The position numbers were made by a program, and so were the translations under genes. The notes beneath the pieces were generated by a model. The model did no database searches, was not told where the DNA came from, and was given only the letters and a program-made list of their open reading frames with translations. Source: Constantimarinum furrinae (GTDB lineage: Bacteria; Bacteroidota; Bacteroidia; Flavobacteriales; Flavobacteriaceae). From it: DNA of 64,000 nt. The first letter of the stretch is position 1. Each line of letters begins with the position of its first letter. The stretch spans positions 2,232,001-2,296,000 of the forward strand of contig NZ_CP052909.1 in assembly GCF_014295415.1 (NCBI RefSeq), written 5' to 3'. Positions 1 to 64,000 of this stretch are shown here, in pieces.

Positions 1-116
1 ATTCCTCAAAAGGAAACTACACCAGTGTTTCGGTAAAAGTTACAATGGACTCTCCCGAATCGGTCATTGAAAAATATCTCGAAGTTTCTAAGGTTGAAGG
101 TGTGATTTCTTTATAA
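1..116 (+). CDS. DUF493 family protein (C-terminal fragment)
   Basis: Only the last 37 codons are in the window, read in the frame starting at base 3 and ending with TAA at 114-116. The visible peptide contains SSKGNYTSVSVKV and ends in VEGVISL. This matches the C-terminal half of the DUF493 (YbeD-like) family, where a SSKGNY-S-S segment is a hallmark. The family is a small ferredoxin-like fold of unclear, probably regulatory, role. It lies upstream of DUF4290 and murA on the same strand, a common flavobacterial order. The identification rests on this short stretch only. Confidence 0.75.
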   Translation, partial: SSKGNYTSVSVKVTMDSPESVIEKYLEVSKVEGVISL

Positions 117-230
117 TTTTAGTATTTTGCGTGATAGAATTTTAACGCCTTCCAACTCGATCCCTTTTATTTCTCAAGGGTCTTTAACGATACAAAGGCA
201 AGGTAACACCTCCTTTTTAATACTTACATT

Positions 231-878
231 TTGATAGAAAATTTAGAATACAATACCGAACGCCCTTATCTCATTATACCCGAATACGGACGACATATTC
301 AGAAAATGGTAGACCATGCTATTTCTTTAGATGATAAAGACGAGCGAAATAAAGTGGCAAAGAGCATCATCGCGGTTATGGGAAATCTAAACCCTCACCT
401 CCGTGATGTACCCGATTTCCAACACAAACTATGGGATCAATTGTTTATTATATCCGACTTTAAACTGGATGTAGATTCTCCCTACGGGAAACCTTCAAAG
501 GAAGAATTGATGGAACGGCCACAGCCTTTGGAATACCCTCAAAATTTCCCCAAATACCGATTCTATGGGAACAATATCAAGCGAATGATCGATGTGGCCA
601 ATAGCTGGGAGGACGGTGAAAAGAAAGAAGGTCTGGTCTTAACCATCGCCAATCATATGAAAAAATGTTTTCTTAACTGGAACAAGGACACGGTTGAGGA
701 TGATGTTATATTTAAACATCTGTATGAGCTGTCTGAAGGGAAAATTAACCTTAAGAACAGCGATGAAGATCTTTCCGATCCTTCCGACCTTATGAAAAAT
801 AAAAAACGTTTTACAAACAGTAATAGTAACAGCGGTAAAAAGAACTACAAAGGGAACCGCGGACGAAAGCGTTACTAA
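231..878 (+). CDS. DUF4290 domain-containing protein
   Basis: This 215-residue protein begins ENLEYNTERPYL and continues IIPEYGRHIQKMVDHA, the conserved opening of the Bacteroidota-specific DUF4290 family; its function is unknown. The start is a TTG at 231: no in-frame ATG precedes the conserved N-terminus, and the family normally begins at this point. The C-terminal 40 residues are low-complexity and basic (many K, R, N, S), ending GNRGRKRY, which could contact nucleic acid or membrane; this is inference. There is no signal peptide. It sits 18 bases upstream of murA and is probably cotranscribed with it, a neighbourhood kept across flavobacteria. Confidence 0.85.
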   Translation: MIENLEYNTERPYLIIPEYGRHIQKMVDHAISLDDKDERNKVAKSIIAVMGNLNPHLRDVPDFQHKLWDQLFIISDFKLDVDSPYGKPSKEELMERPQPLEYPQNFPKYRFYGNNIKRMIDVANSWEDGEKKEGLVLTIANHMKKCFLNWNKDTVEDDVIFKHLYELSEGKINLKNSDEDLSDPSDLMKNKKRFTNSNSNSGKKNYKGNRGRKRY

Positions 879-896
879 AAATATTCATTATAATAC

Positions 897-2210
897 ATGG
901 CAACTTTTCAAATTGAAGGCGGGCACAAACTGAAAGGAGAGATTACTCCACAGGGTGCTAAAAATGAAGCCTTACAAATTTTATGCGCAGTACTTTTAAC
1001 TTCTGAAGAAGTAATTATAGAAAACATTCCCGATATCCGTGATGTCAACAAACTCATCACCATACTTAAGAATCTGGGAGTTAAAACCGAAAAGATAGCA
1101 AAGGGTACATACTCGTTTAAAGCGGATGCACCCGACCTTGCATATTTAGAATCTGAACTATTTAAAGAAGAGGGAAGTTCCTTACGGGGTTCCATTATGA
1201 TAGTAGGTCCGCTACTTGCTCGTTTCGGCAAAGGGTATATCCCTCGACCGGGAGGCGATAAAATTGGCCGACGAAGACTAGATACCCACTTTGAAGGATT
1301 TATCAATCTAGGTGCAACATTCAGATATAATAAAGAGGAACGCTTTTATGGCGTTGAAGCTCCTAACGGTTTAACGGGGACGTATATGTTGCTCGATCAG
1401 GCATCTGTAACGGGTACGGCCAATATTGTAATGGCAGCGGTGTTAGCAAAAGGTACGACGACTATTTACAATGCTGCTTGTGAACCCTATTTGCAACAGC
1501 TTTGTAAGATGCTTAACTCCATGGGAGCTAAGATTTCAGGAGTAGGATCAAATCTCCTAATTATAGAAGGTGTGGAGCGCCTGGGTGGATGTAAACATCG
1601 AATTCTTCCCGATATGATAGAAATTGGTAGTTGGATTGGATTGGCTGCCATGACGCGTAGTGAGATCACAATAAAGGATGTTAGCTGGAACAATTTAGGT
1701 CTTATCCCAGATACCTTTAGAAAATTGGGAATTACCTTAGAACAAAAAGGTGATGACATTTTCATCCCCTCTCAGGACAGCTATGAAATTCAGGGGTATA
1801 TCGACGGATCGATACTTACGGTGGCCGATGCGCCCTGGCCCGGATTCACACCGGATCTGCTAAGTATCGTTCTTGTAGTGTGTACGCAGGCTAAAGGTAG
1901 TGTGCTCATACATCAGAAAATGTTTGAAAGCCGATTGTTCTTTGTCGATAAATTGATAGATATGGGAGCTAAGATCATTCTGTGTGATCCGCATCGCGCT
2001 ACAGTTATTGGGCATAATTTCCAGTCGACGTTAAAAGCGACAACGATGGTATCTCCCGATATCCGTGCGGGTATTTCTTTGCTTATAGCAGCCTTATCAG
2101 CAAAAGGAACCAGCACCATTCACAATATCGAACAGATCGATCGAGGATATGAAAATATAGACGAGCGATTAAGAGCAATAGGAGCGAAGATCACAAGATC
2201 GGAACCCTAA
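897..2210 (+). CDS. murA: UDP-N-acetylglucosamine 1-carboxyvinyltransferase MurA, Asp-type active site
   Basis: MurA transfers enolpyruvate from PEP to UDP-GlcNAc, the first committed step of peptidoglycan synthesis in the cytoplasm. The 437-residue length and the EPSP-synthase-type double fold fit the family. Visible motifs are KNEALQ near residue 22, SLRGS near 95 and RPGGDKIGRRRLDTH at 117-131. The catalytic loop has Asp121 where E. coli MurA has Cys115. Cys is the residue alkylated by fosfomycin, and the natural Asp variant is known from mycobacteria and chlamydiae to be active and resistant. The gene follows DUF4290 and ends at a bidirectional hairpin terminator. Confidence 0.96.
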   Translation: MATFQIEGGHKLKGEITPQGAKNEALQILCAVLLTSEEVIIENIPDIRDVNKLITILKNLGVKTEKIAKGTYSFKADAPDLAYLESELFKEEGSSLRGSIMIVGPLLARFGKGYIPRPGGDKIGRRRLDTHFEGFINLGATFRYNKEERFYGVEAPNGLTGTYMLLDQASVTGTANIVMAAVLAKGTTTIYNAACEPYLQQLCKMLNSMGAKISGVGSNLLIIEGVERLGGCKHRILPDMIEIGSWIGLAAMTRSEITIKDVSWNNLGLIPDTFRKLGITLEQKGDDIFIPSQDSYEIQGYIDGSILTVADAPWPGFTPDLLSIVLVVCTQAKGSVLIHQKMFESRLFFVDKLIDMGAKIILCDPHRATVIGHNFQSTLKATTMVSPDIRAGISLLIAALSAKGTSTIHNIEQIDRGYENIDERLRAIGAKITRSEP

Positions 2211-2240
2211 AAAAAGCCTCCAACTGGAGGCTCTTTTTTT
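2211..2240. terminator. Bidirectional terminator between murA and 2239-2838
   Basis: A 7-bp stem AGCCTCC (2215-2221) / GGAGGCT (2226-2232) with loop AACT is flanked by an A run on the left and a T run on the right, so it can work for both convergent genes. Confidence 0.9.
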
Positions 2241-2838
2241 ACCCTTTACGGTTTTTATTTATTTCATCCTGAAGCTTCCTGCCGAGCTGCTGCTCGTTTT
2301 CAATAGCCTTCTGACGGTATTTTTCAAATTCAATTTCAAGCTCTGCCAGTTTGAGTTGTGATTCCTGGGTAACCTTGTTGCTGTTGTTGAATTTATAAAT
2401 AAAGAAAGCCAGAGCAAGGACTAACAGCCCTATGATCGACCACATGATAGAATTATAGGTAGATTTTTGAGTGAGCACTCCAAAGAATTCGATTCCGTCT
2501 TCTTTTTGTTTGGAGAGGCTTAAATCTTGTTGCACTGTATTTAGATCGGTCTGAAGTTTTGAGATATCATTCTTTTGAGCTCCTATCTGGGAATTTAAAC
2601 TGTCGATATTCGTTTCTAGAGCCTTTATAGAATCCAAAACACTTTTCCGCAAGCCGTTAATTTCAGTTTTTTTGATGACTTTGAATTCCTGATAGCTGTT
2701 AGAGCCGTCAACAACATCAATAAACTGTTGTTCTACAGTGTTTGGAGGGGGATCCTGGGCGGTATCTTCCTGTGCAAAAGCAGCAAGATGCAAGCACAGA
2801 AATCCTATAACCAGTACGAAATTTTTCTTCATTTTCAT
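2239..2838 (-). CDS. Membrane-anchored coiled-coil protein of unknown function
   Basis: A 199-residue protein with a signal peptide (about 1-22, ending AAFA before QED), a long heptad-like helix (about 60-112, rich in L, I, K, Q, S), a transmembrane segment at about 131-149 and a second charged helix to the C-terminus. This predicts a periplasmic coiled coil tethered to the inner membrane with a cytoplasmic helix. Similar flavobacterial proteins are sometimes labelled tRNA (guanine-N1)-methyltransferase in databases, but nothing of the TrmD fold (knot, SAM site) is visible, so that name should not be used. It is the last gene of the leftward group and shares a terminator with murA. Confidence 0.7.
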   Translation of the reverse strand: MKMKKNFVLVIGFLCLHLAAFAQEDTAQDPPPNTVEQQFIDVVDGSNSYQEFKVIKKTEINGLRKSVLDSIKALETNIDSLNSQIGAQKNDISKLQTDLNTVQQDLSLSKQKEDGIEFFGVLTQKSTYNSIMWSIIGLLVLALAFFIYKFNNSNKVTQESQLKLAELEIEFEKYRQKAIENEQQLGRKLQDEINKNRKG

Positions 2839-2911
2839 GATGTTAGGGTTGTATCAATGCAAGAGTAGAAAAATTGTACTAAAATTCCCAATGATTCGGT
2901 TTAATTACAAT

Positions 2912-3148
2912 TTATTTAACAACAGTCATTTTAGGGGTCTTGCAGTAGCTCAATGCTCCCGAAGGACATTTTTTTACCTGTGAAATGATCCGCTGTGATG
3001 CTGCTCCATCCAAATTGATCCAGGGAATAACTGTCGTTCTAAAGACTTCGGAAAGACCCTTTGCACATTTTTCGGCATGAATGCATTTTCTGGGCTCGTA
3101 GGTTACGGTAATTTCACCATTGGTGAACTCATTCTTGTAGGTTTCCAT
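2912..3148 (-). CDS. Small (4Fe-4S)-type mono-cluster ferredoxin-like protein
   Basis: A 78-residue soluble protein of the divergent single-cluster Fer4_19 / YjdI type. Cysteines lie at 22, 28, 61 and 69; the segments KCIHAEKC and KKCPSGALSYC give the ligand pattern expected for one Fe-S cluster. Two further in-frame ATGs lie upstream (3154 and 3187), but family members start just before the segment GEITVTYEP, so METYKN at 3148 is preferred. The likely role is electron transfer to an unidentified partner. It lies 104 bases downstream of the photolyase gene on the same strand and may be expressed with it. Confidence 0.75.
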   Translation of the reverse strand: METYKNEFTNGEITVTYEPRKCIHAEKCAKGLSEVFRTTVIPWINLDGAASQRIISQVKKCPSGALSYCKTPKMTVVK

Positions 3149-3252
3149 AAGCATCGTTTGGGGGTTATGTAAGTACCTTAAAATCAATTACATCGATAAA
3201 TATAGGCAATTAAACGTGACTTTTGCAAATATTTGAAGAAAAAACTTACATT

Positions 3253-4551
3253 TTATTCTGAAACCGCTCGCTTATAAACCTTTAAGGCCCTTTCTCGCGC
3301 TTCTTTGTGGTCTACTATGGGTTGGGGATAATTTGAAGCATTCAACTCCGAAATCCATTTTTTTACATATTCGTTATCCTTGTCAAATTTTTTCAATTGG
3401 GTTATCGGATTAAATATCCTGAAATAAGGCGCTGCGTCCACGCCGCTGCCGGCCGCCCATTGCCAGTTGCCCACATTACTTGCCAACTCATAGTCCAGAA
3501 GCTTTTCGGCAAAATAAGCTTCACCCCAACGCCAATCGATAAGCAGGTGCTTACAAAGAAAACCCGCAACCACCATTCTAACTCTGTTGTGCATATAGCC
3601 TGTATCATTCAATTGACGCATTCCGGCATCTACCATAGGGTAACCGGTCTTTCCGTTTTTCCAGGCCTTAAATTCTTCCTTGTTATTTCTCCATTGGATA
3701 CGATCGTATTTTTCCTTAAAGGCATTGTGAGTGGTTTTTGGGAAGTGCCATAGGATCTGCATAAAGAATTCCCGCCAGATAAGTTCGTTCAAATAAGTTT
3801 TGTCTGTGGCTTTTAGCGCCAATGTTACAAGCTCTCGGATGCTAACTGTGCCAAATCTAAGGTGCGGCCCGATTCGGGAAGTCGCATCTTCTGACGGAAA
3901 ATTTCGATGTTGCTTGTAGCTCGCTAACAGATCTGCGGAAATATCGAAATCCGGGACTTTAATCTTCGATCGTTCAAATCCAATATCTCGAAGTGTTACA
4001 TTAGGGAGTCTGGTGTTTTGTATCAGATTTTGCCATTGCCTGTATGAAACCTTTTCCAGATGTTTGGATTCATCAAATTTTTCCTTCCATTTTTTCATAT
4101 AAGGCGTATACACCACATACGGCTCACCATTGTCCTTTACCACCTCATCCTTTTCAAAGATCACCTGATCCTTATAGGTGTAGAATCCAATATCTTTTTT
4201 TGCAAGTAATTCTTTTACCTCTTTATCTCGTTGTTTTGCATAGGGTTCATAATCCCGATTGGTAATCACATTTTTTAGGGTGTATTCTGAAGTAAGTTGT
4301 CTAAAGATCTCTATGGGCTTTCCGAAGTAAACAGCAATACTGCTTTGATGTTCCTGAAGCTCTTTTCTCATCTTTTGAACAGATTCAAAAATAAATGTTA
4401 CTCTGGCATCATCTTTAGTAAGTTCAGTTAGGATTTCATTATCGAATATAAATACCGGAAGTACCGGATATGTACCCTTCAGTGCGTTGGTAAACCCAAC
4501 ATTGTCGTCGAGTCTTAGATCTCTTCGGAACCAAAAAATATTAATTTCCAT
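3253..4551 (-). CDS. phrB: Deoxyribodipyrimidine photolyase / cryptochrome family
   Basis: A 432-residue flavoprotein that splits UV-induced cyclobutane pyrimidine dimers in DNA using blue light. The N-terminus NIFWFRRDLRLDDN opens the Rossmann-like antenna-binding domain. The C-terminal half carries the FAD-domain signatures WREFF, GMRQLNDTGYMHNR and NWQWAAGSGVDAAPYFRIFNP. Length and motifs fit class I CPD photolyases. The gene starts two bases after the stop of the SRPBCC gene, so the two are almost certainly cotranscribed. Photolyase versus cryptochrome cannot be settled from sequence inspection alone, but retention of the tryptophan-rich FAD region favours repair activity. Confidence 0.93.
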   Translation of the reverse strand: MEINIFWFRRDLRLDDNVGFTNALKGTYPVLPVFIFDNEILTELTKDDARVTFIFESVQKMRKELQEHQSSIAVYFGKPIEIFRQLTSEYTLKNVITNRDYEPYAKQRDKEVKELLAKKDIGFYTYKDQVIFEKDEVVKDNGEPYVVYTPYMKKWKEKFDESKHLEKVSYRQWQNLIQNTRLPNVTLRDIGFERSKIKVPDFDISADLLASYKQHRNFPSEDATSRIGPHLRFGTVSIRELVTLALKATDKTYLNELIWREFFMQILWHFPKTTHNAFKEKYDRIQWRNNKEEFKAWKNGKTGYPMVDAGMRQLNDTGYMHNRVRMVVAGFLCKHLLIDWRWGEAYFAEKLLDYELASNVGNWQWAAGSGVDAAPYFRIFNPITQLKKFDKDNEYVKKWISELNASNYPQPIVDHKEARERALKVYKRAVSE

Positions 4552-4553
4552 GT

Positions 4554-5015
4554 CTAAATTTTTCCAAACTGTTCTTCTAGTTGAACGCGCCTGTAATTGA
4601 AGATTCTATTGAGTTGTGGCAACACCAAAGTGTTGTGAAACAGCTCCCCCAAAAAACCAAAGGGTAATTTATAATGAATAATGTCTTCCATTTCTACACC
4701 TCGATCAGTTTTTCTTAGAAAATGTTTATGATGCCAAAACGCATATGGACCAAAGCGCTGTTCATCAACAAAATATTGATGCTCCTTTAAATGGGTAATT
4801 TCGGTAATCCAGGTGCTTTTAATCCTGGGGAACGGACTCACACTATATTCAATGATCTGCCCGGGATACATTGGTTTGTCCGCTCCACTTTTTATCTTAA
4901 ATTTTAAAGAGGCAGGAGTTATCTTACTTAAATTTTTCGGATCAGATAAGAATTTCCATGCGTCTTCAGGACTTGTAGGTAATTCCTGAAGCGTGGACAG
5001 GCAATGAATTTTCAT
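4554..5015 (-). CDS. SRPBCC family protein linked to photolyase
   Basis: A 153-residue START/Bet v 1-like (SRPBCC) domain protein. Visible family features are the opening LPTSPEDAWKFLSDPKNL, the central ITEITHLKEHQYFVDEQ and the motif HKHFLRKTDRGVEMEDII. These proteins form a hydrophobic ligand cavity; this subgroup is often annotated as a ligand-binding or cell-division-inhibitor-like protein, without a proven activity. It has no signal peptide. The stop lies two bases before the photolyase start, so it is the first gene of a two-gene unit, which suggests a role in the light or UV response; that is inference from position. Confidence 0.85.
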   Translation of the reverse strand: MKIHCLSTLQELPTSPEDAWKFLSDPKNLSKITPASLKFKIKSGADKPMYPGQIIEYSVSPFPRIKSTWITEITHLKEHQYFVDEQRFGPYAFWHHKHFLRKTDRGVEMEDIIHYKLPFGFLGELFHNTLVLPQLNRIFNYRRVQLEEQFGKI

Positions 5016-5046
5016 TGTTGAAATAAAGGTTTCCGTAAAGATAATA

Positions 5047-5078
5047 TTGTTTAATCAATTAGCTTAAAGATTAAACAA
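5047..5078. repeat. 10-bp inverted repeat between aquaporin and SRPBCC genes
   Basis: A perfect 10-bp inverted repeat, TTGTTTAATC (5047-5056) and GATTAAACAA (5069-5078), separated by 12 bases. It lies just after the aquaporin stop and about 30 bases upstream of the SRPBCC start. It could be a weak terminator for aquaporin or an operator for the photolyase unit; the absence of a T run disfavours a classical terminator. Confidence 0.4.
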
Positions 5079-5082
5079 ATTA

Positions 5083-5745
5083 TTAACAGTTGGTATCACA
5101 ACAATCGTCATCTTTCACCAGACGACAGCTCATTACAGCAAGTAACGCACCCATGACGGGAGCAATTATATATATCCAGAGTCCGGTAAAATTTTGAGAA
5201 AAGAGAGCAGGGGCTATAGATCTTGCCGGGTTCATGGAAGCTCCGGTGACAGGTCCGGCGAACATGGCTTCGAGCAAAACGACACCACCAATGGCGATTC
5301 CGGCAATTACTCCTATTTCTTTAGATCCCGTGGATACGTTAATAATGACCAACATAAGGAAAAATGTAAGGATTAACTCCAAAACTCCTGTTTTAAGTAA
5401 TTCCATTTGAGGAAGGGTTGCCCCCATGGTTTCGCTTTCAGGAAAAAGAAAACAAATTAAGGCACTGGCAACACAAGCGCCCGTTAGTTGGGCTATTACA
5501 TAAGGAAAGACCTCCTTCCAAGGAAACTTTTTTGCATAGGCAAATGCAATCGTAACCGCCGGATTTATATGAGCTCCACTAATATCGCCAAAAGCATAGA
5601 TCATAGCCATGACGATCAAACCAAAAGTAACGGCAATTCCCGGATGAGTCACCGCTCCATTCGTATACTCATTAATAACTATGGCGCCGGTACCGCAAAA
5701 TACTAAGGCAAAGGTACCTATGGCTTCAGCAATGTATCTTTTCAT
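5083..5745 (-). CDS. MIP family channel (NIP/aquaglyceroporin-like aquaporin)
   Basis: A six-helix channel of 220 residues with both half-helix signatures, HINPAVT (NPA at 61-63) and SMNPARS (NPA at 172-174, selectivity-filter Arg175). The helix-5 filter position, His in water-specific AqpZ, is Ala160 here, in the context LLEAMFAGPVTGAS. This resembles plant NIP and bacterial AqpS channels, which pass glycerol or uncharged metalloids. The C-terminus is cytoplasmic and cysteine-rich (Cys215, 216, 220 in DDDCCDTNC), possibly a metal or metalloid sensor; this is inference. A TATATTTG -7 element sits only four bases before the start codon. Substrate is undetermined: water, glycerol and arsenite/borate are all possible. 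Confidence 0.88.
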   Translation of the reverse strand: MKRYIAEAIGTFALVFCGTGAIVINEYTNGAVTHPGIAVTFGLIVMAMIYAFGDISGAHINPAVTIAFAYAKKFPWKEVFPYVIAQLTGACVASALICFLFPESETMGATLPQMELLKTGVLELILTFFLMLVIINVSTGSKEIGVIAGIAIGGVVLLEAMFAGPVTGASMNPARSIAPALFSQNFTGLWIYIIAPVMGALLAVMSCRLVKDDDCCDTNC

Positions 5746-5749
5746 CCTA

Positions 5750-5757
5750 CAAATATA
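5750..5757 (-). promoter_or_regulatory. -7 element of aquaporin promoter
   Basis: On the minus strand the sequence reads TATATTTG, an exact match to the Bacteroidota TAnnTTTG element, four bases before the ATG at 5745. If used, the transcript would be leaderless or nearly so. Confidence 0.5.
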
Positions 5758-5855
5758 GCATTACACTTATACTTTTTTAAGCTTTTATTAACAAAGTTAA
5801 GATGGCTCGTATCGTACCTTCGTGACACGTAAAAAATCTAATTAATTCTTATCTC

Positions 5856-6701
5856 ATGAAAAAAATTATGCTCTTCTTAAGTGCAGCGCTTATTTCTGTT
5901 TGCACTTATGCTCAACTTCAAACCCCAGCCCCAAGCCCTTCACAGAAGATCGAACAGCGCGTTGGTCTTACTGATGTCACTCTGGAATATTCTCGTCCGG
6001 CTATGCGTGGCAGGACCATTTTCGGTGGACTTGTTCCTTACGGGGAAGTATGGAGAACCGGTGCAAACGCAAATACAAAGATCACTTTCAGTAAAGATGT
6101 GATGGTTGGCGGTAAAACGCTTAAAGCAGGATCGTATGCTATCTACACCAAGCCAAATACTCAAAATTGGGAAGTATATTTTTATACAGATACCAATAAC
6201 TGGGGTAATCCTCAGAAATGGGATGAGAGCAAAGTAGCTGTTGTAGTTAAAGCAGATGTTTATCCACTGCCAATAGATATTGAATCTTTCACAATGTCTT
6301 TTGACGACCTCACCAACGATTCGGCGAACTTAGGATTAATGTGGGAAAAAGCCTATGTTGCGGTGCCTATGAAATTTATGACCGATGCTCAGGTTTCGGC
6401 AAGTATTGATGAGGTAATGAGTGGTCCGTCTGCGAACGATTATTATGGAGCTGCGGTATATTATCTTGAAAGTGGTAAAGACATTAATAAAGCCAAGACA
6501 TGGATCGATAAGGCAATTGAAATGCGTTCTGAGCCGGCATTTTGGTATTATAGACAACAATCGTTGATCTATGCAAAATCGGGTGATAAAAAAGGCGCTA
6601 TTAAAGCGGCTCAGAAATCTCTTAACCTGGCTAAGGAAGCCGGTAATGCAGATTATATAGCTTTAAACAATAAATCATTAAAGGAGTGGGGGGCCATGTA
6701 A
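5856..6701 (+). CDS. DUF2911 domain-containing secreted protein
   Basis: A 281-residue protein with a signal peptide (about 1-19, cleavage near CTYA before Q). The DUF2911 domain spans about 22-165, with the motifs DVTLEYSRPAMRGR and YGEVWRTGANANTK; the family is abundant in Bacteroidota and of unknown function. The C-terminal 100 residues look like a TPR-type helical repeat (AKTWIDKAIEM, GDKKGAIKAAQKSLNLA). The protein is expected in the periplasm or outer envelope. It ends before a terminator shared with the convergent T9SS cargo gene. Confidence 0.88.
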   Translation: MKKIMLFLSAALISVCTYAQLQTPAPSPSQKIEQRVGLTDVTLEYSRPAMRGRTIFGGLVPYGEVWRTGANANTKITFSKDVMVGGKTLKAGSYAIYTKPNTQNWEVYFYTDTNNWGNPQKWDESKVAVVVKADVYPLPIDIESFTMSFDDLTNDSANLGLMWEKAYVAVPMKFMTDAQVSASIDEVMSGPSANDYYGAAVYYLESGKDINKAKTWIDKAIEMRSEPAFWYYRQQSLIYAKSGDKKGAIKAAQKSLNLAKEAGNADYIALNNKSLKEWGAM

Positions 6702-6725
6702 CGTATAATCTCCCTTAAAATTTTT

Positions 6726-6758
6726 AAAAGCCTTCAAAATGAATCTGAAGGCTTTTTT
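6726..6758. terminator. Bidirectional terminator, DUF2911 / T9SS cargo
   Basis: Stem AAAAGCCTTCA (6726-6736) pairs with TGAAGGCTTTT (6746-6756) around a 9-base loop, with a T run on the right and an A run on the left, serving the two convergent genes. Confidence 0.88.
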
Positions 6759-6764
6759 TATGCC

Positions 6765-7931
6765 TTATTGTTTTACCAAACGCCGCGTACTGCTGGCGTC
6801 ACCACTAAAAACTGAAAGCAGATAAATACCGGATGACAACTCTGAAATATCCAGAATAATCTCAGTACCGTCAATACTTTTGCGAATTAACTCCTGGCCC
6901 AGTGTATTGTAAATTATGATCTCGTTCATGCTAACCGAAGACGTGATCTTTACTTGGTTTGAAGCCGGATTCGGGTAAACTGCGAGATCGAGGATCCCGT
7001 TTTCTGAAATTCCAAGGGTAGGATCATAGGCCGTCATATAGGCAAACTGTAGGGTCATTGATGGAACTATAGTTCCTACCAAAGCCGATAACCCGGTAGT
7101 GGTATTCACAGTGCGCAGTTCAGGCTTGAATGTACCATTGTTAAAAGCAGAAATATACAATTGCCCGTCTTCTTCATTATAACTCATTCCCTGTCCAAAA
7201 TTAGAGTCGAAACCTAAACTCCCCAATAATGTCGTTAATCCGGTTAATCTATTTATTCTATATACCATATCGCTATCGATATCATAACTGTACAGTTCAT
7301 TGTTGGCATCTCTTCCCAATGCGATTCCTACTACGAGTCCGTTGTCCCCTCCAACAGGAATAGCCGTAAAGGTTGCTTCATCTATTTCATACAATCTGGT
7401 ACTTCCCATTCCGTCTGTTGCGATTCCATATAATGTTCCGTCACTGGCAAATTCCAGACCAGTAAACGATTGACCGTTTTGAGGCATGATCTGCGCAATG
7501 AACTCGTAATCCCCATTGGGATATACGTGGTAAAAATTATTCCCATTATCGACAACCACTACCGATTCTCCATCCAATTGTAAGGCTCCGGCACCTTCAA
7601 ATTCGTTTAATGGAGAAGGAGCTATTAATTCTGTCATACCAAGATTTTGCGGATTGATAGACGAAAAATTTCCTTTGGTATTTTCCGTGGTAAAGAATTT
7701 GAAATGATTCACAACCCGTTGGGATTCTTCCGCAGGGTTTTGTGCATTAAAATGCCCCTGAAGGCGTTCAATTTCTTCGGAAGTAAATATTTCGGATATA
7801 CTACCCATGTGATTTTCCTGAAGCCTGTAGAGCAAATCTTCCAGGGTGGGTTGGGAGGGTTGGATTTGAGCAAAGCCGAATACACATGACACCAACCAGA
7901 CCATTGAACAAATAAGAGTATTTTTTTTCAT
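6765..7931 (-). CDS. Secreted protein with T9SS type A C-terminal sorting domain
   Basis: A 388-residue protein with a signal peptide (about 1-21, ending VFGFAQ) and a type IX secretion sorting domain at about 308-388: VYPNPASNQV, IIIYNTLGQEL and LSSGIYLLSV are the three standard blocks. The sorting domain directs export across the outer membrane and surface attachment. The central part (about 100-300) has repeated short segments such as LYGIATDGMGSTRLYEID and LYSYDIDSDMVYRINRLTG that resemble blades of a beta-propeller; no catalytic motif is evident. Its biological role is unknown. It lies alone between the DUF2911 gene and the symporter group. Confidence 0.85.
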   Translation of the reverse strand: MKKNTLICSMVWLVSCVFGFAQIQPSQPTLEDLLYRLQENHMGSISEIFTSEEIERLQGHFNAQNPAEESQRVVNHFKFFTTENTKGNFSSINPQNLGMTELIAPSPLNEFEGAGALQLDGESVVVVDNGNNFYHVYPNGDYEFIAQIMPQNGQSFTGLEFASDGTLYGIATDGMGSTRLYEIDEATFTAIPVGGDNGLVVGIALGRDANNELYSYDIDSDMVYRINRLTGLTTLLGSLGFDSNFGQGMSYNEEDGQLYISAFNNGTFKPELRTVNTTTGLSALVGTIVPSMTLQFAYMTAYDPTLGISENGILDLAVYPNPASNQVKITSSVSMNEIIIYNTLGQELIRKSIDGTEIILDISELSSGIYLLSVFSGDASSTRRLVKQ

Positions 7932-8116
7932 AACGCTGAGTTTTAAGATCTCTTAAATCTCGCGTTTTTCTCATCCCGACCTGTGCATAATTAGCGTAAC
8001 GGTTCGGCAGATGAGAATTCTGTATGATCGAATGAGAATTTGATCTTCATACGACTGTGTTCAGATGTCAAATGTAAGACATGACATGATGGCCAACACC
8101 CCCGTAGTTTAAAGTG

Positions 8117-9841
8117 CTATGTTGTGCTTTTCGGTAGCTGATCTTTAGATTTGCCTATGGTAAGCTGCAATACTACCGCTATCCCCATAACAAGCACACA
8201 GCCTATTAGATTCAACCATAAATAGGGCACTTCATCCACTCCGCCAAAATATTGTACCGACCAATAAAACAAGGCAAAAATGAGTAACTGCGTGATAATA
8301 GCGCCAAGAAAAGTGGCCCTGCTTCCTACATATTTTATAAAGAATGCCAGTAAAAAGATCCCGAGAACGTTTCCGTAGAAAAGCGAACCAACGATATTTA
8401 CTAAATTGATAAGATTGTCGAACAAATCGGCAACGCTGGCCACCATTATCGCGATAATTCCCCATAGTAAGGTAAACCATTTAGATGCTCTTACATAGTG
8501 TTTTTCTTCCCTTCCTTCAACACTTCGTTTGTAGAGATCTATAGCTGTGGTAGAACCCAGCGCATTTAATTCGGAAGCCGTAGAAGACATCGCGGCACTT
8601 AAGATCACTGCCAACAACAAACCTATTAATCCACGGGGTAGATTTTCAAGAATAAAGTGAATAAATACATAATCCTTATCATTGGTTTCGGCATCGGGAT
8701 TCGCTTTTTTAATGATCACTTTGGATTGATCCCTAAGTTCATTTTCCGTTATGTTCAAAATCTGAATCTCCTCCTTAAGTAATTCTTTTTCTGAAGGATC
8801 ATCAGTAGCTGAAAAAGCGTATTGCCTCGCTATTAATTGCTCGTCCAGCGCTTCCTTTTCCTGAATCAATGCCTTATATTCTTCGGCGTATTCAGAAGTC
8901 ATCACATCCTGAACTGCTGCCGGATTAAAATGAAGCGGTGAACTGTTGAATTGATAAAACACAAAGACCATGATTCCCACGAGTAATATTCCAAACTGCA
9001 TGGGGACTTTGAGTAGACCGTTAAAGATAAGTCCCATCTGACTCTGCCTTAGGCTGCTCCCTGAAAGATATCGTTGAACCTGACTCTGATCGGTTCCGAA
9101 GTAGGAGAGGGCTAAAAAGCTTCCACCAATGATACCACTCCAAAAGGTGTATTTATTATGAATATCGAATGAAAAATCAAGTACTTCCATCTTTCCATTG
9201 GCACCGGCAATTTCCAGGGCGTTGTGAAATCCAATATCGAGTGGGAGATAATTCAGTATTAATAAAAAGGCGATGAACATACCCGCAAAGATCACGGCCA
9301 TCTGTTGCTTTTGTGTTACGCTAACGGCCTTGGTACCTCCTAAAACCGTGTAGATGATCACCAGTACTCCTATGATAACAATGAGGTAGCTTAAATTCCA
9401 GCCTAAAACTGCAGAGAGAATAATCGCAGGAGCAAATATGGTGATTCCGGCAGCCAATCCTCGTTGAATGAGAAATAATATAGCTGTTAGAGTACGGGTT
9501 TTACGGTCGAAACGGGTTTCCAAATACTCATAAGCTGTAAATACTTTGAGGCGGTGATATATGGGAATAAACACCAGACAAATAATCACCATGGCAATAG
9601 GTAGTCCGAAATAGAACTGAACAAATCCCATCCCGCTGTGAAATGCCTGTCCGGGGGTGGATAAGAAGGTAATTGCGCTCGCCTGGGTTGCCATCACACT
9701 AAGTCCTATGGTCCACCAGCGCGCATCATTGCCTCCTTTTAAATAGTCGGTTACGTTTTTACTGCCGCGGGTTTTCCAGGTACCATAAAGAACGATAAAC
9801 AATAAGGTACTGCATAATACGATCCAGTCGAGTTGCTGCAT
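8117..9841 (-). CDS. Sodium:solute symporter (SSS family)
   Basis: A 574-residue inner-membrane transporter with about 13 hydrophobic segments. The segment SVMATQASAITFLSTPGQ (48-65) matches the SSS family Na+-site helix, and GTDQSQVQRYLSG (249-261) is the family signature. Residues 299-392 form an unusual hydrophilic, helix-prone insertion with E/K-rich heptads between two membrane segments, longer than in PutP-type symporters. The substrate cannot be told. It is the last gene of a long minus-strand group and follows, with a two-base gap, a 36-residue membrane microprotein. The upstream PIG-L deacetylase suggests an N-acetylated or sugar-like substrate, which is inference. Confidence 0.9.
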   Translation of the reverse strand: MQQLDWIVLCSTLLFIVLYGTWKTRGSKNVTDYLKGGNDARWWTIGLSVMATQASAITFLSTPGQAFHSGMGFVQFYFGLPIAMVIICLVFIPIYHRLKVFTAYEYLETRFDRKTRTLTAILFLIQRGLAAGITIFAPAIILSAVLGWNLSYLIVIIGVLVIIYTVLGGTKAVSVTQKQQMAVIFAGMFIAFLLILNYLPLDIGFHNALEIAGANGKMEVLDFSFDIHNKYTFWSGIIGGSFLALSYFGTDQSQVQRYLSGSSLRQSQMGLIFNGLLKVPMQFGILLVGIMVFVFYQFNSSPLHFNPAAVQDVMTSEYAEEYKALIQEKEALDEQLIARQYAFSATDDPSEKELLKEEIQILNITENELRDQSKVIIKKANPDAETNDKDYVFIHFILENLPRGLIGLLLAVILSAAMSSTASELNALGSTTAIDLYKRSVEGREEKHYVRASKWFTLLWGIIAIMVASVADLFDNLINLVNIVGSLFYGNVLGIFLLAFFIKYVGSRATFLGAIITQLLIFALFYWSVQYFGGVDEVPYLWLNLIGCVLVMGIAVVLQLTIGKSKDQLPKSTT

Positions 9842-9843
9842 AA

Positions 9844-9954
9844 TTAGGTGTAAGAATTCATAATAAAATAGAAAAGAACGATGTACAACGCATTAAGTAA
9901 CAATACCAGTGTATAGCTCCATTTCCATGTATATTTTTGTTTTTCTTCAGTCAT
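9844..9954 (-). CDS. 36-residue membrane microprotein upstream of the symporter
   Basis: An ATG at 9954 opens a 36-codon frame ending TAA at 9844. It encodes a charged, aromatic N-terminus MTEEKQKYTWKWSY, one hydrophobic helix rich in L, V, I, F and Y (about 15-32), and a short polar tail. It starts 10 bases after the PIG-L stop and ends two bases before the symporter ATG, so it fits exactly between them. That spacing and the single-helix composition are strong signs of a real gene. By analogy with small subunits of some symporters (DUF4212, YhdT) it may be an accessory subunit; this is inference. Confidence 0.65.
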   Translation of the reverse strand: MTEEKQKYTWKWSYTLVLLLNALYIVLFYFIMNSYT

Positions 9955-9964
9955 AAGAACCTCT

Positions 9965-12457
9965 TTATTCGTTTCTTTCTTTTCCAAGGGAGAGCAGGTT
10001 AGCAAAAAGGCGATACGCCCCGGGAACCCCGGCAGGTAATTCTCTAAAAAAGCTTAGTCCCGTGTATATATAATACCCTTTTCCGTATTTGGCTACAAGG
10101 AGTGATCCCTTGGTTTCCGGATCATTTACATCGTGCATCCCTAAGATCGGGGTAAACTCGGCGGCCCATTCGTTTGGGAAGTACAAACCGCGTTCCTGAA
10201 CCCAGTTGTCGAAATCGAGACCGGTGATCTTGTTAGGGTAATTTAATACAGGATGATTAGGAGCGAGTATACGTACTTCCGAACCTTCATCGGTTACTCG
10301 ATCGCGTGACAGTGACAAGGAATAAGGTGCTAAGTCTGGAGTGACCAGCCTGTGGCTCGTATTGTATTGCAGTAACAGATTTCCTCCATTTGCTACATAT
10401 TCATTTAGAATATTTTGCTTGAATGCCAGCTCCGGAACCGTATTATACGCACGTATGCCCACTACTATGGCATCAAAACGACTCAGATTCTCAGGGGTGA
10501 TCTCTTCCGGCTCAATGGTGGTTACCTCATATCCAATTTGCTTTAAACTCTCAGGGATAGCGTCTCCGGCACCATTGATATATCCAATAGCATCTCCTTC
10601 TTTTTTAATATTTAGCCTTACGATCTTTGCTTCAGAAGGCATTAGAACACTTTGATACGGAAAATGATCGTAATCCAGCGTGATGAGTTCCTTATCGAAA
10701 AACCGATCACCAATCTGAACCAAGGGCTTTAACACCCCTTCACTCTGATCTGCCGGAGGATTTACAGTAAAGATCACCGTTTGCTCTTCCCCAATATTGG
10801 CAAGTGAAAATGTGTGTTGCGCAGGATTAACCACCCATCCATTTGGGTGTTGCAGGGTCACTGTCCCGGTGATATTTTCCCTTCCTGCCCTTACGATCAC
10901 AGGTATCTCCCGCGATTCGCTATTTGAAAAAATTAGGACTTTTTCGGGAATTTCTGAAGTCACCTGCGGAAGTATTTCCAGAGGACGGTATACTTCTCCC
11001 TTAACAGGGTCATTACGTTTATATAGAATATTTTTTTCGGTGATTACTGTGGATCGACTGATCCCCAATTGAAACACCAATTTTTCTGAAGCTGGGGTCT
11101 CCGGTAGACCAATTAAGTCCCGGGGTGCTTTATACATCCCCAGGCTCCCTTTTTCATTAAGCCAATAGGGCGTTGAATAACCGGTACTTTCAGAAGTAAT
11201 GCTAACCTCAAAGCTTTGCTTTTCGTTCGCTTCAAGCGTAGTGGAAGGAAGATCCAGTTTTTTTCCGCCAGTTGTAGATACGGCCTGCAATACAACGGGA
11301 AAACTACTGCGATTGATCGCTTCAATATTGACGGTATAGGATTGTCCGGGATTTATAGTATTTGTCACGGAAACGGCTTCGAGGAAAATTCCGCCGGCAT
11401 CTAGGATAAGTTGTTCCAGTTGTTTGAGCTTGATCTCCCGCCAGTGGTCGTTTTTCAGGAGTTTTACCTGTTCGTATGCCTGTAAAAGTGAAGGCAACAT
11501 GGCCGAAGGGTCCTTAAAATTGAAATTCTCCTCCAGTGGATTCAGGATTGCACCAATCGCAGCACCGCCTTCAATACGAGACCAGCTGGTATCGATCCCG
11601 TCGAAAAGGTTGTTCTTGTCCTTCGGAAAATCCCCTTTTAAAAATTCGAGGTATTCGGTCTGATTACCTCTCGTTCCGGTACTTCCGAATCCTTGTGACT
11701 TATGCATACTCCTGCTTAATGAAGCGATCTCCCCGTTTGAAAGGCCCAAAGAGGGATAGTAATTTCCCGTTTCCACTTCCACCAGATTTGTCTTATCTGC
11801 TTTTTCAAAATTTTCCTCACTGCCGTAAAACCACCATGAGGTATTGAAAAACAAACGCTTAGGCTGCCAAACTCCAAACCGTTTAGCACTTTCAGAATAA
11901 TTTGTAGGATCACTTGCCAAGTCGAAAGCTTCGAAGCCCAACATAGCCGAAGAAGTATGGTGCCCATGGGTAGAGCCGGGATTTCTATGATTAAAGCGGT
12001 TTACGATGATATCGGGTTTAAAGCTGCGTATCGCTCTTACTACATCGCTCAATACTTCATCTTTGTTCCAGATCTTCAATGTTTCATCGGGATGTTTAGA
12101 ATATCCAAAATCGTTGGCACGGGTAAAAAGCTGTTGTCCGCCATCGATGCGTCTTGCAGCAAGCAATTCCTGGGTTCTTATTACTCCCAGGAGCTCTCTT
12201 ATCTCGGGACCAATCAGATTTTGTCCGCCATCCCCTCGGGTAAGTGATAAATAGGCGGTACGTGCTTTAACATCGTTTGCTAGGAAGGAAATAAGTCGGG
12301 TGTTTTCATCATCGGGATGTGCGGCAATATATAATGCCGAGCCCAGAAAATTAAGTTTTTGAAGGTTGTGATATATTTCGGAAGCAGTTGGTTTTTGGGG
12401 TGGTTGTGCGATTATGGGAAAAGAAAGCAGAAGGAATACCAACAGTATTTTTCGCAT
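9965..12457 (-). CDS. PIG-L family deacetylase, multidomain, exported
   Basis: About 830 residues with a signal peptide at the preferred start MRKILLVFLLLSFPIIAQ; an upstream in-frame ATG (12487) would put ten residues in front of it. The N-terminal LmbE/PIG-L domain has the zinc motif AAHPDDEN (about 46-53) and a second histidine cluster GSTHGHHTSS. This family removes N-acetyl groups from sugars or related thiols. The middle looks like beta-sandwich modules (NEW3-like), and the C-terminal part resembles a GATase1-like fold (FDAIVVGIRAYN). Location is periplasmic or extracytoplasmic. The next genes are the microprotein and the symporter, suggesting processing followed by uptake of the product. 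Confidence 0.88.
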   Translation of the reverse strand: MRKILLVFLLLSFPIIAQPPQKPTASEIYHNLQKLNFLGSALYIAAHPDDENTRLISFLANDVKARTAYLSLTRGDGGQNLIGPEIRELLGVIRTQELLAARRIDGGQQLFTRANDFGYSKHPDETLKIWNKDEVLSDVVRAIRSFKPDIIVNRFNHRNPGSTHGHHTSSAMLGFEAFDLASDPTNYSESAKRFGVWQPKRLFFNTSWWFYGSEENFEKADKTNLVEVETGNYYPSLGLSNGEIASLSRSMHKSQGFGSTGTRGNQTEYLEFLKGDFPKDKNNLFDGIDTSWSRIEGGAAIGAILNPLEENFNFKDPSAMLPSLLQAYEQVKLLKNDHWREIKLKQLEQLILDAGGIFLEAVSVTNTINPGQSYTVNIEAINRSSFPVVLQAVSTTGGKKLDLPSTTLEANEKQSFEVSITSESTGYSTPYWLNEKGSLGMYKAPRDLIGLPETPASEKLVFQLGISRSTVITEKNILYKRNDPVKGEVYRPLEILPQVTSEIPEKVLIFSNSESREIPVIVRAGRENITGTVTLQHPNGWVVNPAQHTFSLANIGEEQTVIFTVNPPADQSEGVLKPLVQIGDRFFDKELITLDYDHFPYQSVLMPSEAKIVRLNIKKEGDAIGYINGAGDAIPESLKQIGYEVTTIEPEEITPENLSRFDAIVVGIRAYNTVPELAFKQNILNEYVANGGNLLLQYNTSHRLVTPDLAPYSLSLSRDRVTDEGSEVRILAPNHPVLNYPNKITGLDFDNWVQERGLYFPNEWAAEFTPILGMHDVNDPETKGSLLVAKYGKGYYIYTGLSFFRELPAGVPGAYRLFANLLSLGKERNE

Positions 12458-12511
12458 GATTTGATCGATTTTTTCGGTAAGAATCAAATATACCGAAAAT
12501 AAAAAAGCGCT

Positions 12512-13078
12512 TTAATCTATTGGCTGTTCTTTAACATTTTTATCCTCTTCGTGTAGAAACTCATCAAACTCGTCTGGTTTTATGATACTTACACCCTTTT
12601 GAAGCAGCAAACTATTGGGGTAAGTGATAATTTCTCCGGACGGACTTTTAAGAACGATCTGAAAGGTTTTAATATCTTCAATAATACCTTCAAAGGTGTA
12701 TTCTTTGTCGTGAATTTTTATAAAATCCCCGATCTTATAGGGAAACGTAAAGAACATGATGATTCCACTGGTAATGTTACTTAGGATGGACCATTGGGCA
12801 AAAAAACCTATCCCTATCACGGCAAAAACAGAGGACATCACCCAGCCCAGATCCTTAAATTCTACGCCCCAAACGAGCGTAAGACCGATGAGGATAAAAA
12901 ATATAGTCGCAAAAACAATGTGCTTTAGAATGAGACCAGTGCGGTGTTCTACGCGCTCCGATTTTTTTGCAAAACGTATTACCAGACGATTCAGGATTAG
13001 TCGAATGACCAAAAAGACTACAACAATGGTAAGTGATTGCAGAATTTGACTTAAGTGCGCTTCAATGATCTCTCTCAT
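12512..13078 (-). CDS. Short mechanosensitive channel (MscS family)
   Basis: A 188-residue protein with three hydrophobic helices and the MscS core: the pore-lining segment VIGIGFFAQWSILSNITSGI and the following beta domain (FPYKIGDFIKI, EGIIEDIKTFQIVL, TYPNSLLLQ). It matches the pore and middle-beta domains of E. coli MscS but ends soon after them, so the C-terminal alpha/beta cage is largely missing. This short form is common in Bacteroidota. The role is release of osmolytes under hypo-osmotic stress. It starts one base after the lipoprotein stop and belongs to the long minus-strand group. Confidence 0.9.
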   Translation of the reverse strand: MREIIEAHLSQILQSLTIVVVFLVIRLILNRLVIRFAKKSERVEHRTGLILKHIVFATIFFILIGLTLVWGVEFKDLGWVMSSVFAVIGIGFFAQWSILSNITSGIIMFFTFPYKIGDFIKIHDKEYTFEGIIEDIKTFQIVLKSPSGEIITYPNSLLLQKGVSIIKPDEFDEFLHEEDKNVKEQPID

Positions 13079-13079
13079 A

Positions 13080-14015
13080 TTACAAAGCTAAGGAATCCCT
13101 GAGGATCTCATCTTTTTTATTGTTCTGACGCCAGTACGCAGATCGCATTCTTTTTAGTTTTACTGCGGTCGTCTTCAACCTACTGGTATCGTTCTCCCTT
13201 CCCGCATTTGTTTCTTCCCATTGCTCAATTTCGTACGGAAATGTACTGTTAAAATACCAGGTGATCTGCCGTTGAAGTTCCGGGTAATTGACTGAATAAA
13301 TACTGAGTGAATCTCCTTGCTTTAAACTGGCAAAAGCGGTATGAATCTCTGGTTTCTTATGATGGAAGCGCATATATTCAAACGATGGGAGAATATGAAT
13401 ATCTCCGGTAGGCAGTTCGTTTGGATCGATACGAATTAGGTTCCACAGTTCGTTTTCCAGCCAGCTTTGTTGCAATGAGACTTCCATATCGGCTTCACCG
13501 GCAAAATACGAATGGGTCGTGATCTCGAAATCATCCCGGTTGTTGAGTTGCATGTAGACCTGCCCACACCATTCCTGTACCGAATGACTTACTTTTAAAG
13601 CGTGACCCTGGTTGGTAATGGGAGAGAATGTACTGGTCATAACCGAATATGGATAAATTCCGGTTATAAAGTTCTTGGTGTTGTTCAGTTTTAAAACAGA
13701 AATGGTCTCTTCAGAAGCGTTATTTGCCTTAACCTGTTCGTCACGAAGAAAATCCTCGGTAACAAAGATATTTACCGAAGTTCCCTCCCTTAGTTCCCCA
13801 TATCGCTCCTGAACAAGACTGTAGGAGGTAAGTTCTGCCGTACCATTATACCAATATGATTTGAATTCTTCCGTAAGATTGCGTTCGTTCTGTTCTTTTT
13901 TAGTTTCCTTTTGATCACTACTTAACGGAATTAAGTTTTTTTCAGAATCGGCGCAACTCCAAATGAACATTAAAGAAAGAAATACAAAAGAATATGGGAA
14001 GCGTAGCAATTTCAT
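13080..14015 (-). CDS. Predicted lipoprotein downstream of maf, unknown function
   Basis: About 311 residues. The start at 14015 gives a typical lipoprotein signal, MKLLRFPYSFVFLSLMFIWSC, with the lipidated Cys at residue 21. A more upstream ATG at 14054 would overlap the maf stop as ATGA but adds residues in front of the signal. The mature part is a mixed alpha/beta protein with no motif that I recognise; a stretch QEWCGQVYMQLNNRDDFEI is notable. Homologues are often named septum formation inhibitor Maf only because they adjoin maf; they have no Maf fold. The gene order maf-lipoprotein is common in flavobacteria. Confidence 0.7.
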   Translation of the reverse strand: MKLLRFPYSFVFLSLMFIWSCADSEKNLIPLSSDQKETKKEQNERNLTEEFKSYWYNGTAELTSYSLVQERYGELREGTSVNIFVTEDFLRDEQVKANNASEETISVLKLNNTKNFITGIYPYSVMTSTFSPITNQGHALKVSHSVQEWCGQVYMQLNNRDDFEITTHSYFAGEADMEVSLQQSWLENELWNLIRIDPNELPTGDIHILPSFEYMRFHHKKPEIHTAFASLKQGDSLSIYSVNYPELQRQITWYFNSTFPYEIEQWEETNAGRENDTSRLKTTAVKLKRMRSAYWRQNNKKDEILRDSLAL

Positions 14016-14050
14016 TCTGAAGTGGTTTTCAACAAAAATACTTAAAAAAA

Positions 14051-14638
14051 TCACTGCCCGGCAATCTCAAGCAGGGTTTTGTAGACCAATGCGGTTGGCA
14101 GCCCCATCACATTAAAATATGAGCCTTCGAGGCGTTCTATAGCAATATATCCTATCCATTCCTGAACTCCATAACTTCCCGCCTTATCAAATGGTTCGTA
14201 AGTTCGTAAGTAATGGTCGATCTCCGCCGAAGAAAGTTCCTTGAACCAGACCGTCGTGGTGTCGTGTATGGTCTTCTGAAATGATATTGTAGTAAAACAA
14301 ACCGATGTGATAACTTGATGCTTAGCCCCGCTCAAACGCTGCAACATTTTTCTGGCTTCTTCAGTATCGCGTGGTTTCCCGATAGCAATATTGTCTTTCC
14401 AGACAACGGTGTCGCTCGTAATAAGCAAGTCTTTTTCTGAAAGATCGGGGAAGGCGGTCGCTTTAAGTTGTGATAAATAGTCTGTGATAGCTGAAGCCTT
14501 TAAATGGTCCGGGTATGTTTCTTCAATCTCTCTGACTTCTATACTGAAGTCCACATCCAGTTCCTTAAAGAATTTCTGACGGCGGGGAGATCCTGACGCC
14601 AGTATGATATTGTAATCTTTTAATGTATTCCGAAGCAT
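14051..14638 (-). CDS. maf: Maf-like nucleotide pyrophosphatase
   Basis: A 195-residue cytoplasmic enzyme of the Maf/HAM1-like fold that hydrolyses non-canonical nucleoside triphosphates (dTTP/UTP or modified forms) to the monophosphate and pyrophosphate. Visible motifs are ILASGSPRR (12-20), SDTVV with the catalytic Asp, IGKPRD and DKAGSYGVQ. These match the YhdE-type (dTTP/UTPase) subgroup more than YceF. The start ATG at 14638 places the conserved SPRR motif at the usual distance. It follows the ubiA gene by 54 bases and precedes the lipoprotein. Confidence 0.93.
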   Translation of the reverse strand: MLRNTLKDYNIILASGSPRRQKFFKELDVDFSIEVREIEETYPDHLKASAITDYLSQLKATAFPDLSEKDLLITSDTVVWKDNIAIGKPRDTEEARKMLQRLSGAKHQVITSVCFTTISFQKTIHDTTTVWFKELSSAEIDHYLRTYEPFDKAGSYGVQEWIGYIAIERLEGSYFNVMGLPTALVYKTLLEIAGQ

Positions 14639-14692
14639 ATTTTATTTTTAAAACCTTTAAACTTCAACCCGTAACCCCTCCCATTTTTAATG

Positions 14693-15601
14693 TCAGTGTG
14701 CAAAAGGATGGAGTAGGATGGAACCCATTCCAAAAAGCATGATCAATTTCAATAAAACTGACAAACGGCTGTAATCTTTAGGGGAATCTGCCGTCCATGC
14801 TTTTACACAAAAAAACAGTAATGGAGCTACTACACATAATAAGAAATACAATACTGTCCATTGTCTGTCATATAGAAAGGTATACATATAAGCAATGACT
14901 GCTGCCAGCGCGATCACGCCTAAGATAAAAACGATCAAAATAGTGCGTTTTCGTCCAATGGCGATAGGTAAAGTATTCATTCCACCGTTCTTATCACCAT
15001 TTATATCCTGCATATCTTTTACGATCTCTCTAATGAAATTCAGTAAAAAAGCAAAGAGGGCATAATCGATCAATATTCTGAATACAGCCGACAAACTCTC
15101 GCGATTTTGATCGGTGATGCCAGGCACTAGATCAAAGATCCCTACAATAATGATGCTTAGCGCCACCAATGCCGAAATAAGGAGATTGCCTACCAATAAT
15201 ATCGATTTAAGATAGGAAGTATAGAGGTAAAGCAAGGCCGAAATCCCTATAAACAGGGCAGCAAACCCCGGTTTGCCTATTTTATTGGCCAAGAAAAATC
15301 CGATTCCTACCCCGATAACATTTAGCAAAATATAATATCGATTGGCGTTTTTTTCAGAGATCTTAGTACCTACAATCACTTTTGTTGGTTTGTTGATCCT
15401 GTCTATATTAACGTCATAAATATCGTTAATTACGTATCCACCGGCAGCGATGCAAAGCGTTGCAATTATTAGTAAAGAAAAAGATAAGTTGTTTAAAACT
15501 GTATCAATGCTATAGGGTTGAAAGAGCCCGAACTTAAAAAACAGTTGAACCATTGCTATAAACAGCAGATTCACGGGGCGTATAAGTTTCAAATAATTCA
15601 T
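14693..15601 (-). CDS. UbiA family prenyltransferase, DGGGP-synthase-like
   Basis: A multi-spanning intramembrane prenyltransferase of about 302 residues. Both Asp-rich motifs are visible: NDIYDVNIDRINKP and DMQDINGDKNGGMN, which bind the Mg2+-diphosphate. The family in Bacteroidota is annotated as geranylgeranylglycerol-phosphate geranylgeranyltransferase because it resembles the archaeal ether-lipid enzyme; the true substrate is unproven. I chose the ATG at 15601, giving MNYLKLIRPVNLL as in other members; a longer frame starting at GTG 15676 overlaps kdsC by 17 bases and adds 25 residues without family character. It lies between kdsC and maf. Confidence 0.85.
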   Translation of the reverse strand: MNYLKLIRPVNLLFIAMVQLFFKFGLFQPYSIDTVLNNLSFSLLIIATLCIAAGGYVINDIYDVNIDRINKPTKVIVGTKISEKNANRYYILLNVIGVGIGFFLANKIGKPGFAALFIGISALLYLYTSYLKSILLVGNLLISALVALSIIIVGIFDLVPGITDQNRESLSAVFRILIDYALFAFLLNFIREIVKDMQDINGDKNGGMNTLPIAIGRKRTILIVFILGVIALAAVIAYMYTFLYDRQWTVLYFLLCVVAPLLFFCVKAWTADSPKDYSRLSVLLKLIMLFGMGSILLHPFAH

Positions 15602-15659
15602 GAATGGTATTCGTGCGCTATAAGTTGATAAATGATCCTGCCAAACCCCTTGTATTCGC

Positions 15660-16193
15660 TTAATCGTATTTTGCACTGGTATTCCCGTTTGTGATCCAGT
15701 TCCCCTGAACTTTCAGGACTTGTTCGATCACATCCCTTACGCAGCCTTTTCCACCTTTTTTATGAGACACATAAGCACTTATATCTTTGATCTCGGGTGC
15801 AGCATCCTGGGGACAGCAAGGGAGCCCTACGATTTTCATTACCTCCAGATCGGGTAGGTCGTCACCCATAAAGAGCGCATTTTCACTTTTTAATTGATGT
15901 TCTTTCAAGAACGTCTGCAGCGTTTCAGTTTTGGCATGAGTTCCCAAATAGATGTGTGTAATCCCGAGTCCGTTTAACCGCTTTCGCACCCCTTCATTTG
16001 ATCCACCGCTAATTATTACGACAGTATACCCTTTATCGACAGCAGTTTTTAAAGCGTAGCCGTCCTTTATATTCATGGAACGGTACATTTCACCTTCGGT
16101 GGTCACCATGATGGTTCCATCGGTAAGCACGCCATCTACGTCAAAAACGAAGGTTTTAATGTGGTTGAGGTATTCTTTATAGCTTTTTTCCAT
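15660..16193 (-). CDS. kdsC: KdsC-type HAD phosphatase (KDO-8-phosphate phosphatase)
   Basis: A 177-residue HAD superfamily C0-type phosphatase. Motif I is FVFDVDGVLTDG (catalytic Asp18 and Asp20), motif II is VIISGG, and motif IV is MGDDLPDLEVM. This short, cap-less form acts as a tetramer. It removes phosphate from 3-deoxy-D-manno-octulosonate 8-phosphate in the lipopolysaccharide core pathway. The C-terminal KKGGKGCVRDVIE loop is typical of KdsC. It overlaps the upstream DUF2520 gene by 17 bases, indicating translational coupling. Confidence 0.9.
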   Translation of the reverse strand: MEKSYKEYLNHIKTFVFDVDGVLTDGTIMVTTEGEMYRSMNIKDGYALKTAVDKGYTVVIISGGSNEGVRKRLNGLGITHIYLGTHAKTETLQTFLKEHQLKSENALFMGDDLPDLEVMKIVGLPCCPQDAAPEIKDISAYVSHKKGGKGCVRDVIEQVLKVQGNWITNGNTSAKYD

Positions 16194-16941
16194 AGGAATC
16201 TTGAATGGCGTTATTTAGGATTTCATAAATTGTTTTGTACGGACTTTCTGAGAGCAAATGTAAATGTTTTTCAATTGTCTTGGTATCCTTCCTTTTGGCA
16301 GGACCTGTCTGTGCTGCGGAAGGTGACATGTTTTCAATCTTTGCCGCAGTTTCATATATTAGAGGTTTCAGCAGCTCGAAGTCAAGGTTGTGTTCATTCA
16401 GAATAGTTTCGGAAACACCGTATAAGTAGTTCACAAAATTATTTACAAATACGGCTGCCAAATGTAACTTCGCCCGCTCCGTGGAATTTATGTTTACTAC
16501 ATTTTCAGAAAGAATACTTCCCAGCTGATGGAGAACTTGAAAATCCGTTTCTTCTTCAGCTTCAATACAAACAGGCACCTTTTTCAGGTCCAGAACTTTG
16601 CCCTGAGAAAATGTCTGAAGTGGATAAAGGACGCCCCTTCGGTTTGCTGCCGATAACGTATTCATGTCGACTCCGCCTGAAGTATGCACAACCAGTCTGT
16701 CTTGAAACGGCAAGCTTTCAGAAACAGTGGCAATGGCGTTATCGGGTACTCCAATGATATACACATCGGCGGGCAGGATTTGGGAAAGCTCTGTAGTAAG
16801 CGCTATATCGTCAAGAGATTGATGTAAAACAATATTATTTCTGTTATATATTTGAATTACAGAAACTTCACTATTTTCATATAAAGCGTTACATAAATTA
16901 AAATTTACATTTCCAAATCCAATAAAACATACCGATATCAT
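16177..16941 (-). CDS. Rossmann-like / DUF2520 domain protein
   Basis: A 254-residue protein with an N-terminal nucleotide-binding fold (FIGFGNVNFNLCNAL near residues 6-20, similar to ProC-type reductases) and a C-terminal helical DUF2520 domain (about 130-250). It is predicted to be an NAD(P)-dependent dehydrogenase-like protein, but the substrate is unknown. It is the first gene of the long minus-strand group, and its 3' end overlaps kdsC. A near-match -7 element, TAACTTCG, lies just upstream on the minus strand. Confidence 0.87.
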   Translation of the reverse strand: MISVCFIGFGNVNFNLCNALYENSEVSVIQIYNRNNIVLHQSLDDIALTTELSQILPADVYIIGVPDNAIATVSESLPFQDRLVVHTSGGVDMNTLSAANRRGVLYPLQTFSQGKVLDLKKVPVCIEAEEETDFQVLHQLGSILSENVVNINSTERAKLHLAAVFVNNFVNYLYGVSETILNEHNLDFELLKPLIYETAAKIENMSPSAAQTGPAKRKDTKTIEKHLHLLSESPYKTIYEILNNAIQDSYGKKL

Positions 16942-16971
16942 AGTAGCGAAGTTAAAAACTTTTTTACTGGC

Positions 16972-17559
16972 TCAGCGATAGATCTTGCGTTTTATGATTT
17001 CAATTTCTCCTTCCGATTCAAGCTGCTTAAAAGCCCTTATCACAGTTTCGACACGCAGGCCGGTTAGATCTGCTATTTGCTGACGTGTAAGATCGATCTG
17101 AAACAGTGTATCTCCACCGTATTTTTTCTTTAAATGATCTACGAGGGTAAGAATGCGATGTTCGGGAGGATGGACAGACATCTCTTTTAGGATCATCGCT
17201 TTGTATGCAAGCCGGTTGGACAGCGTAGCCGTAAATTTTAAATGGGTGTTAAAATTGGATTTTAGCAATTCAAACAGCATTGCTTTACTCAACTTAAACA
17301 CCGAAGAATCTTCTGCGGCCTCGGCCGATGCCGGATATTTAAATGCACCAAACAGTGGCGGTTCTCCAAAACTGTCACCGTCATAGAAAATACCCTGAAC
17401 AAATTCTTTTCCATTTTCATTGAGGTTGAACATTTTTACGCTTCCGCGCTGCACCTGAAAGTAGAATTTAGCGGTATCACCTTCAGTAAATATGGTCTCA
17501 TTACTGCGGTAATTCACCAATTTGGCTTTGTGCGACAATAGCAGTTCTTCAGAAATCAA
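16972..17559 (-). CDS. Crp/Fnr family transcriptional regulator
   Basis: A 195-residue regulator with a cyclic-nucleotide-binding-like beta roll (about 10-115; GDSFGEPPLFG is the phosphate-binding-cassette region) and a C-terminal winged helix (about 140-195; DLTRQQIADLTGLRVETVIRAFKQL is the helix-turn-helix). No cysteine cluster is present, so it is not an oxygen-sensing Fnr with an Fe-S centre. The start appears to be TTG at 17559; the open frame continues upstream without an ATG, so the true N-terminus is uncertain. It is divergent from a membrane protein and a truncated haemoglobin gene, which are plausible targets. Confidence 0.88.
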   Translation of the reverse strand: MISEELLLSHKAKLVNYRSNETIFTEGDTAKFYFQVQRGSVKMFNLNENGKEFVQGIFYDGDSFGEPPLFGAFKYPASAEAAEDSSVFKLSKAMLFELLKSNFNTHLKFTATLSNRLAYKAMILKEMSVHPPEHRILTLVDHLKKKYGGDTLFQIDLTRQQIADLTGLRVETVIRAFKQLESEGEIEIIKRKIYR

Positions 17560-17601
17560 TGCTTTATGATTTGGCTCATAAACCGGGAAGGTTTGGGCGT
17601 C

Positions 17602-17609
17602 TAATTTTG
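17602..17609 (+). promoter_or_regulatory. -7 element before the membrane protein / haemoglobin unit
   Basis: TAATTTTG exactly matches TAnnTTTG and lies 22 bases before the ATG at 17632. The 72-base gap to the divergent Crp/Fnr gene would hold any operator; no clear inverted repeat is visible. Confidence 0.45.
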
Positions 17610-17631
17610 TATAAAAATAAATAAAACAATA

Positions 17632-17919
17632 ATGAAGGCAATGTCAATACAACATTTAAAAGGAGAGTTTGGAGATAATTTATTCATGTATATCCCATTA
17701 ACAATAATTTTGCAAAGCTGTTTGGGTTCTATCGCGGCTATGATGATCTTAGCACAAGGTACCACCCTCGTTTCCGGAATAGAACTAACTATATGTGTGA
17801 TTCTGAGTATGGCTTATAATGCGGCTTTGTTGGCACAAATGAAATCTGATATCAGTTTTTGGTTATTAATGGCTAGCTTAGCCGGTAATAGTATTTTAAT
17901 TTTTGTCAATCTAATTTGA
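17632..17919 (+). CDS. Small membrane protein in the truncated-haemoglobin unit
   Basis: A 95-residue hydrophobic protein with three predicted membrane segments (about 20-42, 45-65, 75-93) and a short soluble N-terminus. A second ATG three codons downstream (17641) is an alternative start. No domain is recognised. It is separated from the haemoglobin gene by three bases, so the two are cotranscribed and perhaps work together. Divergence from a Crp/Fnr gene hints at control by respiratory or nitrosative conditions, which is inference. Confidence 0.7.
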   Translation: MKAMSIQHLKGEFGDNLFMYIPLTIILQSCLGSIAAMMILAQGTTLVSGIELTICVILSMAYNAALLAQMKSDISFWLLMASLAGNSILIFVNLI

Positions 17920-17922
17920 TGT

Positions 17923-18318
17923 ATGCCACAAAAATCTTTAGAAACACGTGAGGACATTCTGCTTTTAGTCCGCACCTTTTACGGTAAGGTAAGAACAAAT
18001 GATCTATTAGGTTCTGTGTTTGAGCCGGTTATACAGGACTGGGAAGCTCATTTTGTACGACTCACCGATTTCTGGGAGAGCAATTTGTTCTTTGAGAAAA
18101 AATACAAGGGAGATCCGCTTCAGAAGCACGTTGAAGTAGATGCATATCACGGAGGGACAATTAATGAGCTTCATTTTGGAGTTTGGTTAAATCTATGGTT
18201 TGAAACTCTGGACGAATTGTTTGAACCCGAATCTACATATCTTGCTAAGAACAGAGCCAGAAATATGGGTACTTTTATTCATTTAAAAATTTTTGAAGCC
18301 AGACAAAACGGGGATTAA
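17923..18318 (+). CDS. Group III truncated haemoglobin
   Basis: A 131-residue haem protein of the 2-on-2 globin fold, group III (as Campylobacter Ctb). The proximal His69 is in PLQKHVEV, and the B10 Tyr20 is in RTFYGKV. The segment DFWESNLFFEKKYKGDPL matches the group's E/F region. Group III globins bind O2 and NO tightly and are linked to NO detoxification or redox sensing. Start is at ATG 17923, three bases after the preceding stop. It is followed, 77 bases later, by the cytochrome c maturation gene, so this is a haem-related neighbourhood. Confidence 0.9.
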   Translation: MPQKSLETREDILLLVRTFYGKVRTNDLLGSVFEPVIQDWEAHFVRLTDFWESNLFFEKKYKGDPLQKHVEVDAYHGGTINELHFGVWLNLWFETLDELFEPESTYLAKNRARNMGTFIHLKIFEARQNGD

Positions 18319-18370
18319 AGATCCAGAAACAGTTAACAGGATTAATGTAGTTTTTCAAGGTCAAATTCAG

Positions 18371-18378
18371 TAAATTTG
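18371..18378 (+). promoter_or_regulatory. -7 element before ccsBA fusion gene
   Basis: TAAATTTG exactly matches TAnnTTTG, 17 bases before the ATG at 18396. No good -33 TTG is seen at the usual distance. Confidence 0.45.
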
Positions 18379-18395
18379 CAGCAAAATTCGCGATA

Positions 18396-21300
18396 ATGCA
18401 AAAGAGAATTGCTTCTGTACTATTTTCCACTCGTCTAACCGCTGTATTATTTATCGTTTTCGCTGTTGCCATGGCTGTTGGCACTTGGCTGGACAGGGCA
18501 GCCGAAACCTCACCAACGCCTTATACTCGTGAAGTCGTTTACAACGCTTGGTGGTTCGAGCTAATCATGCTCATCTTTGTCATAAATTTTGTTGGAAACA
18601 TCTTCAGGTTCCGATTGTATAAAAAGGAAAAATGGGCAACGCTTACCCTGCATTTATCGTTTATTTTAATATTGATTGGAGCCTTTGTTACCCGTTATAT
18701 AGGCTTTGAGGGGGTGATGCATATTCGGGAAGGTGCTACGGAAAATATCATGCTTTCCAACGAAACCTACCTCAATACATTTATCGATGGCGATTATGTA
18801 ATGAACGGCGTAAAGCAACGCCGGATAGTGGATCCTAAAAAATTAAATCTATCTGAACGCCTCGACAATGATTTTACCATTAAAACCGATTACAACCAAT
18901 TGCCTGTAACGATTTCGTATGTAGATTTTATACAAAATGCGAAGGAAGGACTTATTGAAACTGAAACAGGGGATCAATATATTAAGATTGTAGAGGCGGG
19001 AGATGGCAATAGGCATGATCACTGGATTAAGCTGGGAGAAGTTGTGAGTATACACAACGTTCTCTTTGCGGTGAATAAGCCTACCCCCGGAGCAATAAAC
19101 ATTAATTATAACGAAGATGGAAGTTATAGTATTGAAACTCCTTTTGAAGGCAATGTGATGCGCATGGCAGATCAACAACAAAGTCTGGTGGCTAAAGACA
19201 GTGTTCAGCCTTTGTTATTGCGGTCACTATATCAATTGGCAGGAATGTCATTTGTGATCCCGGATCCGGTTACCACGGGAACGTATGGTGTGGTAAAATC
19301 GCCTTTAACCGAAAAAACCAATAAAGATGCCCTTATTTTAAAAGTAGCAACTCCAAACGAATCCAAAACGGTCGAATTATTAGGCGGGAGAGGAAATACA
19401 CCCGATCCTGAGTTGGTGGAAGTTGATGGCTTAAAAGTGTACTTGTCCTACGGTTCCGAAAAGTTGGAGCTTCCCTTTAGTATTACACTTAATGATTTTA
19501 TTGCCGATAAATATCCGGGTACCGAAACTGGCTATTCTGCATTTAAAAGTAAGATCACTGTAAATGATCCCGATGAGCCGTATTACGATTATGAAATTTA
19601 TATGAATCACGTTCTGGATCACGGTGGTTATCGATTCTTTCAGGCTTCTTTCGATCCCGATGAAAAAGGAACTGTTTTGTCTGTTAACCACGATTTCTGG
19701 GGCACCTGGATCACTTACATTGGGTATTTCCTTTTGTACTTTGGACTGATGGCCATACTTTTTGACAAGAATACCCGCTTTGCAGCCTTAGAGAAAATGC
19801 TGGATAAAGTAAAGAAGAAAAAAGCCAAGTTGGTTACGGTACTTTTATTAGTTGTAGCTTTTACGTCGAATGCCCAACAAACCGATTCTCACGCTCATGA
19901 AAATACGAGCAAACGACAGATTGATTCTATTATTAAGGCCAATGCGGTGACTAAAGAACATGCGGCAAAGTTTGCACAACTTATCATTCAGGATAACGGG
20001 AGGATGAAGCCCGTAAATACCTTTGCCAGTGAATTACTTCGGAAAATAAGCAGGAAGAACAGTTATGAAGGATTGGATGCCAATCAGGTGTTTCTTTCCA
20101 TGACCGAATTCCCCCGGGTTTGGGTAGAAGTACCTTTGATAGCCTTAAAACGAGGTAATGACAGTATTAGGGATGTAGTTGGGGTTTCGGAAGATACACA
20201 GCGTATCGCATTATTGGATCTGTTCGATAAGGAAGGAAATTACAAGCTGGAGCCATATCTGGCAGCAGCAACTTCTAAAGCGAATCCAAATCAGTTTGAA
20301 AAGGATTTTATAAAAGCACATGAAAATTTTTATTTGCTGAATCAGGCACTAAGCGGAGGCATTCTGAAAGTTTTTCCAATCCCGAATGACGAAAACAACA
20401 AATGGATCTCTTATCCCGAATTGGAGCAGGCGCAATTTAAAGGCACCGATTCTATAATCACCCGAAGTATATTACCCTTGTATTTTAATGAGCTTCAGAA
20501 CGCCAGAAAGACAGGAGATTATACTGAAGCAGAAAAACTACTCAGCGGGATCACTAAATTTCAGAAGGAAAATGGGGCAGAGGTAATGCCTTCAGAAAAT
20601 AAAATTAAAGCAGAGATCATTTATAACAAGGTGGATATTTTTAACCGCTTGTACAAGTATTTTGCATTGATGGGATTCCTGATGTTCGGGTTTATCATTT
20701 TCAGAATTTTCAGGGAAAACCGCTTTTCGAAAGCAATGGTAGCCGTTTGCAAATACATTATCTGGAGTTTCTTTATTCTAATGACGCTTGGGTTGATTTT
20801 ACGTTGGTATGTAAGTGGCCACGCACCCTGGAGTGACGCTTATGAATCGATCATTTACGTAGGCTGGGCGACAGTTTTCTTCGGACTCGCATTTGGGCGC
20901 AAGAGTAACCTTACCATTGCTTCTACAGCCTTTGTTGCTGCGATCATCTTGTGGGTGGCCAATCAGAACTGGCTGGACCCTGCTATCGCCAATTTACAAC
21001 CGGTACTCGACAGTTATTGGTTAATGATACATGTTGCTGTGATCGTTGCCAGCTACGGGCCCTTTACACTTGGGATGATCCTGGGAGCCACTTCTTTGTT
21101 GCTTATGTTGCTTACCACGAAGAAGAATAAGGTGAAAATGGATCTTAACATTAAGGAGCTTACCATAATTACCGAAATGGCGTTAACGGTTGGGTTAGTA
21201 ATGCTTACCATAGGAAACTTTCTGGGCGGCCAATGGGCCAACGAAAGCTGGGGTAGGTATTGGGGATGGGACCCCAAGGAAACTTGGGCACTTATAAGCA

Positions 21301-21566
21301 TCATGGTTTACGCCTTTGTAATCCATATGAGATTGGTACCGGGATTGCGTGGAAGATGGTTCTTTAATGTGATGGCGATCTTTGCCTATGCCTCCATTAT
21401 GATGACCTATTTTGGGGTGAATTTCTATTTGGTTGGTTTACATTCTTATGCCAGTGGAGATGCACCGGTTACACCAAGCTTCGTCTACTACATTGTAATC
21501 ATTGCTGTATTATTGAGTGCAGCGTCCTATTTCAGGTTCAAGAAATTTTATGATAAAAAAGGATAA
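18396..21566 (+). CDS. ccsBA: Fused cytochrome c maturation protein (ResB/CcsB-CcsA)
   Basis: A 1056-residue inner-membrane protein joining both System II cytochrome c synthase subunits. The N-terminal 460 residues are ResB/CcsB-like (membrane helices, then a large periplasmic domain), followed by a linker and the CcsA part with its helices from about 745 on. The tryptophan-rich haem-handling motif WANESWGRYWGWDPKETWAL is at about 947-966. Conserved external histidines such as VSGHAPW, MIHVAV and GLHSYASG are visible. The complex carries haem outwards and attaches it to CxxCH motifs of apocytochromes. The fusion is typical of Bacteroidota. The bidirectional terminator follows directly. Confidence 0.93.
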   Translation: MQKRIASVLFSTRLTAVLFIVFAVAMAVGTWLDRAAETSPTPYTREVVYNAWWFELIMLIFVINFVGNIFRFRLYKKEKWATLTLHLSFILILIGAFVTRYIGFEGVMHIREGATENIMLSNETYLNTFIDGDYVMNGVKQRRIVDPKKLNLSERLDNDFTIKTDYNQLPVTISYVDFIQNAKEGLIETETGDQYIKIVEAGDGNRHDHWIKLGEVVSIHNVLFAVNKPTPGAININYNEDGSYSIETPFEGNVMRMADQQQSLVAKDSVQPLLLRSLYQLAGMSFVIPDPVTTGTYGVVKSPLTEKTNKDALILKVATPNESKTVELLGGRGNTPDPELVEVDGLKVYLSYGSEKLELPFSITLNDFIADKYPGTETGYSAFKSKITVNDPDEPYYDYEIYMNHVLDHGGYRFFQASFDPDEKGTVLSVNHDFWGTWITYIGYFLLYFGLMAILFDKNTRFAALEKMLDKVKKKKAKLVTVLLLVVAFTSNAQQTDSHAHENTSKRQIDSIIKANAVTKEHAAKFAQLIIQDNGRMKPVNTFASELLRKISRKNSYEGLDANQVFLSMTEFPRVWVEVPLIALKRGNDSIRDVVGVSEDTQRIALLDLFDKEGNYKLEPYLAAATSKANPNQFEKDFIKAHENFYLLNQALSGGILKVFPIPNDENNKWISYPELEQAQFKGTDSIITRSILPLYFNELQNARKTGDYTEAEKLLSGITKFQKENGAEVMPSENKIKAEIIYNKVDIFNRLYKYFALMGFLMFGFIIFRIFRENRFSKAMVAVCKYIIWSFFILMTLGLILRWYVSGHAPWSDAYESIIYVGWATVFFGLAFGRKSNLTIASTAFVAAIILWVANQNWLDPAIANLQPVLDSYWLMIHVAVIVASYGPFTLGMILGATSLLLMLLTTKKNKVKMDLNIKELTIITEMALTVGLVMLTIGNFLGGQWANESWGRYWGWDPKETWALISIMVYAFVIHMRLVPGLRGRWFFNVMAIFAYASIMMTYFGVNFYLVGLHSYASGDAPVTPSFVYYIVIIAVLLSAASYFRFKKFYDKKG

Positions 21567-21587
21567 GCGATTAACTTATCCTTTTTT
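21561..21587. terminator. Bidirectional terminator, ccsBA / 7TM protein
   Basis: Stem GGATAAG (21561-21567) with CTTATCC (21575-21581), a 7-base loop, an A run before and a T run after; it serves the two convergent genes. Confidence 0.88.
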
Positions 21588-21607
21588 ATAATTTCTGAAA
21601 GCAATAA

Positions 21608-22915
21608 CTAGTTATAGATATAATCCGGCTGATCGTTAACCATACGATAATCTTCCTGTATGTGTTCACTGATCTCAAGTTTGTGATAGAGTTCTTTGGT
21701 TTGCTCTTCTATCTCGGCTTCGGTGGTCTTTAGCTTTCTTGCGATCTTTGCGTTATCCTTTCCTTCCGAAATGTATTGCAACAACTTAATTTCATAACCG
21801 TCCAGATCGTAATGCATAATAAGGTTTTCAAGATACACGTCTTCCATTAGCTGTGAAGCAGTTTTTCTGTTCATGACCTCCTGTCTTTTTAGGAAGATAC
21901 GAAGTTCGGTTTGACGCAATCTGTTCTCTTCTTTGATGGCCCTCATTCGATACATAATGGCGTAGGTTATTATAAGCATTTCCACAAGGGTTGCCACCTT
22001 TAAATGTATCGCTTCAGTGAACAGAAAATTAATGCCCAAACTCTGAAGGACAAAGAAGTCAATGGCGAAAAGTAAGGGGATACTGCAGGCAATCACGTAA
22101 AATTTCGGATAATTCTTTTGGCTGAAAAGCACTACACCTGCAATAAAATAGATAGTGACAATACTAAAAGAGAGCACATTTGCAATGGGTAAAAACCCTA
22201 CAACATCTGAAAGCGCACCCGATAGGAATAATACTCCTGCTGCACCAAAAACCAAATAAGATACCCAACGTAATTTTGGGAAGGTTTCATTGATAGTTAG
22301 ATAATTAGATGCAAATACTGTTGCTAATACGCTGGTCATTAAAATCAAGAAGGACGATAACACATTATTGTTAACACCATTTTCCATTCCTATCATCGCA
22401 AACAAGCCATCACTGTAAAAGAATAGGGCCGTCATAGCAGCCATGGCCAGAGAATAATTCATAAAAAGCTTTTCCTCAAACAAAAAGTAACAAACCAGAT
22501 TAAGGAGAATAACCATTATGGCAAAACCATAGAACATCCCTTGACGGAACGTAGTGGCTGAAGCCATTACTTCAACAATTTCAGCTTTACTATTTGTTAA
22601 AATTGCTGAAGAGACATAGTCCGTATCAATTTTTTTGTAGGAAAATTCTTCAATATGAAAAATCCCTCTATTTTTGAATGGAGTCACATCGGAGTGAGCA
22701 AGGTAAGTTTTAGGGGTAAAATAATTAGGGATAGAATGTACTTCTTCCGCGGTAATTTTCGGCGCTATTTCTTTCTTAGCGGCTGCCTTAAATGCAACCA
22801 AATCAAGACTTTTAGAATTGATGTCGGCTGTAATAATCGATGAATTTGCAAAGCAAATTTGCGATGAGAAAACAACCATAAGACACAACGCGAGGGGTAA
22901 AAATCGTAGCCTCAT
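21608..22915 (-). CDS. 7TM (DISM-like) membrane protein with LuxR-like HTH
   Basis: A 435-residue protein: signal peptide (about 1-23), an extracytoplasmic region to about 125, seven predicted membrane helices (about 125-320), a charged helical linker (KEENRLRQTELRIFLKRQ) and a C-terminal helix-turn-helix of the LuxR/GerE kind (DLDGYEIKLLQYISEGKDN, then AKIARKLKTTEAEIEEQ). The overall plan resembles 7TMR-DISM receptors, but the output is a DNA-binding-like domain in place of a kinase. If functional, it would be a membrane-bound one-component regulator. Its ligand and targets are unknown. It stands alone between ccsBA and fumC. Confidence 0.75.
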   Translation of the reverse strand: MRLRFLPLALCLMVVFSSQICFANSSIITADINSKSLDLVAFKAAAKKEIAPKITAEEVHSIPNYFTPKTYLAHSDVTPFKNRGIFHIEEFSYKKIDTDYVSSAILTNSKAEIVEVMASATTFRQGMFYGFAIMVILLNLVCYFLFEEKLFMNYSLAMAAMTALFFYSDGLFAMIGMENGVNNNVLSSFLILMTSVLATVFASNYLTINETFPKLRWVSYLVFGAAGVLFLSGALSDVVGFLPIANVLSFSIVTIYFIAGVVLFSQKNYPKFYVIACSIPLLFAIDFFVLQSLGINFLFTEAIHLKVATLVEMLIITYAIMYRMRAIKEENRLRQTELRIFLKRQEVMNRKTASQLMEDVYLENLIMHYDLDGYEIKLLQYISEGKDNAKIARKLKTTEAEIEEQTKELYHKLEISEHIQEDYRMVNDQPDYIYN

Positions 22916-23004
22916 AATAAGTAGGTTTTAGTAATTTGGGTATACCAATATACTCAAAAATTACATTTCACCTAATTTTTTTGCATTTAATCGATAAAAA
23001 TTAA

Positions 23005-23030
23005 AAAGTCGTCAGAATTCTGACGACTTT
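23005..23030 (-). terminator. Terminator after fumC
   Basis: A perfect 26-base palindrome made of AAAGTCGTCAGAA and its reverse complement. On the minus strand it lies 25 bases after the fumC stop and runs into TTAATTTTTA, as expected of an intrinsic terminator. Confidence 0.85.
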
Positions 23031-23054
23031 CAGGGGGCTTATAAAAGGTAGTGA

Positions 23055-24452
23055 TTATTCTGTTTCTCCCACCATATCCTCGGGTTTTACCCAATTGTCA
23101 AATTCTTCAGCGGTGAGATACCCTAGATTTACAGCTTCGGTCTTTAAAGTAGTTCCATTTTTATGTGCAGTATTCGCAATTTCCGCAGCCTTATAATATC
23201 CGATCTTGGTATTCAAGGCCGTGACCAGCATTAAAGAGTTATTTAGTAATTCGTCGATGACTGCACAATTTGGCTCGATGCCCGAGGCACAATGCTCGTC
23301 GAATGAAACACAAGAATCACCTATTAATTGGGCCGATTGAAGAAAATTCGATGCCATCACAGGTTTAAAGACATTAAGCTCGTAGTGTCCCTGCATTCCT
23401 CCAACCGCTATGGCCATATCGTTACCAATTACCTGAGCGCACACCATTGTAAGCGCTTCGCACTGTGTTGGATTTACTTTGCCGGGCATGATCGAGGATC
23501 CCGGTTCATTGGCAGGTATGGTGATCTCACCTATACCACTACGAGGACCACTAGCCATCATTCTAATATCGTTTGCGATCTTGTTAAGTGAAACCGCAAG
23601 TTGCTTCAATGCGCCGTGAGATTCTACGATTGCGTCATGTGCCGCCAATGCTTCAAATTTATTTTTTGCGGTAACAAACGGAAGTCCGGTAAATTCAGCT
23701 ATATATTCAGCAACCTTCACCGAATATCCTTTTGGTGTATTGATACCGGTACCTACGGCAGTGCCCCCTAAAGCTAACTCGGCTAAGTGCGGCAAAGTAT
23801 TCTTTAAAGCTGTAAGGCCATGCTCGAGCTGAGAGGCGTATCCGCTGAATTCCTGACCCAGAGTTAGGGGAGTAGCGTCCATTAGATGAGTGCGACCAAT
23901 TTTTACAATGCTTTTGAAAGATTTAGATTTTTCTTCCAGAGTCTTGTGCAGTCGGCTCACTCCGGGTATAGTTACTTCAATAAGTTTTTTATACGCCGCA
24001 ATGTGCATGCCGGTAGGGAAGGTGTCGTTAGACGATTGCGACTTGTTTACATCATCATTGGGCTGAAGCGTTTTTTCCCCTTCACCTACAGTTTTTCCTG
24101 CCAACTGCTGTGCCCTATTGGCGATCACTTCATTCACGTTCATATTACTTTGGGTACCGCTCCCGGTTTGCCAAATTACCAACGGAAACTGATCATCGTG
24201 TTTTCCTGCAAGGATCTCGTCACAAACAGTAGCAATAAGATCTCTTTTTTGTTCGGTGAGTACGCCTAATTCACAATTTGTAAATGCTGCAGCCTTTTTA
24301 AGATATGCAAAGCCGTAAACGATCTCTAACGGCATGGATGCCGGAGCTCCAATTTTAAAATTGCTACGGGATCGTTCTGTTTGTGCCCCCCATAATTTAT
24401 CGGCCGGCACCTTTACTTCCCCCATGGTATCTTTTTCGATTCTGAATGTCAT
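23055..24452 (-). CDS. fumC: Class II fumarate hydratase
   Basis: The TCA-cycle enzyme interconverting fumarate and L-malate, 465 residues, the normal class II length. Visible signatures are [17 protein letters not shown], the active-site loop [16 protein letters not shown] and TGINTPKGY. These belong to the fumarase/aspartase superfamily, and the S-x-x-x-P-x-K-x-N loop holds the catalytic Ser. The start ATG at 24452 is preceded on the minus strand by a good promoter, TTG-N20-TAACTTTG. It is a single-gene unit closed by a palindromic terminator. Confidence 0.96.
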
Positions 24453-24474
24453 AATGGTAGTTTAGGAATGAATA

Positions 24475-24505
24475 CAAAGTTACGAATTACCGCAGTTTTA
24501 CTCAA
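24475..24505 (-). promoter_or_regulatory. fumC promoter (-33 TTG and -7 TAnnTTTG)
   Basis: On the minus strand TTG (24503-24505) is followed after 20 bases by TAACTTTG (24482-24475), 22 bases before the ATG at 24452. Both elements and the spacing fit the Bacteroidota consensus. Confidence 0.65.
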
Positions 24506-24548
24506 GGTGAAAGCTGTTTAATTCCTGTGAATAAATTGAAGTGATTTG

Positions 24549-24580
24549 TTGTTTTTTCTGAAAAAATCATATTATCTTTG
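24549..24580 (+). promoter_or_regulatory. Promoter of the 56-residue membrane protein
   Basis: TTG (24549-24551) is followed after 21 bases by TATCTTTG (24573-24580), an exact TAnnTTTG match, 26 bases before the ATG at 24607. Confidence 0.6.
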
Positions 24581-24606
24581 AAACGTCTTAAAAAACACGT
24601 TTTATT

Positions 24607-24777
24607 ATGTTTGAATTCGATCAATACCTAGGATTTTTAGCGTTCTTAACCATTTTAACCATCGGCTTTTGGTTAATGATCTTCCTTATTTCCTTTATTC
24701 CATATTGGATTGGAGGGGCATTGTATGAAAACTGGAAATTAAAGCGTGAAGCCAAGAAACAGGAATCTAAAGCCTAA
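24607..24777 (+). CDS. 56-residue single-pass membrane protein
   Basis: ATG at 24607 to TAA at 24775-24777. The protein has a short N-terminus MFEFDQYLGF, one long hydrophobic stretch (about 9-36, many F, L, I, W) and a basic-then-acidic cytoplasmic tail (NWKLKREAKKQESKA). It is not similar to any family that I can name. A consensus promoter precedes it and a strong terminator follows, so it is a complete single-gene unit. The gene is short enough to be skipped by automatic annotation. Function unknown. Confidence 0.75.
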   Translation: MFEFDQYLGFLAFLTILTIGFWLMIFLISFIPYWIGGALYENWKLKREAKKQESKA

Positions 24778-24800
24778 GCTTTTCAAAATATCATAATGTA

Positions 24801-24828
24801 AAAAGGAAGCCATTTGGCTTCCTTTTTT
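24801..24828. terminator. Bidirectional terminator, 56-residue gene / outer-membrane receptor
   Basis: Stem GGAAGCC (24805-24811) with GGCTTCC (24816-24822), loop ATTT, flanked by A4 and T6. Confidence 0.88.
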
Positions 24829-24849
24829 ATTGACTAACACTTGCAGAAA

Positions 24850-27327
24850 TTAGGGTTTTCCTTCAAAACCCTCTCCCTCATCATCACCTCCGTTACCGTC
24901 GTCTCTGCGTCCACGGTCACGTTGTTTTTTCTGGTTAAATCGATATGTGAACGACAAGGTAAATTGTCGCTCCCTCCATTGGAATTCGTTTTCACTAATA
25001 AAAGTATCAGTAGTAGTAGTAGAAATACGCTTTCGTGAATTAAGTAGATCGCTTACGTTAAATGCCAGCGTTCCATTATCATCCATAATATCTTTACTGA
25101 AAGCAAGATTCAAGGATAGTATGCCTTCAGATTCTGTTTGCGCATTATTACTGGGGCCCCGGTAAAAAGCGTTGGTTTGCCAGTCTATTTTTGCAGGTAG
25201 GCTAATTTTTGAGCTGAATCTCGCAAACCAGCTGGTATTTTCAGCTCCGTAATCTACCTCATTAAAGAAACCGTCGGTAACGAACTTAAAAAAGTTGAAG
25301 CTCCCGTTGAGCCTAAGCCATTTTAACGGATTGTACAGCATCCCGGCTTCAAAGCCGTAACGCTGATTGGTAGAAAGGTTTATAGGAATGGTTCTGATGA
25401 TTGGAATACCATTAGAAGTCACTTCCCCTGTGTCTTCCTGAATACGCTCAAAGGCATCTGTTTCGTGTTGATAATAGATAGAAGCTGTAAGGGTTAATTT
25501 ATCCCATCTTCTAAGGTAACCAAGGTCGAAAGCACTGGCATAGGCCGGATCCAGATTCGGATTTCCCTGAAAGACATTGGCTTCACTGGAACGGGAAGGG
25601 AAGGGGTTGATAAAGAATCCACGGGGTCTGTTAATCCTTCTGTTATACCCCAATGTCACATTTTCCCGTTCCCCTAATTCGTAGATCAGGTTCACGGTTG
25701 GAAAAAGTCCGGTGTAGTTTTTATCGAAATTAAGATTGGCTTCAATAGGATTATTCGCAGTATTGGCTTCTACTTTTCCTTTTAATTGAGTGTTTTCGAG
25801 CCGGAGTCCGAGTAAAAAAGAAAACTGCCCAAACTTATTTCCGTATTGTGAATAAACTGCATTCACATTCTCATTATAGGTAAACACATTAGAGAGATCA
25901 CTGTTTCGTACGAACACTCCACTGGTTCCGTCTTCTTCCAAAAGCTCGTAGTCGGTAATGGATTCTTCGTAATTTCCTCGTATCCCTGCTTCAAACTGAG
26001 CGTTTTCACCTAATGGCAACACATAATCGGCCTGTAGTAAGAGTTCGGTTTCAGTTTCGATGGACGTAATGTCTTCCGAAGGCAAAATTACTGTAGAAGG
26101 AAATGTATTTCTTTCCTCGATCAATGATTTTTCAATTTCTTTATCATTTTCATATTGCGCATCGATCTTTAGCTCATGACCGTCTTCATTGAATCTGTTG
26201 ATATAATTAAGCGAAAACTGATAACTGTCATCCTCTTCTCCTTCATTCTCGGTTCTGAGACGGGTGAGGGCAAGGTTGTTTTGAGAGTTGAATTCGTTGG
26301 TTGTGTTTACAGTTTCGGTTTCATTGTCTCCAAGACGGTAGAATCCCGAAGCTGTAATGGACGATTTATCATTGATAAAATACTCTATCCCTAAGTTGGT
26401 ATTAAACCCTTTCCGTAACCTATTATAATCCCGGTCTTCGATCACCAGCGGATTGGCCACTGAAGGTGAAAAATACCGGTTCTCAAAAAAGGCGTTACCG
26501 GGCGAATTATTATACCGTACCCCTGTCGTATTAAAAATATTGAACTTATCGGTTCTCAGGTTTATGTTTCCTGTAAATCCACTACTTAATGGCACTCCAT
26601 AGTTTGCAGTGAAAGACCCGTTTAGTCCGAGAGTCTTTTCTTTCTTAAGAATGATATTCAGGATCCCCGCGGTTCCTTCGGCGTCATATCTGGCAGAAGG
26701 TGAGGTAATCACTTCTACACGGTCTATGGCATCGGCAGGCAGTTGGCGCAGTGCATCGGTGGAACCAAAACCGGCAATGGCCGATGGTTTCCCGTTGATG
26801 AGAATTCGTACGTTTTCATTTCCGCGTAAGCTTATTGCTCCTTCAACATCTACGGTAACCGAAGGCACGTTATTAAGTGCATCACTAACTGTAGCACCAC
26901 TTGTTGTAAGATCCTTTCCAATATTGTAGATCTTTTTATCTAAGCGCACCACAACTTCAGTCGTTTCTGCCCGCACCACCACTTCGTCCAGGCTTTCAGA
27001 ATCTAATGCGAGGGAAACAGTAGGTAATGTCGTATCTTTTGTGAACCGCTGATTGGTAAGTCGTTCGGTTTTATAGGAGATAAATTCAAATTGTACCGTA
27101 TATACACCGGGGCTTATCATTACAGTGTATTCGCCATTTAGGTCTGTAATCCCTCCTGTAACTATATTTCCTTCAGTGTCGATAAATGCAACGGTTGCGT
27201 ATTCTAACGGATAGTTGGTGCCATCTTCAACGATTTTTCCTTTAATGGTAATGTCTTTGTCTTCCTGGCGTTGTGCGGTGGCAAAAGTGAGGCAAAACAC
27301 ACAAAGTGCGGCAAGGTAAATTTTCAT
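24850..27327 (-). CDS. Outer-membrane beta-barrel receptor (TonB-dependent-like)
   Basis: An 825-residue protein with a signal peptide (about 1-18), a carboxypeptidase-regulatory-like domain (about 26-110; DITIKGKIVEDGTNYPLEYATV), a plug domain (about 135-225; GATVSDALNNVPSV, LRGNENVRILINGKPS) and a C-terminal outer-membrane barrel of the OMP_b-brl_3 type. It probably takes part in uptake of an unidentified substrate. The barrel seems to end at FTLSFTYRF, but about 28 further residues follow, first basic (QKKQRDRGRRD) then Gly/Asp/Glu-rich (GGDDEGEG), which is unusual for a barrel that normally ends in an aromatic strand. No SusD partner is adjacent, so it is not a Sus-type pair. Confidence 0.88.
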   Translation of the reverse strand: MKIYLAALCVFCLTFATAQRQEDKDITIKGKIVEDGTNYPLEYATVAFIDTEGNIVTGGITDLNGEYTVMISPGVYTVQFEFISYKTERLTNQRFTKDTTLPTVSLALDSESLDEVVVRAETTEVVVRLDKKIYNIGKDLTTSGATVSDALNNVPSVTVDVEGAISLRGNENVRILINGKPSAIAGFGSTDALRQLPADAIDRVEVITSPSARYDAEGTAGILNIILKKEKTLGLNGSFTANYGVPLSSGFTGNINLRTDKFNIFNTTGVRYNNSPGNAFFENRYFSPSVANPLVIEDRDYNRLRKGFNTNLGIEYFINDKSSITASGFYRLGDNETETVNTTNEFNSQNNLALTRLRTENEGEEDDSYQFSLNYINRFNEDGHELKIDAQYENDKEIEKSLIEERNTFPSTVILPSEDITSIETETELLLQADYVLPLGENAQFEAGIRGNYEESITDYELLEEDGTSGVFVRNSDLSNVFTYNENVNAVYSQYGNKFGQFSFLLGLRLENTQLKGKVEANTANNPIEANLNFDKNYTGLFPTVNLIYELGERENVTLGYNRRINRPRGFFINPFPSRSSEANVFQGNPNLDPAYASAFDLGYLRRWDKLTLTASIYYQHETDAFERIQEDTGEVTSNGIPIIRTIPINLSTNQRYGFEAGMLYNPLKWLRLNGSFNFFKFVTDGFFNEVDYGAENTSWFARFSSKISLPAKIDWQTNAFYRGPSNNAQTESEGILSLNLAFSKDIMDDNGTLAFNVSDLLNSRKRISTTTTDTFISENEFQWRERQFTLSFTYRFNQKKQRDRGRRDDGNGGDDEGEGFEGKP

Positions 27328-27413
27328 AGTTGGATTTTGGAGTATTTGACCGCGAAATTACCGGTGGGTTTAAGTACCGATTCACAATATTTTGTTAAAA
27401 TACTCTGCCTGAA

Positions 27414-27755
27414 TTATAAAATTGAAAGTGCAACTTCTGCCGGTCGCGCAATAACAGCTTTATCACCTTGAACCACAATAGGTCGCTGTATTAGTTTTGG
27501 GTGTTTTTGAAGCGCGGTAATGATCTGAGCATCGGTTAATTTTTTTCCTTTATAATTTTCTTTCCATTCCGTTTCATTGGTGCGAACAAGGTCAATGGGA
27601 TTGATGCCAAGTAGCTTTATTAATTTTTCGATCTGGGCTTTGCTGAGAGGGTCTTTTATGTAATTCACGACGGTTACTTCCTTAGACTGGTTCTCGAGCA
27701 ATAGTAAACATTCTCTGGATTTACTGCATCTGGGGTTGTGGTAGATCGTTGTCAT
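27414..27755 (-). CDS. arsC: Arsenate reductase family protein (ArsC-type)
   Basis: A 113-residue thioredoxin-fold protein of the glutaredoxin-dependent ArsC/Spx/YffB group. The N-terminus IYHNPRCSKSRE holds the catalytic Cys10. Three arginines that bind the arsenate oxyanion in plasmid R773 ArsC have clear counterparts, in LVRTN, RPIVV and ARPAEV, which favours a real arsenate reductase over an Spx regulator. It lies four bases from the next upstream gene (27760-28239) and has no ars operon around it. The in-window aquaporin of AqpS/NIP type is more than 20 kb away. Confidence 0.85.
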   Translation of the reverse strand: MTTIYHNPRCSKSRECLLLLENQSKEVTVVNYIKDPLSKAQIEKLIKLLGINPIDLVRTNETEWKENYKGKKLTDAQIITALQKHPKLIQRPIVVQGDKAVIARPAEVALSIL

Positions 27756-27759
27756 AATT

Positions 27760-28239
27760 CTATGGTAGTTTTAATTCTTCAACTTCAAGTGAATAATCAT
27801 GTTGTAGGTCTTCATGCAATACGGGAATTCTTTTTTGTATGAAGTCCAATTGTCTCTCATATAAGTTTTGGAGGGTACGGTTTCTTCGTATTGACGGCTT
27901 AAATGCTTTCAATTTGTGGCAAAAGTATAGCAGCAGTTCTACTTCGGTGGCTTTATGAGGAGAGTATCGATTGTATTTTTTGATAAGCCGTAGAATTTTC
28001 CGAACACTTTTTTTTATATAAAAAAAGCTATTCGTATTTATTGTATTAAAGAGTTCATCCACTTCATCTTTTACACCCTGTATAAAAGCCTCTTCGCTCT
28101 CGGCTTCAAAGAGGAGGTAAGTAAGAAGCTCTTTATTTTCTTTTTTAAACCGTGCAAGTCGCAGGCAAAGCTGTGTGATCTCGTCGGGCGAGCGAAATGT
28201 GAGTTCTTTTTTAATCTGTGCAACAGTGGCTGGTTTCAT
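27760..28239 (-). CDS. Conserved helical protein of unknown function
   Basis: A 159-residue, highly charged, predicted all-helical cytoplasmic protein. It starts MKPATVAQIKKELTFRSPDE and contains NRYSPHKATEVELLLYFC and NRTLQNLYERQLDFIQKR. I recognise no catalytic or binding motif. It probably shares a transcript with arsC, which starts four bases after its stop. Similar proteins occur across flavobacteria as hypotheticals. Confidence 0.7.
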   Translation of the reverse strand: MKPATVAQIKKELTFRSPDEITQLCLRLARFKKENKELLTYLLFEAESEEAFIQGVKDEVDELFNTINTNSFFYIKKSVRKILRLIKKYNRYSPHKATEVELLLYFCHKLKAFKPSIRRNRTLQNLYERQLDFIQKRIPVLHEDLQHDYSLEVEELKLP

Positions 28240-28522
28240 GAAGGAGCTTGATTTTATAAAGGTATTTATTTTTATTCAGAACTGGCGGTAATCAATCTTA
28301 GTAAAATTCTGTTATACTTCGCTGGTATCTAAAATTATGGAGATTGTTAAATATTTATAAAAAAGAAGAATGGATTATTTTTTTTAGTATATTTAGTATA
28401 TCATATTGGGGTGCTTAATTTATTAGCTGAGAATATACCCACTAAACTTGTTGGATAATGCCAATGTAAGGAATATGATAGCGAAGGGAACTTAGACTTT
28501 AAAAAGCTGGTTCCCTTTGTTT
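28240..28522. other. 283-base AT-rich gap with a hairpin
   Basis: No convincing coding frame is seen here. A hairpin, AAGGGAAC (28484-28491) and GTTCCCTT (28510-28517), is followed on the plus strand by TGTTTTTAC, a T-rich tail, although both neighbouring genes run leftward. It may end an unseen plus-strand transcript, or weakly terminate the GNAT gene. The rest holds only runs such as TTTAGTATATTTAGTATATC. Confidence 0.3.
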
Positions 28523-28966
28523 TTACAATAATTTTTCAAAACACAAACTGTTTTCCACCCCTTTGTATTGCCCGTAATTCTCGATACGGGTGTATCCATT
28601 CTTTTTATATAACTGAATTGCTTCCGGTTGCTTCCAGCCGGTTTCCAGAACACATCGGGTAAGTCCCATTTCTTTCGCCCATATCTCCAATGCTTTTAAT
28701 ATTTCTGAACCCAGACCCTTGCCTCTAAATTCGGGTTTGGTATACATGCGCTTTACTTCAACTGAATTCTCATCAAAAGATTTTAAGGCCCCGCAGGCTA
28801 CAGCCTGTTTATTCATATACCACACAACCACGTGAGACAGTGAGTCCAAACTATTAAATTGGTTGTAAAACTCATGATCGTCACCATCACGAATGGCGAG
28901 ATCGGCATCGAGCGCCTTAACCAATTCTTTGAAATGGGGATCTTTAGGATTCGTTCGTGAAATCAT
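28523..28966 (-). CDS. GNAT family N-acetyltransferase
   Basis: A 147-residue acetyl-CoA-dependent acyltransferase. The acetyl-CoA pyrophosphate-binding loop is MYTKPEFRGKGLGSEIL (near 75-91, the R/Q-x-x-G-x-G/A motif), followed by CVLETGWKQPEAIQLYKKNGY, the usual fourth motif. The substrate is unknown; the LETG/Y-K-K-N-G-Y pattern is found in many broad-specificity members. It stands 66 bases downstream of prfB on the same strand. Confidence 0.88.
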   Translation of the reverse strand: MISRTNPKDPHFKELVKALDADLAIRDGDDHEFYNQFNSLDSLSHVVVWYMNKQAVACGALKSFDENSVEVKRMYTKPEFRGKGLGSEILKALEIWAKEMGLTRCVLETGWKQPEAIQLYKKNGYTRIENYGQYKGVENSLCFEKLL

Positions 28967-29032
28967 GTTCTTCTGTTTACTGACCTTATAAAGCTTGAAT
29001 TCTTTTATTATACGTGGCTGTCTAAGATTAAA

Positions 29033-30140
29033 TTACAATTCATCACTGGGCTCCTTTTGTCCAGTCATCATTAAATACGCCTTTAAGAATTCGTCGATAT
29101 AACCATCCAATATCGCATCTGTATTTCCACTTTCATATCCTGTGCGAACGTCTTTTACAAGTTTGTATGGGTGAAGTACATAGTTCCTTATCTGAGACCC
29201 CCATTCTATAGCCATTTTGCTGTTTTCGATCTCGTCACGTTGTGCCTGTTGTTTTCTAAGCTCAATTTCATACAATTGGGATTTAAGCATTTGCATGGCC
29301 TTTTCCCGATTTTCAAGTTGAGAACGGGTCTCGCTGTTGTGGATTACAATTCCGCTGGGATGGTGAGTAAGGATGGCCTTGGTTTCTACTTTATTCACAT
29401 TCTGACCCCCGGCGCCACTACTGCGGGCAAAGTCCCAGGAAATATCGGATGGATTTATATCGATCTCAATGCTGTCATCGGCCAACGGATACACATAGAC
29501 ACTTGCAAAACTGGTATGTCGCTTTGCATTGCTGTCGAAGGGAGAAATACGCACCAACCTGTGTACGCCATTCTCACTCTTTAACCAACCAAAGGCATAG
29601 TCGCCCTCAATCTCCAGAGTTACGGTTTTTACACCGGCCACATCGCCTTCCTGATAGTTGAGTTCTTTAACCTTAAATCCGTTTTTTTCGGCCCACATGA
29701 GGTACATACGCATCAGCATACTCGCCCAATCACAACTTTCTGTACCCCCGGCACCCGCTGTAATTTGAAGAACGGCGCTCATTATATCGCCTTCTTCACT
29801 TAACATGTTGCGAAATTCCAGGGCTTCGATGGCTTCTAACGCCTTTTCGAATCTGTCTTCAACATTTTCAGCTTCTCCTTCACCTTCTTTATAGAATTCG
29901 AATATTACCTCTGCATCATCGGTTAGGGATATTGCTGTTTCATAATCCTCAACCCATTTTTTCTTATTCCGAAGTTCCTTCATAAAGGCTTCGGCTTGTT
30001 GGGGATTGTTCCAAAAATTGGGATCGAAGGTTTTCTCTTCGTCGTTGCTTATTTCGATCTTTTTGCCGGCAACGTCAAAGATACCTCCTTAACGCATCCA
30101 GGCGATCTCTAAGATCCTTCAGTTGATCTGGTGTTATCAT
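29033..30140 (-). CDS. prfB: Peptide chain release factor 2, with programmed +1 frameshift
   Basis: RF2 ends translation at UAA and UGA. The full product is 368 residues. It starts at ATG 30140, reads 21 codons (MITPDQLKDLRDRLDALRRYL), meets an in-frame TGA at 30075-30077, and continues in the +1 frame from GAC (30076-30074) to the stop at 29033. The continuation DVAGKKIEIS and the -NFWNNPQQAEAF- region are standard RF2. The tripeptide anticodon SPF is at about 199-201, and the catalytic GGQ at about 244-246 in SSGAGGQNVNKVE. An annotation starting at 29983 would lose the first 52 residues. The neighbour on the other strand is a metalloprotease. Confidence 0.96.
30074..30089 (-). other. prfB programmed frameshift site
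   Basis: On the minus strand: AGG AGG TAT CTT TGA C. The slippery CTT, the in-frame TGA followed by C, and an internal Shine-Dalgarno-like AGGAGG three bases upstream reproduce the E. coli arrangement with identical spacing. Low RF2 makes the ribosome pause at UGA and shift +1, so RF2 controls its own synthesis. Confidence 0.96.
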
Positions 30141-30278
30141 AGTGTAAGTCCGTAGTAACGGCTGTAGTTTTATTAATACTGAATATTTGCGTAAAATTAG
30201 GCTTTATATTTTCAGAAGGAAATAATTTTAAACTAATTTTAGTAGTTTTAGCACATCCCCGTCCAATATTGTTAGTCT

Positions 30279-32687
30279 ATGAAAAATCTTACTGTTCTTA
30301 TCTTCTTTTTCTTCGGAATGAATATCGTTTCGGGTCAGTTTTTGGAGAAGAAGAAAGACCTCCAATCTTTTAGCGGTTATTTTAATTTTCACTATTCCGA
30401 TTCCTTAGGCGAAATATATTTGGAAGTACCTAAAACCCGATTGGATGCTGAGTTTCTATATGTGCACTCACTGCGTACAGGATTAGGGAGTAATGATATT
30501 GGTCTGGATCGCGGACAATTGGGAGATCAGGCTGTTGTGAAATTTATAAAAAGCGGCAACCAATTGCTCTTGTTAGAACCCAATTTAAAATATCGTGCGA
30601 TCACCAATAACCAACCCGAACGCAAATCGATAGAGGAAGCATTCGCCCGATCGGTGTTATTTGGCTTTCCCATAAAAGAAACAAAGGATGATCTATATAT
30701 CATCGATCTGTCTCCATTTCTGCTTTTGGATGCTCATGGGGTGGCACAACGACTCAAGTCTAACAAAGAAGGAACCTATAAACCCGAAAAATCCAGAAGC
30801 ACGCTGTGGATGGAGCGAACCAAGGCGTTTCCCAAGAATGTGGAGTTTGAGGCATTGCTCACTTTTATTGGAGAACCAACCGGCAGAAACCTGAGAAGTG
30901 TAGCACCCGATGTGAATACTATCTCGGTGATCCAACATCATAGTTTTGTAGAATTACCCGATGATAAGTACAAACCCAGAGATTTCGATCCGCGCAGCGG
31001 TTCCTTTTCTATCAATTATCAGGATTACAGCACACCCATCTGGGAGCCGCTTACCAAAAGATTAATTACGAGACACCGATTAGAGAAAAAAGATCCATTA
31101 GCAGCGGTTAGTGAAGCCGTGGATCCTATTATTTATTATTTAGATCCGGGAACGCCTGAGCCGGTGCGTTCGGCACTGCTGGAAGGAGCGGCTTGGTGGA
31201 ATGAAGCGTTTGAGGCTATTGGGTATAGAAATGCCTTTCAGGTAAAAATATTGCCCGAGGATGCGGATCCCATGGATGTGCGTTATAATGTAATACAATG
31301 GGTACATCGTTCCACCAGAGGTTGGAGTTATGGGGGAAGTATCATCGATCCAAGGACAGGAGAGATATTAAAAGGACACGTAAGTCTGGGTAGCCTGAGA
31401 ATTCGACAGGATTTTATGATCGCTCAGGCGTTAATGGACAAACCTTTCGCACAGCGGGATGATAATCACCAGCAAATGCTCAATATGGCATTAGCGAGAA
31501 TTAGACAATTATCGGCGCACGAAGTAGGGCACACCCTGGGATTTGCCCATAATTTTGCGGCCAGTGCCAACAATAGAGCCAGTGTTATGGATTATCCGCA
31601 TCCTCAGCTCACTTTAATAGGGAATACAGTGAATTTTGCCAACGCTTATGCGACGGGCATTGGGGATTGGGATAAAGTTACGGTGGCTTATTCGTATGCT
31701 GATGTGCCATCGGGGGTAAATGAAAAGACTTACCTCAATTCAATTTTGGAGAGTGCCTTTGCGAATGGCCTGCGGTATATTACCGACAGTGATGCCCGGG
31801 CACAGGATGGTGCACATGCTAGCGCTCATTTGTGGGACAACGGGACGAATGCTTCGGAAGAGTTAAATAACGTTTTAATGCTTCGGAAGGTCGCAATGCA
31901 AAATTTTTCTGAAGACAATATCCGAACCGGCGAACCCTTTTCAGTATTAGAAGATGTATTCGTACCGCTGTATTTTTATCACAGATACCAAACGGAAGCC
32001 GCCGTAAAATTAATAGGTGGAATGGATTACGATTATTCGGTTAAGGGATACAACAGTACTATGCCGGAATTCCTTCCGAAGGAAATCCAGACCGATGCAT
32101 TAAAAGCAATACTGCGTACGTTAGAAGCCGAAACCCTTGCCATACCTCAAGATAAACTAAAATTATTTCCTCCAAGAGCCTATGGATATAACAGAGGCCG
32201 GGAATCTTTCCGAAGCGACACCGGTGTAGCTTTCGATGCCTTAGGTGCTGCAGCCACGGCCAGTGATATGACCTTAAAACTATTATTACATCCTGAAAGA
32301 GCCAATCGGCTTATTCAGCAAAAGGCTTTGATACCTTCAAGTTTAGGACTTGCCGAGATTTTGACTAATTTGGTGAATCGATTTGAGGACAATGAGGGGC
32401 CTTCAGCATACTTAAGCGAAATTAAAAAGACTGTAAACTGGACGGTGCTACAACACTTAATGACTTTGGCGAATCATTCAAAAGCGACACCACAGGTTAG
32501 AGCCATAACAGATGCAGCGCTAAATGAGATTTCAGTGATGCTTAAAAAGGAGAAGGATCCCTTTTCAGAATTGATCAAAAAAGAAATTCGGGAATTTATT
32601 GAACATCCCGAGAAATACAAATCGGATACGGTGCCTGCGATTCCCGATGGCAGTCCGATAGGAAGCTATCAATGTTTAATGGAATAA
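30279..32687 (+). CDS. Secreted zinc-dependent metalloprotease (metzincin-like, DUF5117 type)
   Basis: An 802-residue exported protein with a signal peptide (about 1-19). Zinc motif HEVGHTLGFAH gives His414, catalytic Glu415, His418 and His424, the HExxHxxGxxH metzincin pattern, and SVMDYPHPQ supplies the Met-turn. The N-terminal 250 residues resemble the DUF5117/DUF5118 modules found with this protease in Bacteroidota, and the last 200 residues are helical. It probably acts in the periplasm or outside the cell. No sorting domain is visible. The following gene (32730) is also secreted and may be cotranscribed. Confidence 0.88.
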   Translation: MKNLTVLIFFFFGMNIVSGQFLEKKKDLQSFSGYFNFHYSDSLGEIYLEVPKTRLDAEFLYVHSLRTGLGSNDIGLDRGQLGDQAVVKFIKSGNQLLLLEPNLKYRAITNNQPERKSIEEAFARSVLFGFPIKETKDDLYIIDLSPFLLLDAHGVAQRLKSNKEGTYKPEKSRSTLWMERTKAFPKNVEFEALLTFIGEPTGRNLRSVAPDVNTISVIQHHSFVELPDDKYKPRDFDPRSGSFSINYQDYSTPIWEPLTKRLITRHRLEKKDPLAAVSEAVDPIIYYLDPGTPEPVRSALLEGAAWWNEAFEAIGYRNAFQVKILPEDADPMDVRYNVIQWVHRSTRGWSYGGSIIDPRTGEILKGHVSLGSLRIRQDFMIAQALMDKPFAQRDDNHQQMLNMALARIRQLSAHEVGHTLGFAHNFAASANNRASVMDYPHPQLTLIGNTVNFANAYATGIGDWDKVTVAYSYADVPSGVNEKTYLNSILESAFANGLRYITDSDARAQDGAHASAHLWDNGTNASEELNNVLMLRKVAMQNFSEDNIRTGEPFSVLEDVFVPLYFYHRYQTEAAVKLIGGMDYDYSVKGYNSTMPEFLPKEIQTDALKAILRTLEAETLAIPQDKLKLFPPRAYGYNRGRESFRSDTGVAFDALGAAATASDMTLKLLLHPERANRLIQQKALIPSSLGLAEILTNLVNRFEDNEGPSAYLSEIKKTVNWTVLQHLMTLANHSKATPQVRAITDAALNEISVMLKKEKDPFSELIKKEIREFIEHPEKYKSDTVPAIPDGSPIGSYQCLME

Positions 32688-32729
32688 AGAATCGGTAATA
32701 AATAAAGAAATAAATAATAAAAAAACCTC

Positions 32730-33353
32730 ATGATGAAACGAATTATTCTTTTAGTTTTTACGCTTTTTATCAGTGTCCAGAGCATTTCTCAAAACGATGA
32801 AGCTTATGTAGATACACTGGTAGATGACTTTACTTCCAAATTAGAATCCCGAGGGATCAACACCTGGTTCTACAACAAACGATATTGTTTGGGAAGCATA
32901 GAAATGTTTAAAATGGATGATGGCAGTATGTGTACTTCAAAAGGAACGTATTACGCGGTTTACCTTATTTGGAATGAAGATGACGGTACGATGATAAAAA
33001 AGTTTGATAATTGCGGAATGTATTATTCGCTTACGCTGGAAGATTCCGGTTTAATGGATGCGGTAATAGCGAATAAGGATGCGTTACAAAATGAAGCGGT
33101 ATTAAAATACGATTCGGCAAACTGGACCGGTAAACCAGAGCAGCGCACCAAAGTACAGCCTTGTCATACCGCTTTTAGGTTTAATATGGACAGCGTTTTG
33201 TTTAGTAAGGAATACAACCTGTACCATATGACCACAGATGCCAAGGATCCTAACAAGAATTATGAGCATAACACTTCCTTAAAGATCAGAAGCTTAGAAT
33301 TGAAGATGGATGAGGTAATAGCTCAAATGGAAGCTAAATTCAGAAGACAATAA
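32730..33353 (+). CDS. Secreted protein of unknown function
   Basis: A 207-residue protein with a signal peptide (about 1-20, ending VQSISQ). The mature part has three to four cysteines (KRYCLGS, GSMCTSK, DNCGMYY, QPCHTAF) that may form disulfides, and no motif I recognise. It lies 42 bases after the metalloprotease gene and four bases before the threonine aldolase gene, so the three probably form a transcription unit. Confidence 0.7.
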
Positions 33354-33357
33354 TTGT

Positions 33358-34380
33358 ATGATCATAGATCTGCGAAGTGACACGGTTACAAAACCTACAG
33401 CCGGGATGTTGCAAGCCATGCTGCAGGCCAAAACCGGAGACGATGTGTATAAGGAGGATCCCACGGTAAATGAACTCGAAGCTCGGTTTGCTAATCTTTT
33501 TGGGATGGACGCCGCATTGTTTTTCCCCAGCGGGAGTATGGCCAATCAGGCGGCCATTAAGCTCCATACTCAGCCCGGTGAGCAGCTTATATGTGATAAA
33601 TGGGCACACGTATTTAATTATGAAGGAGGAGGGGCATCCTTTAACAGTGGGGTTTCCTGCAAGCTGGTAGACGGGAACCGAGGTATGATCACCGCAGAGC
33701 AGGTTAAGGAAAACATCAATGAGCCGGATTTTTATCACAGTCCGCTTACCTCACTTGTCTGCATCGAAAATACGACCAACAAAGGAGGTGGAGCCTGTTA
33801 CGATCATTCCGAATTAAAAAAGATTCGCAGTGTTTGCGACAGCCATAAATTAGGATTGCATTTGGATGGCGCCAGACTTATGAACGCTATTGTTGCGAAA
33901 AGTGAAGATCCAAAACAGTACGGAGTGCTTTTCGATACTATTTCAGTTTGTCTTAGTAAAGGATTGGGAACCCCTTTGGGAACAGTGCTTATAGGAAGAA
34001 AAGAACTGATGCAAAAGGCAATTCGGATTCGAAAGATCCTAGGAGGAGGAATGCGGCAGATAGGTTATATGGCGGCTTGCGGCTTATACGCTTTAGACAA
34101 TCATATAGATCGATTGGCAGAAGATCACAAAAGAGCTTCAGAGATCGCCGAAATGCTTCAAAAAGTGTCGTATGTTGAGAAAGTAGAACCTACCGAGACC
34201 AATATCGTGATCTTTTATTTGGCAGATGGACTTTCAGAAAACACGTTTATTAATGATTTAAGGGATCAAAATGTAATCATAAGCAATATGGGGAATGGGA
34301 AGTTAAGAATTGTAACCCATCTCGATTACACCGATGTTATGCACAAAACATTTCTGAAAATCCTTCAGAATTACCAATAA
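33358..34380 (+). CDS. ltaE: Low-specificity threonine aldolase
   Basis: A 340-residue PLP enzyme of fold type I. It cleaves L-threonine or L-allo-threonine to glycine and acetaldehyde. Signatures are [10 protein letters not shown] at the N-terminus, [10 protein letters not shown] for the PLP-binding Asp, and [13 protein letters not shown] with Lys201 as the Schiff-base lysine. Length and motifs agree with the family. It could supply glycine or dispose of threonine; the link to the preceding protease and secreted protein is positional only. A bidirectional terminator follows. Confidence 0.92.
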
Positions 34381-34381
34381 A

Positions 34382-34413
34382 AAAAGCCCGGTGAATTGCA
34401 TCAGCGGGCTTTT
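34382..34413. terminator. Bidirectional terminator, ltaE / yegP
   Basis: Stem AAAAGCCCG (34382-34390) and CGGGCTTTT (34405-34413) with a 14-base loop. Confidence 0.85.
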
Positions 34414-34428
34414 AAGAAGATATCTTTT

Positions 34429-34749
34429 TTACTCTACATCTTTTACTTTAGCACCGGGAGCGTTCTTTTTAACCGATTCTATCCCGTTGTTCATGCCCGA
34501 TTCTGAAGCGTACATCTGACTGCTTCCAATTATCTGACCGTTAGTTGATTTAATATTAAAATGGAACTTACCATTTTTAGCGGTTTTTCTTTCGAAGCAG
34601 TTATCATCTCCACAATTTTTCTTTACAGACTCGACACCGTTAGTAGCTCCGGATTTTGAAGCGTACATCTGGCTTGATAAAATAACTTGACCGTTAGCAG
34701 CCTTTAGTACAAAGTGATATTTATCACCGGATTTTTTAATTTCAAACAT
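34429..34749 (-). CDS. yegP: YegP family protein, two DUF1508 repeats
   Basis: A 106-residue cytoplasmic protein made of two similar halves: KYHFVLKAANGQVILSSQMY with SKSGATNGVESVKKN, and KFHFNIKSTNGQIIGSSQMY with SESGMNNGIESVKKN. This tandem DUF1508 layout is that of E. coli YegP, a small protein of uncertain role. The N-terminus MFEIKKSGD is complete. It is a single-gene unit next to ybaB on the same strand, with 214 bases between them. Confidence 0.9.
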   Translation of the reverse strand: MFEIKKSGDKYHFVLKAANGQVILSSQMYASKSGATNGVESVKKNCGDDNCFERKTAKNGKFHFNIKSTNGQIIGSSQMYASESGMNNGIESVKKNAPGAKVKDVE

Positions 34750-34963
34750 ATGATAAGGAATTAATAATTAGACGTAAACGTTATGAGAATCTAAATATCT
34801 AAAAAAAATATAACAACCGAAAGTTATAGCTGTTGTCTTTTTGTTAATATGCTTAAAATGAAAGCTTTTTGAATTACTCAATTCGTTTACACGCATAATA
34901 ATCAGACACGTAATGTGCTTGTATTCAATACTTTTCTGAAGGATTCCAGGGTTATCTTGAGTA
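34750..34963. other. 214-base gap between yegP and ybaB
   Basis: AT-rich. On the minus strand there is a weak hairpin, ACAAC and GTTGT around a 14-base loop, followed by TATATTTTTTTT near 34800-34836, a possible ybaB terminator. No coding frame of substance is evident. Confidence 0.3.
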
Positions 34964-35290
34964 TTATTTAAATATTCCGTCCAATCCGGGAATATTCGGC
35001 ATGCCTTCTTTGGCAACAGCTGCGATTTCTGATTCATGTACCGCGCCGGCCTTTTCAATGGCTTTATTGATAGTAAGGATCAAATAGTCTTCCAACTGCT
35101 CCTTGTCTTCAAGTAACTGATCTGAGACCTCAATACTTTTTATTTCCCGATTAGCGGTGATCGTGACTTTTAAAAGGTTGTCATTGCTTGCTTCATCAAT
35201 GAGTACCGTATGCAATCTTTTTTTTGTCGCTTCTACTTTTTCCTGGGTTTCCTTTAATTTACCCATCATTCCCATGATATCTCCGAACAT
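34964..35290 (-). CDS. ybaB: YbaB/EbfC family nucleoid-associated protein
   Basis: A 108-residue DNA-binding protein, dimeric in its relatives, with the family layout of an N-terminal helix ([21 protein letters not shown]), a central beta sheet ([15 protein letters not shown]) and a C-terminal helix ([13 protein letters not shown]). It coats DNA and is often found beside recombination genes, but not here. The start is MFGDIM at 35290, and a -7 TAAATTTG element lies 24 bases upstream on the minus strand. Confidence 0.9.
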
Positions 35291-35314
35291 AGTTTTGTGT
35301 TTTTAATTTAGTGC

Positions 35315-35322
35315 AAATTTAG
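35315..35322 (-). promoter_or_regulatory. -7 element of ybaB promoter
   Basis: On the minus strand this reads TAAATTTG, an exact TAnnTTTG match, 24 bases before the ATG at 35290. The 65-base divergent gap to the peptidase gene also has TACTTTGCC on the plus strand, which is off register. Confidence 0.45.
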
Positions 35323-35355
35323 TACTTTGCCATGTAAATAATCAATTGATCCTTT

Positions 35356-37491
35356 ATGAAATTTTTAGCCACACTTTCCTTAGCTTCCCTTATTTTTGCC
35401 GCATCCTGTAATACTAAAGAAACTTCAGAAAAAAACATGGAGATAACCCCGCCCAAAGCAGATAAAATAGCCAAAAACCTTGAAATTCACGGTGATGTAA
35501 GAGTTGATAATTACTACTGGCTGAATCAGAAAGATGAAGCCGAGGTTGTTGATTATCTTGAGCGTGAAAATGACTATTACGCAAAAATGACAGCACATAC
35601 TGATGCGCTTAAAAAGGATCTTTTTGAAGAAATTAAAAGCCGCATTAAGGAGGATGATGAATCGGTGCCTTACTTCTACAATGGGTACTATTACATTACA
35701 CGCTACGAAACCGGAAAGGATTATCCCGTTTATACCCGTAAAAAGGGTTCACTGGATGCTGAGGAAGAAGTCATGTTTAATGTTAATGATCTGGCCGAAG
35801 GGCATTCTTACTACGATCTAAGAGGTATTAATGTAAGTAAGGACAACAAATGGGTTGCCTTTGGGGTAGATACGGTAAGCCGTAGAAAATATACCATCTA
35901 TATAAAGAATCTTGAAACCGGTGATATATTGCCGGAGAGTATCGATCTTACCACGGCCGGGTCTACCTGGGCGAATGACAACAAAACGCTGTTTTACACT
36001 CGTAAAGATGAGCAAACACTGCGCTCTAATCAGATATTCAAGCACAAACGCGGAACAAAGTCTTCTGAAGACAAGTTGATTTACACCGAAGACGACGAAA
36101 CCTTTGGTACTTATGTATACAAAACCAAATCGGATAAATTTCTTGTAATTGGAAGTTACAGTACGCTTACTTCGGAATTCAGAATATTGAGTGCCGATAA
36201 ACCCGATGGTGAATTTAAGGTCTTCCAGCCCAGAGAGCGAGGTCTGGAGTACGGTATATCCCATTTCGGGAATCACTTTTATATAGTGACTAACGAAGGA
36301 GGAGCGACCAATTTTAAGCTTATGAAGACTCCCGAAAATAAAACTACCAAGGAGAACTGGGAAGAAGTAATCGCACACCGACCCGATGTGTTGCTGGAGG
36401 ATATCGATATTTTTAAAGAATACCTTGTGGTTAGTGAACGAAATAACGGACTAAACAAGCTTCGCATCATGCGCTGGGATGGAGCAGCCGAGTACTATTT
36501 GCCTTTCGAGAATGAAACCTACACGGCATATACCACTCAAAACCCCGAATTTGACTCAGAGATCCTGCGATACGGTTATAATTCGTTAACCACACCCGCT
36601 TCGGTGATCGATTTCAACATGAAAACCAAAGAGAAAACGGTTAAAAAGGAAGTTGAAGTACTTGGGGGAGAATTCGATAAGAATAATTATGATTCTAAGC
36701 GGGTGTGGGCTACTGCAGCCGATGGTACGAAAATTCCTATTTCTTTGGTGTATCGTAAAGGAATGAAACAAGACGGTACAAATCCGTTACTCATTTACGG
36801 CTATGGGTCGTACGGTTCTACCATAGATCCTTATTTCTCGGTGTCCAGGTTATCGCTGCTCGACAGGGGGTTCATATTTGCAATTGCCCATGTGCGTGGC
36901 GGAGAATATCTTGGAAGACAATGGTATGAGAATGGTAAATTATTGAAGAAGAAAAATACCTTTACCGACTTTGTGGATGCGTCGAAATATTTAATAGCTG
37001 AAAAATATACAAGTGAGGAGCATCTTTATGCCTCGGGAGGATCTGCCGGGGGATTATTGATGGGGGCAGTGGTCAACATGGCGCCGGAAATTTATAATGG
37101 TGTTATTGCTTCTGTACCCTTTGTTGATGTTGTAACTACGATGTTAGATGATAGCATTCCATTAACCACAGGCGAATATGATGAATGGGGAAATCCAAAT
37201 GACTTGGAATACTATAATTATATGAAGTCTTATTCTCCCTACGATAATGTGACCGCTCAAAACTATCCCAATATGTTTATTACAACTGGCTATCACGATT
37301 CGCAAGTTCAGTATTGGGAACCGGCCAAATGGGTGGCAAAATTACGAGAATACAAAACCGGTGACAATATAATATTGTTTCATACGAATATGGAAGCAGG
37401 TCATGGCGGGGCTTCCGGTCGTTTTGAAGCACTCAAGGAAGTTGCCATGGATTATGCATTTTTATTGGATTTAGAAGGAATAAAAGAGTAA
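35356..37491 (+). CDS. S9 family oligopeptidase B-like peptidase, predicted lipoprotein
   Basis: A 711-residue serine peptidase of the prolyl oligopeptidase family. The N-terminus MKFLATLSLASLIFAASC is a lipoprotein signal with Cys18, so the enzyme is probably tethered to a membrane. The propeller covers about 70-440. The catalytic alpha/beta hydrolase domain has Ser563 in GGSAGG, Asp648 in TGYHDSQV and His683 in EAGHGG. Features such as HVRGGEYLGRQWYENGK favour oligopeptidase B, which cleaves after Arg or Lys, over prolyl oligopeptidase. It is followed, after 78 bases, by the cysteine synthase gene. Confidence 0.9.
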   Translation: MKFLATLSLASLIFAASCNTKETSEKNMEITPPKADKIAKNLEIHGDVRVDNYYWLNQKDEAEVVDYLERENDYYAKMTAHTDALKKDLFEEIKSRIKEDDESVPYFYNGYYYITRYETGKDYPVYTRKKGSLDAEEEVMFNVNDLAEGHSYYDLRGINVSKDNKWVAFGVDTVSRRKYTIYIKNLETGDILPESIDLTTAGSTWANDNKTLFYTRKDEQTLRSNQIFKHKRGTKSSEDKLIYTEDDETFGTYVYKTKSDKFLVIGSYSTLTSEFRILSADKPDGEFKVFQPRERGLEYGISHFGNHFYIVTNEGGATNFKLMKTPENKTTKENWEEVIAHRPDVLLEDIDIFKEYLVVSERNNGLNKLRIMRWDGAAEYYLPFENETYTAYTTQNPEFDSEILRYGYNSLTTPASVIDFNMKTKEKTVKKEVEVLGGEFDKNNYDSKRVWATAADGTKIPISLVYRKGMKQDGTNPLLIYGYGSYGSTIDPYFSVSRLSLLDRGFIFAIAHVRGGEYLGRQWYENGKLLKKKNTFTDFVDASKYLIAEKYTSEEHLYASGGSAGGLLMGAVVNMAPEIYNGVIASVPFVDVVTTMLDDSIPLTTGEYDEWGNPNDLEYYNYMKSYSPYDNVTAQNYPNMFITTGYHDSQVQYWEPAKWVAKLREYKTGDNIILFHTNMEAGHGGASGRFEALKEVAMDYAFLLDLEGIKE

Positions 37492-37506
37492 TTAAAAATT
37501 TTGCCG

Positions 37507-37514
37507 TACCTTTG
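37507..37514 (+). promoter_or_regulatory. -7 element of cysteine synthase gene
   Basis: TACCTTTG exactly matches TAnnTTTG, 55 bases before the ATG at 37570. No good -33 TTG is seen at the expected spacing. Confidence 0.45.
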
Positions 37515-37569
37515 TACGATTTTAATTTTAAGTTGAAGCCAGCTTATTTATTTAAAAGAAACTCCCTTT

Positions 37570-38607
37570 ATGAAACAGGAAATTCAGGCTCATAATAATG
37601 TTTTGGAATTAATTGGAAACACTCCGTTAATAAAGCTCAATAACATTACATCAGGCATGAAAGGCAACTACTTTGCTAAAGTAGAGGCATTTAATCCAGG
37701 ACATTCTACCAAAGACCGCATCGCACTTCATATTATTGAAGAGGCTGAAAGAAAAGGAATTCTTTCGCCCGGCGATACTATTATTGAAACAACCAGTGGA
37801 AACACCGGTTTTAGTATTGCTATGGTAAGTATTATTAAAGGCTATGAATGTGTTTTGGCTGTAAGTTCTAAATCTTCGAAAGACAAGATAGATATGTTGA
37901 AGACCATGGGAGCTAAGGTCTATGTTTGTCCTGCACATGTAAGTGCAGATGATCCACGTTCCTATTACGAAGTTGCTAAACGTCTTCACAATGAGATCAA
38001 TGGTTCGGTGTATATCAATCAGTATTTTAATGAACTGAATATCGATGCGCATTATCATACTACCGGTCCTGAAATATGGAATCAGACAGCAGGGAAGATC
38101 ACGCATCTTGTGGCTTGCAGTGGAACCGGTGGAACCATTTCAGGAACAGCTCGGTTTCTGAAAGAGCAAAATCCGGAAATTAAAGTGATAGGAATCGATG
38201 CTTACGGCTCGGTATTACAGAAATATCATCAAACGCGCCAATTTGATGCCAATGAGATCTATCCTTACAGAATTGAAGGACTAGGAAAGAATTTAATTCC
38301 AACGGCAACCGACTTCGATCAGATTGATGCGTTTATAAAGGTTACCGACGAATCCAGCGCACATGCTGCACGAGAGTTGGCCAAGACTGAAGGACTTTTT
38401 GTTGGCTATACCAGTGGTGCTGCCATGCAAGGCTTAAAGCAGTTGGAGGAAGAAGGTATTTTTTCTGAAGAGGACAATATTGTAGTTATATTCCCGGATC
38501 ACGGATCGCGTTATATGAGTAAGATATACAATGACGAGTGGATGGAACAACAAGGCTTTACCGATGCTAAATCTCAGGATACCGTAGGGATCGAATATAT
38601 CAAATAA
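37570..38607 (+). CDS. PLP-dependent cysteine synthase family enzyme
   Basis: A 345-residue fold type II PLP enzyme. GNTPLIKL is near residue 16, Lys48 is the Schiff-base lysine in [17 protein letters not shown] is the substrate loop and GTGGTISG the phosphate-binding loop. The PGHSTKDR context differs from the PGGSVKDR of CysK, and the C-terminal region is longer, so the specificity may be O-acetylserine or another activated serine. Members of this subgroup are annotated as cysteine synthase or cystathionine beta-synthase-like. No CBS domain is present. Confidence 0.88.
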
Positions 38608-38631
38608 CTCTAATTACAACATAAAATTTAT

Positions 38632-38660
38632 AGCCGACGACACTCACGTCGGCTTTTTTA
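38632..38660 (+). terminator. Terminator after the cysteine synthase gene
   Basis: Stem AGCCGACG (38632-38639) and CGTCGGCT (38647-38654), 7-base loop, then a T run. Confidence 0.88.
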
Positions 38661-38686
38661 TTATGCTTTCTTCCTAAATTATCGCA

Positions 38687-38716
38687 TTGTCATGAGGATT
38701 AATTTGATTAATTTTG
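38687..38716 (+). promoter_or_regulatory. spt promoter
   Basis: TTG (38687-38689), 19-base spacer, TAATTTTG (38709-38716): both elements and the spacing fit the Bacteroidota consensus, 28 bases before the ATG at 38745. Confidence 0.65.
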
Positions 38717-38744
38717 TCGCTTCTATTGAAATAATCAGCTATTA

Positions 38745-40004
38745 ATGAAGGATCTATTTGATAAAATCTACAAGGATAAAGGCCCTTTAGGGAAGTGGGC
38801 AGAGCAGGCGGAAGGATATTTTGTATTTCCAAAGCTTGAAGGACCCATAAGCAATCGAATGCGTTTTAACGGGAAGGAAGTGATCACCTGGAGTGTGAAT
38901 GACTATCTGGGTCTTGCGAATCACCCTGAAGTAAGAAAGGTTGATGCCGAAGCCGGAGCTAAATACGGATCTGCCTATCCTATGGGGGCTCGAATGATGA
39001 GTGGTCATACCGATCTTCACGAGCAGTTGCAACGTGAACTTGCCAAATTTGTCAATAAAGAAGCGGCATATCTACTTAATTTCGGATATCAGGGAATGGT
39101 ATCTACCATCGACGCTTTGGTGGCTAAGGACGATGTGATCGTCTACGATGTAGATGCTCATGCCTGTATCATCGATGGGGTTAGATTGCACTTGGGTCAG
39201 CGATTTACCTATAAGCATAACGATATGGAAAGTATCGAAAAGAACTTAAAGCGAGCTGAAAAAGTTGCTGAAAAGACCGGGGGCGGGATTCTTCTAATTT
39301 CTGAAGGCGTCTTCGGAATGCGTGGAGAACAGGGAAAACTGAAGGAGATTGTTGCATTAAAGAAAAAATACAACTTCCGCTTTTTTGTAGATGATGCACA
39401 CGGTTTTGGTACATTAGGTAAGACCGGTGCCGGTGCAGGAGAAGAACAAGGGGTGCAGGATGAGATCGATGTGTATTTTGCAACCTTTGCAAAGTCTATG
39501 GCGAGTACCGGAGCCTTTATCGCTGCCGATGAAGAGATCATAAATTACCTTAAATATAACCTGCGATCGCAGATGTTCGCAAAATCATTGCAGATGCAAC
39601 TGGTTGAAGGCGCTCTGAAGCGTCTGGATATGCTTCGCACCATGCCCGAGCTAAAAGAAAAGCTCTGGGAGAACGTAAATGCACTTCAGGGTGGACTCAA
39701 AGAGAGAGGTTTCGATATTGGAACCACACAGAGCTGTGTAACACCGGTATATCTCAAGGGAAGTATACCCGAGGCAATGGCATTAGTAAAAGACCTTAGA
39801 GAAAATCACGGGATTTTCTGCTCGATCGTGGTATATCCTGTCATTCCGAAGGGATTGATCTTATTGCGTATGATTCCAACTTCTTCGCATACTATGCAGG
39901 ACATTGAAGAGACACTGGATGCTTTTTCGGCTATCCGCGAACGATTGGAAAACGGAACCTACAAAAGACTTTCAGCGGCAGTCGCGGCGGCTATGGGAGA
40001 ATAG
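38745..40004 (+). CDS. spt: Serine palmitoyltransferase (alpha-oxoamine synthase)
   Basis: A 419-residue PLP enzyme of the alpha-oxoamine synthase family. It condenses serine with a long acyl-CoA to make 3-oxosphinganine, the first step of sphingolipid synthesis. Visible features are VDAHACIIDG with the cofactor-stacking His139, FVDDAHGFGTLG for the PLP-binding Asp and His, and FAKSMASTGAF with the Schiff-base Lys250. The N-terminus EGYFVFPKLEGPISNRMRF and overall sequence resemble bacterial SPT from Sphingobacteria more than glycine C-acetyltransferase (Kbl), though Kbl cannot be excluded by eye. It faces the candidate ceramide synthase gene at 40076-41194 through a shared terminator. Confidence 0.85.
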   Translation: MKDLFDKIYKDKGPLGKWAEQAEGYFVFPKLEGPISNRMRFNGKEVITWSVNDYLGLANHPEVRKVDAEAGAKYGSAYPMGARMMSGHTDLHEQLQRELAKFVNKEAAYLLNFGYQGMVSTIDALVAKDDVIVYDVDAHACIIDGVRLHLGQRFTYKHNDMESIEKNLKRAEKVAEKTGGGILLISEGVFGMRGEQGKLKEIVALKKKYNFRFFVDDAHGFGTLGKTGAGAGEEQGVQDEIDVYFATFAKSMASTGAFIAADEEIINYLKYNLRSQMFAKSLQMQLVEGALKRLDMLRTMPELKEKLWENVNALQGGLKERGFDIGTTQSCVTPVYLKGSIPEAMALVKDLRENHGIFCSIVVYPVIPKGLILLRMIPTSSHTMQDIEETLDAFSAIRERLENGTYKRLSAAVAAAMGE

Positions 40005-40030
40005 GTTCTATACCAAATCCATTAAAGAAA

Positions 40031-40060
40031 AAAACCATCTGATGAGGATGGTTTTTTTTT
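40031..40060. terminator. Bidirectional terminator, spt / acyltransferase
   Basis: Stem AAAACCATC (40031-40039) and GATGGTTTT (40047-40055), 7-base loop, A run before and T run after. Confidence 0.9.
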
Positions 40061-40075
40061 GAAATAGAATACAAC

Positions 40076-41194
40076 TTATAGGCTTTTTTTATAGGTACTC
40101 CGTTCTTTATGCTGCACAGGATCATAATCCTTCCAAAGCAGCTGTACTGCAGTATTTTCTTTCAATTCGGGGTTGGTTTCAACCGTTTCAATCCCTTTAT
40201 CATTAAAAAGCTTCTGCATTTCTTCAAAAATAATGGCGGTAACGCCCTTTCCCTGATATTCGGGGTCTATACCTATTAAGTAAAATGCAGCTTTATCGTT
40301 CTTTTTCTGGGCTTGTACAATATGATACCATCCAAGCGGGATAAGCTTTCCATTAGCCTTTTTCAGAGCTTTAGAGAAGGACGGCATCACGACAGAAAAG
40401 GCGATCAACTTGCCCGTTTCATCTTTAATGCAGGTGATATAATCGGGATGAATAAAACCAAAATATTTTTCCTTGTAATAATCGATCTGATACTGCTGAA
40501 TAGGAACAAAGGTTTGCAGCGTATTATAAGTCTTATTAAGGAGATCGAACATGGCGTCCACATAGGGCAGGATCTCTTTTTTGTTTTTAAAACGAATTAC
40601 AGTGAGCTTATAACGATCCCGTACGATCCTAGAGAATTTCTTGACCTTTTCAAAAGCTTCCTCGGGAATCTTTATTCTAAATTCCACCCATGTGGCCTGT
40701 TTCTCAAAGCCTAATTCTTCCATATGTCGGGCATAGTAAGGGTGATGATACCAGGTAATCATAGTGTTGAGTTCATCAAAGCCTTTGGTGAGAATACCCG
40801 CCTTTTCCATATTGGAAAATCCTACCGGACCTTCGGCGTATTCAAGCTTATTTGCTCTTCCAATTTCAAATACCTTTTCAAGAAGGGCCTTGGTAACCTC
40901 AATATCATCTATCATATCAAGCCATCCAAAGCGCACCTTTTTTTTACCAATCTGTTCCACTTCCAGATGGTTTACGATAACAGCGATCCTTCCTACGATC
41001 TCATTGTTTTTATAGGCGAGAAAGTAGTTGGCATCGGCATTTTTTGAGACAGGATTCTTGGTAAGATCAAGGGTCTCCATCTCATCCTTTATAAGAGGGG
41101 GGACCCAATACTTACTGTTTTTATACAGCTTGAACGGAAAGGTCACAAACTGCTTTAATTTTTTTCGGGTGGTTACTTGTTTAACGTTGATCAT
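40076..41194 (-). CDS. GNAT-fold acyltransferase, candidate bacterial ceramide synthase
   Basis: A 372-residue protein with two GNAT-like halves; a CoA-binding-like loop is seen in GIDPEYQGKGVTAIIFEEM. The N-terminus FVTFPFKLYKNSKYWVPPLIKDE is characteristic of the YghO-like family. In Caulobacter a GNAT-type enzyme of this kind was shown to be the bacterial ceramide synthase, acylating the sphingoid base. Convergent placement with spt here makes that role plausible, but this is inference from family resemblance and position. Similar proteins are named GTP cyclohydrolase or N-acetyltransferase in databases. It shares a transcript with the upstream barrel protein, the gap being 12 bases. Confidence 0.6.
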   Translation of the reverse strand: MINVKQVTTRKKLKQFVTFPFKLYKNSKYWVPPLIKDEMETLDLTKNPVSKNADANYFLAYKNNEIVGRIAVIVNHLEVEQIGKKKVRFGWLDMIDDIEVTKALLEKVFEIGRANKLEYAEGPVGFSNMEKAGILTKGFDELNTMITWYHHPYYARHMEELGFEKQATWVEFRIKIPEEAFEKVKKFSRIVRDRYKLTVIRFKNKKEILPYVDAMFDLLNKTYNTLQTFVPIQQYQIDYYKEKYFGFIHPDYITCIKDETGKLIAFSVVMPSFSKALKKANGKLIPLGWYHIVQAQKKNDKAAFYLIGIDPEYQGKGVTAIIFEEMQKLFNDKGIETVETNPELKENTAVQLLWKDYDPVQHKERSTYKKSL

Positions 41195-41206
41195 AAAATT
41201 CTACTG

Positions 41207-42217
41207 CTACAGACCTCCTCCGTCACCGCCTCCATCATCGTCTTCAAAACCGTCTTTTCGTTTGTTTTTTCGTTGTTGTTTCTTTTTGGCCTTTTCAGCT
41301 TTTTTATCTGTTCGGCCGGCCTTGCCTTTTTCTTCTATATATTCATCTTCACTATGCATATCGAAGCGGTATGCAACTCCAACTCTTCCGTAAAAACGGG
41401 AAGGCGTATCTTTAAAATTCAGCGTTACCGACGCATCAATATGAAAGTCGGGAGTTATCAACACCGCCGCTCCACCACGAAATAATTGGTCGGCGTAAAA
41501 ATCGCTTTTTATTCCTTGATTTTCAACAAAAATTGAAAAATATCTGTTGGTGGCATGCGTAAGGGTTAGAATATAGGAATAGGTTGGAAAATCTGTAGTC
41601 ACTCTGTCAACTATGATATTGGTGACAAATACAAATCCGCCTATCCAGTTGTTTTGAGTGGATAAAATAAACTTTGGACTAATAGTTGATTCAGGCTCCG
41701 GAGTAAAGGGATTGTCGGCAAAATCGAAGTTTGCTCCCGCATACACAGAAACGGCAGGGATTAGATCTCTCCACTGCCAGCGATTATTTGCTTTCCAGCT
41801 ATACAAATTCGGGCCTTCCAATGCCATCTTTCGGTAGGGGTCGTAAATAAGGTATTTTGCACCCAATGTATTACTTCGGAAGTTACTCTGCTTTATTTCC
41901 AAAGGAACCGCACCACGACTATCTGTAATATTATTCGATTGAAACTCTCCAATCAAACTTACTTCGAGTTCTTCTTTAAAAAATCCATACCGCACAGCGT
42001 AATCCCATGCCCAGGCAGATGTTTCGGTCTCCAGCAAACGGTGATCCTCTTTGCCATAGCTAAGACCCGATTCAAATTGCAGCACCTTTTTTCCAACCGA
42101 AAAAGCTCCTTGAGAAACACCCGGTCTGTTAGTGTTGATCATTTCAGTATACTGGGCTACCGAAGTTAAGAATGGATAGAGTAAAAAGGACAGGGCAAAG
42201 AGAATACGAATGCGCAT
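41207..42217 (-). CDS. Outer-membrane beta-barrel protein (Phenol_MetA_deg-like)
   Basis: A 336-residue protein with a signal peptide (about 1-21, ending TSVAQ) and an outer-membrane barrel typical of the transporter family annotated Phenol_MetA_deg: INTNRPGVSQGAFSV at the N-terminus and many alternating aromatic strands. The barrel ends near YGRVGVAYRFDM; the following 50 residues are basic (KKAEKAKKKQQRKNKRK) and then Asp/Gly-rich (DDDGGGDGGGL). This tail is unusual. The gene lies directly upstream of the candidate ceramide synthase gene, a possible envelope-lipid link. Confidence 0.8.
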   Translation of the reverse strand: MRIRILFALSFLLYPFLTSVAQYTEMINTNRPGVSQGAFSVGKKVLQFESGLSYGKEDHRLLETETSAWAWDYAVRYGFFKEELEVSLIGEFQSNNITDSRGAVPLEIKQSNFRSNTLGAKYLIYDPYRKMALEGPNLYSWKANNRWQWRDLIPAVSVYAGANFDFADNPFTPEPESTISPKFILSTQNNWIGGFVFVTNIIVDRVTTDFPTYSYILTLTHATNRYFSIFVENQGIKSDFYADQLFRGGAAVLITPDFHIDASVTLNFKDTPSRFYGRVGVAYRFDMHSEDEYIEEKGKAGRTDKKAEKAKKKQQRKNKRKDGFEDDDGGGDGGGL

Positions 42218-42299
42218 AGGTATAATCGGTTTAGTTCAAAGATATAAGATTTTATCATTAATTTAATAGTTGATTTTCGTCTTTTTATCGGTCTTTATG

Positions 42300-42307
42300 T
42301 ACTTTTG
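42300..42307 (+). promoter_or_regulatory. -7 element of the DUF4834 gene
   Basis: TACTTTTG exactly matches TAnnTTTG. It includes the TTG at 42305, which automatic gene finding could take as a start codon. Transcription would begin near 42312, so translation more likely starts at ATG 42326. Confidence 0.5.
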
Positions 42308-42325
42308 AAAAAGATTTCTATCACT

Positions 42326-42589
42326 ATGATGACATTCTTAAAAACGGTTTTAATCATCCTTCTGGTATACTATGGATTAAAGTTTCTCATTAAGCTGTTA
42401 ACACCATACATTATGCGGTATGTTTCAAAAAAAATGGCTCAAAAATTTGAAAAGGCCTTCGGGAACAACCCAAATACTTCAAATTCTCATCAAAAGGAAG
42501 GACATGTTACTATTGATAAAATGCCTTCGGGAGGAAATGGCTCGAAATCGAAAGTGGGTGAATATGTGGATTATGAAGAGGTAGAGTAG
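42326..42589 (+). CDS. DUF4834 family small membrane protein
   Basis: An 87-residue protein with one N-terminal membrane helix (LKTVLIILLVYYGLKFLIKLL) followed by a charged region and a Gly/Ser/Lys-rich tail ending VGEYVDYEEVE. It matches the DUF4834 family of Bacteroidota (unknown function). A TTG at 42305 gives a longer reading, but that lies inside the -7 promoter element, so I take the ATG pair at 42326-42331 as the start. It resembles in layout the next small membrane protein and lies upstream of yfhO. Confidence 0.8.
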   Translation: MMTFLKTVLIILLVYYGLKFLIKLLTPYIMRYVSKKMAQKFEKAFGNNPNTSNSHQKEGHVTIDKMPSGGNGSKSKVGEYVDYEEVE

Positions 42590-42692
42590 CCTCATTCCCG
42601 ACAATCAAAATTTCTAGTTTTTTATCAAATCTTTAATAGAGGCTTGGCAAAATTTCACATTTCAGCATTGTATTTTTATAAAAAAAGAAAGA

Positions 42693-42929
42693 ATGCTGAA
42701 TTATATCTTCATATCGATCCTAGGAATTGCACTAGCCATTTGGTTACAGTTTCTTATGCGATGGGTTATTCGGCTTCTAATTCGCGGAGCGGCCGATAGT
42801 ACGCAAAAAGAATCTTCCAAAAAAATAACGTCTGAAGATGCCGTAATGCTCGTCTATAAGGATACTGAAGCTTCAGGACCTGTTATCAAGAATGATATAA
42901 AATCTGATAAACTGGAAAAAGCAATTTAA
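42693..42929 (+). CDS. Small single-pass membrane protein
   Basis: A 78-residue protein with one N-terminal membrane helix (YIFISILGIALAIWLQFLM), an arginine-rich juxtamembrane segment and a soluble lysine-rich tail. No family is recognised. It lies 103 bases after the DUF4834 gene on the same strand, and the two share layout (N-terminal helix, charged tail), so they may be distant relatives or a functional pair. Confidence 0.65.
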   Translation: MLNYIFISILGIALAIWLQFLMRWVIRLLIRGAADSTQKESSKKITSEDAVMLVYKDTEASGPVIKNDIKSDKLEKAI

Positions 42930-43033
42930 GGCAGTATTCGCTTCCATTAATTTCATTTCTAACTTCTATTCCCGAATCCTTCTATGGTCTTGTAATTTTT
43001 AGTAATTTTCAAGCTTCGTAATCCATCTTAATT

Positions 43034-45475
43034 ATGCAGCGATTTTTTAAAGATTACCTTCCTCACCTTGTTGTTCTTTTACTTTTTGCATTGGCTTCTC
43101 TGGTCTATTTTAGTCCGGTACTACAAGGAAAAAAGATCTATCAGGGCGATATTGTACAGTATACGGGGATGGCCAAAAAACAAAATGACTATCGCGCTGC
43201 CACCGGTGAAGAAACCTATTGGACAGATGCTGCATTCGGAGGAATGCCAACCTATCAATTAGGTGCAAAATATCCTCATAATTATATAAAATCACTGGAT
43301 TTAACGCTTCGGTTTCTGCCACGGCCTGCCGATTATCTTTTCCTTTATTTTCTGTCTTTTTATATCCTGATGTTAGTTTTTAAAATCGATTATAAACTGG
43401 CGTTTTTAGGCGCATTAGCCTTTGGTTTTTCAACATATCTTATTATAATTCTGGGTGTAGGGCATAATGCCAAGGCGCATGCAATCGCTTATATGCCTTT
43501 GGTACTATCGGGAATCATCCTCACATTTCGGGGAAAATATCTATATGGTTTTTTACTTACTACGATCGCCATGGGACTCGAGCTGGTTGCCAATCACTTC
43601 CAAATGACATACTACCTGCTGTTGTTGGTTCTGGTTATAGGTATTGCATACCTTATTGATGCGATAAAAAAGAAACAATTAGTGCACTTTGGGAAATCGG
43701 TGGCACTAATGACTTTAGGGGTTTTGATTGCTATTGGATTAAATGCAACGAACATACTGGCAACCAAGGAATATGCCGATGCCTCCACCAGGGGGAAAAG
43801 CGAATTATCCATTAATCCTGATGGCACCCCTAAGGAAAGCAGTTCCGGACTTGGTTATGACTATATCACCGAGTATTCTTACGGGAAGCTGGAAAGCCTC
43901 AACTTATTCATTCCCAATTTTATGGGAGGTGGTTCTGGGGATCCCTTTCCTGAAGAGTCGGCTGCCTACGAAGAACTGCTAAAAATGGGTGCACCGGCCA
44001 ATGAGGCCGCAGATATTTTAACTCAACTACCTGTATATTGGGGTGACCAACCTATAGTGGCAGCTCCTGCCTATATAGGCGCAGTAGTAATTTTCCTCGC
44101 GTTATTGGGCATTTTTCTTGTGAGAGGACGATTTAGATGGTGGATCATTGCCGGATTTCTGTTAAGTCTTACCTTATCATGGGGCAAGAACTTCGATTTT
44201 CTGACTCAGTTTTTTGTCGATTATGTGCCACTCTATGATAAATTCCGTGCGGTGTCATCAATTCAAGTGCTCATAGAACTAATACTACCCGTACTCGCGG
44301 TGGTTGGACTGCATCAATTTTTTAATGCTTTTGAACGTACCGGAGAAAAGAAAAAGGCACTGATGTATTCTGCCGGGATATTGGGCGGACTCACTCTTAT
44401 CTTTATCATTGCGAAATCATCTTTATTTGAGTTTACAAGTCCGTATGACCATTTAATTCGAGAACAATTGGGAACCCCTTTGGTGGATGCCATAAAAGAG
44501 GACAGGATGACCTTATTCACAGCGGACGCCATACGTTCTTTGATATTTGTATTACTTTCAGCTGCCGTCTTGTGGTTTTTTCTGAAAGAAAAACTGAAGG
44601 TTAATGCCGCTATTGCCCTATTGGCTGTACTTATACTGGTAGATCTGGTAGGTGTAGACAGAAGATATGTCAACAATGATGATTTTGTTCAGGCGCGTTT
44701 AGTGGATGAACCCTTTCAGCAAAATGGAGCTGATATTCAGATCCTGAAGGACGACGGACATTTTAGAGTCTATGATGTAGCAAGCAATGCTTTCAACAGT
44801 GGTCGGGCGAGTTATTTCCACAATGCCTTGGGCGGATATCACGCTGCGAAACCGGGAAGAATTCAGGATATTGATGAGTTTTATCTTTCAAAAGGAGATA
44901 TTGGTATTTTAAATATGTTCAATGTTCGGTATATTATCGGTCAAGGACAGAATGGGGGAGCGGTAGCACAAAAGAATCCGTTCGCCAACGGCAATGCCTG
45001 GTTTGTTGAGAACGTGATCCTGGCTGAAAATGCCGATGAGGAGATCCTGCTCTTAGATAGTCTCGATTCAAAAAGAACGGCCGTTATCCATAAGGACTTT
45101 GCCAATGAATTACCGGCAAAAAAGATAGCCAGGGATTCTACGGCTAGCATCGAATTGGTTTCCTATAAACCGGATCATTTGGTGTATGAAGCGTCTACGA
45201 AGTCGGCGCAGCTCGCAATCTTTTCTGAAGTATATTACCCTAAGGGTTGGAACGCATATATTAACAATGAACCGGTAGATCACCTTCGGGCAAATTATGT
45301 ATTGCGTGCGATAAAGGTTCCTGCCGGAAACAACAAGATCGAGTTTAAATTTGAACCCCGGGTGATACAGACCGGAAGCACCATTAGTATGGTGAGTAGT
45401 ATATTGCTGATACTTATCGTACTAGGAGGACTCTTTGCTGTTTTCAGAAATAAAAAAAACGAGGCTGTTGAATAA
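43034..45475 (+). CDS. YfhO family membrane protein
   Basis: An 813-residue polytopic protein of the YfhO family (DUF2142-like GT-C fold). About 12 to 13 membrane helices are visible, with the first-loop acid region LQGKKIYQGDIVQYTGM and the motif GHNAKAHAIAYMPL. A large extracytoplasmic domain comes late (about 560-790). In Gram-positives YfhO glycosylates lipoteichoic acids or related polymers; here it may modify an envelope glycolipid with sugar from a polyprenyl carrier, which is inference. It overlaps the glycosyltransferase gene, so the two are translationally coupled. Confidence 0.88.
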   Translation: MQRFFKDYLPHLVVLLLFALASLVYFSPVLQGKKIYQGDIVQYTGMAKKQNDYRAATGEETYWTDAAFGGMPTYQLGAKYPHNYIKSLDLTLRFLPRPADYLFLYFLSFYILMLVFKIDYKLAFLGALAFGFSTYLIIILGVGHNAKAHAIAYMPLVLSGIILTFRGKYLYGFLLTTIAMGLELVANHFQMTYYLLLLVLVIGIAYLIDAIKKKQLVHFGKSVALMTLGVLIAIGLNATNILATKEYADASTRGKSELSINPDGTPKESSSGLGYDYITEYSYGKLESLNLFIPNFMGGGSGDPFPEESAAYEELLKMGAPANEAADILTQLPVYWGDQPIVAAPAYIGAVVIFLALLGIFLVRGRFRWWIIAGFLLSLTLSWGKNFDFLTQFFVDYVPLYDKFRAVSSIQVLIELILPVLAVVGLHQFFNAFERTGEKKKALMYSAGILGGLTLIFIIAKSSLFEFTSPYDHLIREQLGTPLVDAIKEDRMTLFTADAIRSLIFVLLSAAVLWFFLKEKLKVNAAIALLAVLILVDLVGVDRRYVNNDDFVQARLVDEPFQQNGADIQILKDDGHFRVYDVASNAFNSGRASYFHNALGGYHAAKPGRIQDIDEFYLSKGDIGILNMFNVRYIIGQGQNGGAVAQKNPFANGNAWFVENVILAENADEEILLLDSLDSKRTAVIHKDFANELPAKKIARDSTASIELVSYKPDHLVYEASTKSAQLAIFSEVYYPKGWNAYINNEPVDHLRANYVLRAIKVPAGNNKIEFKFEPRVIQTGSTISMVSSILLILIVLGGLFAVFRNKKNEAVE

Positions 45476-46760
45476 ACCTGCATCGAAAAGGGTATTGATC
45501 ATAACGTATTACTGGCCGCCTGCCGGTGGACCGGGAGTGCAACGCTGGTTAAATTTTGTAAAGTACTTTCGGGACTACGGAATAGAACCTGTAGTGTATA
45601 TTCCTGAAAATCCTGAATATCCCTTAATAGATGAAAGCTTTGCGTCAGAGATTCCTTCAGATATAAAAATTCTGAAGCACCCCATTTCTGAACCCTATAA
45701 ACTTGCAAGAATATTCTCCAAAAACAAAACCAAACAGATGAGCAGTGGTATTATTACCGCTAAAAAACAATCTGCTATTGAAAAACTGATGCTTTTTATT
45801 CGTGGCAACTTCTTTATTCCCGACGCACGAGTGAAATGGGTGAAGCCTTCTGTGGCATATTTGTCGTCTTATCTAAGCGCACAAAACATCGATACGGTTA
45901 TTACCACGGGTCCGCCGCATAGCCTGCACCTTATAGGTTTACAGCTTAAACAAAAACTTCACGTACGCTGGATAGCCGATTTTAGGGATCCGTGGACCAC
46001 GATACATTATCACAAGGCGTTGCGACTTACAAAGGCTTCGGAAAGAAGACACAAGGAAATGGAAGCAAAGGTACTTACCTCGGCAGATACAGTGGTGGTC
46101 ACGAGTCCAACGACCAAAACTGAATTTGAGATCATTACCGATAAGCCTATAGAGGTAGTAACAAATGGCTACGAGCTTTCCGAAGAAAAAGAGATATCGC
46201 TGGACAAACCCTTTTCTATAGCTCATATAGGTTCACTCTTAAGTGAGCGAAATCCGAAAGTATTGTGGGGAGTCCTGTGTGAACTTTGTAAAGAGAACCC
46301 TCACTTCGCTGAAAATCTACAGATCAAACTGGCAGGTGCAGTGAGTGAAGAGGTGCTGGCAAGTATTTCTAAATACGGGCTATTCGAAAAATGTATAAAT
46401 CTGGGATATGTTTCTCATACAGTGGCCCGTCAATTGCAGCGGGCTGCGCAGGTATTATTGCTGGTAGAAAAGAACAGTCCCGAAACCCGTGCAATTATTC
46501 CCGGAAAGCTTTTTGAATACCTTGCGGCAAAGCGCCCAGTTATTGCCTTAGGTCCGGCAGGGAGTGATATGGAAGTTATCATTAATGAAACAAATTGTGG
46601 TGCTTTTTTCGGTTATACCGAAGATGATAAATTAAAGGAAAAGATTCTCTCATATTTTAATGCGTACCAACAGCAGGCATTGGAGGTATCTTCCGAAGGG
46701 ATAGAAAAATACAGCCGAAAAGAACTTACACGGCACATGGCCAGCATAGTACATGGTTAA
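45468..46760 (+). CDS. Glycosyltransferase, GT4-like (GT-B fold)
   Basis: About 430 residues. The N-terminus KRVLIITYYWPPAGGPGVQRW is the typical GT-B acceptor-side motif. The C-terminal part, IIPGKLFEYLAAKRPVIAL and then GSDMEVI, is the nucleotide-sugar-binding E-x7-E region. I chose TTG at 45468, which overlaps the yfhO stop by a few bases; a further upstream TTG (45435) would add eleven residues inside yfhO. Its sugar donor and acceptor are unknown. Coupling to YfhO suggests joint glycolipid or polysaccharide work. Confidence 0.85.
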   Translation: MNKPASKRVLIITYYWPPAGGPGVQRWLNFVKYFRDYGIEPVVYIPENPEYPLIDESFASEIPSDIKILKHPISEPYKLARIFSKNKTKQMSSGIITAKKQSAIEKLMLFIRGNFFIPDARVKWVKPSVAYLSSYLSAQNIDTVITTGPPHSLHLIGLQLKQKLHVRWIADFRDPWTTIHYHKALRLTKASERRHKEMEAKVLTSADTVVVTSPTTKTEFEIITDKPIEVVTNGYELSEEKEISLDKPFSIAHIGSLLSERNPKVLWGVLCELCKENPHFAENLQIKLAGAVSEEVLASISKYGLFEKCINLGYVSHTVARQLQRAAQVLLLVEKNSPETRAIIPGKLFEYLAAKRPVIALGPAGSDMEVIINETNCGAFFGYTEDDKLKEKILSYFNAYQQQALEVSSEGIEKYSRKELTRHMASIVHG

Positions 46761-46801
46761 AAAGCGAAACCCCCACTCGGCAAGATGCGTCGTGAGGGTT
46801 T
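46758..46801 (-). terminator. Interrupted-stem terminator of the first YG-repeat gene
   Basis: On the minus strand the arms AAACCC.CAC (46767-46776) and GTG.GGGTTT (46792-46801) pair with one C/A mismatch after six base pairs, and then a run CTTTTT follows. It lies 23 bases after the stop at 46825. Confidence 0.65.
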
Positions 46802-46803
46802 CT

Positions 46804-46821
46804 AACTAACCAACCAAAAAA
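46804..46821 (-). repeat. 18-nt 3' element, copy 1
   Basis: AACTAACCAACCAAAAAA on the plus strand, i.e. TTTTTTGGTTGGTTAGTT on the sense strand of the gene, three bases after its stop and directly before the terminator. An identical copy follows the paralogue at 48454-48471. Confidence 0.75.
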
Positions 46822-46824
46822 TTT

Positions 46825-48243
46825 TTACAATCCTCTTCCTCTTCGTTGAGAAGAACTTCTAGAGGTACTTCCTTTTCTATTACCGGAAGACTTAGATCTG
46901 TTTACAGAACCCCTGCCGGCTTTCGATGCGTCTGAGCGCGAATTCGAGCTACGGGTCGCTTTCGATCCTCCTGACCTGGAACTTGTCGTTCTACTTGCTT
47001 TGGTGTTGCCAGATCTGGTATTCGAGCTTCTGGTGGCCTTAGAATTACCGGATCTTGTCGTAGCGGCACGCTTCACATTTCTGTTCCCCGATCGCTGCGT
47101 AGTATTTTTATTTACAGACCTTCCACCGGCTCGCATGGTTTTAGAACGGGTATTGGTGGATCTGTTTACAGTACTACTGCGCTTTGTTGCTCCTCTTTGA
47201 GGCGAAACTTTATTCGTTCGATCCTGCTTGTTAGCAATTCCACGGGTATTCCCGGTAGATCGCTTGTTTCTATCTGAATTACCATAACGGGTGTTCCCTT
47301 TGGAGACCGTTCTGTTCGTACCTTTCTCTACAGCACCACGTTTATTGTTATCGGATCTGTTGTTAATTACATCTCGTTTTCCTGAATTTCTGCTTACGGT
47401 ACCTTTTGTATTAGCACGTGAGTCGTTACGTTTAAAATTCGAACCTCTGTTAGAATCTGAACTGTTTCGCGCAAAATTCTTGGCTCTGCTATCGGTATTT
47501 CGAGCCACAGCAGTATTTCTTCTGTTCGGATTATAATCACGGTTTATAGTGGTTCTTCCGTCCTTATAATGTCTGCGGCTTCCAGGGTTGTAGAAGTTTC
47601 TACGTCCGTTGTTATACGTCACATGATGTCTGTTACTGTAATATTTTCTGTGTAAATGATAGCTGTAACGATGTGGGGTATAATATCTTCTATACGGATA
47701 ATCATATACAATACAGCTTGTATAATAAGGTCTTACATAATATACATGCCATGGACGATAAATATATCTTGGGGTCCAGTAGTTTATATATCCTGTACAA
47801 TGTGAAAAATATCCGTAGTTGTTATAATATACATGCAGACCACCCACACGCACGATACGACGATCGTTATAGCGTATTTCTGTATTTCCGGCCTGTACGA
47901 TACGTCCGTACTCATCGTAATAAATAGGTACATCTTCAACCTGGATCACAGCACCATAATCATCATACTGTACATAAGCTTCATAATCGTACCCGGAATT
48001 AAATGAAACACTCACGTTTGGAGTATTCACGTTTACATTAACGTTTCCACCCTGATTTGGCCCTACATACACAAAATCGAACTGACCATCGGGGAAGACC
48101 GAAAACTCTACGGTATCTTCAATAAAAATATAGGCGCTTCCATCGTATTTGGAAGGAGGAACTACTTCGGAGCCTACCGAAGCAGCCTTTGCGGTAAAGC
48201 CGATCGTGAAGATCGCGATTACTAATGCTGCTACTTTTTTCAT
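46825..48243 (-). CDS. Secreted YG-repeat protein with long basic Arg/Ser/Asn tail
   Basis: A 472-residue protein with a signal peptide (about 1-20). Residues 91-150 hold about three repeats of about 20 residues of the form Y-x-x-Y-G-x-[IV]-x-x-[VA]-x-x-x-x-[IV]-x-Y, e.g. YYDEYGRIVQAGNTEIRYN. Residues 151-220 are Tyr/His/Arg-rich, and 230-472 is an extremely basic low-complexity tail of R, K, S, N, T and G (e.g. TRSGNSKATRSSNTRSGNTK). No enzyme motif is visible. Its paralogue is at 48477-49064. A sigma-54-type promoter (48306-48321) precedes it. The tail could bind nucleic acid or anionic polysaccharide outside the cell; inference. Confidence 0.75.
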   Translation of the reverse strand: MKKVAALVIAIFTIGFTAKAASVGSEVVPPSKYDGSAYIFIEDTVEFSVFPDGQFDFVYVGPNQGGNVNVNVNTPNVSVSFNSGYDYEAYVQYDDYGAVIQVEDVPIYYDEYGRIVQAGNTEIRYNDRRIVRVGGLHVYYNNYGYFSHCTGYINYWTPRYIYRPWHVYYVRPYYTSCIVYDYPYRRYYTPHRYSYHLHRKYYSNRHHVTYNNGRRNFYNPGSRRHYKDGRTTINRDYNPNRRNTAVARNTDSRAKNFARNSSDSNRGSNFKRNDSRANTKGTVSRNSGKRDVINNRSDNNKRGAVEKGTNRTVSKGNTRYGNSDRNKRSTGNTRGIANKQDRTNKVSPQRGATKRSSTVNRSTNTRSKTMRAGGRSVNKNTTQRSGNRNVKRAATTRSGNSKATRSSNTRSGNTKASRTTSSRSGGSKATRSSNSRSDASKAGRGSVNRSKSSGNRKGSTSRSSSQRRGRGL

Positions 48244-48305
48244 AATAATTAATTTAGGATTGTACTTGCTTTATTTTTTTGGTCAGCTGGTACGATTCAA
48301 TAATT

Positions 48306-48321
48306 ACAACGACCGTGCCAA
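48306..48321 (-). promoter_or_regulatory. Sigma-54-type -24/-12 promoter, first YG-repeat gene
   Basis: On the minus strand: TTGGCACGGTCGTTGT. TTGGCACG is an exact -24 element, and after GG comes N10 and then GT at -12 (consensus GC). Transcription would start about 50 bases before the ATG at 48243. Sequence just upstream, AGGGATTTACATTTTTGG, resembles that of the paralogue. Binding by RpoN is inferred. Confidence 0.65.
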
Positions 48322-48405
48322 AAATGTAAATCCCTGATTTATAAGGATGTTCCAAAGCGGACCATTAGCGTATAGCAAAACGCCATAAGATATACGAAGC
48401 GCCAT

Positions 48406-48448
48406 TAAAAATAAAAATCCGCCGAATCTTCTTACGGATTCGACGGAT
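48406..48448 (-). terminator. Interrupted-stem terminator of the second YG-repeat gene
   Basis: On the plus strand ATCCGCCGAATC (48417-48428) and GATTCGACGGAT (48437-48448) pair with one C/A mismatch after five base pairs. On the minus strand a TTTTTATTTTT tract follows. It lies 28 bases after the stop, as in copy 1. Confidence 0.75.
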
Positions 48449-48453
48449 CTAAA

Positions 48454-48471
48454 AACTAACCAACCAAAAAA
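48454..48471 (-). repeat. 18-nt 3' element, copy 2
   Basis: Identical to 46804-46821: AACTAACCAACCAAAAAA on the plus strand, five bases after the stop of the second YG-repeat gene and before its hairpin terminator. Confidence 0.75.
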
Positions 48472-48476
48472 CTATA

Positions 48477-49064
48477 TTATTTTCTTTTTCGTTTACGATC
48501 ATTGTCTATCCAATAATCGTTATTATTCTTATACCAATCTTCGTGCCAATATTTTTCATTATATCGGTTTACTGAACCACGAAGGTCTTTTATCTCGCCG
48601 TAGTGATTGTATTTTATTTTTAGATCACCTACCTCCTTAAGCAGCCCTTTATGATATTTTAAAGGAATACGACCTATGGATCGAACCTGCCCGAATCGAT
48701 TATAGGTAATCAATGATTCACCTACTCGCACTACTTGTCCATACTGGTTAACGATAAGCCTAGGCTCGTAGCTTCTTCTGTTCGAGGTATACACTACCTG
48801 TCCGGGTGCTGAAGGGTAGTAGATGGTGTTATGCGTTCTTCTGTTATACGTATTTACATACATTTGTTGAAGATCACGAAACTGAAAAGTTCCATCGGTT
48901 CTCACGGCATAAAGTACGCCATTCTCTACAAATCGTATTTCCTGAGCATTGTAATAGCGATACTGTTTCCCCGGGTCTCGATCTGTATTCTGGCGGCGTT
49001 GAGAAAAAGTCTGTGTAGTCATTCCAAAGAGGAATACAGCTACTAATAAAATTCCTTTTTTCAT
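48477..49064 (-). CDS. Secreted YG-repeat protein, short paralogue
   Basis: A 195-residue protein. The start at 49064 (MKKGILLVAVFLFGMTTQTFSQ) gives a normal signal peptide; an upstream in-frame ATG (49142) overlaps the promoter and is rejected. Residues 100-168 hold three to four repeats, VNQYGQVVRVGESLITYN, RFGQVRSIGRIPLKYH and NHYGEIKDLRG, clearly aligned with those of the 46825-48243 product; the N-terminal LYAVRTDGTFQF also matches its EFSVFPDGQFDF. The tail is short and basic (RKRKRK). Function unknown. It shares a sigma-54-type promoter and the same 3' layout with its paralogue. Confidence 0.75.
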   Translation of the reverse strand: MKKGILLVAVFLFGMTTQTFSQRRQNTDRDPGKQYRYYNAQEIRFVENGVLYAVRTDGTFQFRDLQQMYVNTYNRRTHNTIYYPSAPGQVVYTSNRRSYEPRLIVNQYGQVVRVGESLITYNRFGQVRSIGRIPLKYHKGLLKEVGDLKIKYNHYGEIKDLRGSVNRYNEKYWHEDWYKNNNDYWIDNDRKRKRK

Positions 49065-49131
49065 AATACTTGAATTTAGGGTGATGCCGACATAATAAGC
49101 GATGCGACTTACGCTATTTGGACAGTATAAT

Positions 49132-49147
49132 CCAATAGCCATGCCAA
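49132..49147 (-). promoter_or_regulatory. Sigma-54-type -24/-12 promoter, second YG-repeat gene
   Basis: On the minus strand: TTGGCATGGCTATTGG. TTGGCA is the -24 core; GG-N10-GG gives the correct spacing, with the -12 dinucleotide GG instead of GC. It lies about 68 bases before the ATG at 49064. The upstream stretch GGATGTTACAATTTTGGCA matches the paralogue's GGATTTACATTTTTGGCA. Confidence 0.6.
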
Positions 49148-49190
49148 AATTGTAACATCCTTATTATGAGAAAGATGGAGTAGTAAAGTA

Positions 49191-50072
49191 TTAACGTATA
49201 ATGAATTTATCCGTTTTAAGCATAGTGTTTTCTGAATACACCCTGTAGAAATATAAGCCGGATCGAAATTGCAGGGCATTGATAAAGTAGTACTCTGAGT
49301 CTACCTTACATTCCTGTAAGATCTTTCCCGAAATATCAAGAATTTGAATCCTGTCTATATTAGCTTCGGAAGGGAAGTTAATGCTTGAAACATCTGAAAC
49401 CGGATTGGGAGAAATAACAATGGAAGGAAATAAATTCTCCTCGATCCCAAGATCATAAATGCATTGACTATATCCATTAAAAAAGGTAGTTTCTCCGTCA
49501 TTTTCAAAACAAACCAAGGCTCTATATATCCAATCAAGGTAGTTTCCTGCCGGAGATATACCGGCCGTAGAGCCAATGCCCTCGATCCATTGCTCTTCAT
49601 AACCAGAGAACGACTGAAGGTCGTAGCCTTGCATATACATGACTTTACGATCTTCACCGGCTATAAATTCTGTTGTAATATTATCTACAACCAACCTATC
49701 GTACCATCCTCCGCTACCTGCATAAAAACAAGATTCATTTTCTTCCGGAAAAATAAAAGAGTCTCCAATCTCTAAATGAAAGTCAAGAAGGACATGTTCA
49801 GTATTGGTATTGGTATCCAACTCAATAAGAACTCCATCCTCCTCCCGCCATCTACAGCTAGTTGCCGTTCCCGAATAGGTTTGAATGATGAACTTATAGA
49901 CCGTGCCATTAATTATTTCTTCTCCTTCCACGTGATAATAAGTGCTCGCAAAACCCCATCCAGTATCCGAACCAAGACTCCATTGTTGACCTTCGTTCAA
50001 AATAGGAAGATAAGGCTGTGCAACGGAAACGTTCAGAATAAATACACAGCAGAGAAGGAGTAGTTTTTTCAT
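49191..50072 (-). CDS. Secreted protein with T9SS type A C-terminal sorting domain
   Basis: About 293 residues from the ATG at 50072, chosen because MKKLLLLCCVFILNVSVAQ is a normal signal peptide; an upstream ATG adds nine residues. The C-terminal 80 residues are a T9SS sorting domain (VISPNPVSDVSSINFP, IQILDISGKILQE, LRF/FRSGLYFYRV-type strand). The central part has a few cysteines (SCRWREEDG, ESCFYAG, ALVCFENDG, SQCIYDLG) and no motif that I recognise. It is probably exported to the cell surface. It lies between uvrA and the YG-repeat genes on the same strand. Confidence 0.83.
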   Translation of the reverse strand: MKKLLLLCCVFILNVSVAQPYLPILNEGQQWSLGSDTGWGFASTYYHVEGEEIINGTVYKFIIQTYSGTATSCRWREEDGVLIELDTNTNTEHVLLDFHLEIGDSFIFPEENESCFYAGSGGWYDRLVVDNITTEFIAGEDRKVMYMQGYDLQSFSGYEEQWIEGIGSTAGISPAGNYLDWIYRALVCFENDGETTFFNGYSQCIYDLGIEENLFPSIVISPNPVSDVSSINFPSEANIDRIQILDISGKILQECKVDSEYYFINALQFRSGLYFYRVYSENTMLKTDKFIIR

Positions 50073-50162
50073 ACCAAACAATTTATGATGAGTAAGCATC
50101 GGTCAAAATTAATCGCCATAGACCGAGACTGTCTACTAAATATACAATAATTGAATGCGAAA

Positions 50163-52943
50163 TTACGCTAATTTTTCGTTGAGGTATTGTGCGGTATAGG
50201 ACTCCTTATTTTTAATAACCGCTTCAGGAGTACCCTGTGCGACTATTTGTCCGCCATTCTCACCACCATCAAGACCCAGATCAATTATATGATCTGAACA
50301 TTTTATTAGATCCAGATTGTGCTCCACCACGATCACCGTATGTCCTTTGTCCAGCAAGGCATAAAAAGAAGCCAGTAGTTTTTTAATATCATGGAAATGG
50401 AGACCCGTAGTGGGTTCATCGAAAATAAACAAGGTCTTGTCGCTCGAAGTTCCTTTTACCAGAAATGACGCCAGTTTAATACGTTGTGCCTCACCACCCG
50501 AGAGGGTAGAAGAACTTTGCCCCAACTGAACATATCCCAGACCAACATCCTGAAGCGGCTGCAGTTTTGTTACGATCTTTTTCTCATTGTGATCGGAAAA
50601 AAAGGCGATGGCATCATCTACGGTCATACTTAATACATCGTGAATGTTCTTATTTTCAAACTGAACCTCCAAAACCTCCTTCTTAAATCGTTTTCCATCA
50701 CAGGTTTCACATTCAAGATGCACATCGGCCATAAACTGCATTTCTATGGTGACTTCTCCTTCTCCCTTGCAGGTTTCGCAACGTCCGCCGTCCACATTAA
50801 AACTGAAATGCTTTGCTTTATAGCCTCTAATGTCCGATAACTTTTGAGAGGCGTATAAATTACGGATATCGTCGTAAGCCTTGATATACGTCACCGGATT
50901 CGATCTGCTGGATCGTCCAATGGGATTCTGATCGATGAATTCGATATTTTTTATACTGCTGAATTCTCCCTCTAACGCAGTAAACTGCCCGGGTTTTTCG
51001 CCATAACCACCTATATGTCTTAAAAGAGCCGGATAGAGAATTTTGCGAACCAGTGTGCTTTTCCCGCTTCCGGAAACCCCGGTGACCGAAGTAAATACAC
51101 CCACGGGAAATTCTACATCGATATTCTTTAAATTATTTTGCCGGGCTCCCTTTACTTTTATCGACCTTTTCCACGTACGGCGCTGTTTCGGCACTTCGAT
51201 CTCCATAGTTCCGTTGAGATATTTGGCAGTAAGGCTATCCGATTTCAGTATTTCAGTAAAACTTCCTGTTGCGACAACCTCTCCGCCAAAAGTTCCGGCT
51301 TCAGGACCTATATCGATGATCTCATCGGCCGCTTTCATTATATCCTCATCGTGTTCCACAACGATCACTGTGTTTCCGAGATCCCTTAGAGATTTTAAGA
51401 CCACAATAAGCCGTTCTGTGTCCTTGGGATGCAACCCAATACTGGGTTCATCCAGGATATACATAGAACCAACCAAACTACTTCCCAACGAAGTGGCTAA
51501 ATTAATTCGTTGGGACTCGCCTCCGGATAAAGTGTTGGATTTCCGGTTGAGTGTTAAGTAGCTCAGGCCGACGTCCATTAAGAACGACAGACGGTTATTA
51601 ATTTCGAGCAATAGCCGTTTGGCTATTTTTTGCTCGTATTCGTTTAAGGTAAGAGACTTGAAAAAATCGGCTACCTTGTTTAAGGGAAGTTCGACCAGTT
51701 CCTGAATCGCTGTTCCACCAATCTTTACATAGCCCGCTTCGGGTCGTAACCGTTTTCCTTTGCAAGTGTGACATTTGGTCTTTCCACGGTATCGGGACAA
51801 CATTACCCTATTCTGAATCTTATAGCTTTTGGATTCGAGAAAAGAAAAGAAGTCATTAAGTCCTTCAAAATATTTATTGCCGTTCCAAACCAGTTGTTTT
51901 TGTTCTTCAGTTAGTTCGAACCAAGGCTTATGGATAGGAAAATCGAATTTATATGCATTGTTTACCAATTGATCCCTATACCAACTCATACTGTCTCCTC
52001 TCCAGGGAAACACAGCATTTTCATAGACCGAGAGTGCTGTATTGGGAATTACCAGATCTTCATCGATACCAATGACATCGCCATAACCTTCACAGGTAGG
52101 ACAGGCTCCGTAGGGATTGTTAAAGCTGAATAAATGAACATTCGGTTCAACAAAAAGAATTCCGTCGGCTTCAAAACGATTGTTGAATTCTTTAATCGCA
52201 TTGTTGGACAGTTGTTCGACAAACAATTCCCCTTTTCCTTCAAAAAAGGCAATTTCGGAAGCATCTGCCAGGCGGTTATAGAAATCCTCGTCATCCTTGG
52301 TAATGACTCTATCCACCACTAATTGCATATTGGACGTAATTTCCGAAGGTTTCAATTCATCGATCCGTACAATTTGCTCATTTACTTTAACGCGTGCGTA
52401 ACCTTGTTGTGCCAGTGCTTTTAGCTTATTCTCCTTACTGCGACCTTCTTCCAGATGAATAGGAGCCAAAAGGAGTAATTTTTCACCTTCTGGGAAGGTC
52501 TTTATATAGGTAAGGACATCGGTGACCGTATCTTTTTTTACAATTTCTCCTGAAACAGGGGAGTACGTCTTGCCAATACGTGTATACAGCAGCTTTAAAT
52601 AATCGTAGATCTCTGTAGAAGTACCTACAGTAGATCGCGGATTCGTAGAATTCACTTTTTGTTCGATCGCGATAGCCGGTGCAATTCCTTTAATGGAATC
52701 TACTTTCGGCTTATTGAGTCTGCCGAGAAATTGCCGGGCATAGGAAGAGAGTGACTCTACATAGCGTCGTTGTCCTTCGGCATAAAGTGTATCGAAAGCA
52801 AGACTCGACTTTCCGCTGCCCGAAAGACCTGTGACCACTACCAGTTTGTTGCGTGGAATAGAAACTGAAATATTTTTGAGGTTGTGAAGTTTGGCCCCTT
52901 TTATTTCAATATTCTTATTTCTCTTGGCGGTTTTTACAGTCAA
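50163..52943 (-). CDS. uvrA: UvrABC excinuclease subunit A
   Basis: The damage-recognition ATPase of nucleotide excision repair, 926 residues. Two ABC modules are visible: Walker [10 protein letters not shown] (39-47) and a second near [11 protein letters not shown]; signature motifs [13 protein letters not shown] and [13 protein letters not shown]. Zinc-finger cysteine pairs appear as [26 protein letters not shown] and CETCDGKRF. The start is a TTG at 52943 in front of [10 protein letters not shown]; no ATG is available before the ATP-binding core. A -7 element TATCTTTG is 29 bases upstream on the minus strand. Confidence 0.96.
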
Positions 52944-52972
52944 AGTGATCGTCTCTTTTTATAGGAATTTCG

Positions 52973-52980
52973 CAAAGATA
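52973..52980 (-). promoter_or_regulatory. -7 element of uvrA promoter
   Basis: On the minus strand TATCTTTG, an exact TAnnTTTG match, 29 bases before the TTG start at 52943. No LexA-like inverted repeat was seen. Confidence 0.5.
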
Positions 52981-53046
52981 GTATATAGATTTGGTGATTG
53001 CACGGGAATGAAAATTATATTTTTTTTAGGAAAATATTACAATTTT

Positions 53047-53079
53047 TTTGCAATTGTAGAATGATTGTTGTTATATTTA
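53047..53079 (+). promoter_or_regulatory. Promoter of the sigma factor gene
   Basis: TTTG (53047-53050), 21-base spacer, TATATTTA (53072-53079, last base A in place of G). This would give a leader of about 110 bases before the ATG at 53199. Confidence 0.45.
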
Positions 53080-53149
53080 CCCCACTTAACGTCATTTATA
53101 AAAATTATTGCCTATAGCATATTATTACTTTTAGAAATAAAAACATAAC

Positions 53150-53179
53150 AACTAAACAACCAAAAAGCATAGTTGTTTA
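53150..53179 (+). promoter_or_regulatory. Leader hairpin and 18-nt-element variant before the sigma factor gene
   Basis: AACTAAACAACCAAAAAG (53150-53167) differs at only two positions from the 18-nt element after the YG-repeat genes, but on the opposite, transcribed strand. TAAACAAC (53153-53160) pairs with GTTGTTTA (53172-53179) over an 11-base loop, followed by TTTTTAAAAAAG. It could act as an attenuator or RNA-stability element. Confidence 0.4.
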
Positions 53180-53198
53180 TTTTTAAAAAAGTATTGAT

Positions 53199-53783
53199 AT
53201 GAAGCAAAGCACAACGACTGATGCGCTCCTCGTTAGCGCGTATATGAATGGCAATGAATCTGCTCTCTGCGACCTTATAACCCGTCATAAGCAAAGAATC
53301 TACAGTTTTATTTATTCTAAAGTATTCGATAGGGATATCGCTGAAGATATTTTTCAGGATACTTTTATCAAAGTAATCAAAACCTTAAAGAAAGGCGCAT
53401 ATAACGAAGAAGGTAAATTTCTTCCGTGGGTGATGCGAATTGCGCATAATCTGGTAATTGATCATTTCAGAAAGAATAACAGAATGCCTAAATTTGAGAA
53501 TAATGATGATTTCAATATCTTTTCTGTATTGAGTGACGGTGCTTTAAATATTGAAAAGCAGATGATTAAAGGGCAGGTGGAAAGCGATGTAAGAAGGCTC
53601 ATACAGGAGTTACCTGAAGATCAGAAGCAAGTCCTTATAATGCGGATTTACAAGGATATGAGCTTTAAGGAAATTAGCGAACAAACCGGGGTGAGTATTA
53701 ATACTGCATTGGGTAGAATGCGTTATGCACTTATTAATTTACGCAAGGTAATTGAGAAGCATAATATTATTTTAACAAATTGA
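53199..53783 (+). CDS. ECF-like RNA polymerase sigma-70 family factor
   Basis: A 194-residue sigma factor with region 2 (about 30-95; SKVFDRDIAEDIFQDTF, the -10 helix, and ENNRMPKF-type basic linker) and region 4 (about 135-185; LPEDQKQVLIMRIYKDMSF, then EISEQTGVSINTALGRMRYAL, the -35 HTH). It is of the RpoE-like ECF class. No anti-sigma membrane protein follows; a 50-codon gene (53842) comes next. The long leader with a hairpin hints at post-transcriptional control. Confidence 0.9.
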   Translation: MKQSTTTDALLVSAYMNGNESALCDLITRHKQRIYSFIYSKVFDRDIAEDIFQDTFIKVIKTLKKGAYNEEGKFLPWVMRIAHNLVIDHFRKNNRMPKFENNDDFNIFSVLSDGALNIEKQMIKGQVESDVRRLIQELPEDQKQVLIMRIYKDMSFKEISEQTGVSINTALGRMRYALINLRKVIEKHNIILTN

Positions 53784-53841
53784 TGCAATAAACCCTTTTT
53801 TGCTACGTTATTAGAGGACATTAACCTCAAAATTACGTTCT

Positions 53842-53994
53842 ATGCAAAAAATGTACTCTGAAACTTCACGACCGGAGCGCGTGAATAAAAACCTAGCTCC
53901 AAAAGAGGAAACCATAAAGTTTCTTCTGGATTATTCGAAGGCTTTAAGTGTTATAGATTATAATAAAATGAAGTTTGAAGCACTTCTAAACTAA
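53842..53994 (+). CDS. 50-residue protein next to the sigma factor
   Basis: ATG 53842 to TAA 53994 gives a hydrophilic, predicted helical protein with no signal peptide, e.g. APKEETIKFLLDYSKALS. It is too short for many gene finders. It lies 58 bases after the sigma factor and just before a strong terminator, so it should be on the same transcript. The sequence is not a known anti-sigma type. It could be a small regulator of the sigma factor; that is inference. Confidence 0.7.
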   Translation: MQKMYSETSRPERVNKNLAPKEETIKFLLDYSKALSVIDYNKMKFEALLN

Positions 53995-54002
53995 ACTTTG
54001 GA

Positions 54003-54037
54003 AAAACCCTGAAATGAGAATTTCGGGTTTTTTTTTT
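54003..54037. terminator. Bidirectional terminator, sigma factor unit / nth
   Basis: AAACCC-GAAAT (54004-54015, with one bulged base) pairs with ATTTC-GGGTTT (54020-54030), loop GAGA, then a T run of nine. Confidence 0.8.
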
Positions 54038-54689
54038 ATTTCTTCTTTTTATATTCTGAAAGTACCGATTTTCTTCCAATAGTTTTGGTAATAATGTCTT
54101 TATCTAGATTCCAGCCCCTGGCAGGCGAGTATTGTCGTCCATACCAGATGATTTGAAGGTGTAATTCGTTCCAGAGGTCCTTAGGGAAAAGTCGTTTGGC
54201 ATCCTTTTCTGTTTGCACCACATTCTTTCCGTTAGAAAACCCCCAACGATACATGAGGCGATGAATATGCGTATCAACCGGAAATGCCGGAATGTTAAAT
54301 GCCTGACTCATCACCACACTGGCCGTTTTATGACCAACTGCCGGTAGTTCTTCCAAAGCTTCAAAACTCTGCGGAACCTTTCCATCGTGTTTTTCTATCA
54401 AGATCCTGGAAAGACCGTGGATACCTTTAGATTTCATAGGAGATAAACCAACAGGCTTAATGATCGCTCTAATTTCATCTACCGAAAGTTTAACCATGTC
54501 GTATGGATTGTCGGCTACCTCGAATAGTAATGGTGTAATCTGATTCACTCTCACGTCGGTACTTTGCGCAGAGAGCAGCACGGCAATAAGCAGGGTGTAG
54601 GGGTCTTTGTGGTCTAGCGGAATAGGTACCTGCGGATATAACTCTTTTAATGTGTCAATTACAAAATTTACCTTTTCCTGCTTGGTCAT
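54036..54689 (-). CDS. nth: Endonuclease III (Nth), lacking the Fe-S cluster
   Basis: A base-excision DNA glycosylase/AP-lyase that removes oxidised pyrimidines, about 217 residues from MTKQEK at 54689; an upstream ATG (54752) would overlap the divergent bcp gene. The helix-hairpin-helix LEELPAVGHKTASVV carries catalytic Lys121, and FPVDTHIHR has Asp139, matching E. coli Lys120 and Asp138. The C-terminus, WYGRQYSPARGWNLDKD, replaces the four-cysteine loop of E. coli (Cys-x6-Cys-x2-Cys-x5-Cys), and the protein has no cysteine at all. The cluster is therefore absent, although fold and catalytic residues stay. Confidence 0.9.
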   Translation of the reverse strand: MTKQEKVNFVIDTLKELYPQVPIPLDHKDPYTLLIAVLLSAQSTDVRVNQITPLLFEVADNPYDMVKLSVDEIRAIIKPVGLSPMKSKGIHGLSRILIEKHDGKVPQSFEALEELPAVGHKTASVVMSQAFNIPAFPVDTHIHRLMYRWGFSNGKNVVQTEKDAKRLFPKDLWNELHLQIIWYGRQYSPARGWNLDKDIITKTIGRKSVLSEYKKKK

Positions 54690-54695
54690 TTTCTT

Positions 54696-54703
54696 TACTT
54701 TTG
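54696..54703 (+). promoter_or_regulatory. -7 element of bcp promoter
   Basis: TACTTTTG exactly matches TAnnTTTG, in the 29-base gap between the divergent nth (ATG 54689) and bcp (ATG 54719) genes. The bcp transcript would have a leader of roughly nine bases. Confidence 0.5.
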
Positions 54704-54718
54704 AACAAAAATACAGCA

Positions 54719-55171
54719 ATGAAAACATTAAAAGAAGGGGATAAGGTACCAAATTTCACAACCACCGATCAAGACGGGAATTCAGTGTCTTTAAGTGACT
54801 ATAAAGGGAAAAAATTAGTGGTTTTCTTTTATCCTAAGGCAAATACGCCCACGTGTACCGTTGAGGCTTGTAATCTACGGGATCATTATAAGGAATTACA
54901 GGATGCGGGTTATGAGATCCTGGGAGTGAGTGCCGACACCGAGCGAAGACAAAAGAATTTTCAGAACAAATTCAATTTCCCTTATCCTTTACTGGCCGAT
55001 GTTGATAAAGAGGTAATCCATGCCTTTGGCGTGTGGGGACCTAAGAAATTTATGGGCAGAAATTACGACGGGATTCACAGGATCACATTCCTGATTAACG
55101 AAAACGGAATTGTTGAACGGGTGATCGACAAGGTTAAGAGCAAGCAACACGCTGCTCAGATTCTGGATTAA
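54719..55171 (+). CDS. bcp: Thioredoxin-dependent thiol peroxidase (Bcp/PrxQ)
   Basis: A 150-residue peroxiredoxin that reduces hydroperoxides with electrons from thioredoxin. Cys46 in NTPTCTVEAC is peroxidatic, and Cys51 five residues on is the resolving cysteine (PrxQ alpha type). The start MKTLKEGDKVPNF at 54719 is standard. It is divergent from nth and convergent with 55168-56634, whose stop codon shares bases 55169-55170 with bcp's TAA. Confidence 0.94.
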   Translation: MKTLKEGDKVPNFTTTDQDGNSVSLSDYKGKKLVVFFYPKANTPTCTVEACNLRDHYKELQDAGYEILGVSADTERRQKNFQNKFNFPYPLLADVDKEVIHAFGVWGPKKFMGRNYDGIHRITFLINENGIVERVIDKVKSKQHAAQILD

Positions 55172-56634
55172 TTATTGAGTTTTGCCTGCTGTTTGGCCTG
55201 TTCGACTCTACAGCTGAAAAGACATTTTTCCTTGATGATCTCCGACACTCCCGGTGGAAGCAACTCTTCCCACCCCTCTTCGCCGGTTTCGATCTGTGTA
55301 AGTACCTCTCTTGAAAAAATATTGAGAATATCCGGATTAAAGTCGGTGATATCCACAACCTTTCCATTGTACTTGAAGAATTTATACAATTCCTTCATCC
55401 GAGGGTGAACCTTCAGATTTTCGCTATTGGTGTACTCTCCGGTTTCAGGATCTCGCATAGGGTAGAGGTACACCTTGAGGTCTTTGAAGAAGAGTTTTCC
55501 GAAGGCTTCCAAGATACCACCACTTAAGTGACGATAATATTTTTCGTCGAAAATATCTACCAGGTTATTTACACCCATGGCAAGTCCCAAACGCATTTTG
55601 GTATATCGCGAGAAGTATTCCACGAGCTTGTAATATTCCTGAAAATTAGAGATCATTACGTTATGCCCCAAAGAACACAGGAGCTTCGCTCGGTCCATAA
55701 AATCTTCTTCATCTATCTCACCTTCGGCGCGCAGGTTTGAAAGGGTAATTTCAAATATGACCTCAGTCCGATCCTTTTCAACTTTATTCTCTTTTAAAAA
55801 CATCTCATACGACTTTTCGTACATGTCGATATTCACCTTCGTTACCGGTCTGAAACTTCCTCTAAGCGCCAGTATATTCTTTTTGTACAGAATTCTTGCA
55901 GGAAGAATGTTATTACCATCGGGTCCAAACATTACAGCGTCGGTCATGCCATTCTTAATAAGCTGCAAACTCATAAGTCGATTATCTACCTGTTCGAACT
56001 TTGGGCCGCTAAAGTTAATGGTATCGATCTCAATTTTGTCCTTATCGATGTGATCGTAGAGATAACGCAATAATTTTCTTGGAGTATCGTATTTGTAGTA
56101 GGCACCATAAATAAGATTTACACCAAGGATACCTAATGTGATCTGTTGGAGTATGGCATCGTTTTCATGAAAACGAACGTGCAGGGTGATTTCATTGTAA
56201 TCTTCGGTGGGATCAACCTGATACCGAATTCCTACCCAACCATGACCTTTGTATTTTTTAGCAAAATCGATGGTAGCAACTGTGTTTGCGTAAGCGAAGA
56301 AAAGTTTGTTAGGATGCTTTTCTCTAATGATTCGCTCTTCAATAAGCTCCATTTCATGAGAAAGCATCTTTTTAAGCCTGGATTCGGTTACATATCTGCC
56401 ATCCTCTTCAACTCCATAAATGGCATCACTAAAATCCTTGTCGTACGCCGACATGGTTTTTGCTATAGTCCCTGAAGCCCCACCAGCTCTAAAAAAATTC
56501 CGAACGGTTTCCTGACCTGCACCAATTTCGGCAAAGGTTCCGTAAATGTTTTCATTGAGATTTATACGTAGTGCCTTACTTCGTATCGAAGGAATGTCTT
56601 CAAATTCCTTATCTCCTAAAATGTGTTCGGGCAT
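55168..56634 (-). CDS. Conserved Bacteroidota protein of unknown function
   Basis: A 488-residue soluble protein of a Bacteroidota-wide family. Similar proteins are named nicotinate-nucleotide adenylyltransferase or TonB-dependent receptor in databases, but no such motif (HxGH, barrel) is visible. Recognisable stretches are GQETVRNFFRAGGASGTIAKTMSAYD near the N-terminus and NPDILNIFSREVLTQIETG near the C-terminus. Its stop overlaps that of bcp by a few bases. Its biological role is unknown. Confidence 0.7.
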   Translation of the reverse strand: MPEHILGDKEFEDIPSIRSKALRINLNENIYGTFAEIGAGQETVRNFFRAGGASGTIAKTMSAYDKDFSDAIYGVEEDGRYVTESRLKKMLSHEMELIEERIIREKHPNKLFFAYANTVATIDFAKKYKGHGWVGIRYQVDPTEDYNEITLHVRFHENDAILQQITLGILGVNLIYGAYYKYDTPRKLLRYLYDHIDKDKIEIDTINFSGPKFEQVDNRLMSLQLIKNGMTDAVMFGPDGNNILPARILYKKNILALRGSFRPVTKVNIDMYEKSYEMFLKENKVEKDRTEVIFEITLSNLRAEGEIDEEDFMDRAKLLCSLGHNVMISNFQEYYKLVEYFSRYTKMRLGLAMGVNNLVDIFDEKYYRHLSGGILEAFGKLFFKDLKVYLYPMRDPETGEYTNSENLKVHPRMKELYKFFKYNGKVVDITDFNPDILNIFSREVLTQIETGEEGWEELLPPGVSEIIKEKCLFSCRVEQAKQQAKLNN

Positions 56635-56705
56635 AGCAACTACCTGTTAGGTTTTTCTTTCTAACAAAGGTAACAAATACAATAGGCAAACAAAAAAAAT
56701 ACTGT

Positions 56706-56713
56706 TATTTTTG
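56706..56713 (+). promoter_or_regulatory. -7 element of the metallo-hydrolase gene
   Basis: TATTTTTG exactly matches TAnnTTTG, five bases before the ATG at 56719, which would make the transcript almost leaderless. Confidence 0.5.
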
Positions 56714-56718
56714 TTCGA

Positions 56719-57495
56719 ATGAAATCACCTCTTACCGTAACATTTTTAGGTACCGGAACATCGCAAGGAGTCCCGGTAATTGGAAGTGATCATCCGGTTT
56801 GTAAAAGTGATGATCCTAAAGACAAAAGATTGCGTGTTTCAGTGCTTCTGGAATGGGAAAATTACAATTATATTATCGATTGCGGACCCGATTTCAGGCA
56901 ACAGATGCTGCGAGAGAATGTGCAAAGGGTCGATGGAATTCTCCTCACTCACGAGCACAGTGATCACACTGCCGGGATCGATGACATTCGTCCGTTCTAT
57001 TTCCGACAGGGCAATATTCCTTTTTACGCACATCCCAGAGTATTTCAGTCATTGCATAAACGTTTCGGATATATTTTTGAGATTGAAAACAAATATCCCG
57101 GAGCCCCAACTTTGGACGAGATCGCAATCGATAAAGAAACGCCTTTCAGTATTGGCGGAAAAAAAGTGATCCCTGTGGAAGTCTTTCACAACCGGCTTCC
57201 GGTAATAGGTTTCAGAATTGATAGTTTCGCATACCTCACGGATGTGAAAACCATAGAAGAAGTAGAGCTCCAAAAAATAAAAAATGTCGAAGTACTTGTG
57301 TTAAATGCACTTCGGGAAAAAGAACATGAATCTCATTTAAATCTTTCAGAAGCATTAACCCTTATCGAAAAAATCAAGCCACAAAAGGCATATTTAACAC
57401 ATATAAGCCATTTAATGGGTTTCCATGAAGAAGTTGAACGCACATTGCCCGAAAATGTTTTTCTGGCATACGACACCCTTAAAATCACCATCTAA
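56719..57495 (+). CDS. MBL-fold metallo-hydrolase (PhnP-like)
   Basis: A 258-residue enzyme of the metallo-beta-lactamase fold. The zinc motif is LLTHEHSDHTAG (His78, His80, Asp82, His83), with further ligands at DCGPDF, HPRVF/VFHNRLP and TDVKTI. The opening TFLGTGTSQGVPV is typical of the PhnP/phosphodiesterase subgroup (phosphoribosyl 1,2-cyclic phosphate) rather than lactamases. Its substrate is not established. It is followed two bases later by a membrane-anchored protein gene. Confidence 0.88.
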   Translation: MKSPLTVTFLGTGTSQGVPVIGSDHPVCKSDDPKDKRLRVSVLLEWENYNYIIDCGPDFRQQMLRENVQRVDGILLTHEHSDHTAGIDDIRPFYFRQGNIPFYAHPRVFQSLHKRFGYIFEIENKYPGAPTLDEIAIDKETPFSIGGKKVIPVEVFHNRLPVIGFRIDSFAYLTDVKTIEEVELQKIKNVEVLVLNALREKEHESHLNLSEALTLIEKIKPQKAYLTHISHLMGFHEEVERTLPENVFLAYDTLKITI

Positions 57496-57497
57496 TT

Positions 57498-57995
57498 ATG
57501 AAAAATAAAATATTCATGTACCTCTTCTTTTTCGCTATACTGTTCGTAATATTTCAGTATATGAATGAAAAGGCCATTTTTGAAAATCAGGAACAACAAA
57601 TTGAGTCCATGTCAGAAAAACTCACCAGAGCCCAAGACTCGCTGAAGGTTCTCAATGAGCGCACAGCGTATCTCAACTATTTTTCATTGCAGGGAAATGA
57701 GAACGCCATGACCTATCTCGAAAATCTTGGTTTTGAAGCGCAGGATATTGAAGACAGGGTGGCCGGGTATATTCGAGATCAAAATCTGCAGGAGGGAAAC
57801 CATCCCATGGTACCCTATGAAGGCATGATAGGACCTATGAAGATCAACAAGATTAAATTTCTGAATCACCGTTGGATCCTAACCGATTTCACCGATGGGA
57901 AGTACTGGGGTGAAATGCTGCTCGAATATTATTTTAATGAAAACAACGAACTAGAGATCGTCACACTGGGATCATTGCTCTATCCAAATACCTAG
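57498..57995 (+). CDS. Membrane-anchored coiled-coil protein of unknown function
   Basis: A 165-residue protein with one N-terminal hydrophobic helix (about 5-22, an anchor or uncleaved signal), a short coiled coil (about 28-60; IESMSEKLTRAQDSLKVL) and a soluble C-terminal domain, with GPMKINKIKFLNHRWILTDF. It has no catalytic motif that I recognise. It is cotranscribed with the metallo-hydrolase gene (gap two bases). Its last bases overlap the convergent esterase gene. Confidence 0.7.
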   Translation: MKNKIFMYLFFFAILFVIFQYMNEKAIFENQEQQIESMSEKLTRAQDSLKVLNERTAYLNYFSLQGNENAMTYLENLGFEAQDIEDRVAGYIRDQNLQEGNHPMVPYEGMIGPMKINKIKFLNHRWILTDFTDGKYWGEMLLEYYFNENNELEIVTLGSLLYPNT

Positions 57996-58651
57996 GCGTG
58001 ATCCAGAAGCCATTGTTTGAATTCGTAAAAGTTTTGTGGTGCCACTCCGTGACCTACCGGAAATTCAGAATAAGTACACGAAATGCTTAAATTTTTTAGG
58101 AAGGGTTCAGTTTTCCGCGCCCAGGCCACAGGAATCACCTGATCTACACTCCCATGTGACGAATAGACGTTAAGCTTGCTGAAATCATTCTTTTCAAAAC
58201 CTTCCTTCAACAGATCTTCGTTTATATAACCGCTTAACCCAATTACATTTTGGACCTTTTCAGGATAATTCAAGGCTACGGCGAAACTCAGGATGGTACC
58301 CTGACTAAATCCTAACAAAGTAATTCCGCCTTCCTTTACCCTGTATTTTTCTACGATCTCATCAATACATTCTGAAATTAGTTCCCGGGAAGCAATGGCC
58401 TGTTCGGTATCACTGAATTTTCCATCGTTATTATCGAAATAGATATTGTACCAGGCATTGCCATAAGGCTGCATGGGGATTGGAGCTTTCAATGAGATAA
58501 TATGATAATTTTCGGGTAATTCCGAAGCGAAAGAAAATAGGTCGTTCTCATCACTTCCGAAACCGTGAAGCATGATAATAGCAGGGGAGGGCTCTTCAGA
58601 ATTTTTAGGCGCCTTATAATTGTGCTCTAATCTTAGGGTCTGTTTTTCCAT
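57992..58651 (-). CDS. Alpha/beta hydrolase, carboxylesterase/phospholipase-like
   Basis: About 219 residues from the ATG at 58651; an upstream ATG (58687) adds 12 residues overlapping the hairpin. The nucleophile elbow is LLGFSQGTI with the catalytic Ser. LHGFGSDENDL forms the oxyanion hole, and Asp and His of the triad are in SSHGSVDQVIPV and GHGVAP. The order and length fit the YpfH/EstB (phospholipase/carboxylesterase) family, which cleaves short-chain esters. Overlaps the stop of the previous gene on the other strand by four bases. Confidence 0.85.
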   Translation of the reverse strand: MEKQTLRLEHNYKAPKNSEEPSPAIIMLHGFGSDENDLFSFASELPENYHIISLKAPIPMQPYGNAWYNIYFDNNDGKFSDTEQAIASRELISECIDEIVEKYRVKEGGITLLGFSQGTILSFAVALNYPEKVQNVIGLSGYINEDLLKEGFEKNDFSKLNVYSSHGSVDQVIPVAWARKTEPFLKNLSISCTYSEFPVGHGVAPQNFYEFKQWLLDHA

Positions 58652-58666
58652 AAATAGTAAATAAAT

Positions 58667-58688
58667 AATGCCGCTAGAAAGCGGCATT
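58667..58688 (-). terminator. Hairpin after the DUF4870 gene
   Basis: AATGCCGCT (58667-58675) and AGCGGCATT (58680-58688) form a 9-bp stem with loop AGAA. On the minus strand it follows the DUF4870 stop (58715) by 26 bases and runs into ATTTATTTACTATTTA, a loose T-rich tail, just before the esterase start. It may also act as an upstream element of the esterase gene. Confidence 0.7.
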
Positions 58689-58714
58689 ACAAAGGTAAAA
58701 ACTATATTTTGAAA

Positions 58715-59044
58715 TTACCCGATTCCTTTAAACCAATCCTGAAATTGTGCTCCAAGAAGCGGGACCGGCTTCATTTCACCTTGAATGGCCGCAATTAATC
58801 CCAAAATCCAAAATACGAGTATTCCTATTTGAATGATCCAGGCAATGATGGGTATCCCCAAAACTGAATTTAAGATAGCCAGTAAAACAGCAATAATGAT
58901 GATGCCTAAAGACTGTCTAATGTGATAGGCTCCTAAAGCCGTTTTGTTGCCATTGTGCATAACCAATGCAATGATCCATCCAATTAGGGTAATGTACGAG
59001 ATAATAGCCACGGTTTTTCCGTTGTCTGAAGTTGTTTCTGTCAT
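58715..59044 (-). CDS. DUF4870 family membrane protein
   Basis: A 109-residue protein with three predicted membrane segments, including LIGWIIALVMHNGNKTALGAYHIRQ. This HIRQ-containing loop (HxRxS-like) is the DUF4870/Tic20-like signature. The function is unknown; related proteins are thought to be small membrane channels or assembly factors. It follows a second protein of the same kind (59092-59400) by 47 bases, so the pair is a tandem duplication. Confidence 0.85.
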   Translation of the reverse strand: MTETTSDNGKTVAIISYITLIGWIIALVMHNGNKTALGAYHIRQSLGIIIIAVLLAILNSVLGIPIIAWIIQIGILVFWILGLIAAIQGEMKPVPLLGAQFQDWFKGIG

Positions 59045-59091
59045 GGAAGTTGATTTTTTAGTTAGTGTTTAACTCTTTAAAGATAAGGTAT

Positions 59092-59400
59092 CTAATCTAA
59101 AAATGTAAACCACTCCTGAAATTTTTCACTAAGAAAAGGGATGGCCTGCTTGCGGTTGCTTATTGCCATCACCAGAGAAAAGAGCCATAAGGCAACTGTG
59201 GTAAAGTAAATATAGATTCCCACCGCATAATTTTGCATGCCAACGGCAAAAGCAAGTAAAATGACGAGACCGAACATATTCTTAATATGCCATGTCGCAA
59301 ATTCATGCTTGTTATCCCTGTTCATAAAGTATGCTATGAGCATACCTACGAATGTTAAATACGCCACAACGGCTTTGGTTTTTCCTGTAGGTGCTTCCAT
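59092..59400 (-). CDS. DUF4870-like membrane protein, tandem paralogue
   Basis: A 102-residue protein with three predicted membrane segments, and a central motif EFATWHIKNMFGL matching the YHIRQSLGI motif of its neighbour. The shared layout (N-terminal KTKAVVAYLTFVG vs GKTVAIISYITLIG, C-terminal FQEWFTFLD vs FQDWFKGIG) shows a tandem duplication. It begins one base after the dihydroorotase stop, so it is translationally coupled to it. Function unknown. Confidence 0.82.
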   Translation of the reverse strand: MEAPTGKTKAVVAYLTFVGMLIAYFMNRDNKHEFATWHIKNMFGLVILLAFAVGMQNYAVGIYIYFTTVALWLFSLVMAISNRKQAIPFLSEKFQEWFTFLD

Positions 59401-60656
59401 TAATTTGCCAATACCAGTTTTTTGTTCGAATACACGCCGTATGGCTTGCCTTTTAGTGTCTCCCCCAGCATGGCCGAATTTTTTGAAGTAGATCGTATAT
59501 CTTCATTGGTGAAGGTCCATTTCTTTTCAGGATCGAAAAGGGTGAGATCGGCTTTCATTCCTTCAGAAATTTCTCCCTTCTCAATTCCGAAGATCGGTTT
59601 CAGTCGGGTTAGCCCTTCTACAGCCATTTCTACACCGGTTAGTTTGTTAAGCGCACCAAAGCAGCTTTCCAGGCCTATGCTTCCGAAGAAAGCATGATCG
59701 AACTCCGTTTTCTTATGCTCCACATCCATGGGATCGTGATCACTGGTCACTCCGTCAATAATACCTTCCTTAAGTCCTTTTAAGAGTGCTTTAGTATCAA
59801 CAGAAGTTCGAAGTGGCGGTAATAATTTATAGTTGGTATCGAAGGTTTCCAGCTTATCGTCGGTAAGGAACAAATTGTTAATAGAAACGCTACAACTTAC
59901 CTGAAGTTTGTTCTTTTTGGCCTCCTTGATAAGATCTACACTCTTTTTGGTGGAAATCGTAGGGATATGCAGCTGTCCGCCCGTGTATTCTAGGATGTAG
60001 AGATCCCGAATGATCTGAAGTTCTTCAGCAAGTGCCGGAATTCCTTTAAGCCCTAGTTTGGTGCTGTTTACCTCTTCGTTTACGATTCCGTTTACAGAGA
60101 TCGAGCGTTCATAGGGAAAAGACTGAACGAGTCCGCTAAACCCCTGACTGTACTGCAGGGCAATTTTAAGCAGATTGGCATTGGATATAGATCTTTTATA
60201 GTCGTAGAAGGCTATAGCGCCTTCATTTTTCATATCAAAAAGTTCTGCCATGTCTATTCCTTTGCCGCCAACACTAAGTGTTCCTAAAGGATACAGGTTA
60301 ACTGCATGGTTTTCGGCTTTGGATTTTAAAAACTTGATATTCGATTTGCTGTCTGCTACCGGATTGGTATTCGTGTTCACTGCGACATGTGTAAAACCAC
60401 TACAGGCAGCGGTTGTAAGTCCGTTGTGTATGGTTTCCCGTTCTTCAAAACCGGGTTCGCCAAAGGAAACTCCGGGATCGAACCAACCTTGAGAAATGTG
60501 CAGGTTTGGTAATATAATTTCCCTAACGTTCTTTTCATTTGAAACAGAGGCCCCAATTTTGGTGATCTTTCCATTCTCAATGAGGATATCACGCTTTTTT
60601 AAATGATGTTTACTTTTTGGGTCGACAATGACGGCAGATCTTAGTAAGATATTCAT
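59400..60656 (-). CDS. Dihydroorotase homologue lacking the metal-binding motif
   Basis: A 418-residue amidohydrolase-fold protein clearly of the dihydroorotase family (pyrimidine synthesis, ring closure of carbamoyl-aspartate). At the usual D-x-H-x-H-x-R-E-P-G site it reads DPGVSFGEPG (60-69): both metal-binding histidines (62, 64) and the Arg (66) are replaced by Gly, Ser and Gly. The later HHL motif is NNL (SINNLFLTD), and the final SDHAPH is SDHDPM. It cannot be a normal zinc enzyme. It may be a non-catalytic partner, as PyrC' is of ATCase in Pseudomonas. It overlaps the BatA/VWA gene by four bases and the next gene by one. Confidence 0.88.
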   Translation of the reverse strand: MNILLRSAVIVDPKSKHHLKKRDILIENGKITKIGASVSNEKNVREIILPNLHISQGWFDPGVSFGEPGFEERETIHNGLTTAACSGFTHVAVNTNTNPVADSKSNIKFLKSKAENHAVNLYPLGTLSVGGKGIDMAELFDMKNEGAIAFYDYKRSISNANLLKIALQYSQGFSGLVQSFPYERSISVNGIVNEEVNSTKLGLKGIPALAEELQIIRDLYILEYTGGQLHIPTISTKKSVDLIKEAKKNKLQVSCSVSINNLFLTDDKLETFDTNYKLLPPLRTSVDTKALLKGLKEGIIDGVTSDHDPMDVEHKKTEFDHAFFGSIGLESCFGALNKLTGVEMAVEGLTRLKPIFGIEKGEISEGMKADLTLFDPEKKWTFTNEDIRSTSKNSAMLGETLKGKPYGVYSNKKLVLAN

Positions 60657-62575
60657 TTATAGTATTTTAAAATGAGCATTTCAAATATGAGAAATAATAA
60701 TGCAAAAATAGCAAACCATTTCCAAAAGCTGTTTATGGTATTGATCTCGGTAATGGCATCAAAAAGATCGGGTATGTTGGAATACAGTGAAACACCCTCC
60801 CAGTCTGAAGCATCGGCAAACTGTAAATTACTTTCATCGCGATTGTAGTTATAGCTAACACTTTGTAGATAATCTTCTTCTTTTTCTATGCTATAAATCC
60901 CTGCCTTAGCCGGTTCATCGGTCGTAGTGATGGTCACTTTATTCGCTTTGGTTTGTTGCAGCGGAATAAAACGCGTGGTAGAATCTTTCATCGTTAGGAT
61001 CTCATCCTGCTTGAGACTTACAGGGACAGCAAAAGTATTTTGTGCTCCTATGGCGTAGTACAAGCGAGGTAAAGACAAGCTTAACAGGGCCATATTATAC
61101 AATGTCGGCACGATTAAGGGAGAATTCTGAAAATTTGAATTCTCACTGTTGAATGGTGCCGTGCCTACATATGTATTTCCTTGCTGAACGATAAATGGTT
61201 TGCTGTCTTCAAATCTTAATACCGGAGTGGCATTACTATTCAATTGAAAGTATGAGTTTACTTTTGGATACTGAAAATTCACGACTTGCTTTTCAAAAAC
61301 ATTGTCGTACAGCGGATGATCGAATACAATTTGAGTAATTTGCTTTTCCTGCTCTGCTTTTTCTGAAAAACTTCCCATCCGCATTTGCGTTAAGAAAGTA
61401 TTGTAATCATTTAATTTTGCCGTTTCTGAAGGAATCAGGAGAATACTTCCTCCATTGGAACTAAAGGATGCCAAGGCCGTGGTTAGGGATGCCGGAATGT
61501 CTTGTAATTCGTTTAGGATCACAAAATTCTGTTCGGGGATGTCGTTGTAGTTTAAGTTGCTGAAGGACTGCTGACTGTATTCAAATTCTGGCTGATCGAA
61601 CAGGCGCTGTATAAAACCTGAATTTGCCTGATTTATACTGAGCACCTTAATTTTTTTAGGAGTGTTTAAATTAAAATACAGGGTGTTGTCGTAGGGAAGT
61701 CCTGCATCCGAAAGCTCCAGCTTTCCGTTGAAAGCATCGTTCGCCGTTATACTGAAACTCAACTTACTCTGACTGTTTTCTGAAAGGTCGGCTCCAGTTT
61801 TCGCAATAAGAGTTTCGTCGTTGAAAAGGGATAATGGAGTATTTTGAGGGCTTTCACCTAAAGCCGAAACCAAAACTTCAAGGGTAATGTTTTCTGGAGT
61901 TTTTGAGGTAATATATACGGAATCGATCGCCACATTATGTAAAGTAGCTGCTTTTAATTGAACCACATCTACAGTCACGTTATCCAATGGTTTCGGAAAT
62001 GCACCTTGCTGCTGAAAATCTGAAATATAAATAAGCCGCTTATCGCTATCGGGTTTCTTTGTAAACAACTGATTGGCTTTCAGAAGGACTTCTTCAGCAG
62101 TGAGTTGTTTTGAAGTATAATCGACAGCTAGCAACTCATTTTTAAACGATTGCATGGAGCTATTTTTTCTACTGAAATCGTTAGTAAACCAGCTTATCTT
62201 CTCACTGCCAGGATGCTGTTCAAAAATTTCCTGAACTGCACGCTGCTTCAAAGGTCCATTAGCCCCTTTTGCCTGCATACTGAAAGAATTATCGAGATAA
62301 AGAACGATCTCCTTGTCTGAATTAAGTGCTGTATCTGAAGCCGTAAAGGGTTGTGCGAAAGCAATAATGATACAGGTAAGTGCCAGCAAACGCATCAGTA
62401 ATGTGAGCCATTTTTTAAGTTGCGAACTTTTTCTGGTCTGGATACTGACTTTTTTCAGAAAGGCAACATTGGTAAACGCTACTTTTTGAAAACGCCTAAG
62501 CTGAAAAAGATGAATTAAAATCGGGATAAGCAGTAAAAAAAGGGCGTAAAGAATTTCGGGGTGTTTAAACTGCAT
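60653..62575 (-). CDS. BatA and VWA domain-containing membrane protein
   Basis: A 640-residue protein whose N-terminus, FKHPEILYALFLLLIPILIHLFQLRRFQ, is the BatA domain with the first membrane helix, followed by a second helix (LLALTCIIIAF). A vWFA-like domain spans about 88-250 (IVLYLDNSFSMQAKG with the metal-site D-x-S-x-S). The remainder is a large extracytoplasmic part, with one C-terminal helix. BatA-like proteins are associated with aerotolerance genes in Bacteroidota, with no known activity. It is upstream of, and overlaps, the dihydroorotase homologue gene by an ATGA. Confidence 0.85.
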   Translation of the reverse strand: MQFKHPEILYALFLLLIPILIHLFQLRRFQKVAFTNVAFLKKVSIQTRKSSQLKKWLTLLMRLLALTCIIIAFAQPFTASDTALNSDKEIVLYLDNSFSMQAKGANGPLKQRAVQEIFEQHPGSEKISWFTNDFSRKNSSMQSFKNELLAVDYTSKQLTAEEVLLKANQLFTKKPDSDKRLIYISDFQQQGAFPKPLDNVTVDVVQLKAATLHNVAIDSVYITSKTPENITLEVLVSALGESPQNTPLSLFNDETLIAKTGADLSENSQSKLSFSITANDAFNGKLELSDAGLPYDNTLYFNLNTPKKIKVLSINQANSGFIQRLFDQPEFEYSQQSFSNLNYNDIPEQNFVILNELQDIPASLTTALASFSSNGGSILLIPSETAKLNDYNTFLTQMRMGSFSEKAEQEKQITQIVFDHPLYDNVFEKQVVNFQYPKVNSYFQLNSNATPVLRFEDSKPFIVQQGNTYVGTAPFNSENSNFQNSPLIVPTLYNMALLSLSLPRLYYAIGAQNTFAVPVSLKQDEILTMKDSTTRFIPLQQTKANKVTITTTDEPAKAGIYSIEKEEDYLQSVSYNYNRDESNLQFADASDWEGVSLYSNIPDLFDAITEINTINSFWKWFAIFALLFLIFEMLILKYYK

Positions 62576-62620
62576 TCCAAAAAATATTTGTCAAAGATAT
62601 AAAACGGACATCAATTATTA

Positions 62621-63826
62621 CTACTTCTTTATACTAAAGGTAAAACAGCTTCCTTTTCCGAGATCGGAATTAACTCGAATGCGACCCCCAAGTTTTTTCA
62701 CAAGTTGCTGTACTGTTGCCAGGCCAATTCCGGTTCCAAAATTACCGTCCTTATCCTTGATCCCCGTAGTTTTAAACATATCGAATATTTCCTCCTGTAC
62801 CGATTTTTCGATTCCTATTCCGTTATCTTCAATACTTATGGTGTAAAAGTCTTCGTCTTCCGAAAATGAAACATCAACGTGTAACTTTTCGATATCATTG
62901 TATTTAAACGCATTATCCACAAGATTCAATATAATTTGCGTAACTGCCGGTTTGTTTACATTTAATAGCATCCCGTATTTTGGAAAGCTGAACTCTTTAT
63001 CGTTTAGAATAAGCATTTCTTTTACTTCCGAACAGATTTCATAAATCGAAACGTCTTCATTTTGCTCTTCGAGTAATTCTTCCGATTTGTAAAATTTCAG
63101 AATACCGTTAATATAGTTTTTAAGCGTTTCGGAAGATTCTTCTATCAGGTCGAAATTGCTGAGCGCTTCTTGATTAAGATTTTCCTTGTTTTCATCCCGA
63201 ATAAGTCTGGAGAGCATGGTAATATTTGCCAATGGTGACTTCAGATCATGAGAAACGACGTTGGCAAAGGAATTCAGGTTTCGGTTTCGCATAGCCATTT
63301 GTTCCTGCATTTCGTGCAGCGAATCATTGGTTCGGTGTAATTCAAAAAGTTTTATAACCTGTTTAGAAAGGAGCAGAAGTGCATTTTTTTGAATGGTTGA
63401 AAGAACTCTTGGTTTGACATCGTAAATGCATAACGACCCTAGCGCATAGCCATTACTGTTAATTAAGGGGGCTCCGGCATAAAATACCGTACCGTGCTCT
63501 TTTATTAACGGGTTGTCCTTAAAACGTATATCCTTTCTGGCGTCTTCTACAATAAACAGATCTGTATCTTCATATATGGCATGTCCACAAAAAGAAAGCT
63601 CTCTCGGCGACTCTGAAATGGTAACTCCATATCTGGATTTAAGATAGTTCCTGTCTTTATCCAGCAAAGTGATCAAAGCGATGGGAGTATCACAAATAGT
63701 TGCCAATAAGGTCGTAATATTGTCATAGTCCTCCTCGGGAGGAGTATCTAATAATTTATACTTTTTTACTTCAGCCAGACGTCTGACTTCATTATGGGGG
63801 AGATTGGGGGAGATCATATAAAGCAT
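62621..63826 (-). CDS. GAF-domain sensor histidine kinase
   Basis: A 401-residue kinase without membrane helices, so probably cytoplasmic. The N-terminal GAF domain is about 25-165 (PIALITLLDKDRNYLKSRYG, CGHAIYEDTDLFIVEDA). The phosphoacceptor is His193 in VVSHDLKSPLANI. The HATPase region follows (NLVDNAFKYN N-box, DNGIGIEKSVQEEIFDMF, GTGIGLATVQQLV). It could respond to a small ligand or redox signal; no response regulator is seen in the window. It lies just upstream on the same strand of a second kinase. Confidence 0.9.
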   Translation of the reverse strand: MLYMISPNLPHNEVRRLAEVKKYKLLDTPPEEDYDNITTLLATICDTPIALITLLDKDRNYLKSRYGVTISESPRELSFCGHAIYEDTDLFIVEDARKDIRFKDNPLIKEHGTVFYAGAPLINSNGYALGSLCIYDVKPRVLSTIQKNALLLLSKQVIKLFELHRTNDSLHEMQEQMAMRNRNLNSFANVVSHDLKSPLANITMLSRLIRDENKENLNQEALSNFDLIEESSETLKNYINGILKFYKSEELLEEQNEDVSIYEICSEVKEMLILNDKEFSFPKYGMLLNVNKPAVTQIILNLVDNAFKYNDIEKLHVDVSFSEDEDFYTISIEDNGIGIEKSVQEEIFDMFKTTGIKDKDGNFGTGIGLATVQQLVKKLGGRIRVNSDLGKGSCFTFSIKK

Positions 63827-63910
63827 ACTTACGAATAACGTAAGCGTTGGGATTTTTTTTAGTCAGGATTTTTACAATGTAACAGCTAAATAATAAGCGT
63901 ACAGAGGTAA

Positions 63911-64000
63911 TTAGTTCGCAATAGTAAATTCAAAAACTGTGCCTTCATTTACTTTCGAGGAAACTTTAATATCACCGCCTAACCCAGTTATAAGCTTCTT
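63911..64000 (-). CDS. Histidine kinase, C-terminal fragment
   Basis: Only the last 29 residues are seen, with the stop TTA at 63911-63913 on the plus strand. KKLITGLGGDIKVSSKVNEG is the terminal HATPase block (compare VKKLGGRIRVNSDLGKGS in the previous kinase), so this is the end of another sensor histidine kinase running off the right edge. Confidence 0.75.
   Translation of the reverse strand, partial: KKLITGLGGDIKVSSKVNEGTVFEFTIAN

Follow-up and report, generated by a model that had tools for sequence, protein, structure and literature searches.

The window analyzed here, a 64,000-nt stretch of Constantimarinum furrinae DNA, appears to carry part of a sigma-54 regulon of exported proteins together with a member of an associated small RNA (sRNA) family unknown to Rfam, a reading to which we assign a probability of roughly 0.7. 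The more specific proposal, which we favor with somewhat less assurance, is that this is an undescribed family of sigma-54-dependent sRNAs in marine Flavobacteriaceae, that its seed-terminator module is common to the mRNAs of the regulon, and that in this genome its promoter lies inside the coding sequence of a secreted protein. The evidence, which comes from sequence comparison, consists of the conservation of the promoters, a shared 3′ module, free-standing copies of that module linked to sigma-54 promoters, a hairpin-seed-terminator architecture in the predicted RNAs, and a covarying pseudoknot in a 5′ untranslated region (UTR).

The two genes at the center of the analysis lie on the minus strand. 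The short paralogue (48477..49064) encodes a protein of 195 aa with a signal peptide, YD-like beta repeats and a basic tail; the long paralogue (46825..48243) encodes 472 aa, with a signal peptide, YD-like beta repeats and a long basic tail rich in Ser, Arg and Asn. The sequence-only reading had described the genes as paralogous and their products as secreted, and both descriptions hold: the proteins share 27% identity (E = 1e-10), and each has a signal peptide. Neither protein scored above a Pfam cut-off or matched an NCBIfam model, and the YD/RHS repeat models of both collections failed to match either paralogue. A Foldseek search returned a weak match to the teneurin YD shell (E = 0.06). 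Inferring function from the fold was abandoned, since no reliable relative emerged and the models of the two paralogues were poor (pLDDT 62 and 46). Between uvrA and the short paralogue is a gene (49191-50099, minus strand) whose product has a type IX secretion system (T9SS) C-terminal sorting domain; in relatives, uvrA or a gene with such a domain is followed by the sRNA or by the long gene.

Two sigma-54-type 16-mers had been proposed upstream of these genes, and both lie on the minus strand exactly where they had been placed. P1, TTGGCATGGCTATTGG, precedes the short paralogue (49132..49147; predicted start ~49120), and P3, TTGGCACGGTCGTTGT, precedes the long paralogue (48306..48321; predicted start ~48294), with the predicted start defined as 12 nt downstream of the −12 position. 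The distance to the start codon, claimed to be 50-70 bases, is 62 nt for P3 (ATG at 48243) and 67 nt for P1 (ATG at 49064). An upstream ATG selected by the gene caller, at 49142, overlaps the −24 element of P1 and is not the start of the short gene. The −24 element TTGGCAC with its invariant GG is found at the window sites and in homologues. The GG-N10-G spacing was likewise found at both sites, whereas the canonical GC at −12 was not, the C being replaced by T in one site and by G in the other. A weight matrix was built from 26 training sites, all from other genomes, and scanned on the window. P3 received the highest score (26.6 bits), and P1 ranked third (15.7 bits). Random 64-kb sequence scanned with the same matrix reached a mean maximum of 13.3 bits and a highest value of 17.9 bits; the score of P1 falls inside this range, and P1 is thus supported by conservation rather than by score. 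The second rank, at 16.0 bits, went to a site absent from the sequence-only reading, at 48549-48534.

Conservation of the −24/−12 block upstream of homologues, which the same reading had named as a check, was evident and rules out a chance match of the window motifs. In an independent set of loci from named genomes, a −24/−12 site lies within 220 bp upstream of 78 of 80 long-gene homologues, and the remaining two retain the −24 half. The opposite strand upstream of these 80 homologues contains no −24/−12 motif. Among 351 other ORFs in the same loci, the motif precedes 15, all of which are family paralogues by sequence. Similarly, TTTTTGGCAYR-N4-TTG is found upstream of nearly all of 28 homologous ORFs from relatives. 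Alignment of 99 sites yielded TTTTTGGCACG-N4-TTG, with the C at −12 almost missing: it occurs in none of the 26 training sites and in approximately one of 78 homologue sites, and it is frequent, although not universal, in groES promoters. No universal activator-binding site was found in the 99 aligned upstream regions; the most frequent upstream words (AACTAACCAACCAAAA) represent the 3′ end of the preceding gene and not an activator site.

The two window genes also share their 3′ ends, which lie outside the coordinates considered previously. Each gene ends in UUUUUUGGUUGGUUAGUU and an intrinsic terminator, the order being stop codon, TTTTTTGGTTGGTTAGTT, and a terminator of freely varying sequence. 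Behind the short gene, the element occupies 48454..48471 and the terminator, which would serve both the short transcript and the candidate sRNA, occupies 48413..48449 (−18.8 kcal/mol); behind the long gene, the corresponding positions are 46804..46821 and 46766..46802 (−19.5 kcal/mol), all on the minus strand. An exact GGTTGGTTAG within 120 nt past the stop codon was found for 75 of 97 long genes, 12 of 31 short genes and 17 of 528 other ORFs. Sixteen of these 17 ORFs are closely followed by a free-standing copy, and one overlaps a family ORF. The exact element is missing from 22/97 long and 19/31 short genes. In the genome of the window, TTTTTTGGTTGGTTAGTT occurs exactly twice, behind the two paralogues, and TTTTGGTTGGTTAGTTT with at most one mismatch is likewise found behind these two genes only. 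The shorter description TTTGGTTGGTT has 13 copies in the genome, three of them at gene 3′ ends with a stop codon before and a terminator after, and all three of those genes have a −24/−12 site. The third is a gene for a 308-aa lipoprotein, with TTTTTGGCATAGCTTTTGG, of the −24/−12 type, upstream and an altered copy of the element with a small insertion, TTTTTGGTTGGTTATTTAGTT, behind it; a homologue in another genus has both promoter and 3′ element too. A general terminator signal was ruled out, the element being missing from nearly all other terminators. No description of the element was found in open-licence papers. Copies also lie behind genes with no visible −24/−12 site (L189, L192 and L212, the last encoding a small exported Spy/CpxP-like protein of 152 aa, identified by eye) and in places of no clear context (L193, L211 and L214). 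Two near-identical intergenic repeats, L219 and L220 (G000:C1:1802006 and 1917890), carry TTTGGTTGGTTACTCTATTGATTA behind a terminator, on opposite strands, and probably represent an unrelated repeat.

The second-ranked site, P2 (TTGGCACGAAGATTGG, 48534..48549, minus strand), is a sigma-54-like putative promoter within the last codons of the short ORF, which encode WHEDW. A composite search that is independent of the protein, in which a −24/−12 promoter is followed after N(38-68) by the seed, matched P2 in the genome of the window (L234), with a predicted start at 48522. The candidate sRNA would extend over 48413..48522 (minus strand) and comprise a 5′ hairpin (~48520-48495), the conserved seed and the terminator. 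The short ORF thus probably carries an internal sigma-54 promoter for an sRNA. Alternatively, P2 could be a coincidence of conserved Trp-His-Asp-Asp-Trp codons, in which case the window would produce two mRNAs only and no separate sRNA. The codons TGG CAY GAY GAT TGG necessarily resemble TGGCAY-N5-TTGG, and the score of P2 taken alone is inside the chance range for 64 kb. However, the residues between the two Trp vary (WHDDW, WHEDW, WHEGW, WHDSW, WHTNW and WHRDW) while TGGCAY...TTGG is constant, and of the short genes, 12 of the 13 that have the 3′ element contain a P2-like site, whereas the 18 that lack it contain none. Moreover, the free-standing copy in L083 has the very same 16-mer as its intergenic promoter, and the hairpin immediately behind P2 is the second strongest of 56 (z = −6.2). 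These data make amino-acid coincidence the less likely cause of P2, although it is the alternative that survives best. If P2 is indeed a promoter, one DNA stretch in this genome combines codons, a promoter and an sRNA, and such an embedded promoter hints at how an sRNA might originate in a protein-coding gene and persist after that gene is lost. In relatives, the sRNA may have outlived the short ORF or preceded it.

Additional evidence for an sRNA came from copies of the element that do not follow a family ORF. Homologous loci contain 130 distinct copies, 98 behind a family ORF and 32 not. Most of these 32 are found where other genomes have the short gene, with uvrA or a T9SS-type gene on one side and the long gene on the other, and they are 40-100 nt downstream of a −24/−12 site. 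Including further loci and excluding copies with no clear context, 38 copies were classified as free-standing, that is, not behind an ORF. A promoter lies within 130 bp in 36 of the 38, against an expected 0.04. Their predicted RNAs are 51-131 nt long (median 94) and contain no ORF of more than 20 aa. The family was sampled at one genome per genus; in 27 of these 199 Flavobacteriaceae genomes the composite search found sites, with 0 in the control, and none of the sites outside the genome of the window overlaps an ORF of at least 60 aa. Relatives therefore have units with their own promoter and terminator and no coding capacity, whereas the unit in the window overlaps the end of an ORF. In an order-wide sample, the composite occurred in 2 of 396 genomes, indicating that the unit is not order-wide and is confined to part of the family. 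Tandem free-standing units were observed in L099 (1146 and 2272) and L240, those in L099 lying behind two tandem T9SS-type genes.

The RNAs predicted at the composite sites, ~70-130 nt long, have a common architecture of 5′ hairpin, open seed and terminator. The 5′ parts are predicted to fold more stably than dinucleotide-shuffled sequences (mean z −2.2; z below −2 in 29 of 56), and the mean unpaired probability is 0.63 in the seed, compared with 0.39 over the RNA as a whole. No Rfam match at E <= 0.1, to FopS/GibS or to any other family, was obtained in eight loci that contain free-standing copies. A second alternative is that the promoters are genuine sigma-54 promoters and the 3′ element acts in cis on the mRNA, as a protein-binding site, a stability element or an aid to termination, with no trans-acting sRNA. 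Most copies are directly behind a stop codon, flavobacteria are without Shine-Dalgarno pairing, and Bacteroidota use RRM-type RNA-binding proteins (PMC11697453), all of which would suit a cis role. We nevertheless consider this doubtful: the sigma-54-linked copies without an ORF in 26 other genomes, with structured 5′ parts, leave no mRNA on which to act in cis, and the absence of the element from nearly all other terminators argues against a general termination signal. It is very improbable that the free-standing copies are relics of a degenerating short gene, still present only because its loss was recent. They do occupy the position of the short gene in other genomes and share terminator sequence with it, but 26 other genera retain an intact promoter and seed, some copies are at loci unrelated to the short gene (L185, L188, L190, L201 and L208), others are tandem duplicates, and the hairpins outperform shuffles. 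With a conserved seed, defined promoters and one to few copies per genome, the proposed sRNA family is testable and would be tied to an RpoN response of the cell exterior.

Sigma-54 control requires rpoN, whose presence the sequence-only reading had left to be checked; the genome has a single rpoN gene, the product of which has activator-interacting, core-binding and DNA-binding domains and an intact RpoN box (ARRTVAKYRE). The gene was found in all 40 genomes tested. Three strong PF00158 AAA+ activators are encoded in the genome: a receiver-AAA+ protein with no HTH, a kinase/NtrC-like pair, and an AAA+-HTH protein with no receiver, whose gene is followed by one for a small lptE-like lipoprotein. 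The proposal of a regulon comprising the two paralogues was supported as regards sigma-54 control of both genes, and proved too narrow in its limit of two, given the third gene described above, lon, groES and the internal site. Here, as for all genome-wide statements, the sites were identified by pattern searches: lon has its own −24/−12 site, TTGGCATATTAATTGA, and groES promoters in the same genomes have the form TTGGCAYAATTTYTG[CT]. Three intergenic −24/−12 candidates in this genome (L041, G000:C1:1397290; L042, G000:C1:1730348; L046, G000:C1:2553360) precede genes for a TonB-like protein, a Tyr/Gly-rich lipoprotein and lon. In Flavobacterium psychrophilum, RNA-seq placed a −24/−12 motif at groES, lon, dnaK, gliding genes, genes for exported proteins without known function and a single regulatory RNA, and mutation confirmed one of these promoters (PMC9723704). 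With rpoN, the activators, the conserved motif, the groES and lon sites and this mapped motif, P1 and P3 are well supported as sigma-54 promoters, apart from the nearly always absent C at −12. That missing C is what would favor another sigma factor, such as an ECF factor, a reading made highly improbable by TTGGCACG with GG-N10-G spacing, which is the sigma-54 pattern, by the mapped and mutated F. psychrophilum motif (PMC9723704), and by the similar sites at groES and lon in this genome.

Flavobacteriaceae largely lack the usual Hfq and Shine-Dalgarno mechanisms, and post-transcriptional control in the family is poorly known. Elsewhere, the sRNA GlnZ is linked to sigma-54. In Enterobacteriaceae, GlnZ derives from the glnA 3′ UTR (PMC9731577); it differs from the present family in phylum, sequence and genes, and in that most flavobacterial copies have their own sigma-54 promoter. 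There are parallels with FopS/GibS of Bacteroides thetaiotaomicron (PMC11697453), also from the Bacteroidota, which is a multicopy, mostly intergenic family with one 3′ UTR-derived member and a conserved single-stranded seed followed by an intrinsic terminator. One difference is the seed sequence; another is that FopS uses the housekeeping promoter, whereas the present family has a 5′ hairpin and sigma-54 promoters. The closest regulon is that of F. psychrophilum (motif SM4, PMC9723704), which shares −24/−12 promoters, three PF00158 activators, chaperone genes, lon, exported proteins of unknown function and one sigma-54-dependent regulatory RNA (Rfp36); no common 3′ RNA element was described there. 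The proposed sRNA family may account for the abundance of functionally uncharacterized exported proteins in the flavobacterial sigma-54 regulon.

Taken as a mechanism, RpoN polymerase and one of the three AAA+ activators would transcribe the short and long genes from separate −24/−12 promoters, the trigger being an envelope or surface signal sensed by the cell. Each mRNA would end in the unpaired U-rich seed, UUUUUUGGUUGGUUAGUU, and an intrinsic terminator. This 3′ module would act as a small regulatory RNA made from P2 inside the end of the short ORF, with processing of the mRNAs as a second possible source. In relatives with no short ORF, the hairpin-seed-terminator unit would remain as a free-standing, sigma-54-driven sRNA. 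A stable sRNA of this kind would most likely base-pair through its GGUUGGUUAG seed, one candidate target in the clade of the window being the loop (ACCAAAAA) in the 5′ hairpin of the long mRNA; such pairing would provide feedback within the regulon.

This hairpin is predicted at the very start of the long mRNA (48262..48293, minus strand), with a loop, GACCAAAAAAAUAA, complementary to the 3′ element. The loop in this clade reads GACCAAAAAAA and can pair with UUUUUUGGUU; this loop sequence is missing from other clades. Compared with shuffled UTRs, the complementarity reached p <= 0.05 in 30% of 82 genes, whose sequences are related, and the pairing is a lead only. The 5′ UTR of the short gene contains a predicted H-type pseudoknot (49086..49115, minus strand), which begins ~5 nt after the predicted P1 start and consists of AGCG/CGCT and a 7-bp second stem. 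Among eight sequences, three pairs of the second stem have both sides changed, and 97.7% of cells pair, compared with 27-51% for slid positions of the partner strand. The coincidence of the beginnings of conserved RNA structures with the predicted sigma-54 starts provides indirect support for those starts. In six loci of short-gene homologues, DUF805b (RF02914) scored above gathering (35.6 bits). Rfam did not report the 5′ UTR copy in the window as DUF805b, and this pseudoknot is therefore only DUF805b-like, a divergent relative; it too is a compact pseudoknot-type element at an mRNA 5′ end, but with a longer second stem and no GAAAA. A role for DUF805b as part of sigma-54 control was ruled out, since it mostly follows other promoters in the family. 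DUF805b RNAs were observed at mRNA 5′ ends family-wide (G000:C1:2333341-2333372 and L048-L077), and their position mostly behind non-sigma-54 promoters marks them as a general 5′-end element.
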